Both the position numbers and the translations under genes were made by a program. The notes under the pieces were generated by a model. The model ran no database searches. It was not told the DNA's origin and was given only the letters and a program-made list of their open reading frames with translations. From Quadrisphaera setariae (GTDB taxonomy: Bacteria; Actinomycetota; Actinomycetes; Actinomycetales; Quadrisphaeraceae), in NCBI RefSeq assembly GCF_008041935.1, contig NZ_VKAC01000007.1, positions 124,001 to 188,000 of the forward strand: a DNA stretch of 64,000 nucleotides, in the 5' to 3' direction. Positions 1-64,000 of this stretch are shown one piece after another. The number at the start of each line of letters is the position of its first letter. The stretch's first letter is position 1.

Positions 1-1037
1 TCGGGCCGCTCCGTGACCTCCATGCGCCACCGGCTGGCGGCGCGGGCGGTCGAGAGGGCGGCGGCCACGTCGTCGAGCTCCGCACCGACGGCCAGCGCGC
101 AGGCGGCGGCGGCGAGGGCGTTGGAGACGTGGTGCTCGCCGTGGACCCGCATCGCGACGTCAGCGCGGCCGGCAGCTCCGGCGAGCCCGGCCACCAGCGT
201 GAAGGAGGGACGGCCCATCTCGTCGACGCGGACGTCCTCGGCGCGCACGTCGGCGGCGCTCCCCCACCCGAAGGTCACCACGCGGGCGCGGGTGCGCTCG
301 GCCATGGCGGCCACGCGGTGGTCGTCGGCGTTGAGGACGGCGACCCCGCCGTCGGCCGCTGCGGGCAGGGACTCGACCAGCTCGCCCTTGGCCACGGCGA
401 TCGCCTCGGGGCTGCCGAACTCGCCCACGTGGGCGCTACCCACGTTGAGCACGGCCCCGACCCGCGGGTGCGCCAGCTCGCACAGGTGGGCGATGTGGCC
501 GCGGCCGCGGGCGCCCATCTCCACCACGAGCGAGCGGGTGCCCTCCTCGACGCGGAGCAGGGTCAGCGGCACCCCGAGCTCGTTGTTGTACGAGCCGGGC
601 GGGGCCACCACGGGGCCGAGGGGCGCGAGGACGGCGGCCAGCAGGTCCTTGGTGCTCGTCTTGCCCGAGCTGCCGGTGACGGCCACGACGTCGAACGGCG
701 CGCTGAGGGCGGGGTCGTCTGCGAGAGCGCGACGGCGGGCCAGGACCTCCGCGGCCAGGGCCGGCAGCGCGTCCAGCACGCGGCCGGGGACGACGACGGC
801 GGGCACGTCCTCGCCGAGGTCGCGCTCGGCGAGGACGGCCACCGCGCCGGCGCCGAGGGCGGTCGCGGCGTAGTCGTGGCCGTCGACGCGCTCACCGGGC
901 ACGGCGGCGAACAGGTCACCGCCCGTGGCGGCGCGGGAGTCGACCACGACGCCGCTGACGACGGCGGCCGGGTCGGCCCCTCCGGTCAGGCGGCCGCCGG
1001 TGGCGGCCGCGACGTCTCCCAGCGCGATCGGGATCAT
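1..1037 (-). CDS. murF: UDP-N-acetylmuramoyl-tripeptide--D-alanyl-D-alanine ligase MurF (partial, C-terminus outside window)
   Basis: MurF adds D-Ala-D-Ala to UDP-MurNAc-tripeptide in the cytoplasm, the last step of the soluble peptidoglycan precursor. Translating the minus strand from the ATG at 1037 gives MIPIALGDVAAATGG and then the Mur-ligase ATP loop VTGSSGKTSTKDLL, followed by a long uninterrupted frame to position 1 with NxxSAHVGEFGS and HHVSNALAA segments typical of MurF. No stop is reached, so the C-terminal domain lies outside the window. The start overlaps the murE stop as ATGA, indicating translational coupling in the dcw operon. The identification is very secure. Only the 3' end is missing, because of the window edge and not because of a mutation. 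Confidence 0.95.
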   Translation of the reverse strand, partial: MIPIALGDVAAATGGRLTGGADPAAVVSGVVVDSRAATGGDLFAAVPGERVDGHDYAATALGAGAVAVLAERDLGEDVPAVVVPGRVLDALPALAAEVLARRRALADDPALSAPFDVVAVTGSSGKTSTKDLLAAVLAPLGPVVAPPGSYNNELGVPLTLLRVEEGTRSLVVEMGARGRGHIAHLCELAHPRVGAVLNVGSAHVGEFGSPEAIAVAKGELVESLPAAADGGVAVLNADDHRVAAMAERTRARVVTFGWGSAADVRAEDVRVDEMGRPSFTLVAGLAGAAGRADVAMRVHGEHHVSNALAAAACALAVGAELDDVAAALSTARAASRWRMEVTERP

Positions 1038-2770
1038 GCGCGCACCTCCTGGGCGGCCGCCAGCGCGGCCGCGAGCTCGTGGCGGTCGTCGAAGGGGTGC
1101 ACCGCACCCGCGACCTCCTGGCCGCGCTCGTGGCCCTTGCCGGCCACGAGCACGGTGCCGCCGGGACCGCCGGCCAGCGCGAGGGCGACCCCGCGGGCGA
1201 TCGCCTCGTGGCGGTCTGCGACCTCCAGCACCTCGGCCGCGTCGACGTCTGCTGCTGTGGCCGCTGCTCCGGCTGCCCCTGCGAGGACCGCGGCGCGGAT
1301 GGCGGCCGGGTCCTCCGAGCGGGGGTTGTCGTCGGTGACCACCACGGCGTCGGCGCCCGCCGCGGCGGCGGCGCCCATCGCGGGGCGCTTGCCGGGGTCG
1401 CGGTCACCGCCGGCGCCGAGCACCACCACGAGGCGGCCTGAGGTCGAGGGGCGCAGGGCGGCGAGCGCGGCGGCCACGGCGTCGGGGGTGTGGGCGTAGT
1501 CGACCACCCCCACGGGGAGGCCCGAGGCCCCACCGGAGCCCTCGCCGGCGCCGGCACGGGAGGGCCCGGTCGCCGGCGCCACCACCTCCATGCGGCCCGG
1601 CACGCCGCGCGCCGCCGCCAGGGCGGCGGCCGCGGCGGCCGGGTCGTGGCCCGAGGCGGCCAGCACGGCCACGGCGACGGCGGTGTTGGCCACGTTGAAG
1701 GTGCCCGGCAGCGGGCTGGCGGCCCGGACGCGCAGGCCGCCCGGCCCGGTGAGCTCGAAGGCGGAGCCGGGCCTGCCGTCGGAGCGCTCGCGCACGGCGG
1801 CGGGGTCCACGGACCAGTCGGCAGCGACCTCCGAGCCGTCAGCCGGTCCGCCCGCCGTCGTCGTCACGGTGGTGGTGGGCACGCCGGCGGCGCGGCTGCG
1901 CTCGGCCAGGCGGCGGCCCCAGGCGTCGTCGGTGCACACCACGGCGGCGCGGGTGCGCTCGGGCGTGAACAGCGCGGCCTTGGCCTCGAAGTAGTCCTGC
2001 ATCGTGGGGTGGAAGTCGAGGTGGTCCTGGGAGAGGTTGGTGAACACGGCGACGTCGAGCACTAGCCCGTCCACCCGGTGCAGCACCACGGCGTGGCTGG
2101 AGACCTCCAGCGCTGCCGCCCGCGCACCGCGCTCCACCGCCAGCGCGAGCAGCGCGTGCAGGTCCGGCGCCTCGGGGGTGGTGCGCGCGCTGGGCAGCTC
2201 CTCGCCGGCGATGCGCGTGCACACGGTGCCCACGAGCGCGGTGGGCGTGCCGAGCTGCTCCAGCGCGGACTCCAGCAGCGTGGTGACGGTTGTCTTGCCG
2301 TTGGTGCCGGTGACGCCGAGCACCTGCAGGTGCTGCGCGGGCTCGCCCCACACCAGCGCGCTGGCGGCGCCCAGGACGGAGCGGGGGTCGTCGACGACGA
2401 CGGCGGGCAGGCCCGCGGCACCGCCCTCGGCGGCCAGCCGTGCGCCCTCGGGGTCGGTCAGGAGGGCTGCGGCGCCCAGCGCGGCGGCCTGCTCTGCGAA
2501 GCGGGCGCCGTGGGTGCGGGCGCCGGGCAGCGCGGCGTAGAGGTCTCCCGGGCGCGCGCGGCGCGAGTCGAGCACCACACCGGTGACGACCAGCTCCTCC
2601 GCCCCCTCGGGGACGGGAGCGCCCACCAGCGCCGCGACGTCCGCCAGCGGTCGCCCGGGCGCGCGCAGGGGCCGGGAGTCGCGAGCGGGCACGGCGTGCA
2701 CGCTACCGGGCGCGCCCGGCGCCGCCGGGGGGTTCACGGCGAGCGCGGGCGAGGAGGTGCTGTGGATCAC
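1034..2770 (-). CDS. murE: UDP-N-acetylmuramoyl-L-alanyl-D-glutamate--2,6-diaminopimelate ligase MurE
   Basis: Cytoplasmic ligase adding the third residue of the peptidoglycan stem peptide. The 578-residue product has the Mur ligase N-domain, the ATP loop TGTNGKTT at about 154-161, the carbamylated-lysine region (FEAKAALF, about 261-268) and the C-domain motif DNPRSEDP at about 481-488. In this family DNPR reads meso-diaminopimelate rather than lysine, so the cell wall should be the A1gamma (mDAP) type. The N-terminus is about 40 residues longer than usual and rich in Pro/Ala. A later start is possible, but no better-placed one is obvious. It overlaps murF by 4 bp and lies 31 bp after ftsI, consistent with one operon. 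Confidence 0.95.
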   Translation of the reverse strand: MIHSTSSPALAVNPPAAPGAPGSVHAVPARDSRPLRAPGRPLADVAALVGAPVPEGAEELVVTGVVLDSRRARPGDLYAALPGARTHGARFAEQAAALGAAALLTDPEGARLAAEGGAAGLPAVVVDDPRSVLGAASALVWGEPAQHLQVLGVTGTNGKTTVTTLLESALEQLGTPTALVGTVCTRIAGEELPSARTTPEAPDLHALLALAVERGARAAALEVSSHAVVLHRVDGLVLDVAVFTNLSQDHLDFHPTMQDYFEAKAALFTPERTRAAVVCTDDAWGRRLAERSRAAGVPTTTVTTTAGGPADGSEVAADWSVDPAAVRERSDGRPGSAFELTGPGGLRVRAASPLPGTFNVANTAVAVAVLAASGHDPAAAAAALAAARGVPGRMEVVAPATGPSRAGAGEGSGGASGLPVGVVDYAHTPDAVAAALAALRPSTSGRLVVVLGAGGDRDPGKRPAMGAAAAAGADAVVVTDDNPRSEDPAAIRAAVLAGAAGAAATAADVDAAEVLEVADRHEAIARGVALALAGGPGGTVLVAGKGHERGQEVAGAVHPFDDRHELAAALAAAQEVRA

Positions 2771-2801
2771 CGGGCGCCGCCCCCGCCCGTCGCCGGTGCG
2801 C

Positions 2802-4871
2802 TCACTGCCAGGTCAGCGGCGGCAGCTGGGCGGGCGCGCCGCTGGGCACGATCCCCTCCCTGCCGAGGGCGTAGCCCATGACGTCGGAGAACACCGGCGC
2901 CGCCACGGTGCCGCCGTAGTGGCTGGTCTGGGGGTGCTGGACGATCACCGCGACCACCAGCTGGGGGTCGTCGGCGGGCGCCATGCCGATGAAGGACGCC
3001 GTGTACTGCGGCTCACCGGTGGCCTTGGTGGCGGGCAGGTCCTGGGCGGTGCCGGTCTTGCCGGCCACGCGGAAGCCCGGGACGGCGGCGTTGAGGCCGG
3101 TGCCGTCGGAGGTGACCACGCCCTCGAGCATGTTGGTGACCTGCTGCGCCGTCTGCTCGCTCACCACGCGCGTCCCCGAGGTGGGCGCGGTGGGGGTGTA
3201 CGTGCCGTCGGGGCTGGTGGTGCCGGCCACGATGTGCGGCGGGATGCGCACCCCGCCGTTGGCGATGGTCGCGTAGACCTGCGCGGCCTGGAGGGCGTTG
3301 ACCCCGTAGCCCTGCCCGAACAGGACGTTGTACTGCGTGCGCCCGTCCCACTTCTCCGGCGGCGCGAGGATGCCGCGGGTCTCGCCGGGCAGGCCGAGCT
3401 GCTTGTCGCCGATGCCGAAGGCCTTCAGGTAGTCGTAGCGCTGCTGCACCGAGAGCTTCTGGCCCACCTCGATGGTGCCGACGTTCGAGGACTCGGCGAG
3501 CACCCCCGCGAAGGTCAGCTTCTGCGGCTCGTGGGGGTGGGAGTCGCGCACGGACCCGGCCCGACCGGGCAGCTGGAGGGTGTCGGGCACGGTCAGCTGG
3601 GTCTCCGGGGTGACCAGGCCCTGCTGGATGGCCGCGGCGGCGGTGATGAGCTTGCCCGTGGAGCCGGGCTCGAAGGTGTCCTCCAGCGAGCGGTTGTGGC
3701 GCTCCGCCTCGGGCGTCGCGCCGGGCGAGGCGGGGTCGATCGAGCCGGACTCGGCCAGCGCGAGCACCTGCCCGTCCTTGGTCATCACCACCACGGACAC
3801 CCAGTCGGCCTCGGTGGCCTCGGCCTGCGCCCTGGCGGCGTTCTGCGCGTAGAACTGGATGTCGTCGTCGAGGGTGAGGCGCACGTCCTCGCCGTTGACG
3901 GCGGGGGTGTTGCTCGACTCGCCCAGGGGGATCCGCTGGCCGCGGGCGCCGCGCTCGTAGAGCAGCTCCCCGTCGGTGCCGGTCAGCTCGCCGTCCTCGG
4001 CGAGCTCCAGCCCGGCCAGGGCGGTGCCGTCCTTGCCGACGTAGCCGACGAGGTTTCCAGCGGTGGTGCCCGCCGGGTAGGCGCGCTCCTCGTCGGGCTC
4101 GGAGAAGATCCCGGGGATCTTGAGCTGCTGCACCGCGCGCCACTGCTCGGGGGTGAGGCCCTTGGCGAGGTAGGTCCACTGGACCTGCTTGCCGGCGGCG
4201 GTCGTGCGGGGGGTCAGGAGCGTCACGAGCTGCTGCTCGGAGACGCCCAGCAGCGGCGCCAGCGCCGGCGCGGCCTGCTGGGGGGTCCAGAGGGTCTTGA
4301 CCTCCTTGGTCGGCCCCGTGAACAGGCTCGGGTCGGCGGTGACGTTGAACCGCTCGACGCTCTCGGCCAGCACGTCGCCGTTGCGGTCGGTGATGGTGCC
4401 CCTCACCGCGGGCACGGTGACCTTGACCAGCCGCTCCTGCAGGGCGAGCTCGGCCAGCTGGCCGGTGTCGAGCGCCTGCACCTGCAGCAGCCGCCCGGTG
4501 AAGACGGCCGTGACGAGCAGCAGCAGGGCGACGACGACGGCGGTGCGTCGCTGCGGCGTGCCGGCGCGGACGCCGCGGCGGGCCTTCGGGCGCGGAGGGC
4601 GCGGCGGCCGCTGGGGCGACGCCGGCCGGGCCGTGCGGCTCGTCGTGCGGCTCGTCGCGCCCGACGGGCGGCCGGCGGTGCCCGTCCCGGCTCTCGTGGC
4701 GGCGCGGGAGGCGGTGCCGGTCGCCGAGGAGGCTCCCGACCGCGCCGCCGCGCGGGGTGCGGGCCGGGCCCCGGTGCGCGGCAGCGTGCCGGTGCCGGTG
4801 CCGGCGCGGGGGGTCTGCCGCCCCTCGGTGCGGGAGGTCGGGCGCTGCGGCGCCCCCGGGGCGGGGCTCAC
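2802..4871 (-). CDS. ftsI: Septal peptidoglycan transpeptidase FtsI (PBP3/PbpB-type)
   Basis: Class B penicillin-binding protein that cross-links septal peptidoglycan outside the membrane. The GTG at 4871 overlaps the stop of the upstream ftsL-like gene (GTGA) and gives 689 residues. A longer open frame upstream is antisense-like and rejected. The order is an unusual Arg/Thr/Gly/Pro-rich cytoplasmic tail (1-109), one membrane helix (about 110-127), a PBP dimerisation domain starting VRGTITDRNG, and a transpeptidase domain with STGK (Ser404, Lys407), SSN (461-463) and KTGT (605-608). All catalytic motifs are intact. There is no C-terminal PASTA domain. The cationic disordered tail is long even for Actinobacteria and may contact cytoplasmic division partners. 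Confidence 0.94.
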   Translation of the reverse strand: MSPAPGAPQRPTSRTEGRQTPRAGTGTGTLPRTGARPAPRAAARSGASSATGTASRAATRAGTGTAGRPSGATSRTTSRTARPASPQRPPRPPRPKARRGVRAGTPQRRTAVVVALLLLVTAVFTGRLLQVQALDTGQLAELALQERLVKVTVPAVRGTITDRNGDVLAESVERFNVTADPSLFTGPTKEVKTLWTPQQAAPALAPLLGVSEQQLVTLLTPRTTAAGKQVQWTYLAKGLTPEQWRAVQQLKIPGIFSEPDEERAYPAGTTAGNLVGYVGKDGTALAGLELAEDGELTGTDGELLYERGARGQRIPLGESSNTPAVNGEDVRLTLDDDIQFYAQNAARAQAEATEADWVSVVVMTKDGQVLALAESGSIDPASPGATPEAERHNRSLEDTFEPGSTGKLITAAAAIQQGLVTPETQLTVPDTLQLPGRAGSVRDSHPHEPQKLTFAGVLAESSNVGTIEVGQKLSVQQRYDYLKAFGIGDKQLGLPGETRGILAPPEKWDGRTQYNVLFGQGYGVNALQAAQVYATIANGGVRIPPHIVAGTTSPDGTYTPTAPTSGTRVVSEQTAQQVTNMLEGVVTSDGTGLNAAVPGFRVAGKTGTAQDLPATKATGEPQYTASFIGMAPADDPQLVVAVIVQHPQTSHYGGTVAAPVFSDVMGYALGREGIVPSGAPAQLPPLTWQ

Positions 4872-5650
4872 GGGGTGCTCCCCTGCGTCGGCGAGGCGCT
4901 GCCGGTGCCAGTACCGCGCGACGACGACGGACGGGGGGACGCGGACCCCGACGAGCGCGGGGAGGACGAGGACGAGGCCGATGCCGGTGCCGCGTCGGCC
5001 GTGGCGTCGCCACCGGCTGCTGCGTCGGCGTCGGGGTCGGTGTCGACGGCGCCCTGCTCCGCGGCAGCCGCGGACGAGCTCGGGGTGGCCGTCGAGGTCG
5101 GCCGCTCGGACGGCGAGGCCCCCGAGCCGGAGGGCGTGGGCGTCGGCGCGGCGCTGGGGCTGCCCACCACGGCCTGCGGCTGCGGGGCCTGCAGCACCAG
5201 CCAGGCGCGCTGCGGCGCCCGCACCATGCCCAGCTGTTGGGCGCGCTCGTCCACGGCACCGGGGGAGCTGACCTGCTGGAGGTGCTCGGTGAGCGCCTGC
5301 TCCTGCTCGGCCAGCAGCGTCTGCTCCGTCTGCAGGTCGTGCTCGGTGTAGCTGCCGCGCGAGAGCGCGATGTTGGTCCACAGGGCCAGGAGCAGCGAGG
5401 CGACGAGCACCGCCCCGCACAGCAGCACGGTGCGCGCCCGCCCGCGGCCCCGGCCGGGCGCCACGGGCGCCGCGGCCCGGGTGGTCGCCCGGGTGGTCGA
5501 CCTGGCCGCCGCGCGGGCGGTGCCGCGAGCGACCGGGCGGCGCACGCCCCGCGCGGGGCGGGCGGCGTGGGGCGGACGCACGCGCTCCGGGCCGGCCGTC
5601 GTCGCAGCCCCGGACGCGCCCGTCGTCGTCGAGCTGGTGGAGGGGCTCAT
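4868..5650 (-). CDS. FtsL-like septum formation protein
   Basis: Bitopic division protein expected to act with FtsQ/FtsB-type partners at the septum. The 260-residue product has an Arg/Ala/Thr-rich cytoplasmic N-terminus of about 70 residues, one strong membrane helix ([20 protein letters not shown], about 74-93), a short periplasmic coiled coil rich in Gln/Leu/Glu and the FtsL-like segment [18 protein letters not shown]. The final hundred residues are a low-complexity Ser/Ala/Pro/Asp tail. Its place between rsmH and ftsI matches Rv2164c of mycobacteria. The start ATG overlaps the rsmH stop (ATGA) and the stop overlaps the ftsI start. Sequence similarity in FtsL is weak across phyla, so the call rests largely on position and topology. 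Confidence 0.8.
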
Positions 5651-6675
5651 GCGCGGCCCCCGGGAGCCGGCACGCGGCCGGGGCGCACGCGCTCGGCGGC
5701 GCGCAGGCGCACCGGCGCGGAGCGGGGGTTGGAGGCCAGCTCGTCCTCGCCGGCGCGCTCGGCGCCGCGGGTGAGCAGCTGGAAGCGGGGGGCGTGCTCC
5801 GGGGGCTCGAAGGGCAGGCCGGGGGGCGCGGTGCTGGTGGTGGCCGCGGCGAGCGTCTGCTTGACGATGCGGTCCTCGAGGGACTGGTAGCTCATCACCA
5901 CCAGGCGCCCGCCCACGGCGAGGGCGTCGAGGGCGGCGGGCACGGCGGCGCGCAGCGCGTCGAGCTCTCCGTTGACCTCGATGCGCAGCGCCTGGAAGGT
6001 GCGCTTGGCGGGGTTGCCGCCGGTGCGGCGCGCCGCCGCGGGGATCGAGTCGCGGACGAGGTCGACCAGGCGCAGCGTGCCGCTGAAGGGCTCGCGGGCG
6101 CGGTCGCGGACCACGTTGTCGGCGATCCGGCGGGCGAACTTCTCCTCGCCGTAGACGTGCAGCACGCGGGACAGGTCGCGGGCGTCGTAGGTGTTGAGGA
6201 CGTCGGCGGCGGTCAGGCCCGAGGTGGGGTCCATGCGCATGTCGAGCGGGGCGTCGCGGGCGTAGGAGAAGCCCCGGTCGACCTCGTCGAGCTGCAGGGA
6301 GCTGACGCCGAGGTCCATGAGCACCCCGTGCACCTCGCGGACGCGCAGGTCGGCGAGTACGTCGGGCAGCTCGTCGTAGACGGCGCGCACCAGGGTGGCC
6401 CGCTCGCCGAACCGCTCGAGGCGGGCACCGGCGATGGCGAGGGCCTGCGGGTCCCTGTCGATCGCCACGAGGCGCGCGGCCGGCAGGCGCTCGAGCAGCG
6501 CCTCGCTGTGGCCGCCCATCCCCAGGGTGGTGTCGACGACGACGGGGGCCGCGCCGTCCGCGCGCGGCTGCAGGGCTGGGGCGAGCAGCTCGACGCAGCG
6601 GTCGAGCAGGACGGGCACGTGGCGGTCGCCGGGAGGGCGCTCAGCGGGGTCGGGAGCGGGCAGGACGTCGTCCAC
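5647..6675 (-). CDS. rsmH: 16S rRNA (cytosine(1402)-N(4))-methyltransferase RsmH (MraW)
   Basis: SAM-dependent methyltransferase that modifies C1402 in the decoding site of 16S rRNA. The 342-residue product begins near [14 protein letters not shown], followed by the SAM loop [16 protein letters not shown], the DRDPQAL acidic motif, [19 protein letters not shown] and the C-terminal block [18 protein letters not shown], all diagnostic of MraW. The GTG at 6675 is preceded by GGGAGGAGC about 6 nt upstream. It is the first gene after a sigma70-like promoter at 6717-6745 and starts the overlapping chain rsmH-ftsL-ftsI-murE-murF. It is separated from mraZ by about 290 bp, which is wider than in most genomes. 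Confidence 0.95.
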
Positions 6676-6716
6676 GTGCGCTCCTCCCGTCGGCGACCGG
6701 TACCAGCTGGTGCATG

Positions 6717-6745
6717 ACGCTACTGATGGGACGATTGTGACTCAA
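6717..6745 (-). promoter_or_regulatory. Predicted sigma70-type promoter of the rsmH-ftsL-ftsI-murE-murF operon
   Basis: Read on the minus strand, TTGAGT (6745-6740) and TAGCGT (6722-6717) are separated by exactly 17 bp. They lie about 40 bp before the rsmH start and in the only sizeable gap of this strand (6676-6968). The -35 hexamer is inside a small inverted repeat, TGACTC/GAGTCA at 6738-6756, which could be an operator. The promoter call is inferred from hexamers and spacing only. Confidence 0.55.
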
Positions 6746-6968
6746 GTGACGAGTCAGGCAGCGCCCCACCCATCGTGCACGCCAGGAGGCCGTCACGCGG
6801 ACATCCCGCCCGGCACGCCGCACGGCCAGGTCCCCATCCGCTCCCGACGGGCCGGGGAAGTGGCCCGCGCGGCCTGACACCGGGGAAGGTGCGTCAGGAC
6901 GCGAGGAGCGGCTGGAGGCCTGGCCGTGCGGAGGTCCGCCCGCGGCTCAGCGGCGGCTCACGGGGCGC

Positions 6969-7400
6969 TCACAGCAGCCCCGGCAGGTCGTCGAGGGTGA
7001 CGAGGTCGTAGCCGGCCTCCGCCTGCGCGAACCGCTCGCGCCAGGAGGCCTCGTCCCAGACCTCCAGCCGCTCGCCGGCGCCCACCACGGCCACCTCGCG
7101 GTCCAGGCCCGCGAAGGCTCGCAGCACGGGCGGCACCGTGAAGCGGCCCTGCTTGTCCAGCTCCTCCTCGGAGGCGCCGGCCAGCATCACCCGCAGGTAC
7201 TCCCGCACAGCGGGGTTGGTGGCGGTGGCCGCCCTCAGCTCCGCGTAGCGCCGCTCGAAGTCGGCCCGGGGATAGGCGTGCAGGCACGGCCCCTGACCAC
7301 GGGTCAGGTAGAAGCCCCCGGTGAGCGCCTCGCGGTAGCGCGAGGGCACGAGCAGGCGCCCCTTGTCGTCCAGCCGGGGGGTGTGCGTGCCGACGAACAC
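6969..7400 (-). CDS. mraZ: Transcriptional regulator / division-cluster protein MraZ
   Basis: AbrB-fold DNA-binding protein that controls the dcw cluster. Starting at the GTG at 7400 gives 143 residues beginning VFVGTHTPRLDDKGRLLVP, the normal MraZ N-terminus, with a strong Shine-Dalgarno GGGGGAGG about 6 nt upstream; earlier in-frame starts would add unrelated sequence. Two MraZ repeats are visible, each with its D-x(2-3)-R motif (DDKGRLLVP and DKQGRFTVP). It is the most upstream gene of the dcw cluster here and diverges from moxR. Its own upstream region carries a 10-bp-phased TGGAG array that is a likely autoregulatory operator. Confidence 0.95.
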   Translation of the reverse strand: MFVGTHTPRLDDKGRLLVPSRYREALTGGFYLTRGQGPCLHAYPRADFERRYAELRAATATNPAVREYLRVMLAGASEEELDKQGRFTVPPVLRAFAGLDREVAVVGAGERLEVWDEASWRERFAQAEAGYDLVTLDDLPGLL

Positions 7401-7441
7401 GGGCCGGCACCTCCCCCGCTCGGGAGCGTGGCCGTCCCCCG

Positions 7442-7476
7442 CTCCGCATGGCTCCACGTTACTCCACTCCGCTCCA
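7442..7476 (-). promoter_or_regulatory. Candidate MraZ operator: 10-bp-phased TGGAG repeats
   Basis: On the mraZ coding strand the pentamer (T/C)GGAG occurs four times at exact 10-bp spacing (copies ending at 7472, 7462, 7452 and 7442 in plus coordinates), with an extra half-phase CGGAG between the first two. The array lies 42-76 bp before the mraZ start. Known MraZ boxes are short G-rich repeats with 10-bp phasing (TGGGN-type in E. coli). The A in the fourth position would be a lineage variant. A further GGAG/TGGAG pair lies at about 7493-7503. Confidence 0.65.
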
Positions 7477-7624
7477 CCGACGCGGCCGCTCGCTCCACTC
7501 CGCGTCCACCGCGCGGCGCCTCCGGAGCGCCTCAGGCGCACCTCCGCCGACCGCCCAGCGGTGTCGTCGGGACGGCCGCGCTGGCCGTGATCAGCGACGG
7601 ACTGCGGTGGTCAGGGCTGTGACG

Positions 7625-7630
7625 TACCGT
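7625..7630 (+). promoter_or_regulatory. -10 hexamer TACCGT, leaderless start of moxR
   Basis: TACCGT is followed by 6 nt and the GTG at 7637. No Shine-Dalgarno sequence precedes that GTG, so the transcript probably begins at or next to the start codon. This decides the moxR start. Confidence 0.55.
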
Positions 7631-7636
7631 TCGACC

Positions 7637-8629
7637 GTGTCGATCCCCCTCCCGTGGGGCGCTCGCGGTGCCGAAGAGGGCATCGCGGACGTCCGAGACG
7701 TCCTGGGCCGCATCCGTGGAGCGGTCGAGACGGTCGTCGAGGGCAAGGACGACGTCGTCCGCACCGCCCTCGTCGTGCTGCTCGCCGAGGGCCACCTCCT
7801 GGTGGAGGACGTGCCCGGCGTCGGCAAGACGATGCTGGCCAAGGCCCTGGCCCGCGCCACCGGCGTGACGGTCCGGCGGGTCCAGTTCACCCCGGACCTG
7901 CTCCCCAGCGACCTGACCGGCGTCAGCGTCTACGACGCCGAGAGCCGCCGCTTCGAGTTCCAGCCCGGACCCGTGTTCGCGCACGTCGTCGTCGGCGACG
8001 AGATCAACCGCGCCTCCCCCAAGACGCAGTCGGCGCTGCTCGAGTGCATGGGCGAGCGGCAGGTCACGGTGGACGGCACCACCCACACCCTCGCCCGGCC
8101 GTTCATGGTGGTGGCCACGCAGAACCCCGCCGAGATGGAGGGGACCTACCCGCTCCCCGAGGCCCAGCGCGACAGGTTCATGGCGCGCGTGTCCATGGGG
8201 TACCCGAGCATGGCCAGCGAGCTGGCGATGCTCGGGTCGCACGGCGCGCGCGACCCCCTCACCGACCTCGAGCCCGTCAGCGACCCCGGCGAGCTGCGCC
8301 GCGCCATCGCCGTGACCGCCTCCGTCCACGCCGCCCCCGCGGTGCAGCAGTACCTGCTCGACCTCGTCACCGCCACGCGCACCCACCCGGCGGTCTCCCT
8401 CGGCGCCTCCCCCCGAGCGAGCCTGCACCTCCTGCGGGCCTCCCGGGCGGTGGCCGTGCTCGACGGGCGCGACCACGTGCTCCCCGACGACGTGCAGTCG
8501 CTCGCCGTGCCCGTGCTGGCCCACCGCCTCGTGCTCTCCCCGGAGGCCTCGGCCGTGCGGCGCACCGCCGAGGACGTCCTCGTGGACCTGCTCCAGCGGG
8601 TCCCCGTCCCCAGCGCGGCCAGGGCCTGA
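7637..8629 (+). CDS. MoxR-family AAA+ ATPase
   Basis: Cytoplasmic AAA+ ATPase of the MoxR type, thought to act as a chaperone for maturation of surface or secreted proteins together with DUF58 and transglutaminase partners. The 330-residue product from the GTG at 7637 has Walker A GVGKTMLAKAL, the MoxR block RVQFTPDLLPSDLTGVSVYD, Walker B VVVGDEINRASPKTQSALLECM, sensor 1 (VVATQNPAEMEGTYPLPEAQRDRF) and a C-terminal lid with SPRASLHLLRASRA. The frame extends upstream to 7448, but that part overlaps the mraZ operator and lacks family similarity. The TAnnnT hexamer supports 7637. The neighbours DUF58 and TgpA-like form the usual three-gene set. Confidence 0.93.
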   Translation: MSIPLPWGARGAEEGIADVRDVLGRIRGAVETVVEGKDDVVRTALVVLLAEGHLLVEDVPGVGKTMLAKALARATGVTVRRVQFTPDLLPSDLTGVSVYDAESRRFEFQPGPVFAHVVVGDEINRASPKTQSALLECMGERQVTVDGTTHTLARPFMVVATQNPAEMEGTYPLPEAQRDRFMARVSMGYPSMASELAMLGSHGARDPLTDLEPVSDPGELRRAIAVTASVHAAPAVQQYLLDLVTATRTHPAVSLGASPRASLHLLRASRAVAVLDGRDHVLPDDVQSLAVPVLAHRLVLSPEASAVRRTAEDVLVDLLQRVPVPSAARA

Positions 8630-8636
8630 ACCCGCC

Positions 8637-9971
8637 GTGGCGGGGCCAGCGGTCGACGGGCCGGTCCGGGCCGGCCGGACCGGTCGCGCCGCGCGGTGGG
8701 TCCGCTCCCTCGGCCTGACCCGTCGCGGCCGCGCGCTCCTGGTGGTCGGGGTCGCCCTGGGGGCCGCCGGGGTGTGGCAGGGCCAGCAGGCGCTGCTGCG
8801 CGTCGCCCTGCTGGTGCTGCTGCTGCCGCTGGTCTCCCTCGGCCTCGCCGCGCTGGCCAGCACCGGCCTGGGCGTGCGCCGCTCCACCACGCCCTCGCGA
8901 GCCGTGGTCGGCCAGCCCTGCCGGGTCAGGCTCGACCTGCGCAACCCCGGCCGGGTGGCCACCCCGGTGCTGCTCGCGCAGGACCACCTTCCCGCCGGCT
9001 GGCCGCGCGCCCCCCGCTTCACCGTGGACCCGCTGCCTCCCGGAGGCCGGGCGGCCGTGGCCTACTCGGCGGTCCCGCCGCGCCGCGGCCACCACCGCCT
9101 CGGCCCGCTGCGGGTGCGCGTCACCGACCCGCTGGGCCTGTGCGAGCTTCCCGCGCGCTCCGGCGGGCGGGACGACGTGCTCGCGCTGCCCGCCACCGTC
9201 GAGGTGCCCGGCGCCGCGTCCCTGCTCAGCGGCCGCGGCGGTGACGACGCCGGCGGAGGGGTCGGCGCCGCCTCCGGCGAGCGCGGCATGAGCACCCGCG
9301 AGTACCGGCCCGGCGACGACGTGCGCCGCGTGCACTGGCGCTCCACCGCCCGGCGGGGCGAGCTCATGGTCCGCCAGGACGAGCAGCCCCGGCAGCGCCG
9401 CGGTGCGGTGGTGCTCGACCGGCGCCCCGGGGCCTTCGCCGACGCCGACGCCTTCGAGCGCGCGGTCTCCGCCGCGGCGTCCCTCGCCACCTCCCTGCAC
9501 GACGCGGGCGCCGCGGTGCACCTCGAGCTGGGCCCCCCGGCCACCGCGGCGGGGGCGGCCGGTTCACGGGCCGCCGGGCGCGAGGGGCTGCTGGAGCAGC
9601 TGGCGCTGGTCGACCTCGGCGACGAGGCCTCGCTGGCCGCCGCCCTGGCGGCCGCGCTCGGCCGGCGCGGGGAGTCCGACGCCCGCGAGGGCGTGCTCGC
9701 CGTGGTGGCCGGGCGGCTCTCCCGCGCCGACGCCGAGCTGCTGGCCGGGGCCCAGGGGGCGGGGGTCGCCGGGGTGCGCCGCCGCGCCGCCGCGCTGGCC
9801 GTGCTGGGCCAGGCCCCCGCGCCGGGCGCCGTCGAGGCGCTGCTGCGAGCGGGCTGGGCCGTGCTGGACCTGTCCGAGGGCGAGCCGCTGGCCGACGCGT
9901 GGCAGCGCGCCCGGGAACCCGTCGCCGCGGGGGTCGCCGCGGCGGGAGCCGCCGGAGGAGGAGCGCCATGA
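8637..9971 (+). CDS. DUF58 domain-containing membrane protein
   Basis: Membrane protein of the MoxR/DUF58/transglutaminase triad; its biochemical role is not established. The 444-residue product has two closely spaced membrane helices near residues 28-75 and then an immunoglobulin-like/vWA-related region. It carries the DUF58 signature YRPGDDVRRVHWRSTARRGEL at about 222-242. The start is the GTG at 8637, 7 bp after moxR. The 3' end overlaps the following gene as ATGA. The C-terminal half is rich in Ala and shows no recognisable domain beyond the degenerate vWA-like portion. Confidence 0.88.
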   Translation: MAGPAVDGPVRAGRTGRAARWVRSLGLTRRGRALLVVGVALGAAGVWQGQQALLRVALLVLLLPLVSLGLAALASTGLGVRRSTTPSRAVVGQPCRVRLDLRNPGRVATPVLLAQDHLPAGWPRAPRFTVDPLPPGGRAAVAYSAVPPRRGHHRLGPLRVRVTDPLGLCELPARSGGRDDVLALPATVEVPGAASLLSGRGGDDAGGGVGAASGERGMSTREYRPGDDVRRVHWRSTARRGELMVRQDEQPRQRRGAVVLDRRPGAFADADAFERAVSAAASLATSLHDAGAAVHLELGPPATAAGAAGSRAAGREGLLEQLALVDLGDEASLAAALAAALGRRGESDAREGVLAVVAGRLSRADAELLAGAQGAGVAGVRRRAAALAVLGQAPAPGAVEALLRAGWAVLDLSEGEPLADAWQRAREPVAAGVAAAGAAGGGAP

Positions 9972-12304
9972 GCTCGACGGGTCGCCTGCGCCTGACCGCG
10001 GCCGTGGCCGTGCTGGCCACCACCGCCGGCCTTCACCTCGTGGTGCAGGGCGCCGCCTGGTACGTGCAGGCGGCGCTCGCCGTCGCGGTGGTCGCCGCCA
10101 CCGGGGCCGCGGCCTCCGCGCTGCGCCTGCCCTCGTGGGTCGGGGCGGTGGCCCAGCCCGCGGCGCTGCTCGTGGTGCTCTGCGTGCTCTTCGTGCCCGG
10201 GCAGGCCGTGCTCGGGCTCCTGCCGGGGCCCGAGGCCCTGCGGGCGCTGTGGGCGCTGGTGCTGGAGGGCCGCGAGACGGTGCACTCCCAGGCCGCGCCC
10301 GTCACCGCCGAGCCGGGCCTGCGGCTGCTGGTCACCGCGGGCGCGGGCGCCGTCGCCGTCGTCGTCGACGTGGTGGCGGTGGTGCTGCGCTCCCCCGCCC
10401 TCACCGGGCCGGTGCTGCTCGCGGTGCACGCGGTGGCCGTGGTGTTCGCCCCCGGAGGGGTGTCCTGGGGGTGGTTCGCCCTCGCGGTGGCCGGGTGGCT
10501 GCTGCTCGTGTCCGCCGACGCCGGCTCCCGCGCCGCCGCGTGGGGGCGCCGCGTGCAGCAGCGCCGCCCCGCCGCTGCAGGAGCGGCCGCCCGCGGCGGG
10601 GGTGGCGGCGTGTCGGGGAGGAACCTGACCGGGGCCGCGGGTGCCGTCGCCGTGGTGGCGGTGGCCCTCGTCGCGGCCGTGGTGGTGCCGCCGCTGGTGC
10701 CCGGCACCACCTCGGTGGTGCTCGTGGGCGGCAACGGGCAGGGCATCGGCGGTGCCGCGGCCAACTCCGTGAACCCCCTGCTGGACCTGCGCTCGGACCT
10801 GCAGAGCCAGGGCACCGCCGAGGTGCTGCGCTACCGCACGTCCGCCACGTCCCCCACGCCGCTGCGCATCGTCACCGTCGACGACTTCACCGGTGAGGTG
10901 TGGAGCCCCACCCAGATCGACCCCGCGCAGACCCGCGCGCTGCGCGACGGGATGCCCGCCCCGCCGGGGCTGGCCGACAGCACCCCCCGCACCGACGTCA
11001 CCTACGACTTCACGGTGCAGGCCCTGCGCCAGCAGTGGCTGCCGACGCCGTACCCGGCCACCCGGGTGCAGGTCGACGGCGACTGGGTGGTGGACACGAG
11101 CACCCTCAACATCCGCGCGCAGGGCCGCACCGTCACGCAGCAGGACCAGCGCTACCGGGTGGTGCAGGCGTCGGTGGCCCCCACGCCAGAGCAGCTGCGC
11201 GACGCGGCAGACCCGCCCGCCGCCGTCACCGATCGCTACACCAGGCTCCCCGAGGACCTGCCGCCGCAGCTGGCGCAGACAGCCCGCGACGTGGTGGCCG
11301 GTGAGACCAACAAGTTCCTCCAGGCCAGCGCGCTGCAGGAGTGGTTCCGCAGCACCGGCGGCTTCACCTACTCCCTCGACGCACCGGAGCCTCGCACCGC
11401 CAACGCCCTCGTCGACTTCCTCACCGACAAGACCGGCTACTGCGTGCACTACGCCTCCGCCATGGCCGTGATGGCGCGCACGCTGGGCATCCCCGCGCGC
11501 GTCGCCGTGGGCTTCCTGCCCGGCTCCTCCCTCGGCGACGGCTCCTGGCAGGTCACGCTGCAGGACGCGCACGCCTGGCCCGAGCTGTACTTCGAAGGGG
11601 CCGGCTGGGTGCGCTTCGAGCCCACCCCGAGCGCCCGCACCGGTACCGCCCCGTCGTGGACGCAGGCACCGGTCGCTCCCCTGACGCCGACGGCCCCTAC
11701 CGACGGGGCCAGCTCGACGGCAGCACCCTCCAGCTCCTCCACCACCGCCTCCGCGGCGCCGAGCACGTCGACCGCGACCGCTGCCGGCGCGCAGGAGCAG
11801 GCGCAGGTGCCGTGGTCGGGACTGCTCGTGCTGCTGGCCGTGGTGCTCGGCGCGCTCGCGGCGCCTCTGGCCACCCGGTCTCTCGTGCGACGGCGGCGCT
11901 GGAGCCGCGCCGAGACCGACGCGGCGCGCGCCGAAGCGGCCTGGGCCGACCTCGTCGAGCAGATCGGCGACCTGGGCGTGGTGCTGCCGCCCTCCCAGAC
12001 ACCACGGCAGGTGGGCGCCCGGCTCGAGGAGGGCCTGCGTCACGAGGACGGCCCGAGCTCTCAGGCCCCGGCCGTGGCGCGCCTGGTGGGCGCGGTCGAG
12101 GGCGCCCGCTACGGAGCCGGCGGCGGTGGCGGTGCTGGGGCGGCGCGGCGCGGCGGTACGGCCCTGGCCGAGGACGTCCGCGAGGTGGTGGGAGCGGTGG
12201 TGGCCCAGCGCCCCAGCTCGGCCACCTGGCGGTGGCGGCTGCTGCCGCCGTCAGGGGTCGCGCACCTGCGCCGCTGGGGTCGGTCGCTGCTGGGCCGCCG
12301 CTGA
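9968..12304 (+). CDS. TgpA-like transglutaminase-domain membrane protein
   Basis: Multipass membrane protein with an extracytoplasmic transglutaminase-like domain, likely a cysteine protease or cross-linking enzyme at the envelope. The ATG at 9968 follows GGAGGAGGAGC and overlaps the DUF58 stop; the product is 778 residues. The order is six or so N-terminal helices (to about residue 230), a DUF3488-like linker, the transglutaminase core with TGYCVHYASAMAVMARTLGIPAR (catalytic Cys) and DAHAWPELYF (His and following Asp/Glu), a Ser/Thr/Ala-rich linker, one further helix and a DUF4129-like C-terminal tail. Transcription probably ends at the strong hairpin at 12451-12497. Confidence 0.9.
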   Translation: MSSTGRLRLTAAVAVLATTAGLHLVVQGAAWYVQAALAVAVVAATGAAASALRLPSWVGAVAQPAALLVVLCVLFVPGQAVLGLLPGPEALRALWALVLEGRETVHSQAAPVTAEPGLRLLVTAGAGAVAVVVDVVAVVLRSPALTGPVLLAVHAVAVVFAPGGVSWGWFALAVAGWLLLVSADAGSRAAAWGRRVQQRRPAAAGAAARGGGGGVSGRNLTGAAGAVAVVAVALVAAVVVPPLVPGTTSVVLVGGNGQGIGGAAANSVNPLLDLRSDLQSQGTAEVLRYRTSATSPTPLRIVTVDDFTGEVWSPTQIDPAQTRALRDGMPAPPGLADSTPRTDVTYDFTVQALRQQWLPTPYPATRVQVDGDWVVDTSTLNIRAQGRTVTQQDQRYRVVQASVAPTPEQLRDAADPPAAVTDRYTRLPEDLPPQLAQTARDVVAGETNKFLQASALQEWFRSTGGFTYSLDAPEPRTANALVDFLTDKTGYCVHYASAMAVMARTLGIPARVAVGFLPGSSLGDGSWQVTLQDAHAWPELYFEGAGWVRFEPTPSARTGTAPSWTQAPVAPLTPTAPTDGASSTAAPSSSSTTASAAPSTSTATAAGAQEQAQVPWSGLLVLLAVVLGALAAPLATRSLVRRRRWSRAETDAARAEAAWADLVEQIGDLGVVLPPSQTPRQVGARLEEGLRHEDGPSSQAPAVARLVGAVEGARYGAGGGGGAGAARRGGTALAEDVREVVGAVVAQRPSSATWRWRLLPPSGVAHLRRWGRSLLGRR

Positions 12305-12331
12305 CCCATCGGCGCGGTGGTCGGCCGATCC

Positions 12332-12446
12332 GCACTCGCCCGCTCGAGTGCCGGTCCAGGCCCACCCCCCACGGCACTCTCCCGCTCGAGTGCCGGTCCA
12401 GGCCCACCCCCACGGCACTCTCCCGCTCGAGTGCCGGTCCAGGCCC
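12332..12446. repeat. Three tandem 41-42-bp repeats, each containing a small hairpin
   Basis: Copies begin at 12332, 12374 and 12415 and share GCACTC-N8-GAGTGCCGGTCCAGGCCC. In each copy GGCACTC pairs with GAGTGCC around an 8-nt loop (the first copy is slightly diverged at its 5' edge). They sit between converging genes directly before the terminator, so they may aid termination or mRNA 3'-end protection. The copy number and spacer lengths do not fit CRISPR. Confidence 0.75.
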
Positions 12447-12450
12447 GGGT

Positions 12451-12497
12451 GACGACGAGAGGCCCGTCCCCTTCGCGGGGACGGGCCTCTCGTCGTC
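12451..12497. terminator. Bidirectional intrinsic-type terminator, 21-bp perfect stem
   Basis: Arms 12451-12471 and 12477-12497 are perfectly complementary around the loop TTCGC. It lies between the converging tgpA-like and DUF3040 genes and can serve both. There is no U-tract, as is common in very GC-rich actinobacteria. Confidence 0.8.
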
Positions 12498-12534
12498 GTC
12501 ATGAGCCCTGCCGTAGGGGCAGGGCGGGTGGGGC

Positions 12535-12981
12535 TCAGCCCCAGCGGTCGTCGCGGCGGCGGTCCCACCGCTGCTCGAGGCGCTGCATGAAGGTGCCCTG
12601 GCGGCGGGCCTTCGGGGAGCGCTGGTGCCCGGCCTGCGGGCGCGGTGCGGGTCGGCCATCAGCGCCGACCACGCCGACCGGACCGCTCTCCGCGCGGCCA
12701 CCGGCTCCGGAGACGGCGTAGAGGATGCCCCCGAGCATGATGAGGAAGGCCAGACCGCCGAGGCCGTACACCCAGCCGCGCTGGGAGAGCGGGATGAGGA
12801 ACAAGGTGGCCACGAGCGCCGCAAGACCTGCGACGGCGACACCCACGCCGACGACCACGCTGCGCTTGCCCCCACCCTGGCGGCGGGGACCGCGCATGGT
12901 CGAGGCGAACCGGGGGTCGTCGGAGAGCAGCTGCTGCTCCATCTGCTCCAGCAGACGCTGCTCGTGCTCAGACAGCGGCAC
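12535..12981 (-). CDS. DUF3040 domain-containing membrane protein
   Basis: Small membrane protein of unknown function that in mycobacteria (Rv2169c) also sits near the dcw cluster. The 148-residue product begins MPLSEHEQRLLEQMEQQLLSDDPRFA, the DUF3040 signature, followed by two membrane helices (about 41-63 and 69-90) and an Arg/Gly/Pro-rich cytoplasmic tail. The GTG at 12981 has AGGAGG 6-7 nt upstream. It is transcribed alone, convergent with the tgpA-like gene, from which it is separated by the hairpin repeats and terminator. Confidence 0.85.
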   Translation of the reverse strand: MPLSEHEQRLLEQMEQQLLSDDPRFASTMRGPRRQGGGKRSVVVGVGVAVAGLAALVATLFLIPLSQRGWVYGLGGLAFLIMLGGILYAVSGAGGRAESGPVGVVGADGRPAPRPQAGHQRSPKARRQGTFMQRLEQRWDRRRDDRWG

Positions 12982-13140
12982 TGCGACCTCCTGCGGTCAA
13001 CACTGGCGGAGTGCCCAGGATAGGCGCCGTCCAGGGGTGGGGAAAGCCGATCCACCACCGTGGGCGCAACCTGTGCGCAACACCGCATTCACCGTCCCAC
13101 CAGCACCACTGTCACCACAGGCACCACTGTGGGCGGGTCG

Positions 13141-14445
13141 TCACGGAGCTGCGCCTCCCGGGTGGCGGCCCTGCGCGCCGGGGCGGGGCACGAGCAGGGA
13201 GGCCGGCGCCACCACACCGCTGCCGAAGCGCCTCACCGCGGCGTCCACGGCGCGGTCGGCCTCGCGCCAGCCCCGCTCCGGCTCGTCCAGGCGCAGCTGC
13301 CGCGGCACCCGGTCGGCGTCCACCAGACCCTCCACCCGCACCCCCACCAGCCGGATGCGGGCCCGCTGCAGCCCCATCGCCGTCCACAGGGCCGCCGCGG
13401 CGGCGTAGACGTCGCGCCCGGAGTCGGTCGCCTCGCGCAGCGTCCGCGAGCGCGTGACGGTGGTGAAGTCGGCGAAGCGCACCACGAGCACCACCGTGCG
13501 GCCCACGTGCCCGTCGCGGCGCAGGTGCCGCGCCACCCGCTCGGACATGCGGAGCACCTCGCGGAGCACCACCTCGGGGTCGTCGACGTCCACGGCGAAG
13601 GTCTCCTGCGCGCCCGTGCTGCGCTCGGCGACGGCGGCGCTGGGCACCACCGGGCGGGGGTCGCGGCCCCAGGCGAGCTCGTGCAGGGAGGTGCCGAGGG
13701 CGTCGCCGAGGGCGCGGCGCAGCGTGGCGAGGCGCGTGTGCGCCACCTGCCCCACGGTGTGCAGGCCCAGGCGTGCGAGGGCCTGCTCGGTCTTCTCCCC
13801 CACGCCCCACAGGGCGCTGGTGGGCAGCGGGTGGAGGAACGGGACCACCTGGTCGGCCGGGACCACGAGCGCGCCGTCGGGCTTGGCCCGCCCGGAGGCG
13901 AGCTTGGCGACGGCCTTGGTCGTCGCCAGGCCCACCGAGCAGGTGATGCCCTGCTCGTCGGCGACCCTGTCGCGCAGCTCGGTGGCGATCTCCAACGGGG
14001 TACCGGAGCGGCGCACCGCGCCGGAGACGTCGAGGAAGGCCTCGTCCATGCCCAGCTGCTCCACCACCGGGGTCACCGAGGTGAACAGGGCGACGACGGC
14101 GGCCGAGACGGCGGCGTACCGGTCGGGGTCGGGCGGGAGCACCACGGCGTCGGGGCACATCCGCCGGGCGCGGCTCATGGACATCGCCGAGTGGACGCCG
14201 GAGCGGCGCGCCTCGTAGGTGGCCGACAGCACGACGCCGCGGCTGGAGCCGCCACCGACGATGACGGGCTTCCCGCGCAGGTCCGGGCGCTCGAGCAGGG
14301 AGACGGAGGCGTAGAAGGCGTCCATGTCGACGTGGAGCACGGTGCAGCCGTCGCTCGCGTCACCGGGGGTGTGCTCGCGCAGGCCGGCTACGGAGGCGGC
14401 CACCGCCGGGTCGAGCCCGGCCCTGTCGAGCTGGCGGCGGCTCAC
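13141..14445 (-). CDS. dinB: DNA polymerase IV (DinB, Y-family)
   Basis: Y-family translesion polymerase. The 434-residue product from the GTG at 14445 has the catalytic motif VLHVDMDAFYASVSLLERPDLRGKPVIVGG, the fingers YEARRSGVHSAMS, the second catalytic acid pair LGMDEAFLDVSGA, a helix-hairpin-helix thumb (LWGVGEKTEQALARLGLHTVG) and the little-finger domain. The active-site Asp and Asp-Glu are intact, so this is an active Pol IV and not the inactive ImuB that usually accompanies DnaE2. It lies downstream of dnaE2 on the same strand, across a 145-bp gap with two hairpins, and may be co-induced by DNA damage. A longer upstream frame runs through the hairpins and into dnaE2 and is not coding. 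Confidence 0.93.
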   Translation of the reverse strand: MSRRQLDRAGLDPAVAASVAGLREHTPGDASDGCTVLHVDMDAFYASVSLLERPDLRGKPVIVGGGSSRGVVLSATYEARRSGVHSAMSMSRARRMCPDAVVLPPDPDRYAAVSAAVVALFTSVTPVVEQLGMDEAFLDVSGAVRRSGTPLEIATELRDRVADEQGITCSVGLATTKAVAKLASGRAKPDGALVVPADQVVPFLHPLPTSALWGVGEKTEQALARLGLHTVGQVAHTRLATLRRALGDALGTSLHELAWGRDPRPVVPSAAVAERSTGAQETFAVDVDDPEVVLREVLRMSERVARHLRRDGHVGRTVVLVVRFADFTTVTRSRTLREATDSGRDVYAAAAALWTAMGLQRARIRLVGVRVEGLVDADRVPRQLRLDEPERGWREADRAVDAAVRRFGSGVVAPASLLVPRPGAQGRHPGGAAP

Positions 14446-14468
14446 GCTCCCCCACCCCCGCCCGCTCC

Positions 14469-14538
14469 CCTTCTCGCACTTTCCGCGGCAAGTGCGAGAA
14501 GGAGAGGGGTCCTTGGCGCACTTTCCGCGGCAAGTGCG
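14469..14538. repeat. Pair of hairpins built on a repeated 22-bp core between dnaE2 and dinB
   Basis: The 22-bp core (CGCACTTTCCGCGG followed by CAAGTGCG) occurs at 14475-14496 and 14517-14538. The first copy forms a 13-bp stem (14469-14481 with 14490-14502) around an 8-nt loop, and the second a 7-bp stem with the same loop. It may attenuate or terminate transcription between the two polymerase genes. Confidence 0.7.
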
Positions 14539-14590
14539 GGGGAAGGAGGGCGACGACGAGGGTGCCCGGCAGCGTCGGGACGGACGGCGG

Positions 14591-17500
14591 TCACCACCCG
14601 GCGCTCCCGGAGCTGGAGTGCCACAGCTTGCGCGGTGCGCCGCGCTCGGTCTCGAGCAGGTCCTCGAGGGCGTCGTCGGCCGAGCGCTCGGGGGCCCCGG
14701 CGCCGTCGCCACGGGCCGCACCGGCCGCGGAGACCCGCGTGTTGCGGGTGTCGCTGCCGGGCGGGGCGACGTCGGCGTAGGGCGAGAGCAGGAAGCCGCT
14801 GGCGTGCACGAACACCCGCCGCGGCGAGGCCCCTGGGGGCACCTCCCGCTTGCGGGGGACCATGCCGCCGGCGCGGCGCGCGGCGTCGTCGGCGGTGCGA
14901 CCGGCACCGGGCCGGTCCCCCACGGGCAGCCCGCTCGCCGCCGCGGCCTCCTGCGCCGCCAGCAGCGCGGCCTCCTCCTGGGCCGCGGCCTCCCGCGCAC
15001 CGGCTCCCGCGTAGCGCTCGTCGCGCTGGCCGGGCCCGGAGCGGCCGGCGTCGAGGCCGGGCACCGCGCCGTCGTCGCGGCCCTGCCCGATGACCCGCGA
15101 GGGCGCCACGACCGGCCGGCTCGACCGGGACGCCGCCGCCCCGGCCACCGCGGCCGAGCCGTAGCCAGCGGCGGGTTGCCCGGCCATGACGCGGCGCACC
15201 CCGTCCACGCCGTGCTCGGACCACACCCGCCACAGCGCCGGCATGGCCCACGCGCCCGTGGCGCGCAGCGACACCCCGCGAGGACCGGTGCGCCGCAGCT
15301 CGCCGCGCACCACGAGCAGCCACGACCCGAAGACCGTGGAGGCGTAGGGCCCCTGCGCGTCCTCGAAGAAGGTGGCGTCCACCGGGCCGGTGGAGTCGTC
15401 CAGGGTGAGGAACACCACGCGCCGCCCAGAGCGGATGGGCGGGGTCTGCGTGGCCACCTTCACGCCCGCCACCAGCAGCTCCGACCTCGACTGCTGCTCG
15501 CGCAGCGCACTGGAGCGGACCACGCCGAGCGCGTCCAGCATCGGCCCGTAGGCGGAGACCACGTGGTGGCTGGCGTCCAGGCCGAGCACCTCCAGCTCGG
15601 TGCGCACCTGCTCGGCCGGGGTCATCTCCGGCAGGCCCGACGGCTCGACGTCGCCGGGGGCGTCACCGAGGTCGAGCGCGAGCTGCACGTCCTCACCACG
15701 TGCAGGACTGGGGGCACCTCCCGCTTGCGGGGGACCTTGGTCGTCGCGGGGAGAGGGGCGGGGAGATCGGGACGACGACGAGGGGCGGGCGCGGGCAGCG
15801 CCGCGATCGAGCGCACGGGTGTGCCGGTCGAGGTCGGCGACCTGCAGCAGCAGGTCGCGCCGCGTCACCACGCCGCGGCGGCGCACGGGGGCGGTGAGCC
15901 CCAGCCCGTAGACGGAGTCGAGCGCACCGGTGAGCACGAGCCGCTCCAGCACCGGGCGCGACGGGCGCGCGCGGTTCCACAGGTCGGCGAGGGAGTGGTA
16001 CGGCTGACCAGCGACGATGCGCGCGACCTCGGCGTCGCTGATGCCCTTGACCTCGGCCAGCGACAGCCGGATGCCCCAGTCGCGCCCGTCCGGCACGGCG
16101 GCGTCCAGGCGGTAGCGGCTGGCGAACGGGCCGTACCGCTCCGACGCCTCCCGCTCGCCCCAGCGCGGCGGTTGCACGGGCGCCTGCCGCGGCCTCTCGT
16201 CGTCGTCCCGACCTGGGCCGGCCGGGAACTGCTGCAGCACCGCGGGCGGCGGCTGGTCCCAGGGCGCCACCGGCTCCACGCGGTACTCGCCGGTGGAGGC
16301 GTTGACGTCGAGCGGGAGCACCGCGACGCCCATCGTGCGGGCGTCGTCGAGGATGAGGCGCTTGGGGTACATGCCCGGGTCGTGGGTGAGCACCCCGGCG
16401 AGGAAGTGCGCCGGCCAGTGGGCCTTGAACCACGCCGACTGGTACGTGGGCAGCGCGAACGCCGCCGCGTGGGCCTTGCAGAACCCGAAGGAGGCGAAGG
16501 CGGCCAGCACCTCCCAGATCCGCTGCACGTCGGCCGGGGCGAACCCCGCCGCGAGCGCGCGGGGACGCCACCAGGTCTCCACCTCGGCCTGCCCGTCGCG
16601 GGTGCCCAGCGCCCGGCGGACCTCGTCGGCCTGGGTGAGGCTCACCCCGGCGGTCTCGGCGACGATCTCGAGCACCTGCTCGTGGAAGACCACCACCCCG
16701 CAGGTCTGCTCCAGCGCCGTCCGCAGGCGGGGGTGCAGGTGGTCGGGCGCCCGCCAGCCCTGCCGGGCCATGAGGAAGGGGGTGACCATGTCGGACTTCA
16801 CCGGTCCGGGGCGGAACAGGGAGATGTCGATGACGAGGTCGGCGAAGTCCTGCGGGGCGAACTTGCCCACCAGCTCGCGCTGCCCGGGCGACTCGATCTG
16901 GAAGCAGCCCAGGGTGCGGGTGGAGCGGACGAGGCGGAAGGCGTCCTCGTCGTCCAGGGGCAGGGCGTCGAGGTCGATGCGCTCGCCCGTGGTGCGCTCC
17001 ACCTCGGCCGTGGCGTGCGCGAACGCCGACTGCATGCGGATGCCGAGCACGTCGAGCTTGAGCAGGCCCATCACCTCGACGTCGTCCTTGTCGAAGGAGC
17101 TCATGGGGAAGCTCGTGGCGGACGGCTGCACCGGCGTCCGGTCCAGCAGCGAGGCGTCCGAGAGGAGCACCCCGCACGGGTGCAGCGCGGTGTGGCGGGG
17201 CAGCCCGTCGAGGCTCTCCACGAGGTCGTAGAGCAGGTCGAGGCGGGGGTCGGCCAGGCCGGAGGCGCGCAGCTCCGGCAGGTCGCGCAGGGCGTGGCGC
17301 ACGTCGCGGGCGCGCAGGTGCGGGAAGGCCTTGGCGATGGCGTCGACCTCCCCCGGGGGCATGCCGAGGGCCGCGCCGACGTCGCGGACGGCGTGCCGGA
17401 CCCGGTAGGTGTCGGTCATGGCGACGGCGGCCACCCGGTCGGCCCCGAAGCGGGCCAGCACCGCGTCGTAGACCTCGGTGCGGCGGGCGGACTCGACGTC

Positions 17501-18979
17501 GACGTCGATGTCGGGCAGCTCCGCGCGGGCGGTGGTGAGGAAGCGCTCCATGAGCAGGCCGTGGGCGATGGGGTCGACCCCGGAGATGCCGAGCAGGTGG
17601 TTGACGAGGCTGCCGGCGCCGGACCCGCGGGCGGCCACGCGCACCCCGAGCCGGCGCGTGAGGTCGCAGACCTCGGCCACGGTGAGGAAGTACGTGGGGA
17701 AGCCGAGGGCGCCGATGACGCCCAGCTCCTCGTCCATGCGCTGGCGCACGCGCTGCAGCTGCGCCAGGGAGGCGCCCGGGTAGCGGGTGTGGACGGCGGC
17801 CTCGCAGCGGACGCGCAGCACGGCGGCGGCGTCCTCGACGGTGCGCACGGCGGGTCCGGCCACCAGGTGCGGCTCGGGCAGGTGGACCTCACCGATGCCC
17901 AGGTCGGCGCGGGGGTCGAGGTGGCAGCGGGCGGCGAGGCGCTCGGTGTCGGCCAGCAGCTGCGCGGCGCCGCCGGCCTCGCGGGCGCGGGGTGCGCCGG
18001 CGGCGGTGGCGACCCGCTCGGCGAGGTCGCGCATGGCCTGGGCCGGCTTGAGCCAGCCGTGCCCGGTGGCCCGGTCGAGGTGGCGGCTGGACAGCGGCAC
18101 GAGGCGGCGGGCGGCGTCGAGCACGTCGGCGGTGGCGGCGCCCTCGGGGGCGGCGTGGCGCACGGCGTTGGTGAGGACGGCGGGCACCCCGGCCTCCCGG
18201 GCCAGGGCCAGGGTGCGCGCGGCGTGCCCGAGGCTGGCGGCGGTGCCCTCTGCGCCGAGGTGGCAGACCACCTCCACGGCCAGGCACCCCAGCGGCAGCG
18301 CGGAGTACCAGCGGGCGAGCAGCGCCCGGGCGCGGTCGGGGCGGCGGGCCAGCAGCGCGCGGCCGACCTCGCTGTCGGGCCCGAGCAGCACGGTGAGCGC
18401 GGGAGCGCCGGAGGCGGGGTCGACGGCGTGCTCGGCGATCTCCTCGAGGGTGGTCACCGGGGCGCCGCGCCGTCCGCCGACCGCGCTCAGCGAGCCGGGC
18501 GCCTCCCCACGGGCGTGAGCGGCGGTGGAGAGCCGGCACAGGCGGGCCCAGCCCGCTCCGGCCGGGAGCGGCGGGTCGCCCGGATCGGGGGTCCAGCCCG
18601 CTGCCGCGGTGAGGGAGGTGCTGCTGCCGTGGGCGAGGACGACGACGCGGGGCAGCCGCGCGTCCACGGCGGCTCCGCCGCGCACCGGCGTCCTGCCCCG
18701 CCCCCCACCGTGATCATGGGAGTTGCGCACACCCAGGTCGCCGGGCTCGACGGCGAGGTCCATCCCCAGGACCGGGACGACACCCTCCTGGGCGCACGCG
18801 ACCACGTGCTTGACAGCCCCGCGCAGGCCGTCGCGGTCGGTGAGGGCGAGGGCGCGCTGGCCGTCGGCAGCGGCGCGCTCGACGAGCACGGCCGGGGTGT
18901 CGGTGCCGTGCTGCAGGCTCCAGCCAGAGGCGACGTGCAGGTGCGTGAACGGTCGTGCGGGCGGCTGTGACGGCGGCAC
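14591..18979 (-). CDS. dnaE2: Error-prone DNA polymerase III alpha subunit DnaE2
   Basis: C-family polymerase for damage-induced mutagenic synthesis. The GTG at 18979 has GGGGAGGAGC about 5 nt upstream and gives 1462 residues, roughly 350-400 more than typical DnaE2. The order is a PHP domain (THLHVASGWSLQHGT), a palm with GSGAGSLVNHLLGI and ELPDIDVDVESARR (catalytic acids), fingers (SPGQRELVGKFAPQDFADLV), tandem HhH (EVKGISDAEVARIVAG), an OB-fold (VVFLTLDDSTGPVDATFF) and the DnaE2-type ending RKLWHSSSGSAG. The extra length is low-complexity inserts. At least three contain dispersed repeat DNA (18701-18721, 15708-15736, 14833-14861). A perfect LexA box lies 68 bp upstream. No imuA or imuB partner is present in the window. 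Confidence 0.94.
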   Translation of the reverse strand: MPPSQPPARPFTHLHVASGWSLQHGTDTPAVLVERAAADGQRALALTDRDGLRGAVKHVVACAQEGVVPVLGMDLAVEPGDLGVRNSHDHGGGRGRTPVRGGAAVDARLPRVVVLAHGSSTSLTAAAGWTPDPGDPPLPAGAGWARLCRLSTAAHARGEAPGSLSAVGGRRGAPVTTLEEIAEHAVDPASGAPALTVLLGPDSEVGRALLARRPDRARALLARWYSALPLGCLAVEVVCHLGAEGTAASLGHAARTLALAREAGVPAVLTNAVRHAAPEGAATADVLDAARRLVPLSSRHLDRATGHGWLKPAQAMRDLAERVATAAGAPRAREAGGAAQLLADTERLAARCHLDPRADLGIGEVHLPEPHLVAGPAVRTVEDAAAVLRVRCEAAVHTRYPGASLAQLQRVRQRMDEELGVIGALGFPTYFLTVAEVCDLTRRLGVRVAARGSGAGSLVNHLLGISGVDPIAHGLLMERFLTTARAELPDIDVDVESARRTEVYDAVLARFGADRVAAVAMTDTYRVRHAVRDVGAALGMPPGEVDAIAKAFPHLRARDVRHALRDLPELRASGLADPRLDLLYDLVESLDGLPRHTALHPCGVLLSDASLLDRTPVQPSATSFPMSSFDKDDVEVMGLLKLDVLGIRMQSAFAHATAEVERTTGERIDLDALPLDDEDAFRLVRSTRTLGCFQIESPGQRELVGKFAPQDFADLVIDISLFRPGPVKSDMVTPFLMARQGWRAPDHLHPRLRTALEQTCGVVVFHEQVLEIVAETAGVSLTQADEVRRALGTRDGQAEVETWWRPRALAAGFAPADVQRIWEVLAAFASFGFCKAHAAAFALPTYQSAWFKAHWPAHFLAGVLTHDPGMYPKRLILDDARTMGVAVLPLDVNASTGEYRVEPVAPWDQPPPAVLQQFPAGPGRDDDERPRQAPVQPPRWGEREASERYGPFASRYRLDAAVPDGRDWGIRLSLAEVKGISDAEVARIVAGQPYHSLADLWNRARPSRPVLERLVLTGALDSVYGLGLTAPVRRRGVVTRRDLLLQVADLDRHTRALDRGAARARPSSSSRSPRPSPRDDQGPPQAGGAPSPARGEDVQLALDLGDAPGDVEPSGLPEMTPAEQVRTELEVLGLDASHHVVSAYGPMLDALGVVRSSALREQQSRSELLVAGVKVATQTPPIRSGRRVVFLTLDDSTGPVDATFFEDAQGPYASTVFGSWLLVVRGELRRTGPRGVSLRATGAWAMPALWRVWSEHGVDGVRRVMAGQPAAGYGSAAVAGAAASRSSRPVVAPSRVIGQGRDDGAVPGLDAGRSGPGQRDERYAGAGAREAAAQEEAALLAAQEAAAASGLPVGDRPGAGRTADDAARRAGGMVPRKREVPPGASPRRVFVHASGFLLSPYADVAPPGSDTRNTRVSAAGAARGDGAGAPERSADDALEDLLETERGAPRKLWHSSSGSAGW
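14833..14861. repeat. 29-bp dispersed repeat, copy A (inside dnaE2 3' region)
   Basis: Identical over 29 bp to 15708-15736; the core CCCGCTTGCGGG forms a short palindrome. In dnaE2 it encodes VPRKREVPP. The other copy is read in a different frame. Confidence 0.85.
15708..15736. repeat. 29-bp dispersed repeat, copy B (inside dnaE2)
   Basis: Identical to 14833-14861 but offset by 875 bp, which is not a multiple of three. Here it encodes GPPQAGGAP. The repeat therefore entered as DNA and not by duplication of a protein segment. Confidence 0.85.
18701..18721. repeat. 21-bp repeat shared with the crtB-MATE intergenic palindrome
   Basis: Exact match to 35594-35614 (CCCCCCACCGTGATCATGGGA, containing the palindrome TGATCA). 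In dnaE2 it encodes part of the SHDHGGG insert in the PHP domain. Confidence 0.75.
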
Positions 18980-19046
18980 CTCGCTCCTCCCCGGGCCGGC
19001 CCGCGGTGTGCTCCGCAGGGCAGCAGGCCGGGGAAGGTCGGCCTGA

Positions 19047-19062
19047 TCGAACTCGTGTTCGA
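19047..19062. promoter_or_regulatory. LexA (SOS) box upstream of dnaE2
   Basis: TCGAACTCGTGTTCGA, a perfect TCGAAC-N4-GTTCGA palindrome, matches the Gram-positive/actinobacterial LexA consensus. It lies 68 bp before the dnaE2 start, in the divergent region with the MFS gene at 19223. Confidence 0.88.
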
Positions 19063-19222
19063 CTCCACGGACAGTACACGGCGCCCGGGGGCGGCCACAG
19101 GCAGACCGCCGCAGGACGTGCTCCACCCGGGTGACGTGCAGCGACGGCTTCGAGTGGTTGCCAGGGACAACCAGGCGTAGCGTCGCGCCGCCGTCGAGGA
19201 CGCGGCACGGAGGAGGAGAACC

Positions 19223-20719
19223 ATGGCCACCGCCAGTCCCGCCGCAGCGGGCACCGCGGGCTCGATCAGGAGCCTGATCCCCGCACGCATCGACCGCCTG
19301 CGGTGGGCCCCGTTCCACACCCGGATGATCATGGCGCTGGGGACCGCCTGGATCCTCGACGGGCTCGAGATCACCATCGCCGGGTCGCTCAACCCGATCC
19401 TCCAGGACAAGGCCGCGCTGGGGATGTCGGTCACCGAGACCGGCCTCATCGCCACCGTCTACCTCGTGGGCGAGGTGGTGGGAGCCCTGGTCTTCGGCCG
19501 CATCTCCGACGCCCTCGGGCGCCAGAAGCTCTTCATGCTGACGCTGGCCGTGTACCTGGGCGGCAACGCCCTCACGGCGCTGACGTGGAACGGGGAGACC
19601 TCCGGACTGGTCTTCCTGTACCTGACGCGGTTCATCGCCGGCGCCGGCATCGGCGGGGAGTACGCCGCGATCAACTCGGCGATCGACGAGATGATGCCCG
19701 CGCCCTACCGCGGCCGGGTGGACATCGGCGTCAACGGCACCTACTGGGCCGGGTCGATCATCGCCACGCTGGGCACCTACCTCCTGCTCGACACCATGCC
19801 GGTGAGCTGGGGCTGGCGCGTGGCGTTCCTCATCGGCCCCGTGCTCGGCATCATCATCATCTTCCTCCGCCGCCACCTCCCCGAGAGCCCCCGCTGGCTG
19901 CTCATGCACGGCCGCGAGAAGGAGGCGGAGGAGAACATCGCCGCCATCGAGCGGCAGGTGGAGGACAGCGGCCAGCAGCTGGCCCCCGTGGACGACTCCA
20001 AGGCCATCGAGGTCCGTCCGGCCCCGGCGCAGGGCTACATCACCCTGGCGCGGGTCCTGTTCAAGACCTACCCGCAGCGCGCCACGCTCGCCGCCACGCT
20101 GATGATCACGCAGTCGTTCCTCTACAACGCGATCTTCTTCACGTACACGACCGTGCTCACGGCGTACTACGGCGTCGCCGCGAGCAACACGCCGCTCTAC
20201 CTCATCGGCTTCGCCCTGGGGAACTTCATCGGCCCGCTCGCGCTCGGCCACCTCTTCGACACCTGGGGTCGCAAGAAGATGATCGCCGGGACCTACCTGC
20301 TCTCGGGGGGCCTCCTGGCCATCACCGCGGTGCTGTTCAACGCGGGCGTGCTCAACGCGGTCACCCAGACCATCGCCTGGGCGGTCATCTTCTTCTTCGC
20401 CTCGGCGGGCGCCAGCTCGGGCTACCTCACGGCCAGCGAGCTGTTCCCCATGGAGGTGCGCGCCCAGGCGATCGCCATCTTCTTCGCCATCGCCCAGCTG
20501 TGCGGCGCCGGCGCTCCCCTGCTCTACAGCGCGCTCATCGGCAGCCTCGACGACCCGTCGGTCACCCGGCTGTTCATCGGCTACCTCATCGGCGCCGCCG
20601 TGATGATCATCGGTGGTGTCGTGGCGGCCTTCCTCGCGGTGGACGCCGAGGGCAAGTCGCTCGAGGACGTCACGATGCCCCTGTCCGCGGTGAGCACCCG
20701 CCCCCGCGCCACCGGCTGA
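19223..20719 (+). CDS. MFS transporter, sugar-porter-like
   Basis: Twelve-helix inner-membrane transporter of the major facilitator superfamily; the substrate is unknown. The 498-residue product starts at the ATG at 19223, preceded by GGAGGAGGAG. Visible hallmarks are WILDGLEITIAGSL in helix 1, the loop 2-3 motif FGRISDALGRQKLF, RFIAGAGIGGEYAAINSAIDEMMPAPYRG between helices 4 and 5 (sugar-porter/aromatic-acid type), PESPRWLLMHGREKEAEENI after helix 6 and the second-half loop GHLFDTWGRKKMI. The PESPRWL block puts it near the sugar/niacin/aromatic-acid porters. It diverges from dnaE2, whose LexA box is 161 bp away, and no local metabolic gene indicates a substrate. Confidence 0.88.
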   Translation: MATASPAAAGTAGSIRSLIPARIDRLRWAPFHTRMIMALGTAWILDGLEITIAGSLNPILQDKAALGMSVTETGLIATVYLVGEVVGALVFGRISDALGRQKLFMLTLAVYLGGNALTALTWNGETSGLVFLYLTRFIAGAGIGGEYAAINSAIDEMMPAPYRGRVDIGVNGTYWAGSIIATLGTYLLLDTMPVSWGWRVAFLIGPVLGIIIIFLRRHLPESPRWLLMHGREKEAEENIAAIERQVEDSGQQLAPVDDSKAIEVRPAPAQGYITLARVLFKTYPQRATLAATLMITQSFLYNAIFFTYTTVLTAYYGVAASNTPLYLIGFALGNFIGPLALGHLFDTWGRKKMIAGTYLLSGGLLAITAVLFNAGVLNAVTQTIAWAVIFFFASAGASSGYLTASELFPMEVRAQAIAIFFAIAQLCGAGAPLLYSALIGSLDDPSVTRLFIGYLIGAAVMIIGGVVAAFLAVDAEGKSLEDVTMPLSAVSTRPRATG

Positions 20720-20750
20720 GGCTGTCTGACCGGTCGGAAGGCCGGCACCG

Positions 20751-20802
20751 GTCGGGGCCGGCCTGACCCGTCGGGGCCGGCCTGACCCGGCGGGGCCGGC
20801 CT
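20751..20802. repeat. 19-bp tandem repeat, about 2.7 copies
   Basis: The unit GTCGGGGCCGGCCTGACCC repeats at 20751 and 20770, with a partial third copy from 20789. It lies just after the MFS stop and contains GGCCGGCC self-complementary cores. Confidence 0.75.
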
Positions 20803-20850
20803 CCGGTCCGCCAGGCGAGCAGCTGCCCGAGCCCCGTACCGCTGCCGCAC

Positions 20851-21055
20851 GTGACCTGGGTCAGTTCCGGAACTGACCCAGGTCACCTGCGGCGAAGGCT
20901 CCAGGACCGACGCATCTGCACCTGACCGCGGTCACTCCCGGACTGCCGCGGTCAGGCGCTGGCTCGCCCCCCGTCACGAGGTGTCGTGACCACGGCGCGA
21001 AGTGCCGGAACCACGGCGCGAAGTGCCGGAACCACGAGTCAGTTCCGACACCTCG
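20851..21055. repeat. Palindrome cluster in the 522-bp gap between two transporters
   Basis: Three distinct inverted repeats follow one another. First is a loopless perfect 36-bp palindrome at 20851-20886 centred on TTCCGGAA. Second are 11-bp arms 20921-20931/20946-20956 around a 14-nt loop. Third are 10-bp arms 20977-20986/21046-21055 enclosing two exact 21-bp direct repeats (20990-21010, 21011-21031). No convincing gene is present from 20720 to 21241. Termination between converging genes is one possible role, but one hairpin would suffice for that. Confidence 0.8.
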
Positions 21056-21241
21056 CGCCACCAGCGCGCTGCGCTGCGCCACCCCGGTGCGGCGCAGCGC
21101 GCTCGACACAGCAGCCCGTCATCGAGCACGCACGGCACGTCACCTCCGACGAGGCCCAGCGGCCGGGTCGTCGAGTGCTGACCCTGTTGATCGCCACCAG
21201 CACCGAACCTCCGCCCTGCGAGATCGGCCTGGTGACCCCCG

Positions 21242-21544
21242 TCAGGCGAGGCCGCGGTGGGCCGCCCACAGCGAGGCCGCGCGGTCGGCTGCGGCGTCCA
21301 CCAGCGCAGCCAGCTCAGGCCGGTCGGTCGGCACGGGGAACGAGACGTACCCGCCACGCCCACCGGCCACCGGGCGGCCGTACGCCTTCACCGCGAGGTG
21401 CCCGTCGGGCAGGAGCCGCACGGTCAGGCTGGTGAGGATGTGGGCCTCACCACGCCGCTCGCCGGTCCAGCGGAGGTCCTCGGGGATGGTCACGTTCACG
21501 GCCACCCCGTTGAGCTCCACCTCCGGGCCGTCGGCCACGCTCAC
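21242..21544 (-). CDS. Hypothetical protein, 100 aa
   Basis: Short acidic protein not recognised as a known family. The GTG at 21544 overlaps the stop of the upstream MFS gene as GTGA, supporting translation from the same transcript. The sequence (ELNGVAVNVTIPEDLRWTGERRGEAHILTSLTVRLLPDGHLAVKAYGRPV) suggests a small all-beta domain followed by a C-terminal helix (ELAALVDAAADRAASLWAAH). There is no signal peptide or membrane segment. Codon use is like its neighbours. Function unknown; it may belong with the exporter. Confidence 0.6.
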   Translation of the reverse strand: MSVADGPEVELNGVAVNVTIPEDLRWTGERRGEAHILTSLTVRLLPDGHLAVKAYGRPVAGGRGGYVSFPVPTDRPELAALVDAAADRAASLWAAHRGLA

Positions 21545-23124
21545 CGGCCAGCCCGCCCCGAGGTCTCGACGGAGTCCTCGGGGGCGGAGACCTCAGCAGG
21601 CGGCCCGGCCGGCACCTCGACCGCCAGGTCCGCCGGCAGGCCAGCAGCCAGCCCGACGGACGCCTCGACCGGGCCGGCCTGCGCCCCACCGACGACATCG
21701 GAGGTCGGCGCGGCCTGCGCGGCGGCGTAGGAGGCGGACAGCCTGCGGTACTGGGGGCTGAGCATGGCCAGGAGCGTGACCACCAGGCCCACGAACCCGG
21801 TGATGACGAAGACCAGCGCGATGGCCCGGGCCTGCCCGGTGCCGAACCAGCTGCCGATGGCCCGGGCGCCGGCACCGTCCCCGCTCATGAACGGCACCAC
21901 CACGAACTGGGTCAGCGGACCCATGAGGAACGCGGTCAGCGGTGCCGCCGACTGCTCGACGCTCTGCGCGAAGCCGAACACGCGCCCCTGGCGCTCGTAG
22001 GGCACCACGCGCTGGAGCACGGTCTGCTCCGCCGCCTCGGCGAACGGCATGAGCAGCATGAACACCGCCATCGCGCCGGTCAGGCTGACCACCGAGGAGG
22101 TCAGCGGGAACAGCATGGTGGCGGTCCACGCGGCCACGTTGACGAGGAGCAGCAGCCGCACGGGCCGGCTTCCCAGGCCGAGGCGGGCCACCAGCAGGCC
22201 GCCGACGATCATCAACGCGCTCAGGCCGCCCCACAGCAGACCCCACACCTGGACCGACACCAGCGACAGGCCGTAGGCGTCCATGAGGGCCATGAAGCCG
22301 CCGCCGATGAAGTTGTTGAAGCAGCTGAAGGCGATGAGCGGCACGAGGCCGGGCACGCCGCGCACCAGCCGCCAGGTGCCCCGCAGGTCCACACCGCCCG
22401 CTCCGGCCGCAGCACCTCCACCGGCTCCGCCGGCCGCGAGCGCAGCTCCCGGCGCGGGTTCCGGCACCTGGACCCGCGCGAGGTGCACCACGGAGACCAC
22501 GAGGACGACGAGGGCCAGCAGCAGCACGTGGAGCATCCCGCCGGAGGCGACGAGCACGCCGCTGATGACGGAGGTGACGAGGATGGAGGTCCCGCTGACC
22601 GTGCCCACGAGGCCGTTGGCGCGGTCGCGCCGGTCCTCCGGGACGAGCAGCGTCACGAGCGTGGGCAGCGCGATGGCCCGCGGGCCTCCGGCGACCACGC
22701 CGAGCATCAGCGCCACGATGAACACCCACAGCTGCCAGGAGGCGACGTCGCGGAAGGCCTCGGGCGGGGTCAGCAGGTACAGGCCCAGGCAGGCGGCGTA
22801 GACCGCCGCCGAGGCGACCGCCGAGCCCTGCATGACCGCTTGCTTGCGGTGGTTGTCGACGAGGCTGCCGAACCAGATCCCGGTGGCCGCGGTGGCCACC
22901 ACGAAGATCCCGGCGATCATCCCGGTGGCGAACACCGACCGGGTCTCCAGGAACACCCAGAAGGTGATGGCGAACCAGACCGTGTAGTTGATGACCGACA
23001 CGACGGCGTTGCTCACCAGCAGGTGGGCGAACACGCGCTGCGTGCCGTGGCGCAGGTCGAGACGCGCGTCGGGGCCCGAGGACGCCCCGGAGCTCGACGG
23101 CGGGGTCGGGTCGGCGGTGGTCAC
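21541..23124 (-). CDS. MFS transporter, DHA3-type exporter
   Basis: Probable drug or metabolite exporter with 12 membrane helices. Starting at the GTG at 23124, which has AGGAGAG a few nt upstream, gives 527 residues; an in-frame ATG at 23187 is possible but lacks a ribosome site. The N-terminal half contains FAHLLVSNAVVSVINYTVWFAITFWVFLETRS and the loop motif GSLVDNHRKQAVM. The second half has ARLGLGSRPVRLL and VPYERQGRVFGFAQSVEQSAAPLTAF, typical of the MFS_3/DHA3 group. A Gly/Ala-rich central loop and an Ala/Pro-rich C-terminal tail follow no known domain. It lies 96 bp downstream of the LexA-box HEPN operon on the same strand and could be co-transcribed with it. Confidence 0.85.
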   Translation of the reverse strand: MTTADPTPPSSSGASSGPDARLDLRHGTQRVFAHLLVSNAVVSVINYTVWFAITFWVFLETRSVFATGMIAGIFVVATAATGIWFGSLVDNHRKQAVMQGSAVASAAVYAACLGLYLLTPPEAFRDVASWQLWVFIVALMLGVVAGGPRAIALPTLVTLLVPEDRRDRANGLVGTVSGTSILVTSVISGVLVASGGMLHVLLLALVVLVVSVVHLARVQVPEPAPGAALAAGGAGGGAAAGAGGVDLRGTWRLVRGVPGLVPLIAFSCFNNFIGGGFMALMDAYGLSLVSVQVWGLLWGGLSALMIVGGLLVARLGLGSRPVRLLLLVNVAAWTATMLFPLTSSVVSLTGAMAVFMLLMPFAEAAEQTVLQRVVPYERQGRVFGFAQSVEQSAAPLTAFLMGPLTQFVVVPFMSGDGAGARAIGSWFGTGQARAIALVFVITGFVGLVVTLLAMLSPQYRRLSASYAAAQAAPTSDVVGGAQAGPVEASVGLAAGLPADLAVEVPAGPPAEVSAPEDSVETSGRAGR

Positions 23125-23220
23125 GGTCTCTCCTGCTCGCTCGGACACGACGACACCACCATGACCGCTCGCGGGCCCCGGAGTCATCGGGTTTCCGGGC
23201 GGGTGCCCCGCCCGGGAGCC

Positions 23221-23712
23221 TCAGGAGGCGGCGAGCGGGAGCCCGCCGAGCCAGATCCTCACGTCGAGCAGGGCCGCGACCTGCCCCGTGAAGGCCTCGG
23301 CCCGGGCCAGGTGCGCGTCGGCCTCGGCGGCCTCCACGGCGGGGCCGCGGCCGCTGTCGACCGCGGCCCGGCGCTCTGCGGCCGCGCCGAAGAAGCGCGC
23401 CCAGTCCTCCAGCTCGGGGGCCAGGGCCAGCAGCGACTCCCACACGTTGACGGGAGCGCGACGGCGCCCGCCGACCAGCTGCCGGGCCGCGACCACCGCG
23501 GCACCGGCGCGCAGGGCGGCGAGGTGGGCGGTGACGAAGCGCTCGGCCGGGTCGAGCGAGGAGGCCGCCAGCGACAGCTCGGTGGCGGCGCGCTCCAGCA
23601 GGCGGACGGCACCAGCGGGTGCGGGCGGCCGGGCCACCGGGACGGCCGAGCCTCCGGTGCGCGTGGTGGTGCGGCTCGCCAGGCCGGAGCGCCGGGGTCG
23701 GACGGCGGCCAC
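23221..23712 (-). CDS. SAV_6107-family HEPN-domain protein
   Basis: Small helical protein of the SAV_6107 HEPN family, found in actinomycetes next to DUF6504 and often near Y-family or DnaE2-type polymerases. The 163-residue product has a disordered Arg-rich N-terminus and then the helical HEPN core. The core includes PAERFVTAHLAALRAGAAVV, in which Arg58 and His63 form an R-x4-H motif like the catalytic motif of HEPN ribonucleases. The GTG at 23712 begins 1 bp after the DUF6504 stop. The operon has a perfect LexA box, so damage-induced expression is likely. Whether it cleaves RNA or only binds partners is not known; the motif is suggestive. Confidence 0.82.
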   Translation of the reverse strand: MAAVRPRRSGLASRTTTRTGGSAVPVARPPAPAGAVRLLERAATELSLAASSLDPAERFVTAHLAALRAGAAVVAARQLVGGRRRAPVNVWESLLALAPELEDWARFFGAAAERRAAVDSGRGPAVEAAEADAHLARAEAFTGQVAALLDVRIWLGGLPLAAS

Positions 23713-23713
23713 G

Positions 23714-24094
23714 TCAGTCCACCACCCTCACGAGGCGCCAGCGCGGCCCACCGTCGCCGCCACCGGCAGCAACGGGCTCGCAGGCGAGCTCGAAGGTGCC
23801 GGGCTCCACGCCGAAGCCGGCGCTGGCGACGACGCGCCACACCTGCTCGTCAGCGGCCGGTCCCGCCGCCCGAGCGCCCAGGTCACGGGCGAGCGCGCTG
23901 CTGCCGCGCACCTCGACCGCCTCCCCGCGCAGGGCCCTGGCGGCGACGCCCTGCCACCACGGCAGGCGCGCGCTCCAGCTGGCGAGGACCTCGCGCACCA
24001 CGAAGAGGCGACCGCGCCAGACGAACGCCGACGGCTCCCCCGAGCCGCCCTCGCCCACCTTGACGTGCACGACCTCGTCGAACGACCGGCTCAC
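23714..24094 (-). CDS. DUF6504 family protein
   Basis: 126-residue protein matching the actinobacterial DUF6504 family, uncharacterised but repeatedly neighbouring SOS translesion genes. The GTG at 24094 follows AGGAGGAGGAGC. The core reads EVVHVKVGEGGSGEPSAFVWRGRLFVVREVLASWSARLPWWQG, then GTFELACEPVAAGG and WRLVRVVD, a beta-rich fold with conserved Trp/Arg. It starts 72 bp from a perfect LexA box at 24166-24181 and is followed at once by the HEPN gene. A role in a mutasome-like response is an inference from regulation and family context only. Confidence 0.82.
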   Translation of the reverse strand: MSRSFDEVVHVKVGEGGSGEPSAFVWRGRLFVVREVLASWSARLPWWQGVAARALRGEAVEVRGSSALARDLGARAAGPAADEQVWRVVASAGFGVEPGTFELACEPVAAGGGDGGPRWRLVRVVD

Positions 24095-24165
24095 AGCTCC
24101 TCCTCCTGAGGCACTGGCGGCGCGGCCCCGGGGCTTCCCCTCCCCGGAGGCCGCGCCCGCCGACA

Positions 24166-24181
24166 TCGAACATCCGTTCGA
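24166..24181. promoter_or_regulatory. LexA (SOS) box upstream of the DUF6504-HEPN operon
   Basis: TCGAACATCCGTTCGA is a second perfect TCGAAC-N4-GTTCGA palindrome in the window. It lies 72 bp before the DUF6504 start and 180 bp before the divergent crtA-like gene, so DUF6504-HEPN is the natural target. Confidence 0.85.
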
Positions 24182-24349
24182 CAGCAGCAGTGAAGCGCTG
24201 ATCTCGCTCCCCGTCAACCCGCTGTCCATGCCGGAGACGCTGCCACCAGGGTCTGACAACCCGCCCCCACCTGCGGTGACGCCACGGGGAGCAGTGGGTG
24301 GCCAACCGGTGCGGAGGGGCTCGGCGGGCCCCCGGCGCACCCCCGCGGC

Positions 24350-24355
24350 TACGGT
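24350..24355 (+). promoter_or_regulatory. -10 hexamer TACGGT, leaderless start of the crtA-like gene
   Basis: TACGGT is followed by 6 nt and the GTG at 24362, and no Shine-Dalgarno sequence is seen. Confidence 0.5.
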
Positions 24356-24361
24356 GCTGCC

Positions 24362-25084
24362 GTGGACCCCCAGCGCGTCGTCCCGGCCTGCGCGGTGCTC
24401 CACCTGTGGCGGGTCCCCTCCGCGGCCGTGCCCGCCGCCGTCGCCCGCATGGCGCTGGACCGGCGCCACCTGCGCGCCAGCGGTGCCGCCTTCTGGAAGC
24501 TGCTCGGCACCGGCGACGGGCGCACCTTCACCCCGCGCGACGCCGACCCGCACCACTGGGCCGTGCTCACCACCTGGGACGACGACGCCGGCGCCACCGC
24601 GTTCGAGCGCTCCCCCGCCGTGCGCGCCTGGGACCGCCTGGCCGCCGAGCGCCTGCGGGTGGAGATGGTGCCCGTGGCCAGCCGCGGCCGCTGGTCGGGC
24701 CGCGAGCCCTTCGGAGACCCGGTGCCGCGCCGAGCAGACGCGTCGGCAGACACCTCGGGGCCGGGGGTCGCGAGCATCACCCGGGCCCGCATCCGCCTCG
24801 GGAAGGGCCGGTCGTTCTGGGGCGCCGTCCCCCCGGTCTCCACGGACCTGCACGCCGTGCCCGGACTGCGCCTGGCCGTGGGCATCGGCGAGGCGCCCGT
24901 CGGGCTGCAGGGCACGTTCAGCCTCTGGGACGACGCGTCCTCCCTGCGCGACTTCGCCCACGGCCGCGCCGCCCACCGCGACGTGGTGGAGCGCACGGCC
25001 CGCGAGCGCTGGTACGCCGAGGAGCTCTTCGCCCGCTTCGCCGTGAGGTCGCTGGAGGGCACGCACCGGGGGGTGGCCCTGTGA
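24362..25084 (+). CDS. crtA: Spheroidene monooxygenase-like protein (CrtA family)
   Basis: Haem-dependent monooxygenase family that introduces keto groups at C-2 of acyclic carotenoids. The 240-residue product contains the CrtA-type blocks HLWRVPSAAVPAAVARMALDR, ASGAAFWKLLGTGDGRTFTPRDADPHHWAVLTTW, ARIRLGKGRSFWGAVPPV and the C-terminal RWYAEELFARFAV. The GTG at 24362 follows a TAnnnT hexamer by 6 nt. The stop overlaps the next gene (GTGA), opening a crtA-cruF-glycosyltransferase string. With no cyclase in the cluster, an acyclic substrate is plausible. The substrate assignment is inferred; the fold assignment is good. Confidence 0.83.
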   Translation: MDPQRVVPACAVLHLWRVPSAAVPAAVARMALDRRHLRASGAAFWKLLGTGDGRTFTPRDADPHHWAVLTTWDDDAGATAFERSPAVRAWDRLAAERLRVEMVPVASRGRWSGREPFGDPVPRRADASADTSGPGVASITRARIRLGKGRSFWGAVPPVSTDLHAVPGLRLAVGIGEAPVGLQGTFSLWDDASSLRDFAHGRAAHRDVVERTARERWYAEELFARFAVRSLEGTHRGVAL

Positions 25085-25944
25085 GCGCCGCCCCCTCCGA
25101 CACCGCTGCCGGGCTGCGGCGCACCCCGCTGGCCGCCGCGGGCGCGCAGCGCGCGGCGCTGGTGCTCGCGGCCGTCGCCGTCGTCGTCCAGGTGGCCCAC
25201 CCGCTGCTGTCGGGCGACGTGCTCACCACGGCCACCGTGGTGAGCGTCCTCGTGTTCGCGGCGGCCTCGCTCGTGAGCGCCGCCGCCACGCACGGGCTGC
25301 GGGCCGCGGTGGTGCTCGCGCTCGGCGCGGGCGGCGTGGGACTGCTGGCGGAGGCGGTGGGCGTGAGCACGGGCTTCCCGTTCGGCGAGTACGCCTACGC
25401 CGGCACGCTCGGGCCGCAGGTGCTCGGCGTGCCCGCGGTGGTGCCCGCGGCCTGGCTGATGATGGCCTGGCCCACGATGCTCGCCGGGCGCTCGGTGGTG
25501 GACCTGCTCCGGAAGCGCTTCGGGCCGGTGCCGCACTGGGTGGCGGTCCCGCTGTCCGCGTGGGTGCTCACCGCGTGGGACCTCTCGCTCGACCCGCAGA
25601 TGGTGGCTGCCGGGCACTGGTCCTGGGCGCACCCAGACCCCTCGCTGCCCGGGATCCCCGGCATCCCGCTGACCAACTACGCCGGGTGGCTGCTGGTCTC
25701 GCTGGTGGTGCACGCGGTGCTGCACGCCGGCGTCCCGCGGCGGGTGCGGCCCGGGGTCCCCGCGAGCGCGGCGATCGGCGCCGGGGCGCCCGCGCTGCTG
25801 CTGGGGTGGACGTGGCTGGGGTCGGCGCTGGGCAACGCCGCCTTCTTCGGACGCCCGTGGGTGGCGCTGTGGGTGTTCGCGGCCATGGGCCTGGTGGCGC
25901 TGCCGGCGCTGGCGCACCTGCGGCGACGCACCCCCGGGGCGTGA
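25081..25944 (+). CDS. cruF: Carotenoid biosynthesis protein, CruF-type 1',2'-hydratase
   Basis: Integral membrane enzyme family (DUF422) that hydrates the psi-end of acyclic or monocyclic carotenoids at C-1'. The 287-residue product has about seven hydrophobic segments and the family blocks GFPFGEYAYAGTLGPQVLGVP, WDLSLDPQMVAAGHWSW and GIPGIPLTNYAGWLLVS with conserved acidic and aromatic residues. The start GTG at 25081 overlaps the crtA-like stop and its stop overlaps the glycosyltransferase start, so the three are translationally coupled. Related CruF proteins act in deinoxanthin and bacterioruberin pathways. Which end group is hydrated here depends on the untested substrate. Confidence 0.85.
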   Translation: MSAAPSDTAAGLRRTPLAAAGAQRAALVLAAVAVVVQVAHPLLSGDVLTTATVVSVLVFAAASLVSAAATHGLRAAVVLALGAGGVGLLAEAVGVSTGFPFGEYAYAGTLGPQVLGVPAVVPAAWLMMAWPTMLAGRSVVDLLRKRFGPVPHWVAVPLSAWVLTAWDLSLDPQMVAAGHWSWAHPDPSLPGIPGIPLTNYAGWLLVSLVVHAVLHAGVPRRVRPGVPASAAIGAGAPALLLGWTWLGSALGNAAFFGRPWVALWVFAAMGLVALPALAHLRRRTPGA

Positions 25945-27062
25945 GGGCCGTCCGGCTCGTCGAGGCGGCCAGCGCGGGGGCCGTCGTCGTCGCCGTGCAC
26001 ACCGCCGTCAACGCCGCGCTGCTGCGGCGCCCGGTGAGCACCCCGCCCGCGGTCGGTGAGCGGGTCAGCGTGCTGCTGCCCGTGCGCGACGAGGCCCACC
26101 AGGTGGGACGGGCGCTGGCGGCGGTGCTGGCGAGCACGGGGGTGCCCCACCTCGAGGTGCTCGTGCTCGACGACGGGTCCACCGACGGGACGGCCGCCGC
26201 CGCGGCCCGCGCCGCCGGCGGCGACCCCCGGGTGCGGGTGCTGACCGGCGCGCCGCTGCCGCCGGGCTGGCTGGGCAAGCCGCACGCGCTGGCCCAGCTG
26301 GCGGCGGTCGCCTCGGGCTCGGTGCTGGTGTGCCTGGACGCCGACGTGCGCCTGGCGCCGCACGCCCTGGCGGCCAGCGTCGACCTGCTGCGCCGCCACC
26401 GGCTCGACCTCGTCAGCCCCTACCCGCGGCAGGAGGCCGTGAGCGCCGCCGAGCGGCTGGTGCAGCCGCTGCTGCAGTGGAGCTGGCTGGCCACACTGCC
26501 GCTGCGGCTGGCGGAGAGCTCGCCGCGGCCGTCGCTGTCCGCCGCGAACGGGCAGCTCATGGCGCTGGACACCGCGGCGCTGGAGCGAGCGGGCGGCTTC
26601 GCGGCGGTGGAGTCCGAGGTCTTGGACGACGTCGCCCTGGTCCGGGCGGTCAAGGCCGCAGGCGGGCGCGGAGGGGTCGCTGACGGCACGGACCTGGCGA
26701 CCTGCCGCATGTACGACGGCTGGCCGGCTCTGCGCGACGGGTACGCCAAGTCGCTGTGGTCGGCCACGGGCTCGCCGGTGGGCGCGGCGGGACTGGTGGC
26801 GGTGCTGGGCGGGGTGTTCGTGCTTCCGGCGGTGGCGGCGCTGACCGGGGTCGGCGGCCGCGCCGGGCGCTGGGCCGGGCTGCTCGGCTACGGCGCCGGC
26901 GTCGCCTCGCGGGTGGTCGCGGCACGGCGCACGGGCGGGCGGGTGTGGCCCGACGCGCTGGCGCACCCGGCCTCGGTGGCGGTGCTGTGCTCGCTGGTGG
27001 TGCGGTCGTGGCGGCTGCGCCGCCGCGGCGGCCTGGCCTGGAAGGGCCGCGCGCTGCCCTGA
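25941..27062 (+). CDS. Family 2 glycosyltransferase, CruG-like
   Basis: Membrane-associated GT-A glycosyltransferase, probably adding a sugar to the hydroxylated carotenoid made by the neighbouring enzymes. The 373-residue product starts at a GTG overlapping the cruF stop. It has an N-terminal anchor helix, VSVLLPVRDEAHQVGRAL, VLVLDDGSTDGTAAAA, the metal-binding CLDADVRL, the acceptor-site region SEVLDDVALVRAVKAAGGR and two to three C-terminal helices. This layout resembles CruG and other carotenoid GT2 enzymes. The sugar donor cannot be read from the sequence. Transcription may be punctuated after it by the 29-bp hairpin at 27093-27159. Confidence 0.82.
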   Translation: MRAVRLVEAASAGAVVVAVHTAVNAALLRRPVSTPPAVGERVSVLLPVRDEAHQVGRALAAVLASTGVPHLEVLVLDDGSTDGTAAAAARAAGGDPRVRVLTGAPLPPGWLGKPHALAQLAAVASGSVLVCLDADVRLAPHALAASVDLLRRHRLDLVSPYPRQEAVSAAERLVQPLLQWSWLATLPLRLAESSPRPSLSAANGQLMALDTAALERAGGFAAVESEVLDDVALVRAVKAAGGRGGVADGTDLATCRMYDGWPALRDGYAKSLWSATGSPVGAAGLVAVLGGVFVLPAVAALTGVGGRAGRWAGLLGYGAGVASRVVAARRTGGRVWPDALAHPASVAVLCSLVVRSWRLRRRGGLAWKGRALP

Positions 27063-27092
27063 CGCTGTCGCACTGGGTGGTTCTGGTCCCTT

Positions 27093-27159
27093 CCTCCGTT
27101 GGCGCAGGGTGGCCCTGGTCCACTCTCACGGGACCAGGGCCACCCTGCGCCAACGGAGG
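27093..27159. terminator. 29-bp perfect-stem hairpin between the glycosyltransferase and crtD-like genes
   Basis: Arms 27093-27121 and 27131-27159 are fully complementary around a 9-nt loop. It ends 24 nt before the next start, so it could terminate the upstream operon or sequester the crtD-like promoter region. There is no U-tract. Confidence 0.75.
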
Positions 27160-27169
27160 GAGCGGCGCT

Positions 27170-27175
27170 TACCGT
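27170..27175 (+). promoter_or_regulatory. -10 hexamer TACCGT, leaderless start of the crtD-like gene
   Basis: TACCGT sits 7 nt before the GTG at 27183 and just after the large hairpin. It suggests an independent promoter for the crtD-like gene. Confidence 0.5.
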
Positions 27176-27182
27176 GGCGGGC

Positions 27183-28697
27183 GTGGCTCGGGTGGTCGTG
27201 GTGGGCGCGGGCCTGGGCGGGCTCGCTGCGGCGGCGCGCCTGGCCGCGCACGGCCACGACGTCACCGTCTGCGAGCAGGCGGACACCGTCGGCGGCAAGC
27301 TCGGCTGGGCCGAGCACGAGGGGTTCGCCTTCGACACCGGCCCGAGCCTGCTGACCTGGCCCGACCAGCTGCGCCGCCTCTTCGCCGCCACCGGCGCGCC
27401 GCTGGAGGAGACCCTGGCGCTGCAGCCGGTGGCGCCCACCGACCACCGCTTCACCGACGGCAGCCGCCTCCACCTCGACGACGACCTCGGCCCAGGTTGG
27501 CGCCGCCTCCTCGACCGCGCTCGCCGCGTCTGGGACGCCACCGAGGGTCCCTTCCTCAGCCGGCCGCTGCACGGCGCCCGCACCCTCGCGGCGCTCGCGG
27601 CGCGTCCCGGCGGTCTGCGCGACGTCGCGACCATCGCGCCCGGCACCTCCCTGCGCGCCCTGGCGCAGGCCCACCTCGACGACCCCCGGCACGTCGCCCT
27701 GGTGGACCGGATGGCCACCTACACCGGCTCCGACCCGCGCCGCGCACCCGCGGCGCTGGCCTCGGTGCTGCACCTGGAGCTGACCGGTGGCTCCTGGTAC
27801 ACCCCCGGCGGGCTGCGCCGGGTGGTGGACGCCGTCGCCGACCGGGCCCGCGAGCGCGGCGCCCGCCTCCTCACGGGGACGCGCGTGGTGGAGGTGCTCG
27901 TCGACGGCGGGCGGGCCGCGGGCGTGCGCCTGGCCGACGGGCGGCGGGTGTCGGCGGACGTCGTCGTCGTCAACGCCGACGCGGCGGCCCTCTACGGCGT
28001 GCGCACCCCGCCCGACCACCCGGCCCTGCTCCCGCCAGCGGCACGCCGGAGCGCCCGCGGGGCCCGTGCGGGGCTGGCGGCCACCGCTCCGTCGCTGAGC
28101 GGGTTCGTGCTGCTGCTGGCCCTGCGCGGGCGCACGCCGGACCTCGCCCACCACACGGTGCTGTTCCCGCCCCTGGACGGCGCGGGCTACGACGACGAGT
28201 TCGACGCGGTCTTCGGCTCAGGACGACGACGCGGGCGGCCGAGCGCCGTCCCGGAGCCGGCGGTCTACGTGAGCGCCCCGGACGACCCGGCGCTGCGCCC
28301 TGACGAGCACTCCGAGGCGTGGTTCGTGCTGGTCAACGCCCCGCGCCACGCCCCGCACGACCCGCGCGCCGGCGTCGACTGGCGGGTTACGGGGTTCGCA
28401 GAGGCCTACGCCGACCACGTGCTGGCCGTCATGGCGCGCCGCGGGCTGGACGTGCGCGAGCGGGTGCTGTGGCAGCAGGTGCGCACCCCGGCGGACCTGG
28501 AGGCGGCGACCGGCAGCGTGGGCGGGTCGATCTACGGCTCGTCGAGCAACGGGGCGCGGGCGGCCTTCCTGCGACCCGCCAACCGCTCGCCGCTGCCGGG
28601 GATGCTGCTGGTGGGCGGCTCGAGCCACCCCGGCGGGGGGATCCCGCTGGTGCTGGCGTCGGCGTCGATCACGGCGGGGCTGGTCGGCACGGCCTGA
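27183..28697 (+). CDS. CrtI-family FAD carotenoid desaturase/oxidoreductase, probably CrtD-like
   Basis: FAD-dependent carotenoid oxidoreductase. The 504-residue product begins VARVVVVGAGLGGLAAAARLAAHG (Rossmann GxGxxG) with CEQADTVGGKLG, then FDTGPSLLTWPDQLRRLF, GGSWYTPGGLRRVVDAVAD and the C-terminal FAD block LLVGGSSHPGGGIPLVLASASITAGL. Phytoene desaturase is already encoded at 32925. Together with CruF, this copy is best read as a 1-hydroxycarotenoid 3,4-desaturase (CrtD). A CrtO-like or other role cannot be excluded. The start at 27183 is chosen from the TAnnnT spacing; a GTG at 27174 is an alternative. Confidence 0.82.
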   Translation: MARVVVVGAGLGGLAAAARLAAHGHDVTVCEQADTVGGKLGWAEHEGFAFDTGPSLLTWPDQLRRLFAATGAPLEETLALQPVAPTDHRFTDGSRLHLDDDLGPGWRRLLDRARRVWDATEGPFLSRPLHGARTLAALAARPGGLRDVATIAPGTSLRALAQAHLDDPRHVALVDRMATYTGSDPRRAPAALASVLHLELTGGSWYTPGGLRRVVDAVADRARERGARLLTGTRVVEVLVDGGRAAGVRLADGRRVSADVVVVNADAAALYGVRTPPDHPALLPPAARRSARGARAGLAATAPSLSGFVLLLALRGRTPDLAHHTVLFPPLDGAGYDDEFDAVFGSGRRRGRPSAVPEPAVYVSAPDDPALRPDEHSEAWFVLVNAPRHAPHDPRAGVDWRVTGFAEAYADHVLAVMARRGLDVRERVLWQQVRTPADLEAATGSVGGSIYGSSSNGARAAFLRPANRSPLPGMLLVGGSSHPGGGIPLVLASASITAGLVGTA

Positions 28698-28854
28698 GAC
28701 GCACCCGGCGCAGGATCGGGGGGACGGCTCGGGCGACGGCCGTCCGGGTGCTCGCCGCGGCCGCGGTCTCCAGGAGCGGCACCCGGCTGCCGATGACGGT
28801 GGCGCAGCGACCCGCCCGGGCCGCCGCCTGCACCACCGACCGGAAGAGGCCGTC

Positions 28855-29058
28855 GTGGACACCACCGCTCTGCTCGACGTCGCTGGCATCGTCGGCCTGG
28901 GCGCCACCGTGGTGGTGGCCGCGTCCTGGCTGGAGCGCGCGCTGCGCGGCGGGCGGCCGGTGCCCGTCCGCGACCTGCAGCGCGCGGGCGGCCACCACGA
29001 CGCGACGCCGTCGGAGGCGTTCGAGCACGCCGAGGGCGCGTCCGCCTGGACCCGCTGA
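28855..29058 (+). CDS. Small single-helix membrane protein, 67 aa
   Basis: Unrecognised short protein. GGAAGAGG lies 6-7 nt before the GTG at 28855. The product has one hydrophobic helix (LLDVAGIVGLGATVVVAASWL, split by Gly) and a polar tail, VRDLQRAGGHHDATPSEAFEHAEGASAWTR. It lies 157 bp after the crtD-like gene on the same strand and may be a read-through member of that unit. Function unknown. Its length, ribosome site and coding-like composition make it plausible but not certain. Confidence 0.5.
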   Translation: MDTTALLDVAGIVGLGATVVVAASWLERALRGGRPVPVRDLQRAGGHHDATPSEAFEHAEGASAWTR

Positions 29059-29071
29059 GGCGTCCGACCGC

Positions 29072-29692
29072 TCAGGCGGTCATGTCTCCGGTTTCCGGGA
29101 GGCCCTCGAGCCGCCCGTAGCGCAGGTGCACCACCCCGTTCGGGCTCCCAGCGGGCGGCTGCAGCAGCGCCAGGCCGGTGGGCACGGCCCCGGAGGCGAA
29201 CACCTTCTTGCCCTGGCCCAGCACCACCGGGTGGAGCCAGAGGTCGACGACGTCGAAGAGGCGCTCGCGCAGCAGGGTCTGCACGAGGTCGAGGCTCCCC
29301 ACCACCTTGACGTGCTCGTGGCGGTCGCGGAGCGCGCGCACCTCAGCCGGCAGGTCCGGGCCGAGCAGCCGAGAGCCCGCCCACGCCAGCTCGGGCGTGC
29401 CGCGCGACGCCACGTGCTTGGGGATGCGGTTGAACAGCTCCGCGAAGCCGCCGTCCTGGCCGTCGCCGCGGTGGGGCCAGTACGCGGCGAAGACGTCGTA
29501 GGTCCGCCGTCCCAGCAGGAGGGCGTCGACGCCCTCGTAGGCGGCGTGGACCTGCGCACCGGTGACCTCGTCGATGATCGGGGCCTGCCAGCCGCCGAAG
29601 GAGAACCCGTCGGAGGGGTCCTCCTCGGGGCCGCCGGGGGCCTGGCCCACCAGGTCGAGGGTGGCGAAGAGCGCGATGCTGATGGTCCCCAC
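29072..29692 (-). CDS. Dihydrofolate reductase-fold family protein (RibD C-terminal-like)
   Basis: Cytoplasmic reductase-fold protein of the RibD_C/YwjB type; the real substrate is usually unknown. The GTG at 29692 with GGGAG 6-7 nt upstream gives 206 residues starting VGTISIALFATLDLVGQAPGG. Diagnostic segments are LLLGRRTYDVFAAYWPHR, PKHVASRGTPELAW, VVGSLDLVQTLLRERLFDVVDLWLHPVVLGQGKKVF and the C-terminal VHLRYGRLEG. Frames upstream reach 29755 with a weaker start. It converges on the small membrane protein gene and shows no metabolic link to the carotenoid genes around it. Confidence 0.85.
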   Translation of the reverse strand: MGTISIALFATLDLVGQAPGGPEEDPSDGFSFGGWQAPIIDEVTGAQVHAAYEGVDALLLGRRTYDVFAAYWPHRGDGQDGGFAELFNRIPKHVASRGTPELAWAGSRLLGPDLPAEVRALRDRHEHVKVVGSLDLVQTLLRERLFDVVDLWLHPVVLGQGKKVFASGAVPTGLALLQPPAGSPNGVVHLRYGRLEGLPETGDMTA

Positions 29693-29801
29693 GGCGGGCT
29701 CCCGGGTGTCGGTGGTGCTGCCTGTCGAGGGGTGGACCGGCGCCCGGGCGCCCACTCATCGGCGCGGAGCGGGGCCTCCCGCTGCACGCGGCTCGGGTGG
29801 C

Positions 29802-30614
29802 TCAGGGCATCCGCACGAGCAGCTCGCCGTGGAGCAGGGCGATCCACCCGTCGTCCGCGGCGGCCCAGCGGCGCCACGCGGCGGCGACGTCCTCCAGCTG
29901 CGCCGGGGTCGCCTCGCCAGCGGCCACGGCCTGCTCGGCGAAGGCCGAGGCGGTCGCCCGGCCCGCCCACGACGTCCCCCACCACGCGCGCTCCGCGGGG
30001 GAGGCGTAGCACCACGCGGAGGCGCTCGCGGTGACCCCGGCGCGAGACCGCTCCACCAGGCCGGCGGCGCGCGCCCACGCGAGGAGGCGGCGTCCGGCGT
30101 CGGGCTCGCCGCCGTTGCCGCGAGCGACCCGCTGGTACAGCGACAGCCAGGCGTCCAGGCCCGGGTCGGCCGGGTACCAGGTGGTGGCGGCGTAGTCGAC
30201 GTCCCGCACGGCCAGCAGCCCCCCGGGCCGCAGCACGCGGGCGGCCTCGCGCAGCGCGCCCACGGCGTCGGGCAGGTGCTGCAGCACCTGGTGGGCGTGG
30301 ACGACGTCGAAGGACGCGTCCTCGAAGGGCAGCGCCAAGGCGTCACCCACCACCCACTCCACAGCGAGCCCGCGGCGCTCGGCGAGGGCCGCGGCCTCCT
30401 CGAGGACGCCGGCGGCGGCGTCGAGCCCGACCACACGACCCGGGGCGACGCGGGCCGCGAGGTCCGCGGTGATCGTTCCGGGACCGCAGCCGAGGTCGAG
30501 CAGGTCCTGTCCCGGGCGCAGCGCGGGCAGCAGGTACCCGCAGGAGTTCTCCGCGGTGCGCCAGCGGTGGGAGGCCAGGACCGGCTCGGCGTGTCCGTGC
30601 GTGTACGCGCTCAC
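29802..30614 (-). CDS. Class I SAM-dependent methyltransferase
   Basis: Cytoplasmic methyltransferase with a complete Rossmann SAM site: LLDLGCGPGTITADLAARV (motif I), VVGLDAAAGVLEEA (acidic loop), GDALALPFEDASFDVVHAHQVLQHL (motif II/III) and VLRPGGLLAVRDVDYA. The C-terminal half resembles UbiE/MenG-like and ArsM-like actinobacterial methyltransferases of unknown substrate. The GTG at 30614 is preferred because the family similarity begins just after it (SAYTHGHAEPVL); an upstream start at 30662 would add a Cys/Arg-rich stretch. The start-side gap of about 250 bp to 30869 holds no gene. It sits inside the carotenoid cluster, so a terpenoid or quinone substrate is possible but unproven. Confidence 0.83.
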   Translation of the reverse strand: MSAYTHGHAEPVLASHRWRTAENSCGYLLPALRPGQDLLDLGCGPGTITADLAARVAPGRVVGLDAAAGVLEEAAALAERRGLAVEWVVGDALALPFEDASFDVVHAHQVLQHLPDAVGALREAARVLRPGGLLAVRDVDYAATTWYPADPGLDAWLSLYQRVARGNGGEPDAGRRLLAWARAAGLVERSRAGVTASASAWCYASPAERAWWGTSWAGRATASAFAEQAVAAGEATPAQLEDVAAAWRRWAAADDGWIALLHGELLVRMP

Positions 30615-30869
30615 CGGGGAGACCCTGCCACACCGTCTCAGATGTCGATACCATTGTCTCACCGGTCAAGACGACACTTCGATCCGGCACCTTCCTGCGG
30701 GCAAATGGAGCGGGCGCAGCCGGAGGAAGATCATCCATGGGGCTCAAGCCGGCCGCCGGACCCCTCGGTGCCCCACTGCGATCATCGAGCGCCGGGTGAC
30801 CCGCGGACCCCTGCTCCTCCCCAGCGCAGCCTCCGCCGCGGCCCCGCCGGCGCCCCGGCCTCCGCCGCA

Positions 30870-31556
30870 TCAGCGGCTCGCTGACAGCTCCCTGCGCACG
30901 GCCACCAGCAGCTGCACCAGCCCGACGAGCGCGGCGGCAGCGCCCACCCACGCCCCTGCGGCCGCCCACGTGGTCGCCGCCCCCGGGTAGACCCCGCAGC
31001 CCAGGGCGAACATCGCCGCCACCAGCACGCGGGTGGGCCGCTCGGAGACGGTCACCGCTCCTGGTCCGGTCACGCCCTCCCCCTGGGCGCGGGCGCGCAC
31101 GTACTCGTGGAGCTGCCCCGCGCCCAGCGCCACGAGCACGGGCAGCGCCGGGGCGCCCAGGAGCCACAGCGCGCCGAGGGCCGCGGCGTCGGCGAGCCGG
31201 TCGCACGCGGCGTCGAGCACCGCCCCGGCGCGCGAGGCCGTGCCCCCGAGCACCGCCACGGCGCCGTCGAGCCCGTCGGCGAGCGCGGCCACCGCCAGCA
31301 GCACCGGCACCCCCAGCGCCCACCGGCCCCCCAGCTCGGCCTGCGCCGCGGCCGGTGCGAGCGCGGCGAGGGCCAGGGCGAGCCCCAGCGCCGTGACCGC
31401 CGCAGGGGGGACGCCCGCAGCGGCCAGCGGTGACGCGGTGCGGCGGACGCCGTCGAGCCAGACCCGCACGAGCGGGGAGGCCGCGGTGCCGCCGTGGGCG
31501 GCGGACCAGCGCCGCAGGTGCTCCTCGCGGGTCACCCCGCGCGTCCCGCCAGCCAC
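30870..31556 (-). CDS. CDP-alcohol phosphatidyltransferase family protein
   Basis: Integral membrane enzyme transferring a phosphoryl-alcohol from a CDP-linked donor, as in phospholipid head-group synthesis. The 228-residue product (GTG at 31556) has about six helices and the active-site stretch ADGLDGAVAVLGGTASRAGAVLDAACDRLAD. All four aspartates of D-x2-DG-x2-A-R-x8-9-G-x3-D-x3-D are present, but the usual Arg after Ala is Val. A TAGGGT hexamer 7 nt upstream supports the start and suggests a leaderless message. It diverges from crtE, with both promoters within 85 bp. The exact product cannot be told. Confidence 0.83.
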   Translation of the reverse strand: MAGGTRGVTREEHLRRWSAAHGGTAASPLVRVWLDGVRRTASPLAAAGVPPAAVTALGLALALAALAPAAAQAELGGRWALGVPVLLAVAALADGLDGAVAVLGGTASRAGAVLDAACDRLADAAALGALWLLGAPALPVLVALGAGQLHEYVRARAQGEGVTGPGAVTVSERPTRVLVAAMFALGCGVYPGAATTWAAAGAWVGAAAALVGLVQLLVAVRRELSASR

Positions 31557-31563
31557 GGGCGTG

Positions 31564-31569
31564 ACCCTA
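31564..31569 (-). promoter_or_regulatory. -10 hexamer TAGGGT, leaderless start of the CDP-alcohol phosphotransferase gene
   Basis: Seven nt separate the hexamer (read on the minus strand) from the GTG at 31556. It faces the crtE promoter. Confidence 0.5.
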
Positions 31570-31628
31570 CGTCCGTGACGCGCGTCCCTCCGGGGCGTCG
31601 CTCGACGAGCGCCGCGCGGATCCGCGCA

Positions 31629-31634
31629 TAGGCT
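31629..31634 (+). promoter_or_regulatory. -10 hexamer TAGGCT, leaderless start of crtE
   Basis: TAGGCT is 7 nt before the GTG at 31642; no Shine-Dalgarno sequence is present. It would drive the crtE-crtI-crtB operon. Confidence 0.5.
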
Positions 31635-31641
31635 CCACCGG

Positions 31642-32862
31642 GTGAGTCCCGCCCACGTCCTGGACGCCGATGACCTGCGGGCCCGCGTCCAGACCGAGCT
31701 GGACGCCGTGCTGGCCGGCCAGGCGGCGGTCCTGGCCGACGTCAGCGACGACTGCGACGCCCTCATCGCGGCCGTCGCCCGCCTGGTGGCGGGCGGCAAG
31801 CGGCTGCGCCCGGCGTTCTGCTGGTGGGGGTGGCGCGGCGCTGGAGGGGACCCCTCCGACCGGTCCGCCGGGGACGCCGTGGTCCGGGTGGCGACAGCCC
31901 TGGAGCTGTTCCAGGCGGCCGCGCTCATCCACGACGACGTCATGGACGCCTCTGACACCCGGCGCGGCATGCCCGCCACGCACCGCTACTTCGCGGGCCT
32001 GCACGCCGAGCGCCGCTGGGACGGAGACGGCGACAGGTTCGGGGACGCCGGCGCCATCCTGTCCGGGGACCTGTGCCTGGCCTGGTCGGACGAGGTCTTC
32101 CGCAGCGCTGACATCGCCGCGGACCGCCGCCGCCAGGCGGAGCTGGTCTTCGACCGGATGCGCACCCAGCTCATGGGCGGGCAGTACCTCGACATGCTGG
32201 CGCAGGCCGCGCCGCTGCGGCGCATCGCCGCCGCCGCGGTGCGAGGCGGCAGCGGGAGCAGCGGCAGCGCCGCCCCCGCGCCCCGCCGCGACAGCGACGA
32301 CGACGGCGGCTCCGGGTCCGACGAGGCGGCGCTGCGCCGCGCCGAGGCCGACGCCCTGCTGGAGCGGGCCCGGCGGGTCATCTGCTTCAAGAGCGCCAAG
32401 TACTCCGTGGAGCACCCTCTGCTGGTGGGGGCGGCCCTGGGCGGCGCGCCGCAGGAGCTGAGCGAGGCCTACAGCGCCTACGGCCTGGCCCTGGGCGAGG
32501 CGTTCCAGCTCCGCGACGACGTCCTCGGCGTCTTCGGAGACCCCGCGCAGACCGGCAAGCCGGCCGGCGACGACCTGCGGGAGGGCAAGCGCACGGTGCT
32601 CGTGGCGTGCGCGCTCGGCGCCGCCAGCGCCTCCCAGGCCGACCTGCTCCACCGCCACCTCGGCGACCCCCACCTCGACGCCGACGGCGTGGGCGCGCTG
32701 CGCCGCGTCATGGTGGACACCGGCGCGCTGGCGCGCGTGGAGGAGATGATCGAGGACGGCGTCCGCCGGGCCCGCGAGGCCCTGGCCGGCGCGCCCGTCG
32801 CGCCGCAGGCGCGCGAGGCGCTGGAGGCGCTCGTCGTCGCCGCCACCGCGCGCGCCGCGTGA
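31642..32862 (+). CDS. crtE: Polyprenyl (geranylgeranyl) diphosphate synthase CrtE
   Basis: Trans-prenyltransferase making the C20 precursor for phytoene. The 406-residue product has GGKRLRPAFCWWGW, the first Asp-rich motif LIHDDVMDASDTRRG, the QYLDMLAQA helix, KYSVEHPLLVGAAL and the second Asp-rich motif FQLRDDVLGVFGD. It is longer than usual because of a Gly/Ser/Asp-rich insert (about residues 208-233) before the helix EADALLERARRVICFKSAKY. The insert lies in a surface loop by position. The gene opens crtE-crtI-crtB, and its 3' end is 62 bp from the chosen crtI start. Chain length is inferred from pathway context. Confidence 0.92.
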   Translation: MSPAHVLDADDLRARVQTELDAVLAGQAAVLADVSDDCDALIAAVARLVAGGKRLRPAFCWWGWRGAGGDPSDRSAGDAVVRVATALELFQAAALIHDDVMDASDTRRGMPATHRYFAGLHAERRWDGDGDRFGDAGAILSGDLCLAWSDEVFRSADIAADRRRQAELVFDRMRTQLMGGQYLDMLAQAAPLRRIAAAAVRGGSGSSGSAAPAPRRDSDDDGGSGSDEAALRRAEADALLERARRVICFKSAKYSVEHPLLVGAALGGAPQELSEAYSAYGLALGEAFQLRDDVLGVFGDPAQTGKPAGDDLREGKRTVLVACALGAASASQADLLHRHLGDPHLDADGVGALRRVMVDTGALARVEEMIEDGVRRAREALAGAPVAPQAREALEALVVAATARAA

Positions 32863-32924
32863 CCCACCCCAGCACCCGCCTCAGCACCCCGCCCCCCGTC
32901 GAGCCCCAGGCCAGGAGGCACCCC

Positions 32925-34535
32925 GTGACCGCGCTCTCGTCCCCCCTGCTCAGCACCTCTCCTTCCGTCGCGCTGCGCCGCGCCGCCGACGCCGTCATCC
33001 CCGGGCGCCAGCGGGGGGTGGTCGGGCCGACCGACCACGTCGTCGTCGTCGGCGCGGGGCTGGCGGGTCTGTCCGCCGCCATGCGGCTGGCCGGCGCCGG
33101 CCGGAAGGTCACCGTGGTGGAGCGCGAGGCCCACCCCGGCGGGCGCGCCGGCCGCCTCACCGCCCCGGCGCCGGACGGCGCGGGCGACTACCGCTTCGAC
33201 ACGGGCCCCACGGTGCTGACCATGCCGGACCTCATCGCCGACTGCTTCGACGCGCTCGGCGAGGACATGGCCGACTGGCTGACCCTGGAGCCGGTCAGCC
33301 CGCTGTACCGGGCGAAGTACGCCGACGGCTCCTCCCTCGACGTCCACGCCGACCCCGAGCAGATGACCGAGGAGATCCGCCGGGTCTGCGGGCCCGAGGA
33401 GGCCGCGGGGTACGAGGAGTTCGTGACGTTCGTCTCCGAGCTGTACCGGGCGGAGATGCGCACGTTCATCGACAGGAACATCGACACCCCGCTCGACCTG
33501 GTGCGGCCCGACCTGCTGACGCTGCTGCGCCGCAAGGGCTTCTCCAAGCTGGCGCCGGTGGTGGCGCAGTACCTCAAGGACGACCGCCTGCAGCGCGTCT
33601 ACTCCTTCCAGGCCCTCTACGCGGGCCTGTCCCCCTACGACGCCCTGGCCATCTACGCCGTCATCGCCTACATGGACTCCGTGGCCGGCGTCTTCGCCGC
33701 CCGCGGCGGGATGAGCGCGGTGCCCTCGGCGATGGCGGCGGCGGCCGCCGCGCACGGCGTGGAGTTCCGCTTCTCGACGACCGTGGAGAGCGTGGAGCAC
33801 TCCGGCGGCCGGGCCACCGCGGTCATCACCGCGGACGGCGAGCGGATCACCGCCGACGCCGTCGTCCTCAACCCCGACCTGCCGGTGGCCTACCGCGACC
33901 TGCTGGGCGTCAAGCACCGCCGGCTGCGGCCGCTGGTGTACTCGCCGTCCTGCTACCTCATGCTCGCGGGGTCGAAGGCGTCCTACCCCGACACCGCGCA
34001 CCACACGATCCTGTTCGGGCGGGCGTGGAAGGAGGTGTTCGCCGAGCTGACCGGCGGACGGCTCATGAGCGACCCGAGCGTGCTGCTGTCCACGCCCACC
34101 GTCAGCGACCCGGGCCTGGCCCCCGACGGCCGGCACGTCTACTACGTGCTGTTCCCCACGCCGAGCCTGTCCGCGGGCGCCAAGCACGGGCTCGACTGGA
34201 ACGAGGTCGCCCCGCGCTACCGCGAGCACGTGATCGCCACCCTGGAGCGGCGGGGCTACCCCGGCTTCGGCGACGGCATCGAGGTGGAGGACGTCACCAC
34301 CCCGCTCGACTGGGAGGCCCGCGGCATGGCCGACGGCGCCCCGTTCGCCTCCTCGCACACCTTCGGGCAGACCGGACCGTTCCGGCCGGGCAACCTCTGG
34401 GGCGAGAACGTCGTCTTCACCGGCTCGGGCACGCAGCCCGGCGTCGGGGTGCCGATGGTGCTCGTCTCGGGCCGTCTGGCCGCGGAGCGCATCACGGGCC
34501 GCGACCGCCGCTACCGCTCCCGCGCGTGGCGGTGA
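32925..34535 (+). CDS. crtI: Phytoene desaturase CrtI
   Basis: FAD-dependent desaturase converting phytoene to lycopene-type products. The GTG at 32925 has AGGAGG 6 nt upstream, so it is preferred over a GTG at 32859 overlapping crtE. The 536-residue product contains VVVVGAGLAGLSAAMRLAGAGR, VEREAHPGGRAG, RFDTGPTVLTMPDLI, YSFQALYAGLSPYDALAIYAVIAYMDSV, GGMSAVPSAMAAAA and the C-terminal VVFTGSGTQPGVGVPMVLVSGRLAAERI, all typical of CrtI. Its stop overlaps the crtB start as GTGA. The number of desaturation steps cannot be read from sequence. Confidence 0.95.
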   Translation: MTALSSPLLSTSPSVALRRAADAVIPGRQRGVVGPTDHVVVVGAGLAGLSAAMRLAGAGRKVTVVEREAHPGGRAGRLTAPAPDGAGDYRFDTGPTVLTMPDLIADCFDALGEDMADWLTLEPVSPLYRAKYADGSSLDVHADPEQMTEEIRRVCGPEEAAGYEEFVTFVSELYRAEMRTFIDRNIDTPLDLVRPDLLTLLRRKGFSKLAPVVAQYLKDDRLQRVYSFQALYAGLSPYDALAIYAVIAYMDSVAGVFAARGGMSAVPSAMAAAAAAHGVEFRFSTTVESVEHSGGRATAVITADGERITADAVVLNPDLPVAYRDLLGVKHRRLRPLVYSPSCYLMLAGSKASYPDTAHHTILFGRAWKEVFAELTGGRLMSDPSVLLSTPTVSDPGLAPDGRHVYYVLFPTPSLSAGAKHGLDWNEVAPRYREHVIATLERRGYPGFGDGIEVEDVTTPLDWEARGMADGAPFASSHTFGQTGPFRPGNLWGENVVFTGSGTQPGVGVPMVLVSGRLAAERITGRDRRYRSRAWR

Positions 34536-35557
34536 CCCCGCTGGGCACGACGACGACGGGGGCGGCAGCGCCCGTCCCGTCGCTGCGCCGCCGGCCCGCC
34601 GGCAGCGCCAGCCTCGACGCGGCGGGCATCACCGACCCGCGGCTGCGCGCGGACCTGCTGGAGTGCCGGCGCCTGCACGCCGAGCACGGCAAGACGTACT
34701 TCCTGGCCACGGCGCTGCTGCCCCCGGCCAAGCGGCCGTGGGTGTGGGCGCTGTACGGGTTCGCCCGGTACGCCGACGAGTTCGTGGACTCCCTCACCGA
34801 CCCCGACCCCGACGCCCTGGTCTCCTGGTCGGACGAGTTCCTGGCCAGCATCGACGGCCGCGCGCAGCCCACCGAGCCGGTCGGTCGGGCCATGCTCGCG
34901 ACCGTGCGGCGCTGGGACCTGCCGCTGGACACGGTGACGGCGTTCCTGGAGTCGATGAGGGCCGACATCACCACCACGCACTACCCGACCTACGCCGACC
35001 TGCAGGGCTACATGTACGGCTCGGCCAACGTCATCGGCCTGCAGATGCTCCCCGTGCTGCAGCCGCTGCCGGGTGCCGAGGCGGAGGCCGCGCACCGGGC
35101 GGAGCTGCTGGGTGAGGCGTTCCAGGTGAGCAACTTCATCCGCGACGTCGGTGAGGACCTCGACCGCGGGCGCACCTACCTGCCCGACGAGCACCTGGCG
35201 GCCTTCGGCGTGACCCGCGAGTTGCTGGAGGCCGGGCGCCGCGCTGGCCCGGACGCCCCGCTCGACCGGCGAGTCGAGGAGCTGCTGCGCTTCGAGGTGG
35301 CCGAGAACCGCAAGGTCTACTGCGAGGCGGAGCCGGGCATCGCGCTGCTGCACCCCACCAGCCGAGACTCCATCCGCTGCGCCTTCGAGCTGTACGGCGG
35401 GATCCTCGGGGCAGTGGAGGACGCCGGCTACCGGGTGCTCGCCCAGCGCGTCTCGGTGCCGCTCCCCCGCCGCCTGGCCGTGGCGCTGCCGGCGCTGGCC
35501 CGCGCCCGCGCCGCCCGCCGGGAGATGTCCCGCTGGAAGGCCCTCCCCCACCTGTGA
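34532..35557 (+). CDS. crtB: Phytoene synthase CrtB
   Basis: Head-to-head condensation of two GGPP to 15-cis-phytoene at the membrane surface. The 341-residue product has LLECRRLHAEHGKTYFLATALLPPAKR, the first Asp-rich motif YADEFVDSLTD, YMYGSANVIGLQMLP and the second Asp-rich motif FIRDVGEDLDRGRTYLP, with ALLHPTSRDSIRCAFELYGGIL near the C-terminus. The start at 34532 is taken from the GTGA overlap with crtI; a GTG two codons upstream (34526) is equivalent. The operon ends before a large palindrome at 35602-35655. Confidence 0.95.
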   Translation: MTPLGTTTTGAAAPVPSLRRRPAGSASLDAAGITDPRLRADLLECRRLHAEHGKTYFLATALLPPAKRPWVWALYGFARYADEFVDSLTDPDPDALVSWSDEFLASIDGRAQPTEPVGRAMLATVRRWDLPLDTVTAFLESMRADITTTHYPTYADLQGYMYGSANVIGLQMLPVLQPLPGAEAEAAHRAELLGEAFQVSNFIRDVGEDLDRGRTYLPDEHLAAFGVTRELLEAGRRAGPDAPLDRRVEELLRFEVAENRKVYCEAEPGIALLHPTSRDSIRCAFELYGGILGAVEDAGYRVLAQRVSVPLPRRLAVALPALARARAARREMSRWKALPHL

Positions 35558-35601
35558 CCACTCCCCCCGCAGTGACCATGGGCGTCGTGCACACCCCCCA
35601 C

Positions 35602-35655
35602 CGTGATCATGGGACCTGTGCCTACCGCGCGGTAAGCACAGGTCCCATGATCACG
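35602..35655. terminator. 20-bp-stem palindrome after crtB, sharing a repeat with dnaE2
   Basis: Arms 35602-35621 and 35636-35655 are fully complementary; the 14-nt centre is itself a palindrome (TACCGCGCGGTA). It probably terminates crtEIB. The left arm and flank (35594-35614) repeat exactly at 18701-18721 inside dnaE2, and a diverged copy begins near 35573. Confidence 0.75.
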
Positions 35656-35678
35656 ACCGTTGAGTGCTCTGGAGGGTC

Positions 35679-37016
35679 GTGGCCTCGCTGAGGCCGCAGG
35701 ACCGCGAGGTCCTGCGGCTCGCCGTCCCCGCGCTGGGGGCCCTGCTCGCCGAGCCGCTGTTCCTCCTGGCCGACTCCGCCATCGTCGGGCGCCTCGGCGT
35801 GCTGCCGCTGGCCGGTCTCGGCGTGGCCGGCGCGCTGCTGGCGACGGCCGTCTCGGTGTTCGTCTTCCTCGCCTACGGCACCACCGCGACGGTCGCCCGC
35901 CGCCTCGGCGCGGGTGACCTGCGCTCGGCCCTGCAGGCCGGGGTCGACGGGATGTGGCTCGCCCTCGGCCTGGGCGCGGTGGTGGCGGTGGGGGCCTTCG
36001 CCGTCAGCGGCTTCCTCGTCGACGCCCTCGGCGCGTCACCCGCGGCCCGCCCGTACGCCCTCGCGTACCTGCACTGGAGCCTGCCGGGGCTGCCCGGGAT
36101 GCTCGTGGTGCTGGCCGCCACGGGCGTGCTGCGGGGCCTGCAGGACACCACCACACCGCTCGTCGTGGCCGTCACCGGCGCCGTGGTCAACACGGTGCTC
36201 AACCTGCTGCTCGTCTACGGCGCGGGGCTCGGCATCGCCGGGTCCGCCGCCGGCACAGCGCTGACCCAGCTGGGCATGGCCGCGTGGCTGGCGGCCGTCG
36301 TCGTGCGCGGGGTGCGGCGCGAGACCGGCTCCTGGGCGGCGCTGGCCCCACGCGGCCTGGGGGTGCTGAAGAGCGCCCGAGACGGCGTGCCGCTGCTGGT
36401 GCGCACCCTGGCGCTGCGCGCCGCGCTGCTGCTCACCACGTACGTCGCCGCGCGGCAGGGAGACGCGGGCGTCGCCGCGCACCAGGTGGCCGTGGTGCTC
36501 TGGACGACGACGGCGCTGGCCCTGGACGCCCTCGCGATCGCCGCGCAGGCGCTGGTGGGCCGGGCTCTGGGCGCTGGGGACGCAGCGGGCGCCAGAGCGC
36601 AGGTGAGGCGGCTGGTGGTGTGGGGCGTGGGCGCAGGCGTGGTCATGGGTGCGGTGCTCGCCGTCCTCGCTGCGCCGATCGCCGCGCTGTTCACGCCGGA
36701 CCCCGACGTCAGGGCGGCACTGGCCGCGGCCACCGTGGTGCTCGCCTGCTGCCTGCCGCTGGCCGGATGGGTGTTCGTGCTCGACGGGGTGCTCATCGGC
36801 GCCGGCGACGGCCGCTACCTGGCCGGCGCGAGCATCGCCTCGGCGGCGGTCTACGCACCGCTGGCACTGGCCGTGCTGGCGTGGGCGCCGGCAGGACGCA
36901 CCGGGCTGGTGTGGCTGTGGGTGGTCTTCGCAGGCGCCTACACGGCCGCTCGGCTGGTCACGCTCGCGCCGCGCGAGCGCGGTGGGGCCTGGCTGGTCAC
37001 CGGCGCGACGCGCTGA
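35679..37016 (+). CDS. MATE family efflux transporter (DinF-like)
   Basis: Twelve-helix cation-coupled exporter of the MATE family. The 445-residue product starts VASLRPQDREVLRLAVPALGALLAEPLFLLADSAIVGRLG, with RLGAGD, the second-half repeat ALDALAIAAQALVGRALGAGDAAGARAQVRRL and hydrophobic helices throughout; the N-terminal pattern is that of the DinF subfamily. GGAGGG lies very close to the GTG at 35679, so the GTG at 35664 is an alternative start. It follows the carotenoid operon after a strong palindrome. A link to carotenoids or to DNA damage (as for some dinF genes) is not supported by any visible box. Confidence 0.88.
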   Translation: MASLRPQDREVLRLAVPALGALLAEPLFLLADSAIVGRLGVLPLAGLGVAGALLATAVSVFVFLAYGTTATVARRLGAGDLRSALQAGVDGMWLALGLGAVVAVGAFAVSGFLVDALGASPAARPYALAYLHWSLPGLPGMLVVLAATGVLRGLQDTTTPLVVAVTGAVVNTVLNLLLVYGAGLGIAGSAAGTALTQLGMAAWLAAVVVRGVRRETGSWAALAPRGLGVLKSARDGVPLLVRTLALRAALLLTTYVAARQGDAGVAAHQVAVVLWTTTALALDALAIAAQALVGRALGAGDAAGARAQVRRLVVWGVGAGVVMGAVLAVLAAPIAALFTPDPDVRAALAAATVVLACCLPLAGWVFVLDGVLIGAGDGRYLAGASIASAAVYAPLALAVLAWAPAGRTGLVWLWVVFAGAYTAARLVTLAPRERGGAWLVTGATR

Positions 37017-37111
37017 CCGGCTGGACCGGCGGCCGACTGGTCACCGCTGCCCCGGTCGCCCTGCCGGTCTGCGCAGGAACACGGGCCAGCACCCGCGGAG
37101 TTGCAGCGATC

Positions 37112-38128
37112 ATGCCGGTCGACGCCACGGTGCTCCACGACGTCCTCGCCTCCCTCGAGGTGCAGCTGCGCGCCGTGAGGCGCTCCACGCTCCCCGCGGA
37201 CGGCCTGCTCCCCCTGGTTCCGGGCGCCACGTCGGTGGGCTACGTCGTGAGCGGTGGCATCACCGCTGATGCGACCGGCGTGGCCTCCTGCACCGTCGAC
37301 GCCGTCACGGGCCTGGCCAGCGCCACGCCCGACACGTCCTTCGCCGAGCTCCACGCGGGTGACGCGTTCCTCGCGCAGGGGCACGGGCAGGGGCACGGGC
37401 GCGGGCCCGCCGTGCTCGCCGCTCCCGCTGGCGCGCAGCTGGTGGTCGCGGACATCGCGATGGACTGGCCCGCGGGCGTGCAGGAGCTCCCGGCGTTCGC
37501 GTGGGTGAGCGGCTTCTCGGACGTCGAGCCGGCCGCCGCGGCCCTGGCTGCGAACCTCGGGCCCTCGGAGGACGACGACGGCGGCGCTGGCGTCCGGCCG
37601 GGCGACAGCACCATCTGCCGGATGATGGTGACCACCGTGGTGCTCTCGCTGGTGCGCGCCTGGGCGCAGGTGGGCTGCGCCCCGGAGGGCTGGCCCCGGC
37701 AGGCCACCGGCGACCCGCACCTGGCCCGCGCTGCCGCCGCGGTGCTCAGCGATCCGGCCCGCGACTGGACCGTCGACCAGCTCGCGGCGGTGGCCGCGCT
37801 GTCGCGCAGCGCCTTCGCCGAGAAGTTCCGCGCCGCGTACGGCCGCACGCCGCTCGCCTTCGTCACCGAGGTGCGGATGCGCCGCGCGATGCGGCTGCTG
37901 GAGGGCGGGGCACCGGTCTTCGAGGCGGCCCGGTCGCTGGGCTACTCCTCCGAGGACGGCTTCAGCAGGGCGTTCCGGCGGTTCACCGGCGCCCCGCCCT
38001 CGCAGTGGCGGGCGCGTCAGCGGGTCGAGGCCGCGCTGACCGGGTCCGAGCCCGACGAGCTCGACGTCCGGTTCGACAGCCCGAACAGCACCGTCCCGAC
38101 GAGCAGGAGGACCAGCGCCATGGCGTAG
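37112..38128 (+). CDS. AraC-family transcriptional regulator with cupin N-domain
   Basis: One-component regulator. The 338-residue product from the ATG at 37112 has a cupin-like sensor domain (about 1-180) and a C-terminal double helix-turn-helix: DWTVDQLAAVAALSRSAFAEKFRAAYGRTPLAFVTEVRMRRAMRLL, then EAARSLGYSSEDGFSRAFRRFTGAPPSQWR. The last 37 codons overlap the 3' end of the convergent MFS gene (38017-38128) and encode a non-conserved tail. It likely regulates that MFS gene, a common pairing in this family (AraC with cupin domain plus DHA1 exporter). The ligand is unknown. Confidence 0.88.
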   Translation: MPVDATVLHDVLASLEVQLRAVRRSTLPADGLLPLVPGATSVGYVVSGGITADATGVASCTVDAVTGLASATPDTSFAELHAGDAFLAQGHGQGHGRGPAVLAAPAGAQLVVADIAMDWPAGVQELPAFAWVSGFSDVEPAAAALAANLGPSEDDDGGAGVRPGDSTICRMMVTTVVLSLVRAWAQVGCAPEGWPRQATGDPHLARAAAAVLSDPARDWTVDQLAAVAALSRSAFAEKFRAAYGRTPLAFVTEVRMRRAMRLLEGGAPVFEAARSLGYSSEDGFSRAFRRFTGAPPSQWRARQRVEAALTGSEPDELDVRFDSPNSTVPTSRRTSAMA

Positions 38129-39204
38129 TCGACGACGACGCCCGCGTGGTCGACCAGCAGGCCGCCCAGACCGGCCGCCAGCACGATCGCCAGCTGGAAG
38201 CCCACCACCACCAGGCTGCCTCCGGCCTCGAGGCGGTCCGGGGTGCGCCGCCCGGCCCAGGCGTTGATGACGATGAGCCAGGAGGCGAAGGCGAAGCCCC
38301 ACAGCACCACCGCGGCGCTCACGACGGGCAGCGCCCCGGGCAGGGCGACCACCGCGGCGACCGACACGGCCACCGCCAGCGGCACGGCGAGCGAGACGAG
38401 GGGGTAGGCGCGGTCGACCACCAGCCCCACCACGAGGTTGCCGACGAGGCCGCCGACGCCGAAGAGGGCGAGCAGCAGCACCACGGTGTCCGCGCCGGCG
38501 CCCGGGACGCGCTCCAGGGCCAGCCGCACGTAGGTGTAGGCGGCGAAGTGGCCGAGGACCACCAGCACGTGACCGGTGAGCGCCAGCGCGACGCCGGGCC
38601 GGCGCAGGGTGTCGACCAGCAGGGCCACTCCCGACGTCGGCGCCGCGGGCACGCGGGGCAGCAGCAGCCGCAGCGGCACCGCGAGCAGCAGCGAGGCCGC
38701 GCCCACCACCGCGAACGTCACGCGCCAGTCGGTCGCCTCGCTGAGCACCACCCCGAGCGGCACCCCGGCCACCGTGGCCAGGGACATGCCGGCGCTGGTG
38801 AACATCACGGCCCGTCCGAGCCGCTCGGGGCCGGCGACGCGCGCCGCCACCGTGATGGACATCGCCCAGAAGGAGCTGATCGCGGCGCCGAGCAGCAGGC
38901 GGGCCAGGAGCACCAGCGCGAGGTTCGGGGCCAGCGCTGCGAGCACGCTGGACAGTCCCGCCGCCAGGCTGACCCCCACGAGGAGGGTGCGGCGGTCGAG
39001 CCGGGGGAAGAGCACGCCGACGAAGGGCGCCACCACGAGCCCCACGAACGCCGTCACCGTGACGGTCTGCCCGGCGGCCCCGGGGCTGACGCCCAGCCCG
39101 ACGGCCATCTCGGTGAGCATCCCGTTGGGGAGGAACTCCGCGGTGACCAGCAGGAAGCTCGTCAGCATGAGGACGACGAGCGCGAGCAGCACCCTCGCCG
39201 TCAT
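38017..39204 (-). CDS. MFS transporter, DHA1 family (AraJ/PbuE-like)
   Basis: Twelve-helix exporter of the DHA1 group. The 395-residue product starts at an ATG with GGAGGTGAGG just upstream. It shows SFLLVTAEFLPNGMLTEMAVGLGVSPGAAGQTVTVTAF in helix 1-2, FPRLDRRTLLVG in the first cytoplasmic loop, LLLGAAISSFWAMSITVAARVAGPERLGRAVMFTSAGMSLATVAGVPLG (motif C region) and typical second-half helices. It converges on the AraC regulator with a 112-bp overlap of coding ends. Purine, sugar or drug export are all known in this subfamily, and nothing local decides among them. Confidence 0.88.
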   Translation of the reverse strand: MTARVLLALVVLMLTSFLLVTAEFLPNGMLTEMAVGLGVSPGAAGQTVTVTAFVGLVVAPFVGVLFPRLDRRTLLVGVSLAAGLSSVLAALAPNLALVLLARLLLGAAISSFWAMSITVAARVAGPERLGRAVMFTSAGMSLATVAGVPLGVVLSEATDWRVTFAVVGAASLLLAVPLRLLLPRVPAAPTSGVALLVDTLRRPGVALALTGHVLVVLGHFAAYTYVRLALERVPGAGADTVVLLLALFGVGGLVGNLVVGLVVDRAYPLVSLAVPLAVAVSVAAVVALPGALPVVSAAVVLWGFAFASWLIVINAWAGRRTPDRLEAGGSLVVVGFQLAIVLAAGLGGLLVDHAGVVVDYAMALVLLLVGTVLFGLSNRTSSSSGSDPVSAASTR

Positions 39205-39368
39205 CCTCACCTCCGGCGGTGGTGCGGCGTCCGTGCGGAGGGTGGGGCGGAGGGTCCTGTCGGGCGTCGCGGTGAGGCAGGCGGTGTCGTCCACGCGTCG
39301 ATCGTGGCGCGCGAGGGCGGCGGCGGTCCGACGGAGCGTCCGCGGCTCCCGACCGCCCGTCCGGGACG

Positions 39369-39746
39369 TCAGTAGCCGAGCACCTGCGCGCGCCGGCGCA
39401 CGGGCGCGATGCGGTTGGCCCGCAGCGCCTCCGCCGGGGAGCAGCCCAGCACCTCGTCGGGCGTGAACAGCCAGCGCAGCGCCTCGGCGTCGGAGAAGCC
39501 GGCGTCGAAGAGCACCGTCAGCGTGCCGGGCAGGCTGACCAGCGGCTCGGGGCGCACCAGCAGAGCGGGCACCTGCAGCACCTTGGGGTTGCCGCGGCGC
39601 ACGCCGATCAGCTGCCGCTCGTCGAGCATGCGGCGGACCTTCGGGACGTCGCTGTCGAGCTCCTCGACGATGTCGGGGACGGTCAGCCAGCCGTCGTCGG
39701 GCACCAGCGAGGACAGGAGCTCCAGCTCTTCGGACGTGTCGGCCAC
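39369..39746 (-). CDS. Rv2175c-like DNA-binding regulatory protein
   Basis: 125-residue protein matching the Rv2175c family, whose mycobacterial member binds DNA through a winged helix and is a substrate of the adjacent kinase PknL. Visible are WLTVPDIVEELDSDVPKVRRMLDERQLIGVRRGNPKVLQVPALLV (MerR/winged-helix-like) and the C-terminal LPGTLTVLFDAGFSDAEALRWLFTPDEVLGCSPAEALRANRI. The GTG at 39746 is the best start by length. It diverges from the PASTA kinase with 150 bp between them, the same arrangement as Rv2175c/Rv2176. The phosphorylated Thr of the mycobacterial N-terminus may correspond to the Thr in VADTSEEL, which is an inference. Confidence 0.85.
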   Translation of the reverse strand: MADTSEELELLSSLVPDDGWLTVPDIVEELDSDVPKVRRMLDERQLIGVRRGNPKVLQVPALLVRPEPLVSLPGTLTVLFDAGFSDAEALRWLFTPDEVLGCSPAEALRANRIAPVRRRAQVLGY

Positions 39747-39883
39747 GCGCAGAGCCTGCCACCGCCGCCTCGGGGGCGGCACGGGTGGTGGGCCAGGTGG
39801 TGGGCCGGGTGGTGGCTGGGTGGTGCGGGCGTGACGGGTGGGCGGCTTGTGGAGAGACGCCCACCCGTGACGGAGGGCGACCG

Positions 39884-39889
39884 TAGACT
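39884..39889 (+). promoter_or_regulatory. -10 hexamer TAGACT, leaderless start of the PASTA kinase gene
   Basis: TAGACT is 7 nt before the GTG at 39897, which begins the family-typical VATAVKDPLVGRLIDSRY. Upstream GTG codons at 39831 and 39867 are therefore less likely. Confidence 0.55.
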
Positions 39890-39896
39890 CGCTGAC

Positions 39897-41966
39897 GTGG
39901 CGACCGCGGTGAAGGACCCCCTCGTCGGGCGTCTGATCGACAGCCGCTACCTCGTGCACGACCGCATCGCCAGCGGTGGCATGGCCACGGTGTACCTGGC
40001 CACGGACACGCGGCTGGAGCGCCCGGTGGCGCTGAAGGTGATGCACACCCACCTCGCGGCCGACGCCTCCTTCGTCGCCAGGTTCACGCGCGAGGCCCGC
40101 TCGGCGGCCCGTCTGAGCCACCCGGGCGTGGTGTCCGTGTACGACCAGGGCGCCAGCGACAGCACGGTCTACCTGGCCATGGAGTACATCCCGGGGCGCA
40201 CCCTGCGCGACCTCGTGGCGGCCGCGGCGCCGCTGCCCCTCGGCGAGGCCCTGGACCTCATCGAGGAGGTGCTCGACGGCCTGGCCGCAGCGCACGCCGC
40301 CGGGCTGGTCCACCGCGACGTCAAGCCCGAGAACGTGCTGGTCGGCGACGACGGCCGCCTCCGCGTGGCCGACTTCGGCCTGGCCCGCGCCGCGACCACG
40401 GCCACCGGTGGCGCCACGAGCACCCTCATCGGCACCGTCGGCTACCTCGCCCCGGAGCTGGTGCTCGACGGCGCCTCCGACGAGCGCGCCGACGTCTACG
40501 CCGCCGGCGTGGTGCTGTACGAGCTCCTCACCGGTCGCGCGCCCTTCGCCGGCGGCGCTCCCGCGCAGGTGGCCTTCCGGCACGTCAGCCAGGACATGCC
40601 GCTGGTCTCCGAGGCCCGTCCCGGCCTGCCGCTCGCCGTGGACGAGCTGGTGGCCAGTGCCACCGACCGCGAGCCGGACCGCCGCCCCCGGGACGCCGGC
40701 GTCATGCTCGAGCTGGTCCGCGACCTGCGCGACGGCCTGCCCGACGCGGTGCTCGACGCCCCGCCGGCGCTGGTGCCACTGGCCCCCGCGGTCGCCGCGG
40801 CGGTCGAGGGCACCCGCGTCCAGGGGCGCGACCACGTGGTGGCGCTGCCGGTCAGCGAGCTGCGCGACGCCGCCGCTGCCCCCGCGCCGCCCGTCCGGCC
40901 TGAGACGCGAGCGGAGACGCGAGCGGAGACCCGCGCCGAGCTGCGGGAGCAGGAGCGCAGCGCCACCCGGGCGCTCCCCCGGCCCTCGCCCCCCGGGTCG
41001 GGCCCGCTGGGGCTGTCCGACAGCGATGACGACGACGAGCGCCACCACGCCGCGGCCCGGCCACGCAGCCGGCGGCGGCTGCTGCTGGTGCTCGTAGCCG
41101 CGCTGGTCGCGGTGCTGCTCGCCGGAGGCGGCGCGGCCGTGTGGGCGTACACCGCCGGGCCCCTCGCGCAGCTGGCCGTGCCGGAGGTCGGGCGCTCCAG
41201 CGCCGCGCAGGCGCAGCAGGCCGTGGAGGCCCGCGGCCTGGTGCCCACCCTCGACACCACCCGCTACAGCGACGCGGTGCCCGTGGGCGAGGTGATGTCC
41301 ACCGACCCTCCGGCCGACACCCGGGTCGACAAGGGCACGCCTGTCACGATCTTCGTCTCCAACGGCCCGCAGCTGCGCAAGGTGCCCGACCTGACCGGGA
41401 TGGACCAGGCGCAGGCCAGCAAGGCCATCACCGACGCCGGTCTGACGGTCGGGAAGGTCGGCCAGGCGTACTCGGAGACCGTGCCGCAGGGGCAGGTCAT
41501 CCCCCAGGACCCCGGCGTCACCCCGCCGCTCAAGGCCCGCAGCGCGGTCGGCTTCACCACCTCGCAGGGCCGCGAGCCGATCACCGCGCCGTCGGACCTG
41601 CAGGGCAAGTCGCTGGCGGACGCCACCAAGGAGATCACCGACGTGGGGCTGCAGGTCGGCAAGACCGACCGCAAGAACGACGACTCCGTCCCCAAGGACT
41701 CCGTCGTCTCCGCGGCGCCCGAGCAGTCCGGCGGGCCGCTGCACCGGGGCGACAAGGTCGACCTCGTCGTCTCCGACGGGCCGGCCCAGGTGGTGGTCCA
41801 GGACGTGCGCGGCAGGTCCGTCGACGAGGCGCGCGGCATCCTCGAGGGCCAGGGCCTGCAGGTCACCGAGCAGCGCGTCTGGCTGGGCAACAGCGTCCAG
41901 AACCAGCAGCCCAGCCCCGGCTCCCCCGCCGCGTCCGGGTCGAGCGTGACGCTCTTCATCGGCTGA
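39897..41966 (+). CDS. Serine/threonine protein kinase with four PASTA domains (PknL/PknB-like)
   Basis: Membrane kinase sensing muropeptides or lipid II outside and phosphorylating division and wall-synthesis regulators inside. The 689-residue product has an N-terminal kinase domain: Gly loop IASGGMATVY, Lys47 (ALKVM), HRDVKPEN (139-146), DFG (159-161), GTVGYLAPEL. Then come a Pro/Ala-rich juxtamembrane with a repeated ETRA motif (12-bp DNA repeat near 40905), one membrane helix (RRRLLLVLVAALVAVLLAGGG) and four PASTA repeats to the C-terminus. The position beside the Rv2175c-like gene points to the PknL orthologue, although mycobacterial PknL lacks PASTA domains. It may combine PknB and PknL roles here. 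Confidence 0.92.
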   Translation: MATAVKDPLVGRLIDSRYLVHDRIASGGMATVYLATDTRLERPVALKVMHTHLAADASFVARFTREARSAARLSHPGVVSVYDQGASDSTVYLAMEYIPGRTLRDLVAAAAPLPLGEALDLIEEVLDGLAAAHAAGLVHRDVKPENVLVGDDGRLRVADFGLARAATTATGGATSTLIGTVGYLAPELVLDGASDERADVYAAGVVLYELLTGRAPFAGGAPAQVAFRHVSQDMPLVSEARPGLPLAVDELVASATDREPDRRPRDAGVMLELVRDLRDGLPDAVLDAPPALVPLAPAVAAAVEGTRVQGRDHVVALPVSELRDAAAAPAPPVRPETRAETRAETRAELREQERSATRALPRPSPPGSGPLGLSDSDDDDERHHAAARPRSRRRLLLVLVAALVAVLLAGGGAAVWAYTAGPLAQLAVPEVGRSSAAQAQQAVEARGLVPTLDTTRYSDAVPVGEVMSTDPPADTRVDKGTPVTIFVSNGPQLRKVPDLTGMDQAQASKAITDAGLTVGKVGQAYSETVPQGQVIPQDPGVTPPLKARSAVGFTTSQGREPITAPSDLQGKSLADATKEITDVGLQVGKTDRKNDDSVPKDSVVSAAPEQSGGPLHRGDKVDLVVSDGPAQVVVQDVRGRSVDEARGILEGQGLQVTEQRVWLGNSVQNQQPSPGSPAASGSSVTLFIG

Positions 41967-42005
41967 GCCCCGCCGCGGCGGCCCGGTCGGCCGCTGGCGG
42001 AGCCG

Positions 42006-43133
42006 TCAGCGGCTGAGCAGCTCGCTGAGGACGGCGGCGGCCAGGTCGGCGCCCTCGTCGTCGACGTCGAGGTGGGTCACCAGGCGGGCCGTGCGCGGGC
42101 CGAGGGCTGACAGGGCCACGCCCCGCTCGGCGGCGGCGAGCACGAGGGCTCGGGCGTCCTCGACGTCGAGCACCACGATGTTCGTCTCGACGGCGTCCGG
42201 GTCGGTGCAGCCGGGGCGGGCCTCGGCTACCGCCAGGGCGAGGCGCCGGGCGCGGGCGTGGTCGTCAGCGAGGCGCTCGACGTGGTGGTCGAGGGCGTGC
42301 AGGCCGGCGGCGGCGAGCAGGCCGGTCTGGCGCATGCCGGCGCCCATCCGCTTGCGCCAGGTGCGGGCCCTGGCGATGTTCTCCGCGGAGCTCACCAGCA
42401 CCGACCCGACCGGGGCGCCGAGGCCCTTGGACAGGCACACGGACGCGGTGGCGACCACGCCGCCGACCTCGCGGACCACGCCCTGCCACCCGTCCGGATG
42501 CGCGGCCCCCTGGACGACGGCGGCGTTCCACAGCCGGGCGCCGTCGAGGTGCAGCGCGACGCCGGCCGAGGAGGTGACCTCGTGCAGCCGGTGCAGCGCC
42601 GCGAGGGGCTGCACGGTCCCGCCGCCGAAGTTGTGGGTGTCCTCCACGGCCACGGCCGCGGTGGACACCAGGTGCGGGCCGGCGTCCGGCGTCATCATCG
42701 CGGCCACGCGGCCGACGGCGTCGTCGTCGAGGAGGCCCCGGGAGGCGTCCCACGTGCGCGTGGTGACCCCGGAGGTGACCGCGTGGGCGCCCAGCTCGGC
42801 GCGCACCACGTGGGCGCGCGCGTCGCACAGCAGCTCCTGGCCCGGCTCGACCAGCAGGCGCACGCCGAGCACGTTGGCGAGGGAGCCGGACGGTGTGAAC
42901 AGGCCCGCCTCGTGGCCGAGCAGCTCCGCCACGCGTGCCTCGAGGGCGGTGGTGGTGGGGTCCTCGGCGTAGACGTCGTCGCCGACGTCCGCCTCGGCCA
43001 CCGCGCGCCGCATGGCGGGCGTGGGCCGGGTGAGGGTGTCGGAGCGCAGGTCGACGCGGACCGGCGGCCCTGAGCGCGGGGCCGAGGCCCCGTACCCGCT
43101 CGCGCCGGCCGCGTCGGCCGTGCTGGCCGCCAT
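42006..43133 (-). CDS. ltaE: Low-specificity L-threonine aldolase
   Basis: PLP enzyme cleaving L-threonine/allo-threonine to glycine and acetaldehyde. The 375-residue product contains VDLRSDTLTRPTPAMRRAVAEADVGDDVYAEDPT (family N-terminus), FTPSGSLANVLGVRLL, EDTHNFGGGTV, LHLDGARLWNAAV (PLP-binding Asp) and SVCLSKGLGAPVGSVLV with the Schiff-base Lys. The ATG at 43133 shares its A with the aroG stop (TGATG), so the genes are coupled. Convergent with the kinase gene across only 39 bp. Confidence 0.92.
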   Translation of the reverse strand: MAASTADAAGASGYGASAPRSGPPVRVDLRSDTLTRPTPAMRRAVAEADVGDDVYAEDPTTTALEARVAELLGHEAGLFTPSGSLANVLGVRLLVEPGQELLCDARAHVVRAELGAHAVTSGVTTRTWDASRGLLDDDAVGRVAAMMTPDAGPHLVSTAAVAVEDTHNFGGGTVQPLAALHRLHEVTSSAGVALHLDGARLWNAAVVQGAAHPDGWQGVVREVGGVVATASVCLSKGLGAPVGSVLVSSAENIARARTWRKRMGAGMRQTGLLAAAGLHALDHHVERLADDHARARRLALAVAEARPGCTDPDAVETNIVVLDVEDARALVLAAAERGVALSALGPRTARLVTHLDVDDEGADLAAAVLSELLSR

Positions 43134-44578
43134 CAGGCGGAGCGCTCCTGCAGCATCTCGGCCACGAGGAACGCCATCTCCAGCGACTGCTGGTGGTTCA
43201 GGCGCGGGTCGCACAGCGACTCGTACGCCGTGGACAGGTCGGCGTCGGCGATCTCCTGGTGACCGCCGAGCACCTCGGTGACGTCGCCACCGGTGAGCTC
43301 CACGTGCAGGCCGCCAGGGATGGTGCCCAGGGAGTTGTGCACCTCGAAGAAGCCGCGGACCTCGTCGATGACGTCGTCGAAGCGGCGGGTCTTGTAGCCG
43401 GACGGGCTGGTGATGGTGTTGCCGTGCATGGGGTCGCAGGTCCACACCACCTGGGCGCCGGAGTCGGCGACGGCCTCGACCACGGCGGGCATCGCGTCGC
43501 GGATCTTGCCTGCGCCCATGCGCGTGATGAAGGTCAGGCGGCCGGGGCGGCGCTGCGGGTCGAGCTTGTCGACCAGCCCGAGGACCTCGTCCTTGGTGGT
43601 GGTCGGGCCGAGCTTGACGCCGATGGGGTTGCGCACGCGGGAGAGCAGGTCCACGTGGGCGGCGTCGAGCTGGCGGGTGCGCTCGCCGATCCACAGGAAG
43701 TGCGCCGAGACGTCGTAGAGCTTGCCGGTGCGCGAGTCGGTGCGGGTCAGCGCGCGCTCGTAGGGCAGCAGCAGCGCCTCGTGGGAGGCGTAGAACTCGA
43801 CGCGGCCGAGCAGCTCGTCGCTGTAGGCGCCGCAGGCCTCCATGAAGGAGATGGCGCGCTCGATGTCGCGGGCGGTCGCCTCGTAGCGGGCGTTGGCCGC
43901 GTTGCGCGCGAAACCCTTGTTCCAGGTGTGCACCTGGCGCAGGTCGGCCTCACCGCCGGTGGTGAACGCGCGCACGAGGTTCAGCGTGGACGCGGAGTGG
44001 TGGTAGGCCTTGAGGAGGCGGGTCGCGTCGTTGCGGCGGGCCTCGGGGGTGAAGGCGAAGTCGTTGACGGCGTCGCCGCGGTAGGCGGGCAGCGTCACGC
44101 CGTCGCGGGTCTCGGTGCCGCTGCTGCGGGGCTTGGCGAACTGGCCGGCCAGGCGGCCGATCTTCACCACGGGGGTGCTCGCCGCGTAGGTGAGCACCAC
44201 CGCCATCTGCAGGATGGTGCGCATCCGCTTGCGGATGGAGTCGGCCGTGGCGTCGGCGAACGTCTCGGCGCAGTCACCGCCCTGCAGCACGAAGGCGCGG
44301 CCGGTGGCCGCGGCGGCCAGGCGCTCGGTGAGGGCGTCGCACTCGCCGGCGAAGACCAGCGGGGGCAGCGCTGACAGCTCGGCGACGACGCCGGCCAGCT
44401 CGGCCTCGTCCCACTCGGGCTGCTGCAGGGCCGGGAGCTCCCCCGGCAGGTCGGCCACGGCCCCGTTGGGCGCGTCGAGCGCGTCGAGGGCAGAGCGGTA
44501 CGCCACGCCGACCGGGGTCCCCTTCGTGGGGCCCGTGGAGGCGGGCGGGACGGCGCCGGGCTGCGTCGTGGTGCTCAC
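43133..44578 (-). CDS. aroG: 3-deoxy-7-phosphoheptulonate synthase, class II (AroG)
   Basis: First enzyme of the shikimate pathway, condensing PEP and erythrose-4-phosphate. The 481-residue product from the GTG at 44578 shows the class II blocks FVLQGGDCAETF, VVKIGRLAGQFAKPRSS, LPAYRGDAVNDF, HTWNKGFARN, VGPTTTKDEVL-like LGPTTTKDEVL and WTCDPMHGNTITSPSGYKTR. An ATG-less extension upstream to 44635 is rejected. A TACCCT hexamer 8 nt before the GTG suggests a leaderless message. The neighbourhood (PASTA kinase and Rv2175c-like gene) matches mycobacterial aroG, Rv2178c. Confidence 0.95.
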   Translation of the reverse strand: MSTTTQPGAVPPASTGPTKGTPVGVAYRSALDALDAPNGAVADLPGELPALQQPEWDEAELAGVVAELSALPPLVFAGECDALTERLAAAATGRAFVLQGGDCAETFADATADSIRKRMRTILQMAVVLTYAASTPVVKIGRLAGQFAKPRSSGTETRDGVTLPAYRGDAVNDFAFTPEARRNDATRLLKAYHHSASTLNLVRAFTTGGEADLRQVHTWNKGFARNAANARYEATARDIERAISFMEACGAYSDELLGRVEFYASHEALLLPYERALTRTDSRTGKLYDVSAHFLWIGERTRQLDAAHVDLLSRVRNPIGVKLGPTTTKDEVLGLVDKLDPQRRPGRLTFITRMGAGKIRDAMPAVVEAVADSGAQVVWTCDPMHGNTITSPSGYKTRRFDDVIDEVRGFFEVHNSLGTIPGGLHVELTGGDVTEVLGGHQEIADADLSTAYESLCDPRLNHQQSLEMAFLVAEMLQERSA

Positions 44579-44733
44579 AACAGGCCAGGGTACGGGCGTC
44601 CGCACCTGCTTTCCCGCACAGCCCGTCCTCGTCACCCGGTCGTCGGGGGCGCCGTGGTCGGGGGTGGACGGCGAACGGGCCGCCCCCCGCGCCTGGTCGG
44701 CGGTGGGAGCGGCCCGTCAGCGGGGCTGGTGGA

Positions 44734-45762
44734 TCAGCCGGAGACGTGCTTCAGCTCGTCGATGCGGGCCTGCGAGACGGTCTTCAGCTCGCCGGTGGCC
44801 TCGGCCAGCGGCACCTGGACGACCTCGGTGCCGCGCAGCGCGGCCATGGTGCCGAAGTTGCCCTCCGCGATCGCGGTGACGGCCGACAGGCCCGAGCGGG
44901 TGCCCAGGATGCGGTCGTACGCGGTGGGGGTGCCGCCGCGCAGCAGGTGGCCGAGCACGGTGACGCGGGTGGCCAGGTCGGGCAGCTTCTCGTTCAGGAT
45001 CCGCTCGAGCGCCTCGCCGGCGCCCTTGAGCTGCACGTGGCCGAACGCGTCGAGCTCGGCGCCGGTGTGGGTGACGTCGCCGCCGGCGGCGATGGCGCCC
45101 TCGGAGATGACGACGAGCGGGGCCTCGCCGCGCTCGGCGACCTTGGCGATGGTGGCGGCGACCTCGTCGGCGTCGTACTCCTGCTCGGGCAGCAGCGTGA
45201 CGTGGGCCGAGGCGGCCATGCCGGTGTGCAGGGCGATCCAGCCCGCGTGACGGCCCATGACCTCGACGATCATGGCGCGGTGGTGGCTGGCGCCGGTGGT
45301 GGCAAGGCGGTCGCAGGCGTCCACGGCGATCTGCACGGCGGTGTCGAAGCCGAACGTGTAGTCGGTGGCCGACAGGTCGTTGTCGATGGTCTTGGGGGCG
45401 CCGACCACCTTGATGCCCTGGCTGTGCAGGTGCGTGGCCACGCCGAGGGTGTCCTCGCCGCCGATCGCCAGCAGGGCGTCGATCTCGAGGCGGGCCATGG
45501 TGGCGCGGATCGCGTCGACCCCGCCCTCCATCTTGACCGGGTTGGTGCGGGACGAGCCGAGGATCGTGCCGCCGACGGGGAGGATGTGCTCCACGACGGA
45601 GCGGTCGAGCGGCGTGGTCAGCCCCTCGATCGGGCCCTTCCAGCCGTCGCGGAAGCCCACGAACTCGAACCCGTACGTGTCCGTGCCCTTCAGCACGGCT
45701 GCACGGATGACGGCGTTGAGGCCGGGGCAGTCTCCGCCCCCGGTGAGAACTCCGATGCGCAT
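44734..45762 (-). CDS. pfkA: 6-phosphofructokinase (actinobacterial group III; phosphoryl donor uncertain)
   Basis: Phosphorylates fructose-6-phosphate in glycolysis. The 342-residue product begins MRIGVLTGGGDCPGLNAVIRAAV and contains AIGGEDTLGVA (101-110), GAPKTIDNDLSATDYTFGFDTA, EVMGRHAGWIAL and RGGTPTAYDRILGTRSG. Asp104 and Lys124 replace the two glycines of ATP-dependent enzymes, and these are the residues usually cited for pyrophosphate-dependent PFKs. Actinomycete homologues include both ATP- and PPi-users, so the donor needs an assay. A TAGGGT hexamer lies 8 nt before the ATG. The upstream gap to 45933 includes a 12-bp inverted repeat (45801-45812/45829-45840). Confidence 0.92.
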   Translation of the reverse strand: MRIGVLTGGGDCPGLNAVIRAAVLKGTDTYGFEFVGFRDGWKGPIEGLTTPLDRSVVEHILPVGGTILGSSRTNPVKMEGGVDAIRATMARLEIDALLAIGGEDTLGVATHLHSQGIKVVGAPKTIDNDLSATDYTFGFDTAVQIAVDACDRLATTGASHHRAMIVEVMGRHAGWIALHTGMAASAHVTLLPEQEYDADEVAATIAKVAERGEAPLVVISEGAIAAGGDVTHTGAELDAFGHVQLKGAGEALERILNEKLPDLATRVTVLGHLLRGGTPTAYDRILGTRSGLSAVTAIAEGNFGTMAALRGTEVVQVPLAEATGELKTVSQARIDELKHVSG

Positions 45763-45933
45763 GGTGGTTCACCCTAGCGAGGGCGGCTGGTGTCCCCCGC
45801 CGTCGTCGTCCTGACATGGGGGTGCCGGAGGACGACGACGACGCACGGCCCGTCGAGGGAAACCCCCGTGACCGCGTGCGAGCGGGCGCGCGAGGATGGG
45901 GCGCCAGCACCCGACGCCCACCAGGAGGACGAC

Positions 45934-46146
45934 GTGCCTGAGCCCACTGACAGCGCCGCCGAGCAGACCCCGGACGCCCCAGCACCCGAGGAGACACCGG
46001 CCGAGGCGCAGAAGCGCCGCTTCAAGGAGGCTCTGGAGCGCAAGCAGGGCGTGAAGCACCCGCACGACGAGGTCGCCGGCGGCAAGAACCTCCACGGCCG
46101 CGGCGGCGCCACGGCCCGCCAGGAGTTCCGCCGCAAGTCTGGCTGA
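45934..46146 (+). CDS. DUF5302 family protein (island integration target)
   Basis: Small, highly charged actinobacterial protein of unknown function. The GTG at 45934 has AGGAGG 5-6 nt upstream and gives 70 residues with an acidic Pro-rich N-terminus and the DUF5302 core AQKRRFKEALERKQGVKH...GRGGATARQEFRRKSG. Its last 22 bp (46125-46146) are repeated at 60412-60433, marking the gene end as the attachment site of the island that follows. The reading frame is preserved through the junction, so the protein stays intact after integration. Confidence 0.85.
   Translation: MPEPTDSAAEQTPDAPAPEETPAEAQKRRFKEALERKQGVKHPHDEVAGGKNLHGRGGATARQEFRRKSG
46125..46146. other. attL (left attachment repeat)
   Basis: 22 bp beginning GTTCCGCCGCAAGT and ending in the DUF5302 stop codon. 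It differs from the right copy at one base (T at 46140, C at 60427). The integrase stop lies 28 bp further in. Confidence 0.82.
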
Positions 46147-46173
46147 CCCGCACCGCTGCAGGTCAGAGCCTGT

Positions 46174-47304
46174 TCATGGGCGGCTAGTCCGCAGTTGGTC
46201 CGCAGGATTCTCAGCGCGGGGAGCCGCGTTGGCGAGGTCGTCGAGCAGACCCGCCAGCGCGGCCCGCGTCCGGTCCTCCGCGCTGGGCCAGAGGTGGCTG
46301 TAGGTGTTGAGGGTGACGCTGGCGCTGCGGTGGCCGAGCGCCCGCTGCACGGCGACGACGTCGACGCCGGCCGCGATGAGCCCTGACGCGAAGTAGTGCC
46401 GGAGGTCGTGAAGGCGCATGCCGGCGACACCGGCTCCGCGACGGGCCCGGCGCCAGCGGTCGCTGGCGATGTTCTGGGTGAGGGGTGCTCCCCCGCCCTC
46501 GGTCAGCAGCCACCGGGTTGGCTGGTTGCCCGGACGATGTTCCTGGACGTAGCGGGCGACGGCTTCGAGCAGGGCGTCGGGCACGGGGACGTCCCGCTCG
46601 CTGCCGTACTTCGGCGGGCTCTCGACGAGGGCTCCCCCCGTCGCCCGCGTGAGCTGGCGCCGCACGCGGACGGTGCGGCGCAGGAAGTCGACGTCGGCGA
46701 CCTGCAGGCCGCAGAGCTCCCCTAGTCGCAGGCCGGCGCCTGCGGCGAGCAGGACCATGACGCGGGTCTCGGGCTCAGCCGCGGCGGCGAGCACGGCCGC
46801 CACCTCCTCAGGGGCGGGGAGGCGCATCGCGGCCTCGGCTCGACGCACCCGCGGAAGCGTCACCCCAGCGCTCGGGTCTGAGACGAGGTGCCGGTCGAGG
46901 ACGGCGGCGCGCAGCACTGAGCGCACGTTGTTGCGGCGGGTGCGGATCGTGCCCGGCGCCAGGCCCTGCTTGCGCATACCGGCGACCCAGGACTCGACGT
47001 GGCTGCGGCGCAGGCGCCCCAGCGGGAGGTCGCGGAAGGTGCAGGTCCTGACGGCGATATCGACGGCGCGGGCGGTGTTAGGTGCCCACACCTGCCGCTC
47101 GGACCATACGGCGTAGAACTCAGCCAGGGTCGTCTGGGCGGCCGCGGGGTCGACGTACTGGCCGGTGACGACCGCGGTGGTGACCTCGTCCAGCCACCGC
47201 TGGGCGTCGACCTTGCGGCGGAAGTGCCGAGACCGCTCCTTGCCGTCCTCGTCGCGGAACCTGGCCCGCCACATGCCGTCCGAGCGCTTGGCGATGCTGG
47301 ACAT
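46174..47304 (-). CDS. int: Tyrosine site-specific integrase
   Basis: Phage/island-type tyrosine recombinase, 376 residues, complete. An N-terminal AP2-like arm-binding domain (KRSDGMWRARFRDEDGKERSRHFRRKVDAQRWL) and a SAM-like core-binding domain precede the catalytic domain. The catalytic residues are visible: Arg in AGLRLGELCGL, Lys in SPPKYGSERDVPVP, the HxLR box LHDLRHYFASGL, His in LGHRSASVTLNTYSH and the nucleophile Tyr in that segment. It reads toward attL and is the obvious enzyme for this island. No excisionase is recognised nearby. Confidence 0.92.
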   Translation of the reverse strand: MSSIAKRSDGMWRARFRDEDGKERSRHFRRKVDAQRWLDEVTTAVVTGQYVDPAAAQTTLAEFYAVWSERQVWAPNTARAVDIAVRTCTFRDLPLGRLRRSHVESWVAGMRKQGLAPGTIRTRRNNVRSVLRAAVLDRHLVSDPSAGVTLPRVRRAEAAMRLPAPEEVAAVLAAAAEPETRVMVLLAAGAGLRLGELCGLQVADVDFLRRTVRVRRQLTRATGGALVESPPKYGSERDVPVPDALLEAVARYVQEHRPGNQPTRWLLTEGGGAPLTQNIASDRWRRARRGAGVAGMRLHDLRHYFASGLIAAGVDVVAVQRALGHRSASVTLNTYSHLWPSAEDRTRAALAGLLDDLANAAPRAENPADQLRTSRP

Positions 47305-47855
47305 CGTCAGCCTCGCCCGAGCGGCTCAGCTCGCTGGAGGTCGGGGATTTCGAGCGTCTCGGCCTTGCTCCGGTGGCGCATCGGCGGAGTGTCCGGGCTG
47401 CATCGCCCGCGGTAGCTGGATCAGCGCGAAGCTGTGGAAAACGCACCCCTGTGCACACGCCTGTGGAAAGACGCCCGCAGTGACACACAACAGGAACGGT
47501 GCCGGTTGCCCGCGCCCATTGGCGACTGTGCCAGCGAACCCGCTCGTGCAGCCGCTAGGGAGCCCGCAAGGCACCACCTTCCCGACCGCGCCGGTCGGGA
47601 AGGCTCGCCGCAGGCAACCGGAGTGGGTCACCACTCCGTATATCTTGCTCCGCCCCGAGACCCGGGCCGCGCCCCCATCGCGGTGGTCTCGGGCTTCGAT
47701 CGGGCCAAGGGCAGATCTTCGATGGCTTCGAGACGGCGCTCAGGACGGGACGGGAAGCGACCCCAAGAACGTATATAGGGCGGGATATTGAGGAGAATCC
47801 CGCCCTATAACGGTAACCCCACCCGAATATCGGACGCGGCGCCTACCGTCGGGCC
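47305..47855. other. 551-bp non-coding region with two hairpins
   Basis: No convincing gene. It holds a GC hairpin (arms 47577-47587/47593-47603, 5-nt loop) and a less GC-rich 13-bp stem-loop (47774-47786/47797-47809, 10-nt loop) directly before the promoter of the recombinase pseudogene. The second could be an operator or a terminator. A short open frame at 47434-47778 lacks a ribosome site and coding character. Confidence 0.55.
47844..47849 (+). promoter_or_regulatory. -10 hexamer TACCGT, leaderless start of the recombinase pseudogene
   Basis: TACCGT, 6 nt, then the GTG at 47856; same geometry as moxR. No Shine-Dalgarno sequence. Confidence 0.45.
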
Positions 47856-49096
47856 GTGGCCCTCCCCGCCCGTCCCCTTGTCGACACGGACATCGACGTC
47901 GACGCCGCCGAAGTTGTCAGCTCTGACAGCGTGGTCGACTGTGACCTCAAGTCCAGGTTCAGCGCGGGTCCCGCCTTCGACGCGGGTGCGCGCCACCGTG
48001 CCGGTGTCGACGGCGACGACCTCAACGACGGGGACGTCCTCACCGACGCAGCGGTCGAGGGGCGGCTGCAACTCGCCTCGGCCGGCGTGCTGCCGGAACT
48101 CGACGGCTTGCCCGAGCGCGAGGCCGCCCACGCCCGCGCCGCCCGGGCGGAGAACACCTTGCGCGCGTACCGCTCGGACTGGGCCGAGTTCGCCACCTGG
48201 TGCTGCGCCCACGACGCCGACCCGATGCCGGCCACACCGTCGGCGCTGACCGGCAATCTGGTCGCGCTGGCCCAGGCCGGCGCAAGGGTCGGCACCCTGT
48301 CCCGGCGCCTGTCCTCGATCAAGTTCGCCCACGCCAGCGCCGGGCATCCCGCCCCCGCCACCCACCCCCGCGTCATCACGGTGTGGGAAGGCATCCGCCG
48401 CGTCCACGGCGCCCCGCCGAGCAGGCGAGCCCGCTGATGCCGCCACTGCTGTTCGACGCCCTGGCAGCGTGCCCGACCACCCGGACCTGGCCGACCGTCA
48501 CCCCCGCGACGGGACAACGCCGCAGGTCGGGACTACGCGCTGACAAGCCGGACCTGATTGGGGCCCGCGACCGCGCACTGCTGCCGGTCGGTTTCGTCGG
48601 CGCCCTGCGCCGCAGAGAACTCACGGCCCTGGAGACCGACGACGTCGCCGAGCACCCCAGCGGCCTGGTCCTGTCCCTACCCCGCTTGAAGACCAACCAG
48701 ACCGGCGAGCACGCCGAGCTCGTCGTCCTACCCCGCACCGGCAACCCCGACCGCTACCCCGACCTCGCGCTGCAGCGCTGGCTGGAACTCGCCGGCCTCA
48801 CCGAGGGCCCGGTGTTCCGCGGCGTGACCAAGGCCGACCGCGCAAGTGCGCGGTACCTGCACCCGGAATCGGTGACCACCCTGGTCAAGGGCGCCCTAGC
48901 CCGCACTGGCGCCCCCACCACCGGGCACAGCGGGCACTTCCTGCGGGCGGGGTTCGTCACCTACGCCCACCTGCGCGGCTCGAGCGACCGGGCCTTCGCC
49001 CACCAGACCTGGCACCGCTCGATGGCCTCTCTGGGCGGGTACGTGCGAGTACCCCACGCGTGGACCGACAACGCGGCAACGAGCTCGAGTCTGTAA
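47856..49096 (+). pseudogene. Tyrosine recombinase/integrase, disrupted by a frameshift
   Basis: Two adjacent frames together make one recombinase. The first (47856-48437) carries the SAM-like domain (ENTLRAYRSDWAEFATWCCAHDADPMPATPSALTGNLVALA...VWEGIRRVHGAPP). The second carries EQASPLMPPLLFDALAACP, GFVGALRRRELTAL (Arg), LPRLKTNQTGEHAELVVLPR (Lys), HSGHFLRAGFVTYAHLRGSSDRAFAHQTWHRSMASLGGYVRV. The join needs one extra base near 48415-48424, within CCGCCGAGCAG. Family members read straight through this point (GAPP-x-QA-x-PLMPP). It is either a decayed integrase or a sequencing indel; programmed shifting is unlikely. The leaderless-type promoter is intact. Confidence 0.82.
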
Positions 49097-49257
49097 CGCC
49101 CGTCACCCTCGACATCCAACGACATGAAGACCCACACACAGCCAATGGCGTCCTTCGGTGTCCCAGAAGTTCCACAACGATCACATGGTCGAAATAGCCT
49201 GGGTCGAGGCCGCGCGTTGCTCGCTCGTGCGGGTACCTAGCCACGGGGTGGACAGAA

Positions 49258-51198
49258 GTGCATCTTGCCAGTCTTCGACTTACAAATTTCCGCGCCTGCC
49301 GGGACACTCACGTGCGCTTCGGCTCCAATCTGACGGTTCTCGTGGGTGAGAACGCATCAGGCAAGAGCGCCATCATTGACGCCCTGAGACTCGCGACATA
49401 CCAGGTAACGGGCCGCCAGTCGGCCTACCTATCGCCAGACTCCGACCTGAGTCGAGGCAGCGACACCGGAACGCCGATCGAGATTTCTACCCGGTACAGC
49501 GGTCTCACCGAACCTGAGCAGGCCTTGTACCTTCCCAAGCTCGTCGATACACATGATGACCTCGTGTATACCGCCACCTTCGCTACCGACCCAACCGTCC
49601 CTCGCAGGAGCGTCACGTCGTGGTCGGTGGGAGAGGTGGGCGTGGAGGATCCCGAACCAGCCTCCCGACGGCGCATTGCTCATGTCTACCTCCCCCCACT
49701 GCGTGACGCTTTACGAGATCTTGACGGCCACGACCAGACACAGTTGTTCGAAGTCTTGCGGATACTGGTAGGCGGTGACGAGGAGAAGGAGTCAGCATTT
49801 GTTGACGCTGCCGCGATCCATCTCGCCGCCATCGCCAAGCTAGATCTGGCGGCCGATGCTCGACAGCAGATCCAGGACTACTACAGCCAAGCTGTTCCGC
49901 CCAGTCGCGAACATCACATCGCACTAAACCACAGAGACCGCAGGCTCCGTCATCTCGCGGGCTTGCTACGCATCCAACTGTCTGAGACAGACTTCCCCGA
50001 AAGCGATATCGCAACTACGGGTCTCGGCTACGCCAGCCTGCTCTACATTTCGATGATCGTGCTGCAGCTCGTCAAGGCTCGCGAGAGCGATCTGACCCTG
50101 CTGCTCGTGGAAGAGCCAGAAGCACACCTGCATCCGCAGCTCCAGCTGGTCCTCTTGGACTTCCTACGTGGGCAAGCGGAAACCAGCGGAGACGATGCCG
50201 GGGGGCGACAGCCGGCGGGCAAGGTGCAGGTCATCGTGACGACCCACTCACCCACCCTTGCTAGCACGGTTTCAGTTCGAAATATTGTGGTCGTTGCTCG
50301 CGATAGCGAACGGCAGGCATGGGGGACCGTGACCACGGCGTTGAAAGATCTACCTATGGCTGCCAGCGACTTTCGTAAAGTCGACCGCTACCTTAATGTC
50401 ACTCGAGCTGCATTGTTGTTTGCCCGAGTCATCGTGCTGGTCGAGGGCATTGCAGAGATGCTCCTCCTGCCGGCCCTGGCGAGGCATTACGTCAAGGCAG
50501 AGACCCACGGACGAGCAGATGCAGATGCCGAGTTCAAACGGCGGATGCGGCAATTCCACAGCGCAACGTTTATCAACGTCGAAGGAGTCGACTTCGCCCC
50601 CTACCTCAACCTTCTTCTCCTGGGCGGGCCAACAAGGGTCGATCGGGTCGTCGTCGTGACCGACGGTGACCCCAGCACGAGGAACCCCTTGGGCGCCGGT
50701 GAGAGTCGGCGCACCGCCTATGAGGAGCGCTTTCCAGAGCACGTCACCGCCGGACGACTCATCGTCAGCGTCGGTGGAACGACCTTGGAAGCGGAGATGT
50801 ATCGCCACCCGGAGAACGAGGAGCGACTCAAGACCGCTTTTCTAAGTTTGCACCCGCAGTCCGTCAGCCAGTGGGATGCGCTAGTGAAAGCGGTCGGCGA
50901 CGGCGACGAGTCGACACGAGCCAGCATCTTCGCCCAAGCCATCAAACCGAGAAGCAGGGCCCAGCGTTCGACCGGCGAGACTTCGGAAGAGACAGAAGTC
51001 GCTTCACCGAGACCAATCCACCTAGACATCGGCAAGGGCGACTTTGCCCACGTGATCGCTGAGGCTCTGGAGGCTGACACCCAGTCGCGAATGCGCATAC
51101 CCGCCTACCTCCTAGCCGCGCTAGAGGCAGCAACGAATCCCCAGGTCTCTGAACGCGCCGCCACAGCCGACCAAGCATCTCCAAGAGACGGCGGCTGA
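49258..51198 (+). CDS. OLD-family ATP-dependent endonuclease (AAA + TOPRIM), GajA-like
   Basis: ABC-type ATPase fused to a TOPRIM nuclease, the architecture of Gabija GajA and class 2 OLD proteins. The 646-residue product begins HLASLRLTNFRACRDTHVRFGSNLTVLVGENASGKSAIIDAL (Walker A 30-37). It has the signature-like ATTGLGYASLLYISM (253-267), Walker B LLLVEEPEAHLHPQ (281-294), the His switch TTHS (329-332), and TOPRIM elements ILVEGIAEMLLLPALA and VVVVTDGDPSTRN (DxD near 469-471). GC and codon use are visibly different from the chromosome. Only 4 bp separate it from the helicase gene, so they form one operon. The 161-bp region before it holds no gene. Confidence 0.9.
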   Translation: MHLASLRLTNFRACRDTHVRFGSNLTVLVGENASGKSAIIDALRLATYQVTGRQSAYLSPDSDLSRGSDTGTPIEISTRYSGLTEPEQALYLPKLVDTHDDLVYTATFATDPTVPRRSVTSWSVGEVGVEDPEPASRRRIAHVYLPPLRDALRDLDGHDQTQLFEVLRILVGGDEEKESAFVDAAAIHLAAIAKLDLAADARQQIQDYYSQAVPPSREHHIALNHRDRRLRHLAGLLRIQLSETDFPESDIATTGLGYASLLYISMIVLQLVKARESDLTLLLVEEPEAHLHPQLQLVLLDFLRGQAETSGDDAGGRQPAGKVQVIVTTHSPTLASTVSVRNIVVVARDSERQAWGTVTTALKDLPMAASDFRKVDRYLNVTRAALLFARVIVLVEGIAEMLLLPALARHYVKAETHGRADADAEFKRRMRQFHSATFINVEGVDFAPYLNLLLLGGPTRVDRVVVVTDGDPSTRNPLGAGESRRTAYEERFPEHVTAGRLIVSVGGTTLEAEMYRHPENEERLKTAFLSLHPQSVSQWDALVKAVGDGDESTRASIFAQAIKPRSRAQRSTGETSEETEVASPRPIHLDIGKGDFAHVIAEALEADTQSRMRIPAYLLAALEAATNPQVSERAATADQASPRDGG

Positions 51199-51202
51199 TG
51201 CC

Positions 51203-52972
51203 ATGACGCAACAGCTCACCGATGAACAGCGAGCAGCGCTCGAGCCTGGCGTACGTCTGATTGAAGCTGGCCCTGGGGCGGGGAAGACCCTGACAGTCGC
51301 GGCACGCTTCCGGCAACGGGCCGTCGACGGGCGCGGTGTCGCCCTGCTGTCCTTCACCAACCGAGCCATCGACGTTGCTCGATCGCGGTGTCGCGACACT
51401 CCTTCTCTACTCGAGCCGCCTCACTTCATTGGAACCTTTGATCAGTTCCTCCACCGTTTCGTCACTACACCCGAGATCTTGCGCCGGTTCAGGCAGAGGC
51501 CTCAATATGTCGCGTCGTGGCGCGACCTCACACATGACCTTCGGCGCATTCGTCCGGGTAAGAGTGACGACGGTTTCGAGCTAACGGACTTCCTGGTCGA
51601 TGACGAAGGTCGCCAGGTACTTGACGTTGACCGCCTGAGCTGGAAGGCGCGGCAACTATGGACCCGCCTGTCCCCGGCCCACCAACGATGGGTCACCACA
51701 CAGGCACACCGCCGCCTCGGCAGACTGCGCGAAGCGCACGTGTACGACTGCGATGGAGCTCGTCGATTAGCGTTCGAGATCTTATCTGTCCCTGACAACG
51801 TCTACTTGCGCCGCCTAGCGGCACGATTCGACGAGGTGATCGTCGACGAACTCCAAGACTGCAACCAGGTTGACCATGACCTCCTTCGACTCCTGCGCCA
51901 CGCGGGTCTGCATGTTGTGGGTGTGGCCGACCCGGATCAAGCCATCTATGACTTTCGGCGACCTCAAGCCAGCCTGTCCGTAGATCCATACCTCGCCTAC
52001 CGGGGCTCGCTGGCCGCGCACGAGATTGCCCCTCTGACCATCTGTCACCGTTCGACGCCGGTCATCTGCGACCTCGTCAGCAGTCTGCGGGCCATCAGCC
52101 AGGATCGCGTAGTTTCTGGTGACGACCCACCCAGCGGTTCCAATGTCGTCCACGTCGTCATAGGCAACGACGCAACAGCTGGCATCACGGCGATGCAGGT
52201 TATGCGTGACCTTGGAATCAAGCCGGAGAACACATGGATCCTTGCGGCCACGCGTCGGCAAGCGCGCTCAATCAGCCAACGGTCACCGGACTCAACCAGT
52301 GGCGGTACCGCAGGAGCAGCGCTGCTCAGCGCCTTGAACCAACTTCGCCTCAGGGAGTCGGCTCATGTCCGCGCGAAGTCTATCTTCGATGTTGAGACTT
52401 TTATGCTCCGCATGCTCGACTGGCCCGCAGATGAGGTGCTACACACGCGCGCAGAGCAGCTGGACCGGCTTGAGTTGTCCACGGAAGACCTTCGTATAGC
52501 TGCCTTGCGCCTGGTGTTCGCATCGAAAACCTGGGATGACAAGGACTCCTGCACGAGGAGCCTGAAATCTATTATGAGCACCTTCGCCTCACCCCTTCCT
52601 TTAGGACTCGTTGCCAACTACGGGACTAAAGCTCAGATTCGTACCACGGCTTGGTCCGAGTGGGTATCGTCAATGCCAGGCAGCGAGGTGAACGACTTAT
52701 CTAGGGTGCGGTCTAGCCATATCCATGGAGTCAAGGGTGAAGAGTTCGAGGCTGTCATTCTGTCCCTGGTAGCTCAACGAAGGGGTGGAGATCACGCGTT
52801 GCAGGACTGGGACGATGGTCGCGACAGTGAACAACGACGCGTCCTCTATGTCGGCGCGAGTCGGGCTCAACGCTGCCTCGTGCTTTTAACCCCGCCGAGC
52901 AAGAAGGCCCAGGTGCTCCACCTCTTGCGCAGATCTGGAGTCGCTTTCGAGGTGTACAGCACGTCGACGTAA
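51203..52972 (+). CDS. UvrD/PcrA-family helicase, GajB-like
   Basis: SF1 helicase partner of the preceding OLD nuclease. The 589-residue product carries the whole motif set: AGPGAGKTLT (22-31), LLSFTNRAIDVARSR, GTFDQFLHRF, VIVDELQDCNQ (212-222), GVADPDQAIYDFRRP, CHRSTPVICDL, SHIHGVKGEEFEAVILSL and RRVLYVGASRAQRCLVLL. In Gabija systems GajB senses or processes DNA ends and works with GajA against phages. The pair here fits that two-gene layout. The lower-GC composition continues to its end at 52972, consistent with recent transfer of the pair as a unit. The 183 bp after it hold nothing recognisable. Confidence 0.9.
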   Translation: MTQQLTDEQRAALEPGVRLIEAGPGAGKTLTVAARFRQRAVDGRGVALLSFTNRAIDVARSRCRDTPSLLEPPHFIGTFDQFLHRFVTTPEILRRFRQRPQYVASWRDLTHDLRRIRPGKSDDGFELTDFLVDDEGRQVLDVDRLSWKARQLWTRLSPAHQRWVTTQAHRRLGRLREAHVYDCDGARRLAFEILSVPDNVYLRRLAARFDEVIVDELQDCNQVDHDLLRLLRHAGLHVVGVADPDQAIYDFRRPQASLSVDPYLAYRGSLAAHEIAPLTICHRSTPVICDLVSSLRAISQDRVVSGDDPPSGSNVVHVVIGNDATAGITAMQVMRDLGIKPENTWILAATRRQARSISQRSPDSTSGGTAGAALLSALNQLRLRESAHVRAKSIFDVETFMLRMLDWPADEVLHTRAEQLDRLELSTEDLRIAALRLVFASKTWDDKDSCTRSLKSIMSTFASPLPLGLVANYGTKAQIRTTAWSEWVSSMPGSEVNDLSRVRSSHIHGVKGEEFEAVILSLVAQRRGGDHALQDWDDGRDSEQRRVLYVGASRAQRCLVLLTPPSKKAQVLHLLRRSGVAFEVYSTST

Positions 52973-53155
52973 CCAGGGGCGGGCCTGCGGTAGTCGCATA
53001 ACCGAATCACCATAGGCTGAGCTATGCATGCGTTGGCGGCACTGTTCCCGCGCGCTGAAGGCGCCGCAGGCGTCCGTCGCCCTGACTTAGCATCGCCGTC
53101 GCGAGTACTCTGACGATCGCAGTACGACAATCGCTACTAACGCCGGATCTATCTT

Positions 53156-53506
53156 TCAGTTGTCGGGCGCATCATCGACAGCAATGAGCCGACCGCCCGA
53201 GTCGCCATCGGAGTAGCGCCACAGGGGAAGCGCCTGATCGGGGTCTGCATGAGGCCCGCGCAGCATGCGGTATCCCCCTCCTTCCCGCCTCCACAGGCCT
53301 GCTTTGACCAGCCGGTCGATGGCGTCCGCAGCAGAAGAGGCATCCTCATCGGCGGCCTCCAGAGCCTCGTCGGGGACATAGCCCGTTCGCCCGTGGGCGG
53401 AGGTCCAGGAACCCATTCGCGTGAACAGTCCCGTGGCGGCGAGACCCGCAGGAGCGCGCAACGGCTCCAGCTCGAAGAGGTCAGAGTGGATGTCGAAGGT
53501 CCCCAC
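53156..53506 (-). CDS. Winged-helix-like phage/island protein, 116 aa
   Basis: The GTG at 53506 begins GTFDIHSDLFELEPLRAPAGLAATGLFTRMGSWTSAHGRTGYVPDEALEAADEDASSAADAIDRLVKAGLWRREGGGYRML. This layout resembles small replication-associated proteins of actinobacterial phages, in which a 'GSW...GFVP...LV.AGLW' pattern forms a winged helix. Longer upstream frames overlap the divergent gene and are not preferred; AGGAG lies 14 nt before the chosen GTG, so the exact start is uncertain. There is no direct evidence of function. It may be a remnant of a replication module. Confidence 0.6.
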   Translation of the reverse strand: MGTFDIHSDLFELEPLRAPAGLAATGLFTRMGSWTSAHGRTGYVPDEALEAADEDASSAADAIDRLVKAGLWRREGGGYRMLRGPHADPDQALPLWRYSDGDSGGRLIAVDDAPDN

Positions 53507-53635
53507 AGAGTCAGTGTGGCTCCTACGGGCAAGATAGGCACCGAGACACCCGAGTGATGGCGGCACCGATGAACGCCGACTTCGAGGCGCCGAGCTTGGC
53601 TCGCTGCGCCGCGGGTGACGGTCGACCATGGACGC

Positions 53636-54448
53636 ATGAGCGAGATCCGGCTGGGTCCTGGCCAGTCACTACGGCTGGCCTTCGAGATGATGCAGGTAGA
53701 ACCCGGCCCCGGTGCACACCGCCTTTCCCTGAACTACCGCGCCGAGCCGGTCAACCTGCCTGTCGGAGCGGTGCTGGTGCTCGGCGGCACGGCAGTGCTG
53801 CACGCCGGGGGGTGGTTGGGCACTCTGCATCCGGAAGCAGCCATGCCAATAAGCGTCAATGCGGTCTACCCGCGACCAACGGTCCTGACAACGACTATCA
53901 GCGATGGACAGTTGGCTGGGCTCGAAGCAGCGCGCGACGGCCGAGACCTTGAACTGCTCATCACTTTGAACGCCACGTTGACCGGTGCTCCAGAGCTCGA
54001 CTACCCCAGCAGCAGCACCCAAGACTGGCTGCGGATCCCGGGACCTGAATGGGCGCGCCACGCCGAACGGCTCGGCGCGTTGGTCACCGTGCCCCTTCGC
54101 GTCCCCCTGCCGCTCGGCGATCCCCACAGCACGCGAGCCCGAGCTGGTCTGCACCTACAGGCCTCGATGCGCGCCATCAGCGACGGCCGCCACCACGAGG
54201 CCGTCCGTGAGGCGCGCATCGCGCTCGAGCTACACGGCGAGGTATCCCCACCTGCGAGCTACTCCAAAGCCGAAGCCGCACGCACCCGCGACCTGCCCCA
54301 ACGCTTCGCCGTCTTGCGCGATTCGGTGTACGCGGTGGCCAGTGGCGCCGCCCACGGCGATGAGGTGACCGAGAGCTTCGAGTACTCCCGATCCGACGCC
54401 ATGACCGTCGTGGCTGCGGTGGCTGCCTTGATGCAGCGGTCACCTTGA
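53636..54448 (+). CDS. Unknown island protein with possible C-terminal HEPN-like helical domain
   Basis: Not recognised with confidence. The 270-residue product (ATG at 53636) has a beta-rich N-terminal half (LRLAFEMMQVEPGPGAHRLSLNYRAEPVNLPVGAVLVLGG...PAPE-like strands). A C-terminal helical part follows: MRAISDGRHHEAVREARIALELHGEVS and RFAVLRDSVYAVASGAAHGDEVTESFEYSRSDAMTVVAAVAALMQR. The Ser/Ala-His-Gly-x-x-F-x-x-x-R-x-DA pattern recalls HEPN or Abi-type C-termini in defence proteins. It sits between the Gabija-like pair and the exonuclease module. No signal peptide or membrane helix. Confidence 0.55.
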   Translation: MSEIRLGPGQSLRLAFEMMQVEPGPGAHRLSLNYRAEPVNLPVGAVLVLGGTAVLHAGGWLGTLHPEAAMPISVNAVYPRPTVLTTTISDGQLAGLEAARDGRDLELLITLNATLTGAPELDYPSSSTQDWLRIPGPEWARHAERLGALVTVPLRVPLPLGDPHSTRARAGLHLQASMRAISDGRHHEAVREARIALELHGEVSPPASYSKAEAARTRDLPQRFAVLRDSVYAVASGAAHGDEVTESFEYSRSDAMTVVAAVAALMQRSP

Positions 54449-54484
54449 GTGGCCTTGCCTACCCGGCCATCACGGACAGCGGGG

Positions 54485-55657
54485 TCACAGGGACGTCCGC
54501 CGGCTGATCTGTTGATCAGGGTTGCTGCGCGCTGTCTGTGGACCCGTGCCGGCGTGAGCGGTTCCCCGGCGCCCCGTCGTGCCTGTCTCGTTCAAGAGCA
54601 TAAGCAGGTCGCTCTCGCACAGCACCTCGATGTCCTGCCCCTTCGCGCGTTGAGCGGCAGCTCGAGCGGCCTTGCCGGTCGCGAAGTCAGCCGGGTCTGC
54701 GCCCTTGAAGCCGTCACCGATGACCAGCACATTGGTCCGCTTCGTCACGTTGCTCTCGGGGATTGCCCCCAGAGCCGCGACCTGCGCCCAGACGTCCTCG
54801 CGGCGCAGCGACAGCGCCCCGGTGAAGACCATCACCTGGCCAAAGAGGCGGTGGTGGGGGTCAGCGTCGGGGTTGGCCGCAGGCGGTAGCGGCTTGCCGG
54901 AGGATCCTGGCGCGTAGGTGCGGTGGCAGCCTTGCCAGGTGTCCGGGTCCACCTGGCCGAGGAGGACCAGCAACTTGGTCGCCAGCGAGCTCAGCGACGG
55001 CGCCTGCTGCAGCGCAGCCAGGGCGAGCACGATGCCGGCGGCAGCCCCGGCGTCGGCGGCGGCGTCGTGGTGGCTCATCAGGTCAACGCCCAGGGCGTCC
55101 GCGACCATCGGCAGCCGGTAGCTGATCAGGGACAGCGCACGGCGGGCCATCACCAGGGAGCAGGCGTACTGCAACCGCGGCCAAGCGAGGCCGGCAGCGT
55201 CGCAGGCATCGCGCAGCGCGCCGATGTCGAAGGCGGCGTTGTGCGCCACCACCGACAGGTCGCCGACCACGGCGATCAGGCGCTGCAGGCTCGCTTCGAA
55301 GGAGTCGGCGTCGGCGACGTCGGCCGGCCCGATGCCGTGCAGGGCGGTGTTATAGGCGTCGAACCAGTTCAGTGAGGCTGCGGGCTTGACCAGCCAGGCG
55401 TGGCGTTCGGTGATGCGGCCGGCGCGTACGACGACCAGGCCGATCGCGCAGATTGAACCGCGGTGGTGGTTGGCGGTCTCCACGTCGACGGCGACGAAGT
55501 CCAGCCCCGTGCTCATCGGTGCGGCGTCGCCGTGATCGGCACCGGTTGGCGCGGAGGCACCCGGCTCGACGGTCGCCGCGGAGGTCGACGCTGTCATGGC
55601 CGCAGCAGCCGTGTGGACGAGGCTGGAGTGCGCTGCGCGGGCGTGCGGGATGGCCAT
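54485..55657 (-). CDS. DnaQ-like 3'-5' exonuclease with C-terminal BRCT domain
   Basis: DEDDh exonuclease fused to BRCT, as in bacterial nick-processing proteins. The 390-residue product has FVAVDVETANHHRGSICAIGLVVV (ExoI Asp-x-Glu), VAHNAAFDIGALRDACDAAGL (ExoII) and SHHDAAADAGAAAGIVL (ExoIII His-Asp). After a Pro-rich linker comes a BRCT domain, LFGQVMVFTGALSLRREDVWAQVAALGAIPESNVTKRTNVLVIGD. The ATG at 55657 shares a base with the stop of the upstream DUF6218-like gene. An internal ATG at 55516 (MSTGLDFVAVDVET) is the domain start and an alternative. The role is probably DNA repair or interference within the island. Confidence 0.85.
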   Translation of the reverse strand: MAIPHARAAHSSLVHTAAAAMTASTSAATVEPGASAPTGADHGDAAPMSTGLDFVAVDVETANHHRGSICAIGLVVVRAGRITERHAWLVKPAASLNWFDAYNTALHGIGPADVADADSFEASLQRLIAVVGDLSVVAHNAAFDIGALRDACDAAGLAWPRLQYACSLVMARRALSLISYRLPMVADALGVDLMSHHDAAADAGAAAGIVLALAALQQAPSLSSLATKLLVLLGQVDPDTWQGCHRTYAPGSSGKPLPPAANPDADPHHRLFGQVMVFTGALSLRREDVWAQVAALGAIPESNVTKRTNVLVIGDGFKGADPADFATGKAARAAAQRAKGQDIEVLCESDLLMLLNETGTTGRRGTAHAGTGPQTARSNPDQQISRRTSL

Positions 55658-56280
55658 CACGCGGCCGCGGGCTCGGTCAGTCGGATCGGGAAGGGCCGGG
55701 CCTCGTGGTCGCGGGCGGCGCGCAGGTGCTTGCGGGAGATGCGCACCACTTCCAGCGCTTCCCAGCAGGTGCCGAGCCGCTCGACCCAGCGGGCCACGCG
55801 CAGGGTGTCTACGGTCAGCACGGACGCACCGTCCTCGTCCGTCGCAGCGGCAGCCTCGCTGGCCGTAGGGCTCGGCGCCGACTCGGTGGAGTGGTTGATG
55901 GGCCGTGGCGGCGTCGGCCACTGCGGGTCAACGATCGTCTTGGCGCGGGCGGTGGGCAGGCCCGCGACGTAGTCCTCGTGCACGGCCTGCAGCGCGTCTC
56001 GCTCGCTGAGCACCTCCGCCTGGCAGGCGTCGATGTCCACACCAGGCAGCTCCGGCAGGTCGGCGGCAGCGACGAGGGCCTGCGCGCCTGGGCAGACCAG
56101 CAGATAGCGACCGGCCACGAGCTTCGCGAGGTGGGCGGGGTCGGTAGGTACCACCCAAGCCCCAGCCATCCGGCTGACGCCGGCGTTGCCGTCCAGGGCC
56201 ACCCACCACACGGCCATGTGGTCGCGGTCGGCGTTGATGACTGCGACGACGGGCTGACGATGGTCTTGCTGCTCCCCCAT
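55657..56280 (-). CDS. DUF6218-like protein
   Basis: 207-residue protein resembling the DUF6218 family, an uncharacterised actinobacterial group seen beside exonuclease-BRCT genes. The N-terminal half is a compact alpha/beta domain (PVVAVINADRDHMAVWWVALDGNAGVSRMAGAWVVPTDPAHLAKLVAGRYLLVCPGAQAL). A Pro/Ser/Ala linker follows, then a helical C-terminal part (LRVARWVERLGTCWEALEVVRISRKHLRAARDHEARPFPI). It overlaps the exonuclease start (TGATG) and so forms a two-gene unit with it. Family name from memory; function unknown. Confidence 0.65.
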   Translation of the reverse strand: MGEQQDHRQPVVAVINADRDHMAVWWVALDGNAGVSRMAGAWVVPTDPAHLAKLVAGRYLLVCPGAQALVAAADLPELPGVDIDACQAEVLSERDALQAVHEDYVAGLPTARAKTIVDPQWPTPPRPINHSTESAPSPTASEAAAATDEDGASVLTVDTLRVARWVERLGTCWEALEVVRISRKHLRAARDHEARPFPIRLTEPAAA

Positions 56281-56495
56281 CGCGTCAGGCTGTCACTGCA
56301 CGCCCGTCCACACGGCCAATTTGGTGAACAGCGGCGCGTCTACCTGGCCCCCCAGATCCGCACCGGCCGACGTCAACGGGCTGCGATACCTAGAGACAGA
56401 TGCGGCGCTCCCACGCGCCGCTGCCGCCCGTAAATCAGCACCGAAGTGAAAGCGCGCACCACTGGCGTTTCCCCTCAGAGAGCGGAGGCGGTGGC

Positions 56496-56501
56496 TACCG
56501 T
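56496..56501 (+). promoter_or_regulatory. -10 hexamer TACCGT, leaderless start of the gene at 56508
   Basis: TACCGT, 6 nt, then ATG. It shows that the leaderless pattern also occurs on island genes. Confidence 0.45.
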
Positions 56502-56507
56502 CGCGGG

Positions 56508-57164
56508 ATGGGGTTGCTGGACCGGCTGCTCAAGCGTCGTCCGAAGGCGTTGACCGTCTCGATGGTGGAACAGGTGCAAGTGGAACGGGCGCCGATGGAG
56601 CCCCTCACCAAGGTGCTCAGCGCCGTCGCGCCAGCCGCAGCGCACTTACCGGTGCTGCTGGCACGCACGGCACCGCAAACCGCATCCACCGCGGTGGAGC
56701 CGTCTGCGCTGGTGAGCGTCGAGGACCGGCGCGAGCACCGGCACGCGGCTCGCCAGGCCCACGTCGCGGACGCGCAGCACCGACACGAGCAGGAGCTGCA
56801 GGGCAAGGGCGAGGGCGCCGACGCTCACGCCGCCCGCGGCCGCACCGTGCGCGGTAAGCCGTACTACCTGTGGGTGGAGACCATCGAGCAGCTCAAGCGG
56901 GAGGCCCGCCACGAAGAGGTGCTGGCGCTGCTGTACGAGTGCATTGCTGCCGCGGAGAGGGACCGTCGCGGTGGAGCTCCGGCGCCGGCGTACACCGAGC
57001 ACGCCGCGATCGTGCACCGCAAGATGGGCGACCACGACGCCGAGATCGCTGTGATCAAGCGGTGGCTGCGACTGGCGCCGGAGAACGAGCCCAAGCTGGC
57101 CCGGATGAGCGACCGGCTCACGAAGGCGTCGGCCCTTCAGGAGCGCAAGCGCGTGCCATCTTGA
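56508..57164 (+). CDS. Unknown protein with TPR-like C-terminus
   Basis: 218-residue product starting MGLLDRLLKRRPK at an ATG 6 nt after TACCGT. The middle is a His/Gln/Arg-rich helix, likely coiled coil (DRREHRHAARQAHVADAQHRHEQELQGKG). The C-terminal part (YLWVETIEQLKREARHEEVLALLYECIAAAERDRR...YTEHAAIVHRKMGDHDAEIAVIKRWLRLAPENEPKLARMSDRL) looks like two to three TPR-type helical pairs. Not assigned to a family. The stop overlaps a TTG that may start the next gene (TTGA). Confidence 0.6.
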   Translation: MGLLDRLLKRRPKALTVSMVEQVQVERAPMEPLTKVLSAVAPAAAHLPVLLARTAPQTASTAVEPSALVSVEDRREHRHAARQAHVADAQHRHEQELQGKGEGADAHAARGRTVRGKPYYLWVETIEQLKREARHEEVLALLYECIAAAERDRRGGAPAPAYTEHAAIVHRKMGDHDAEIAVIKRWLRLAPENEPKLARMSDRLTKASALQERKRVPS

Positions 57165-58153
57165 GTCCTCGACGACGGCCTTGGCGCCTGAACGACATCG
57201 ACGGCGAGGCAGGTTGCTACCGGACGACGAGTGACCGCACCAGCCGGGTCCTCCAAGCCCACGTCCTTCTCGCCAGTCCAGTCCTGCTGGCCGGGACGGC
57301 CGCCGGGGGACCGAACTGGACCGACGTCACATCCGCGTGGGCCGCCGTGGCTGCCGCCGTTTTCACGCTCTTCACGTTCCTGGTCGCGGTGTGGGCGGTC
57401 GTGTACGCCAAACGTCAAGTGCAAGGGGCCCGTGAGCAGCTGGAGGAGGCACGCTCCTTGCGCCGGGAGCAAGCACAGCCCTACGTGGTCGCCTACGCGC
57501 GCACCCGCGATGAGGTCTCCCCCCACCAACTCGAGGTGGTGCTGGAGAACCTCGGCGCCACCGGAGCGCGCAACGTGGTGGTGACCTCCGCCCCGCCACT
57601 GGTGCGCACGGATCCAGCAACGGGAGGCGCTGAACCCGTGGCCCTCCCTTACCTCCTACCTTTCCTCGCCCCTTCCCAGCGCTGGCAGACCTACTGGGAC
57701 AGCGGCCCCGAGCTGGTCGCCAGCAACTTGCCTCAGCGCTTCGAGGTGACCGTCGCCTACGACGACAGCTTCGGTGACCACCACCAAGAGGTCTTCGTCT
57801 TGGACTGGAGCGTCTTCGTGCCACGACTGTTTAGCGGCGAACGGACCGTCCACCACTTAGGCAAGGCCCTGGAGGACCTGGCCAAGACGATGAAGGCCTG
57901 GTCGTCCAAGAACGAGGTGGTGCGCGTTGCCACCTACGACGGCGAGGACTTCGACCGCAAGCGGGCTCGTGAGGCGAGATCAGCGGCGCACCGCCGCGCG
58001 AAGAGGGGTCGTGCGCACCAGGAGCTGGTCGAGCGTCTCCTGCCTGCAGAGGCTTCTGCCGTTGTCCCCGATGAAGTCACCGAGGACGCTTCGCCCGCCT
58101 CAGAGGCCGCTTCCGGCCCGGAGCCCTTTCGTTCTCCCTCCTCGGAGGCTTGA
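57161..58153 (+). CDS. Unknown membrane-anchored protein with coiled coil
   Basis: Start uncertain: the only in-frame candidate before the membrane helix is a TTG at 57161 that overlaps the preceding stop. From there the product has 330 residues. A membrane helix, WAAVAAAVFTLFTFLVAVWAVVYA (about 67-90), is followed by a short coiled coil (KRQVQGAREQLEEARSLRREQ), a beta-rich soluble domain (QPYVVAYARTRDEVSPHQLEVVLENLGATGARNVVVTSAPP) and a charged helical tail. Similar 'TM plus soluble' proteins are common on actinobacterial islands, without assigned function. Confidence 0.55.
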   Translation: MSPRRRPWRLNDIDGEAGCYRTTSDRTSRVLQAHVLLASPVLLAGTAAGGPNWTDVTSAWAAVAAAVFTLFTFLVAVWAVVYAKRQVQGAREQLEEARSLRREQAQPYVVAYARTRDEVSPHQLEVVLENLGATGARNVVVTSAPPLVRTDPATGGAEPVALPYLLPFLAPSQRWQTYWDSGPELVASNLPQRFEVTVAYDDSFGDHHQEVFVLDWSVFVPRLFSGERTVHHLGKALEDLAKTMKAWSSKNEVVRVATYDGEDFDRKRAREARSAAHRRAKRGRAHQELVERLLPAEASAVVPDEVTEDASPASEAASGPEPFRSPSSEA

Positions 58154-58273
58154 GCCTCACTGGTCCGCTGGGGGAACGCCGCTGGGTGCAGTGACGGGTC
58201 CAGCCCGGCGTGCGGGCCTCGTGTAGCTGGCCTTCGGCGTCGTGATGTCCGACCCCTGTGCTGGGGTGAGCTG

Positions 58274-59146
58274 GTGAGCGACCCGTTGGCCGGGCTGTCC
58301 CGCCATGAACGTTTGGCATGCCGGGTCGTCGAGCGGGTTCTCGGCGCCACCGCACAGGCGTGGGACGTCCAGGGGCGACAGAACGCCGTCGACGCGATGT
58401 TGACCCTTCCTGACGGGCGTTGCGCCGCCTTGGAGATCACCCGCGTCGACACCGGACAGGGCCTGCACCTCGAGGGGGAGCTCGCCCGGAGCGGGTTCCA
58501 CTTGCCCGCCGTCGGGCAGTGGTGGTGGGACATCACGCTGGAGTCGGTGCATGACCTCCCCGAGCTTCGGGAGCGCTACGCCCGCTTGATCACCCTGTCG
58601 GAGTCCCTGGGTGCCATCCGTCCTGAGCACATCCGTTGGCAGACCGGTCTACACAACGCCGACTTAACCTGGCTGGCCGAGCACCCCGGAGTGTCGATGT
58701 TCGGGTATCCCGACATCCCTGCGCGTGACGGGGACCGGGTGCGGGACGTGATGGTGATGCCCGGGGGTAGCGGCGGGATGGTCGACCACAGCATGTCCGG
58801 GTTGCGCGCGATGCTGGAGGAACTATTCGCAGGCGCCAGGCACATGCTCAAGCACCTGGCCAAGACCGCTGCGGCGCCAGCAGACGAGCGCCACCTGTTC
58901 GTGGTCCTGCACTCCTCGGCACTGCCGTTCGCCATGAGCGACGCACTGGCGCGCAGCAGTGAGGTACCGAACGAAGAGCCACCGCTGGTCGAGGGCATCA
59001 CGCACTTCTGGCTGGCCCCGCCGTACTCCGAGCGAATCCTGTTGTGGAGCTCCGGACACTGGCAGCAGTTCTTCCCCTACGACGCGGCCGGAGAACCACG
59101 CCGTGGAGGCCGCGGCGGACACGCACCCGAGCACGGAGCGACGTGA
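58274..59146 (+). CDS. Unknown protein, possible PD-(D/E)xK-like nuclease partner of an HNH protein
   Basis: 290-residue product from the GTG at 58274. The N-terminal region LACRVVERVLGATAQAWDVQGRQNAVDAMLTLPDGRCAALEITRVDTG resembles the strand-loop-strand core of restriction-like nucleases (Asp40, Glu54), but the usual Lys is Thr56, so activity is doubtful. The rest is mixed alpha/beta with WWWDITLESVHDLPELRERYARLI and HLFVVLHSSALPFAMSDAL and has no family I recognise. The stop overlaps the HNH gene start (TGATG), so the two are translated together. Confidence 0.6.
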   Translation: MSDPLAGLSRHERLACRVVERVLGATAQAWDVQGRQNAVDAMLTLPDGRCAALEITRVDTGQGLHLEGELARSGFHLPAVGQWWWDITLESVHDLPELRERYARLITLSESLGAIRPEHIRWQTGLHNADLTWLAEHPGVSMFGYPDIPARDGDRVRDVMVMPGGSGGMVDHSMSGLRAMLEELFAGARHMLKHLAKTAAAPADERHLFVVLHSSALPFAMSDALARSSEVPNEEPPLVEGITHFWLAPPYSERILLWSSGHWQQFFPYDAAGEPRRGGRGGHAPEHGAT

Positions 59147-60129
59147 TGGCGGCTGACCGGTGCCCCTTCTGCCTGCACCCCATCGACGGCTCCCCCGAGG
59201 CGCGTCAGCCCTCGCGTGACCACGTCTTCCTCCAGGCTCTGGGCGGCGTTGCCACCACCCCGGTGTGCAAGACCTGCAACGACACCTTCGGCGCTGACGT
59301 CGAGGGTCGCCTGCTACGCCCGAGGAAGATCCTCAGCATCGCCAAGGTCGCGGCGGGACGGATGGACTCCGCCCCGGGGTACCTGAAGGCCGATGGGTCG
59401 CGGGGAGTCTTCAACTTCCGAGACGGCACCGTGCAGTTCTCTCCCCCGCTCACCTCCTTCGCCACGAAGACCGAGGAGGGTCTGCACATCCGCGCGGCGC
59501 CAGATCAGATTGAGGGCGTCGTACCCCATGTCCGCCGCTGGGCCACCAAGCACGGTGGCGACCCCGATGCTGCCGAGGCACAACTGCGTGCTGCTCCCCG
59601 CGGCAGCCTGGGCAATGACCTGTTCGTCATGGACCACGACGTCGAGCTCGATCAGTTGGCCCGCTTGGCCGCAAAAGTGGCGCTGGCGGCTGGGTGCCGG
59701 GTCAGCGACGACTTCCGCGATGCCCAGCCGCTCGCTGACAGCCTGCGCGAGGTCGCGTGGGGGCGAGCAGAAGCCGACCTCCTCTTCGGGCTAGAACCCC
59801 TGCAGCACATCGACGCCCTGCTCGCTGAGTTGACGGCGAAAGCGGTGGGCGAGGTCGCACCGCGCTTCGCCCCGGTGGCCCTGGAGAGTCAGGTGGTCTT
59901 CTGCCCCCTCGGTGACAGCACGATCATCTTCGTCCACCTGGTGGGCTTCCCACTCACCTTCGGCGGCATGAAGTGCCCCGGTACTCAGCCCGCGCGGTGG
60001 GGGCACACGCCGGTCTTGGTGCGCGACGCGCCCGGTAGCCCACAGATCGTGGCCCTGCAGGACTGGTTGCTTCCACGCCTGCATGCTCAGCCGGACTGGC
60101 GCGACGGTGAGGTTGAGAGCGCGCAATAG
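59146..60129 (+). CDS. HNH endonuclease family protein
   Basis: Zinc-binding HNH nuclease domain at the N-terminus of a 327-residue protein. Cys6/Cys9 (RCPFC), Asp25-His26 (SRDHVFLQALGG) and Cys41/Cys44-Asn45 (VCKTCNDTFGADVEG) give a complete HNH with a treble-clef zinc knuckle. The remaining 270 residues are a domain of unknown function, probably for target binding (FVMDHDVELDQLARLAAKVALAAGCRVSDDF...). GGAG lies 7 nt before the ATG. It forms an overlapping pair with the gene at 58274 and is the last gene before attR. The domain call is good; the biological role is unknown. Confidence 0.8.
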   Translation: MAADRCPFCLHPIDGSPEARQPSRDHVFLQALGGVATTPVCKTCNDTFGADVEGRLLRPRKILSIAKVAAGRMDSAPGYLKADGSRGVFNFRDGTVQFSPPLTSFATKTEEGLHIRAAPDQIEGVVPHVRRWATKHGGDPDAAEAQLRAAPRGSLGNDLFVMDHDVELDQLARLAAKVALAAGCRVSDDFRDAQPLADSLREVAWGRAEADLLFGLEPLQHIDALLAELTAKAVGEVAPRFAPVALESQVVFCPLGDSTIIFVHLVGFPLTFGGMKCPGTQPARWGHTPVLVRDAPGSPQIVALQDWLLPRLHAQPDWRDGEVESAQ

Positions 60130-60335
60130 GTCCTGGGCCTGTGCTCGTCGGTGCGGTCCGCGCCGTTGCGGTCTGCTTGTTGTTGTCCAGCGGCAAGGCA
60201 ACCGATCGAGCAACCGAATCTTGGTCAACCCAGCTCGCACCGACACGAGCGCCGCGGTCTGCAACGAGGGCTTTCCGAACACCGGTCGGTCCGCGCCTGG
60301 TCCGCAAGAAGGTCGCGAACGACCGTCACCACCCA

Positions 60336-60356
60336 ACGTTTGCCAACGGCAAACGT
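60336..60356. other. Hairpin just inside attR
   Basis: ACGTTTGCC and GGCAAACGT pair around AAC. It lies 55 bp from the right attachment repeat and could be an integrase accessory or arm site, or a terminator of the HNH operon. No other gene is seen between 60130 and 60411. Confidence 0.5.
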
Positions 60357-60411
60357 GCAGTTCAGAGGCACTTTCTGCCAGATCGGCCCTGCTCAGAACT
60401 GAGCACAACTT

Positions 60412-60433
60412 GTTCCGCCGCAAGTCCGGCTGA
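60412..60433. other. attR (right attachment repeat)
   Basis: 22-bp copy of the DUF5302 3' end (FRRKSG and stop), 21 of 22 bp identical to 46125-46146. Bases on either side do not match, which defines the repeat edges. Confidence 0.82.
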
Positions 60434-60558
60434 GCCGACTCTGGGCGGGTGAACGACCCATCACACGGTCTTGCTCCGCAACGTATGAGGCCACCGGGCC
60501 GCGGCCAACGAGGTCGCCCAGCGACCCGTCAGCGCAGCCCGGTGGCTTCAGCCGCACC

Positions 60559-61461
60559 TCACGTGCGAGGGAGCGCGCCTTCCCTGCCGAACAGGCGGAT
60601 CTTGGCGAACATGTCCTCGAGCAGGTAGCGCACGTCGACGGTCTCGAAGACTCGGACGGGGTGGCCCGAGCCGGGCAGGTAGCCGCCTTCGGCACCGAAG
60701 CTGGGCGCCGGCACCGTCCGCCACACCCCTCCGCGCGGGTTGAGCACCAGGGAGATGGCCGGGGAGTCACCGAGGGAGCGCGACTCGATGGGCTCGCCGT
60801 GGTGGGCGGCGTTCCACTCGACCATCTGGTCGATCAGGTAGTCGGCCAGCTCGCTGGTGCCGCCGATCCGCTCGCGCAGCTCGGCGTACCCCACGGAGAC
60901 CATCGAGTAGATGCTCGCGGGCACCTGCCAGATGGAGATGCCCGAGCCGAAGACGACGTTCGCGGCGGTGATGTCGTTGCGCAGGTTGAACTCGGGGTGG
61001 GGGTAGTTCCAGTCGACGCCGTACCCCATCCCGCCGATCCACACGACGACGACGTCGCGGTGGACGATCTCCGGGTCGAGCAGGATCGCGGTGGCCATGT
61101 CGGTGAGCGGACCGAGGAAGGTGACGAACAGCGGGTCGCCCTCGGAGGCGAGCTTGCTCTCCTCGACGATCAGCCGGGCACCCGGCGAGTCGGCCGGCGT
61201 CGTCGCGTCGACCAGCGCACGCGGGGCCCCGTCGGCGACGGTCACGCTGCCGGTCAGGCCCATGAGCCGCAGCAGGAGGTCGACCTCCTCGCGGGACTCC
61301 TCCATGCTCCGGTCGGTGCGCTCGGTCCCGAAGTGCGCGGGCACGATGCCGCGCACGTCCAGGGTCGGTGAGAGGAGCGCGTGGACGATCGCGTACTGGT
61401 CGTCCGCCTCGTTCTTGGCGTCGGTGTTGACGATGATGCGGCGGCGGGTGGGTGCGGTCAC
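60559..61461 (-). CDS. Nucleoside hydrolase-family protein
   Basis: Member of the inosine/uridine-preferring nucleoside hydrolase superfamily, which splits the N-glycosidic bond of ribonucleosides. The 300-residue product starts at the GTG at 61461. The usual N-terminal DTDxGxDDA calcium site is changed to IIVNTDAKNEADDQYAIVHALL, keeping the Asp-Asp pair. FLGPLTDMATAILLDPEI and VVWIGGMGY match the family core, but the normal 'GN' context is altered. It follows a paralogue by 25 bp and ABC permease genes upstream, suggesting nucleoside uptake and cleavage. A loose inverted repeat at 60490-60499/60537-60546 may be its terminator. Confidence 0.82.
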   Translation of the reverse strand: MTAPTRRRIIVNTDAKNEADDQYAIVHALLSPTLDVRGIVPAHFGTERTDRSMEESREEVDLLLRLMGLTGSVTVADGAPRALVDATTPADSPGARLIVEESKLASEGDPLFVTFLGPLTDMATAILLDPEIVHRDVVVVWIGGMGYGVDWNYPHPEFNLRNDITAANVVFGSGISIWQVPASIYSMVSVGYAELRERIGGTSELADYLIDQMVEWNAAHHGEPIESRSLGDSPAISLVLNPRGGVWRTVPAPSFGAEGGYLPGSGHPVRVFETVDVRYLLEDMFAKIRLFGREGALPRT

Positions 61462-61486
61462 GACGGTGCCTCGATCCGGTCTCGGG

Positions 61487-62527
61487 TCAGTCCTGGGCCG
61501 CGGCGCGCTGCCAGCGCGCGAAGGCGGCGATCTTGCCGAACATGTCCTCGAACATCAGCCGCACGTCGACCTGCGTGTAGACGCGGATGGTGCGACCGGT
61601 CTCGCGGAGGTGGGTCTCGCCCCGCTCGTCGACGACGGGTGCGGCTCGCAGCACGTAGGTGCTGGAGGAGGGGTCGGGCTGGAAGTGCGACTGCAGTGCG
61701 GTGAACAGCACCAGCGGCGAGTCGCCCAGCGCGTAGGTCTCCGGGTAGCCGCCCGTGTGGCCGAGCGCGAAGCGGTTGACCCGGCGGAGCGCGTCGTAGA
61801 GGAGCTTGCCGACCGGGCCGTGCGGCAGCACGCGCTCACGCAGCTCGATGTCGGAGACCAGGCACTGGCGGTAGACGTCGCGGGGCACCTGCCACAGCGG
61901 CAGCGTCGAGTCGTTGAAGACGACCCGGGCGGCGTTGACGTCGATCTTCAGGTTGTACTCGGGGCTCTCGACCCCGGGAGGCGGCAGGGCGACACCTGCG
62001 TGCTCGGGCCCGCCGATCCAGACCAGCACCATGCGCTCGGCGATGGCCGGTTCCAGCAGGTAGGCCGAGGCGACGTCGGTGAGGCCTCCGCCCGCGCAGT
62101 AGTACAGCGGACGGTCGTCGTCGCGCATCGCCTCGGCGATGATCGCTCGCGCAGCCTGGGAGTCGCGCGGGGTGGTCGTGTCGAGCAGAGCCTCGTCGGC
62201 GCCGAGGACCACGCGGCTCCCGCCCTCGACGTCCGCATCGGAAGCATCCAGGCCCATGACGTCGAGCAGCTCGTGCACCCGCGCCAGCGCGTTGGCGGCG
62301 CTGCCCGGGCCGGGGTCGAAGGGGTCGCCCGGGGCGAGGTGGGAGGCGACCACGAGCCGCACGTCCACCGCCGGCGACAGGAGGTGGTGCACCAGCTGGT
62401 AGAGGTCGTCGGGGTCACCGGAGAAGTCGTTGTCGGCGATGACCCGCACACGCGGCGGGGCCAGCGGCGGCTCACCGGGCAGCCAGCGGTGGTCGCCGAT
62501 CGACCAGGTGGCTGGAGTGGACGTCAT
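61487..62527 (-). CDS. Nucleoside hydrolase-family protein (paralogue)
   Basis: 346-residue paralogue of the following gene, from the ATG at 62527 with GGAG upstream. It has RVRVIADNDFSGDPDDLYQLVHHLLSP at the metal-site position (Asp-rich, Asp-Asp kept), VLGADEALLDTTTPRDSQAARAII, YYCAGGGLTDVASAYLLEPAI and VLVWIGGPEH, and the shared C-terminal VYTQVDVRLMFEDMFGKIAAFARWQ also seen in the next gene. Both paralogues share this C-terminal extension, so they arose by duplication within a subfamily that differs from classical IunH. The neighbouring gene order implies intracellular use of an imported nucleoside or glycoside. Confidence 0.82.
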   Translation of the reverse strand: MTSTPATWSIGDHRWLPGEPPLAPPRVRVIADNDFSGDPDDLYQLVHHLLSPAVDVRLVVASHLAPGDPFDPGPGSAANALARVHELLDVMGLDASDADVEGGSRVVLGADEALLDTTTPRDSQAARAIIAEAMRDDDRPLYYCAGGGLTDVASAYLLEPAIAERMVLVWIGGPEHAGVALPPPGVESPEYNLKIDVNAARVVFNDSTLPLWQVPRDVYRQCLVSDIELRERVLPHGPVGKLLYDALRRVNRFALGHTGGYPETYALGDSPLVLFTALQSHFQPDPSSSTYVLRAAPVVDERGETHLRETGRTIRVYTQVDVRLMFEDMFGKIAAFARWQRAAAQD

Positions 62528-62560
62528 GGGGTGGGAGCTCCTGTCCGGGGTCGTGCGGCG

Positions 62561-63469
62561 TCAGCCCTTGACGGCGCCGGAGAAGGCCCCGGCGACGAAG
62601 TAGCGCTGGAACATCAGGTAGACGATCAGCACCGGAACGGCCGACATGATGATGAAGGCGTTCAGCGGCCCGTAGTCGGTGGCGTGCTGGCCGCTGAAGC
62701 CCAGCACCGCCAGCGGCACCGTCCAGTTGTCCTGGCTCTGCAGCAGCGTCGCGGCGATGGCGTACTCGTTCCAGGTCGCGACGAAGTCGAGGATGAACAG
62801 GGCTGCCAGAGCGGGCTTGGCCAGCGGCAGGCAGATCTGCCAGAAGATGCGGAAGGTCGAGGCGCCGTCGATGCGCGCCGACTCCTCCAGCTCGTCGGGG
62901 ATGGCCCGGAAGAAGCCGTAGAGCATGAAGATCTGGTACGGGATGCCGAACGCCAGGTACGGGAGGATCAGCCCGAGCTTCGTGTCGAGCAGGTCGAGGC
63001 TCAGCATCGTGGTGAAGAGCGGACCGAGGCCGACCTGGATGGGGACCATCGACCCCGCGGCCAGGAGCCCGAGGACGAGCTTGGAGAAGCGGAAGCGCAG
63101 GCGTGCCAGCGCGTAGGCCGCCGCCGCGGCCAGGAGCAGCCCGAGCGGCACCTTGATGACCGCCACCAGCAGGCTGTTGGCGCCCGTCACCCAGAGGTTC
63201 CCGGTGTCGACCGCGTCGGCGTAGTTGCTGAAGAGCCACTCGGTGGGCAGGTACCACGGCGGCGCGGTGTTGACGTCAGCCCTGCTCTTCACCGAGGTGA
63301 GGAACATGAAGACGAACGGCAAGGCCCAGACCAGCGCTGAGATGGCCAGCGAGATCCACAGGCCGATGCTGACGTAGTCGCGCCGGGGCCGGTTGGCCGG
63401 CGGCGCCGGCACAGCGGCGACCTGGCCGCCGCTGGCAGCGGGGTTCGCGAGGATGGTGGCGCCGCTCAT
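62561..63469 (-). CDS. ABC transporter permease, carbohydrate type (MalG-like)
   Basis: Inner-membrane permease of the CUT1 family. The 302-residue product has a short cytoplasmic N-terminus, six helices (first ISLAISALVWALPFVFMFLTSV) and the EAA loop EESARIDGASTFRIFWQICLPLAKPALA that contacts the ATPase. The end GAFSGAVKG is typical of MalG-type permeases. The ATG at 63469 overlaps the stop of the upstream permease (ATGA). It pairs with that permease to form the channel. The solute-binding protein and ATPase are not in the window. Confidence 0.92.
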   Translation of the reverse strand: MSGATILANPAASGGQVAAVPAPPANRPRRDYVSIGLWISLAISALVWALPFVFMFLTSVKSRADVNTAPPWYLPTEWLFSNYADAVDTGNLWVTGANSLLVAVIKVPLGLLLAAAAAYALARLRFRFSKLVLGLLAAGSMVPIQVGLGPLFTTMLSLDLLDTKLGLILPYLAFGIPYQIFMLYGFFRAIPDELEESARIDGASTFRIFWQICLPLAKPALAALFILDFVATWNEYAIAATLLQSQDNWTVPLAVLGFSGQHATDYGPLNAFIIMSAVPVLIVYLMFQRYFVAGAFSGAVKG

Positions 63470-64000
63470 CAGTGCTCCTCGGCCTTCAGGGTTCGGACCA
63501 GGTAGGGGACGACCAGGCAGAGCGAGAGCACCAGCAGCACGGTGGCGATCGCGCCGCCCTGGCCGAAGTCGTGGTTGGAGAACGACTGCTGGTAGGACCA
63601 CAGCGCCAGCACCTGGGTCGACTGCGCGGGGCCGCCGCCGGTCATGCCGACGATGAGGTCGAAGACCTTCAGGGAGTTGATGATCGTCAGGATGATGACC
63701 ACTGCGGTGGTCGGGCGCAGGGCCGGGATCGTCACGGCCTTGAACACCTGCCAGCGGTTGGCGCCGTCCACCCTCGCCGCGTCGACCAGCTCGGCGGGCA
63801 CCTGCTGCAGACCGGCGAGGAAGAGCACGAGGCTGAAGCCCACCCCCTGCCAGACGCTGGCGACGAAGACGGAGTAGAGGGCGATCTTCGGGTCGCCCAG
63901 CCACTGCTGCTGCCAGGAGGCCAGGCCCACCGCTTCGAGGAACTGGTTCAGCGAACCGACCGTGGGGTTGTAGATCCAGCGCCACATCGCCGCGACGGTG
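63469..64000 (-). CDS. ABC transporter permease, carbohydrate type (MalF-like), partial
   Basis: C-terminal part of a CUT1 permease; the frame is open to the window edge at 64000, so the N-terminus is missing. Visible are MWRWIYNPTVGSLNQFLEAVGL (periplasmic/membrane region), the helix LYSVFVASVWQGVGFSLVLFLAGLQQVP, the EAA loop ELVDAARVDGANRWQVFKAVTIPALRPTTAVVIILTII and a final helix IATVLLVLSLCLVVPYLV. It overlaps the MalG-like gene as ATGA. It is probably part of an operon encoding a binding protein further upstream. Confidence 0.9.
   Translation of the reverse strand, partial: TVAAMWRWIYNPTVGSLNQFLEAVGLASWQQQWLGDPKIALYSVFVASVWQGVGFSLVLFLAGLQQVPAELVDAARVDGANRWQVFKAVTIPALRPTTAVVIILTIINSLKVFDLIVGMTGGGPAQSTQVLALWSYQQSFSNHDFGQGGAIATVLLVLSLCLVVPYLVRTLKAEEH

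Follow-up and report, generated by a model that had tools for sequence, protein, structure and literature searches.

The 3' end of a DUF5302 gene (45934-46146, + strand; PF17227, E 3.6e-11), the single match to this family in the whole genome of the island host, carries a 22-bp core, GTTCCGCCGCAAGTCTGGCTGA (attL, 46125-46146, + strand), whose last bases are the stop codon of the gene. This core recurs as attR at 60412-60433 (+ strand) with one mismatch in 22 bp, a T to C change at base 16, such that attL is of the T form and attR of the C form. The recurrence had been claimed in an earlier note on this DNA; a core search of the window (the whole 64-kb stretch of DNA that was analysed) confirmed it, and a six-genome pattern count bears on both copies. 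Neither strand of the window has a third place within 5 mismatches of the core, and a first-order Markov model (one strand, 64 kb) predicts about 5e-7 chance matches with ≤1 mismatch. The direct att repeats bound the island on both sides, and DUF5302, the target gene, is restored, with FRRKSG as its encoded C-terminus whether an intact element is present or absent. A tRNA or other RNA gene was rejected as the target, as the window holds no tRNA and no Rfam match at gathering scores.

On the island side of attL lies the gene of a 376-aa tyrosine integrase (46174-47304, - strand; PF00589, E 4.7e-30; phrog_1 integrase, E 1.6e-68). The integrase, described as complete in the earlier note, has its end 27 bp from the left core copy, not 28. 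Within the 3' end of the integrase gene is a doubled motif, GTCCGCA-N4-GTCCGCA (46187-46204, + strand), and a second doublet, the first copy of which ends in G, is found in the right arm (60289-60306, + strand). The doubled motifs begin at +62/+73 and -123/-112 relative to the core start, and the two matches in the window compare with 0.01 expected. Judging from sequence, the arm domain of the integrase probably binds the GTCCGCA doublets of both arms. The right-arm doublet falls within a conserved right terminus, the far arm of the element (60276-60411, + strand), that is 81-91% identical in four other elements. Further, the stretch 47856-49096 (+ strand) encodes a second, broken tyrosine recombinase that is split over two frames. 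Its first piece matches an N-terminal SAM-like domain below the Pfam cut-off (E 0.00066); its second piece has no family in the Pfam or PHROGs scans and ends in residues that, read by eye, we take to be a recombinase-like C-terminal motif.

The main recognised cargo is a predicted Gabija anti-phage system. Specifically, GajA, an OLD-family ATPase-nuclease (49258-51198, + strand; PADLOC GajA, 578.6 bits, E 4.6e-174; OLD-like TOPRIM, E 6.2e-06), and GajB, a UvrD-like helicase (51203-52972, + strand; PADLOC GajB, 390.2 bits, E 4.8e-117), are encoded side by side, which is the gene arrangement, ATPase-TOPRIM beside UvrD-like, by which Gabija is recognised. The likeness to GajAB is in this adjacency and in the strong PADLOC scores; neither protein reached the cut-off of the listed NCBIfam models, and solved structures gave weak matches, the best being an OLD nuclease at E 7.8e-07. 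The remaining cargo includes a DEDDh exonuclease (54485-55657, - strand, start chosen in this analysis; PF00929, E 4.1e-16; PDC-S48, E 8.9e-34), whose C-terminal stretch resembles the end of LigA (NF004844 and NF005932, both below cut-off) and is presumably BRCT-like, and an HNH endonuclease-like protein (59146-60129, + strand; PF14279 HNH_5, E 3.3e-07), for which PADLOC, PHROGs and NCBIfam gave nothing. Three hypothetical proteins (53615-54448, 56400-57164 and 58274-59146, all + strand) have no family in Pfam, PADLOC, PHROGs or NCBIfam, and a fourth, of uncertain start (57032-58153, + strand), matches phrog_9607, of unknown function (E 6.5e-15), with no Pfam, PADLOC or NCBIfam family.

The earlier note had also described the content between the repeats as foreign in composition. 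This holds only in part: in 1-kb windows, the Gabija genes are at about 60% GC and the rest of the island at about 65-74%, against flank values of 72-78% on the left and 68-72% on the right. A prophage was rejected, given that no capsid, tail or terminase gene was found among nine island proteins compared with PHROGs (a set without GajA and GajB), and an integrative and conjugative element was rejected for want of a relaxase or conjugation gene in Pfam scans of chosen cargo proteins. Since neither conjugation nor virion genes were recognised among the scanned proteins, all from ORFs above about 80-100 aa, the element would depend on functions from elsewhere to pass from one cell to another. 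Nor did this set include a recognisable excisionase.

Comparison with five congeneric genomes supported the claim of an island of about 14.3 kb in the 3' end of DUF5302. In five of the six Quadrisphaera genomes, the integrase lies at DUF5302, accompanied by the conserved terminus on the right and by two exact copies of the core (a pattern of 21 bases, with base 16 free), the core being present twice in each of G000, G001, G002, G003 and G005 and once in G004. G004 has no intact element and retains an integrase remnant (about 19% of the integrase), so that a strictly empty DUF5302 site was not found among the six genomes of the genus. The integrase occupies the same place at 96-97% identity in G001, G003 and G005 and as an interrupted copy in G002. 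At base 16, attL is of the T form in all five elements, while attR has C in four and A in G003, the latter attR showing two changes relative to that of the window; the single core of G004 has C. The similarity of the right terminus runs up to the core and then ends, with the flank beyond unconserved. Past attR, G000 and G003 share one flank, beginning 139 bp after attR, and G001, G005 and G004 share another (G002 was compared over 297 bases only). The left-arm doublet is present in all five elements, and the right-arm doublet is exact in three and has one altered copy in G000 and G001; no doublet accompanies the single core of G004. Only G000 and G003 show the element whole, as its ends lie on separate contigs in G001, G002 and G005; the G003 element, of 39.2 kb, has the same flanks as that of the window and cargo genes other than the Gabija genes found here. 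Among the five congeners, we found neither the same gene order without interruption nor both repeats in an island-free genome, either of which would have told against an insertion. Four additional weak core places (≤3 mismatches; two each in G000 and G001) were set aside as no more than chance, because a backwards control pattern gave 28 in the six genomes.

These observations make it very probable that the locus is a 14.3-kb integrative genomic island whose tyrosine integrase joins a 22-bp attP core to the identical 3' end of DUF5302. In such a scheme, the attP core carried by the element would recombine with the same 22 bp at the end of the gene, while the arm domain of the integrase would bind the doubled GTCCGCA motifs. 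The element would supply its own last codons, AAG TCT GGC TGA replacing AAG TCC GGC TGA, which would leave the DUF5302 protein unchanged, and the displaced host 3' end would remain as attR. The two ends and their conservation, the single core in the genome lacking an intact element, the variable cargo and the T form of attL are directly visible in the sequences; active recombination, binding at the arm sites, excision and transfer are inferred. That the repeat arose by chance beside an unrelated integrase is practically inconceivable, given the chance expectation stated above and the recurrence of the two-core arrangement in five genomes, which refutes it. The island may also be a composite, built up by the later entry of the Gabija block, the second recombinase and further genes into an original element. 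The lower GC over Gabija relative to the rest of the island, the broken second recombinase and the difference in cargo between the window and G003 all point in this direction, against which stands the lack of any inner core copy within 5 mismatches in the window; we give this reading somewhat less than even chances, and it is compatible with the integrative-island explanation.

A different account, which we consider unlikely, is that a single ancestral insertion occurred in the genus, with the integrase inherited vertically thereafter as a near-core gene and the cargo swapped by other recombination between fixed ends. It would fit the presence of the integrase at the same place in five of six genomes, and of the five genome pairs (out of ten) that were given a divergence test, three show an integrase whose divergence does not exceed that of its flanks (G000/G003, p = 0.16; G001/G005, p = 0.76; G000/G002, p = 0.14), as expected under vertical descent. 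The sister pair G003/G005 argues against it, as two flanking genes that are 97-98% identical (60 differences at 2431 sites) accompany an integrase that is 92% identical (89 differences at 1119 sites, 72 of them at third codon positions; p = 4.5e-13), such that the integrase copies there do not simply track the host. The G000/G001 pair (p = 0.0022) and the near-uniform integrase identity over all ten pairs of the five element-bearing genomes (90.5-92.4%) tell against it as well. The discordance in G003/G005 thus allows only a partial rejection of a fixed resident integrase, and the integrative island with its own integrase remains our preferred reading.

Relatives of this integrase place the DUF5302 site in a broader context. 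We looked for target genes at 44 of the 75 integrase loci from outside Quadrisphaera; about two thirds of the 31 omitted loci are partial matches, and the others, although near full length, are distant or lie on short contigs. A named protein gene adjoins 24 of the 44, namely, ychF (13), yajQ (8), glutamine synthetase III (2) and metH (1), with six assigned by Pfam scan and the rest by matching C-termini. Among the other 20, L044 adjoins a methyltransferase gene, L035, L037 and L057 gave no Pfam family, and 16 lay outside the Pfam scan. Of the 52 relative loci scanned for tRNAs, nine have one, in every case more than 500 bp away from the end of the integrase. The wider integrase clade appears to specialise in conserved protein genes that are unrelated to one another (ychF, yajQ, glutamine synthetase III and DUF5302), at their 3' ends.

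The genome that hosts the island carries a second one, at ychF (L208:1339-11303), whose integrase is 68% identical to the DUF5302-type integrase and convergent with the 3' end of its target. The arm layout is near-identical, with GTCCGCA repeats at +62/+73 and -122/-111; the ychF island differs in its core, GTTCCGCTTCAACGT, which lies in ychF, in a third far-arm copy at -100, and in its cargo, which comprises weak Toprim and WhiB matches and unknowns. By plain count, ten of the first 12 bases of the two cores are alike (GTTCCGC..CAA), so that a small number of changes in core recognition may have sufficed for a switch. In the integrase tree, the DUF5302 integrases are nested inside ychF users, which makes a switch from ychF to DUF5302 likely; the first tree was built without L062, L068 and the interrupted L023, and the second with six long-branch rows dropped and two paralogs added. 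We therefore think it reasonably probable that, within Quadrisphaera, this lineage of integrases exchanged ychF for the unrelated DUF5302 as its attachment gene, with the arm sites kept, the core changed, and both forms now in one genome. The integrase belongs to a clade in which many members are found at the 3' ends of protein genes.

Across the order, the DUF5302 3'-end pattern turned up in 93 of the 396 genomes searched, twice in four Quadrisphaera and once in G004, as well as in G003, where the second copy fails by its last base. The 87 non-Quadrisphaera genomes with the pattern have one copy each, only part of them checked for lying in DUF5302, and 44 of the 87 have a TCN codon at the variable position (33 TCC, 11 TCG and 0 TCT, by eye). 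A search of other DUF5302 genes for adjacent integrases came back empty, in that 13 DUF5302 loci of other genera show no member of this integrase family over about 1.5 kb, and conversely, a DUF5302 profile built from 15 of 19 loci found no confident gene at the 75 integrase loci outside Quadrisphaera (best L056, E 0.062).

The island resembles the TIGER/Islander islands in protein-coding genes, which are likewise integrase-bearing with precisely mapped ends (PMC12424338). Contrary to the earlier view that protein-coding 3' ends are less usual targets than tRNA genes, coding sequence accounts for 43.4% of the roughly 1.75 million islands mapped, versus 33.8% for tRNA/tmRNA genes, and tyrosine integrases occur in 68% of islands so mapped (PMC12424338). 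In Mycobacterium abscessus, 7 of 23 tyrosine-integrase sites lie outside tRNA/tmRNA genes (PMC10654092), and restoration of the target gene by islands is described in PMC10111431 and PMC12884075. A pneumococcal prophage site beside ychF is reported in PMC8637289. As far as the excerpted account of PMC10111431 goes, the HE-PICI integrase clade is similar in having several different protein-coding targets and a doubled tandem motif in attP, but HE-PICIs are phage satellites within Enterobacteriaceae that target prophage late genes, whereas the Quadrisphaera integrase clade targets the 3' ends of chromosomal genes (ychF and yajQ among them), and the island has no recognised satellite genes. DUF5302 as an attachment gene seems to be undescribed, as had been suggested: our literature search, which had the TIGER/Islander flat file outside its range, found DUF5302 mentioned in one paper, on another subject in the passage concerned.

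As a mobile element with defence cargo, the island is of an ordinary kind; the interesting part is the likely switch from ychF to DUF5302. Given that the 3' end of DUF5302 is conserved, by pattern match, in 93 of the 396 sampled genomes, it is a candidate landing site. Further, the presence in a single genome of two integrases that are 68% identical, with near-identical arm layouts and different targets, constitutes a small natural experiment on how tyrosine integrases choose core sites and how that choice changes.

The island at window positions 46125-60433 is bounded by the two 22-bp core copies that the earlier note had described; they differ at one base, attL (46125-46146) being the 3′ end of DUF5302 and attR lying at 60412-60433. 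No further site within five mismatches of the core occurs in the 64-kb window, where chance would give only about 5e-7 matches at one mismatch or fewer. DUF5302 has its sole match in this genome here, and the tyrosine integrase (376 aa; 46174-47304, minus strand, opposite to DUF5302) does lie just inward of the left copy, although its end is 27 bp from it rather than the 28 bp first noted. Across the six Quadrisphaera genomes compared (G000, that of the window, to G005), five carry two exact matches apiece to a 21-base core pattern with one base free, and G004 carries one; four extra places at three mismatches were rejected, a backwards control pattern giving 28. Integrase-bearing loci were found in Quadrisphaera granulorum, Quadrisphaera sp. 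INWT6, a strain filed as Streptomyces sp. NP160 and an Actinomycetales MAG. An intact integrase adjoins DUF5302 in G000, G001, G003 and G005, and about 19% of it is left in G004. The G002 integrase is interrupted by a DDE transposase gene (L101:15307-17340); in G004, a short GTGATCATGG repeat stands twice ahead of the remnant, a decayed 3′ fragment after DUF5302 (L099:9238-9524).

Across the order, 93 of the 396 genomes have a match to a pattern for the DUF5302 3′ end (a backwards control matched two): once in each of 87 non-Quadrisphaera genomes, whose matches are putative DUF5302 genes, twice in four Quadrisphaera, and once each in G004 and G003, whose second core copy differs from the pattern at its last base. 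Core position 16 is T in attL of all five elements, C in four attR copies and A in one, and C in G004; outside the genus, the codon there is TCN in 44 of the 87 pattern-bearing genomes (by-eye count: TCC 33, TCG 11, TCT 0). Because of these bases and codons, the T most likely arrived with the element. As this base change is synonymous, the restored DUF5302 gene encodes an unaltered protein.

All five elements keep a right end of about 157 bp, attR included, and similarity among them ends at the core. In G003, both ends lie 39.2 kb apart on a single contig, and a nucleoside-hydrolase flank is common to it and the window, the match starting 139 bp after attR. Flanks beyond attR vary, one being common to G000 and G003 and another to G001, G005 and G004 (the G002 comparison covers 297 bases); the second follows DUF5302 in G004, with about 4.9 kb between, and lies about 24-25 kb past attR in G000 and G003. 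The region downstream of DUF5302 is therefore variable outside the island too. The right arm carries two inverted repeats, at 60337-60355 (CGTTTGCC/GGCAAACG, the inner TTGCC/GGCAA constant in all five elements) and 60390-60405 (TGCTCAG/CTGAGCA, constant in all five). On a small contig of the window's genome (C27), about 74 bp (L138:4098-4172) are 77% identical to the right terminus, possibly the end of another element.

Between G003 and G005, the two flanking genes are 97-98% identical and the integrase 92% (60/2431 vs 89/1119 differences, p = 4.5e-13), and integrase divergence also exceeds that of the flank between G000 and G001 (p = 0.0022). Because of this excess, we read related elements as having probably been repeatedly replaced or having arrived independently; for some pairs vertical descent is possible, the three remaining tested pairs showing no such excess.

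The cargo is led by Gabija, GajA and GajB side by side with strong PADLOC scores in a block of about 60% GC, accompanied by a DEDDh exonuclease, an HNH-like protein and hypothetical proteins. No virion or conjugation genes were recognised among the island proteins scanned, which came from the larger ORFs; a smaller one might still encode an excisionase. A second tyrosine recombinase (47856-49096) is broken in two frames. The 18 proteins scanned in the 39-kb G003 element instead include GGDEF-EAL, GAF/ANTAR and SpoIIE-type proteins, dehydrogenases, IS21 genes and a candidate defence protein, PDC-M03B (L124:6640-7404, E 2.2e-69).

Two doublets of GTCCGCA, spaced by four bases and with G allowed as the last base of the first copy, occur in the window against 0.01 expected, starting at +62/+73 and -123/-112 relative to the core start. 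The left-arm doublet is present in all five elements; the right-arm doublet is exact in G002, G003 and G005, with one copy altered in G000 and in G001. We infer that these are candidate integrase arm sites, for which a doubled motif reported in another integrase clade (PMC10111431) offers a precedent.

Outside the genus, a named protein gene converges on the integrase in 24 of 44 examined relative loci (ychF 13, yajQ 8, glutamine synthetase III 2, metH 1), with gaps below 50 bp in 22, one overlapping slightly, and of 172 and 251 bp in L030 and L059. Within the fetched DNA, a second core copy of 14-23 bp lies in nine of the 24, the best match in the other 15 scoring 10 or less. Targets cluster on the first integrase tree (15 changes vs 26.4 with shuffled labels; 0/200 as low).

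The gene ychF, matched in five of the six Quadrisphaera genomes (none in G005), also carries an island of about 10 kb at its 3′ end in the window's genome (L208:1339-11303; C5:292839-302803). Its core is GTTCCGCTTCAACGT, its integrase is 68% identical to the DUF5302 integrase, and GTCCGCA starts at +62/+73 and -122/-111/-100; its cargo includes weak Toprim and WhiB-like matches. In G001, a related integrase (66%) adjoins a core copy of the ychF type, and the outer flank of this copy matches the DNA that follows ychF in G002. Across L210:4401 and L209 (contigs C102 and C24), reversed far-arm motifs stand beside ychF and the integrase beside the other core copy; the G001 element thus appears to be in the opposite orientation. 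In a second, unrooted tree, to which these two ychF-type integrases were added, the order runs from ychF (G000) through ychF (G001) to four DUF5302 integrases, every step with starred support; the next rows out, on an unstarred branch, are five ychF users and three without a named target. The simplest reading of these sequences is a target switch from ychF to DUF5302.

Islands in coding sequences are common (PMC12424338), contrary to the earlier view of protein-coding 3′ ends as less usual targets, and the kind of element is already known. DUF5302 was not found as an island target in the literature searched, in agreement with the note's impression that it was undescribed as an attachment gene, and as a target gene it looks new. 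The putative switch from ychF to DUF5302 is worth testing.
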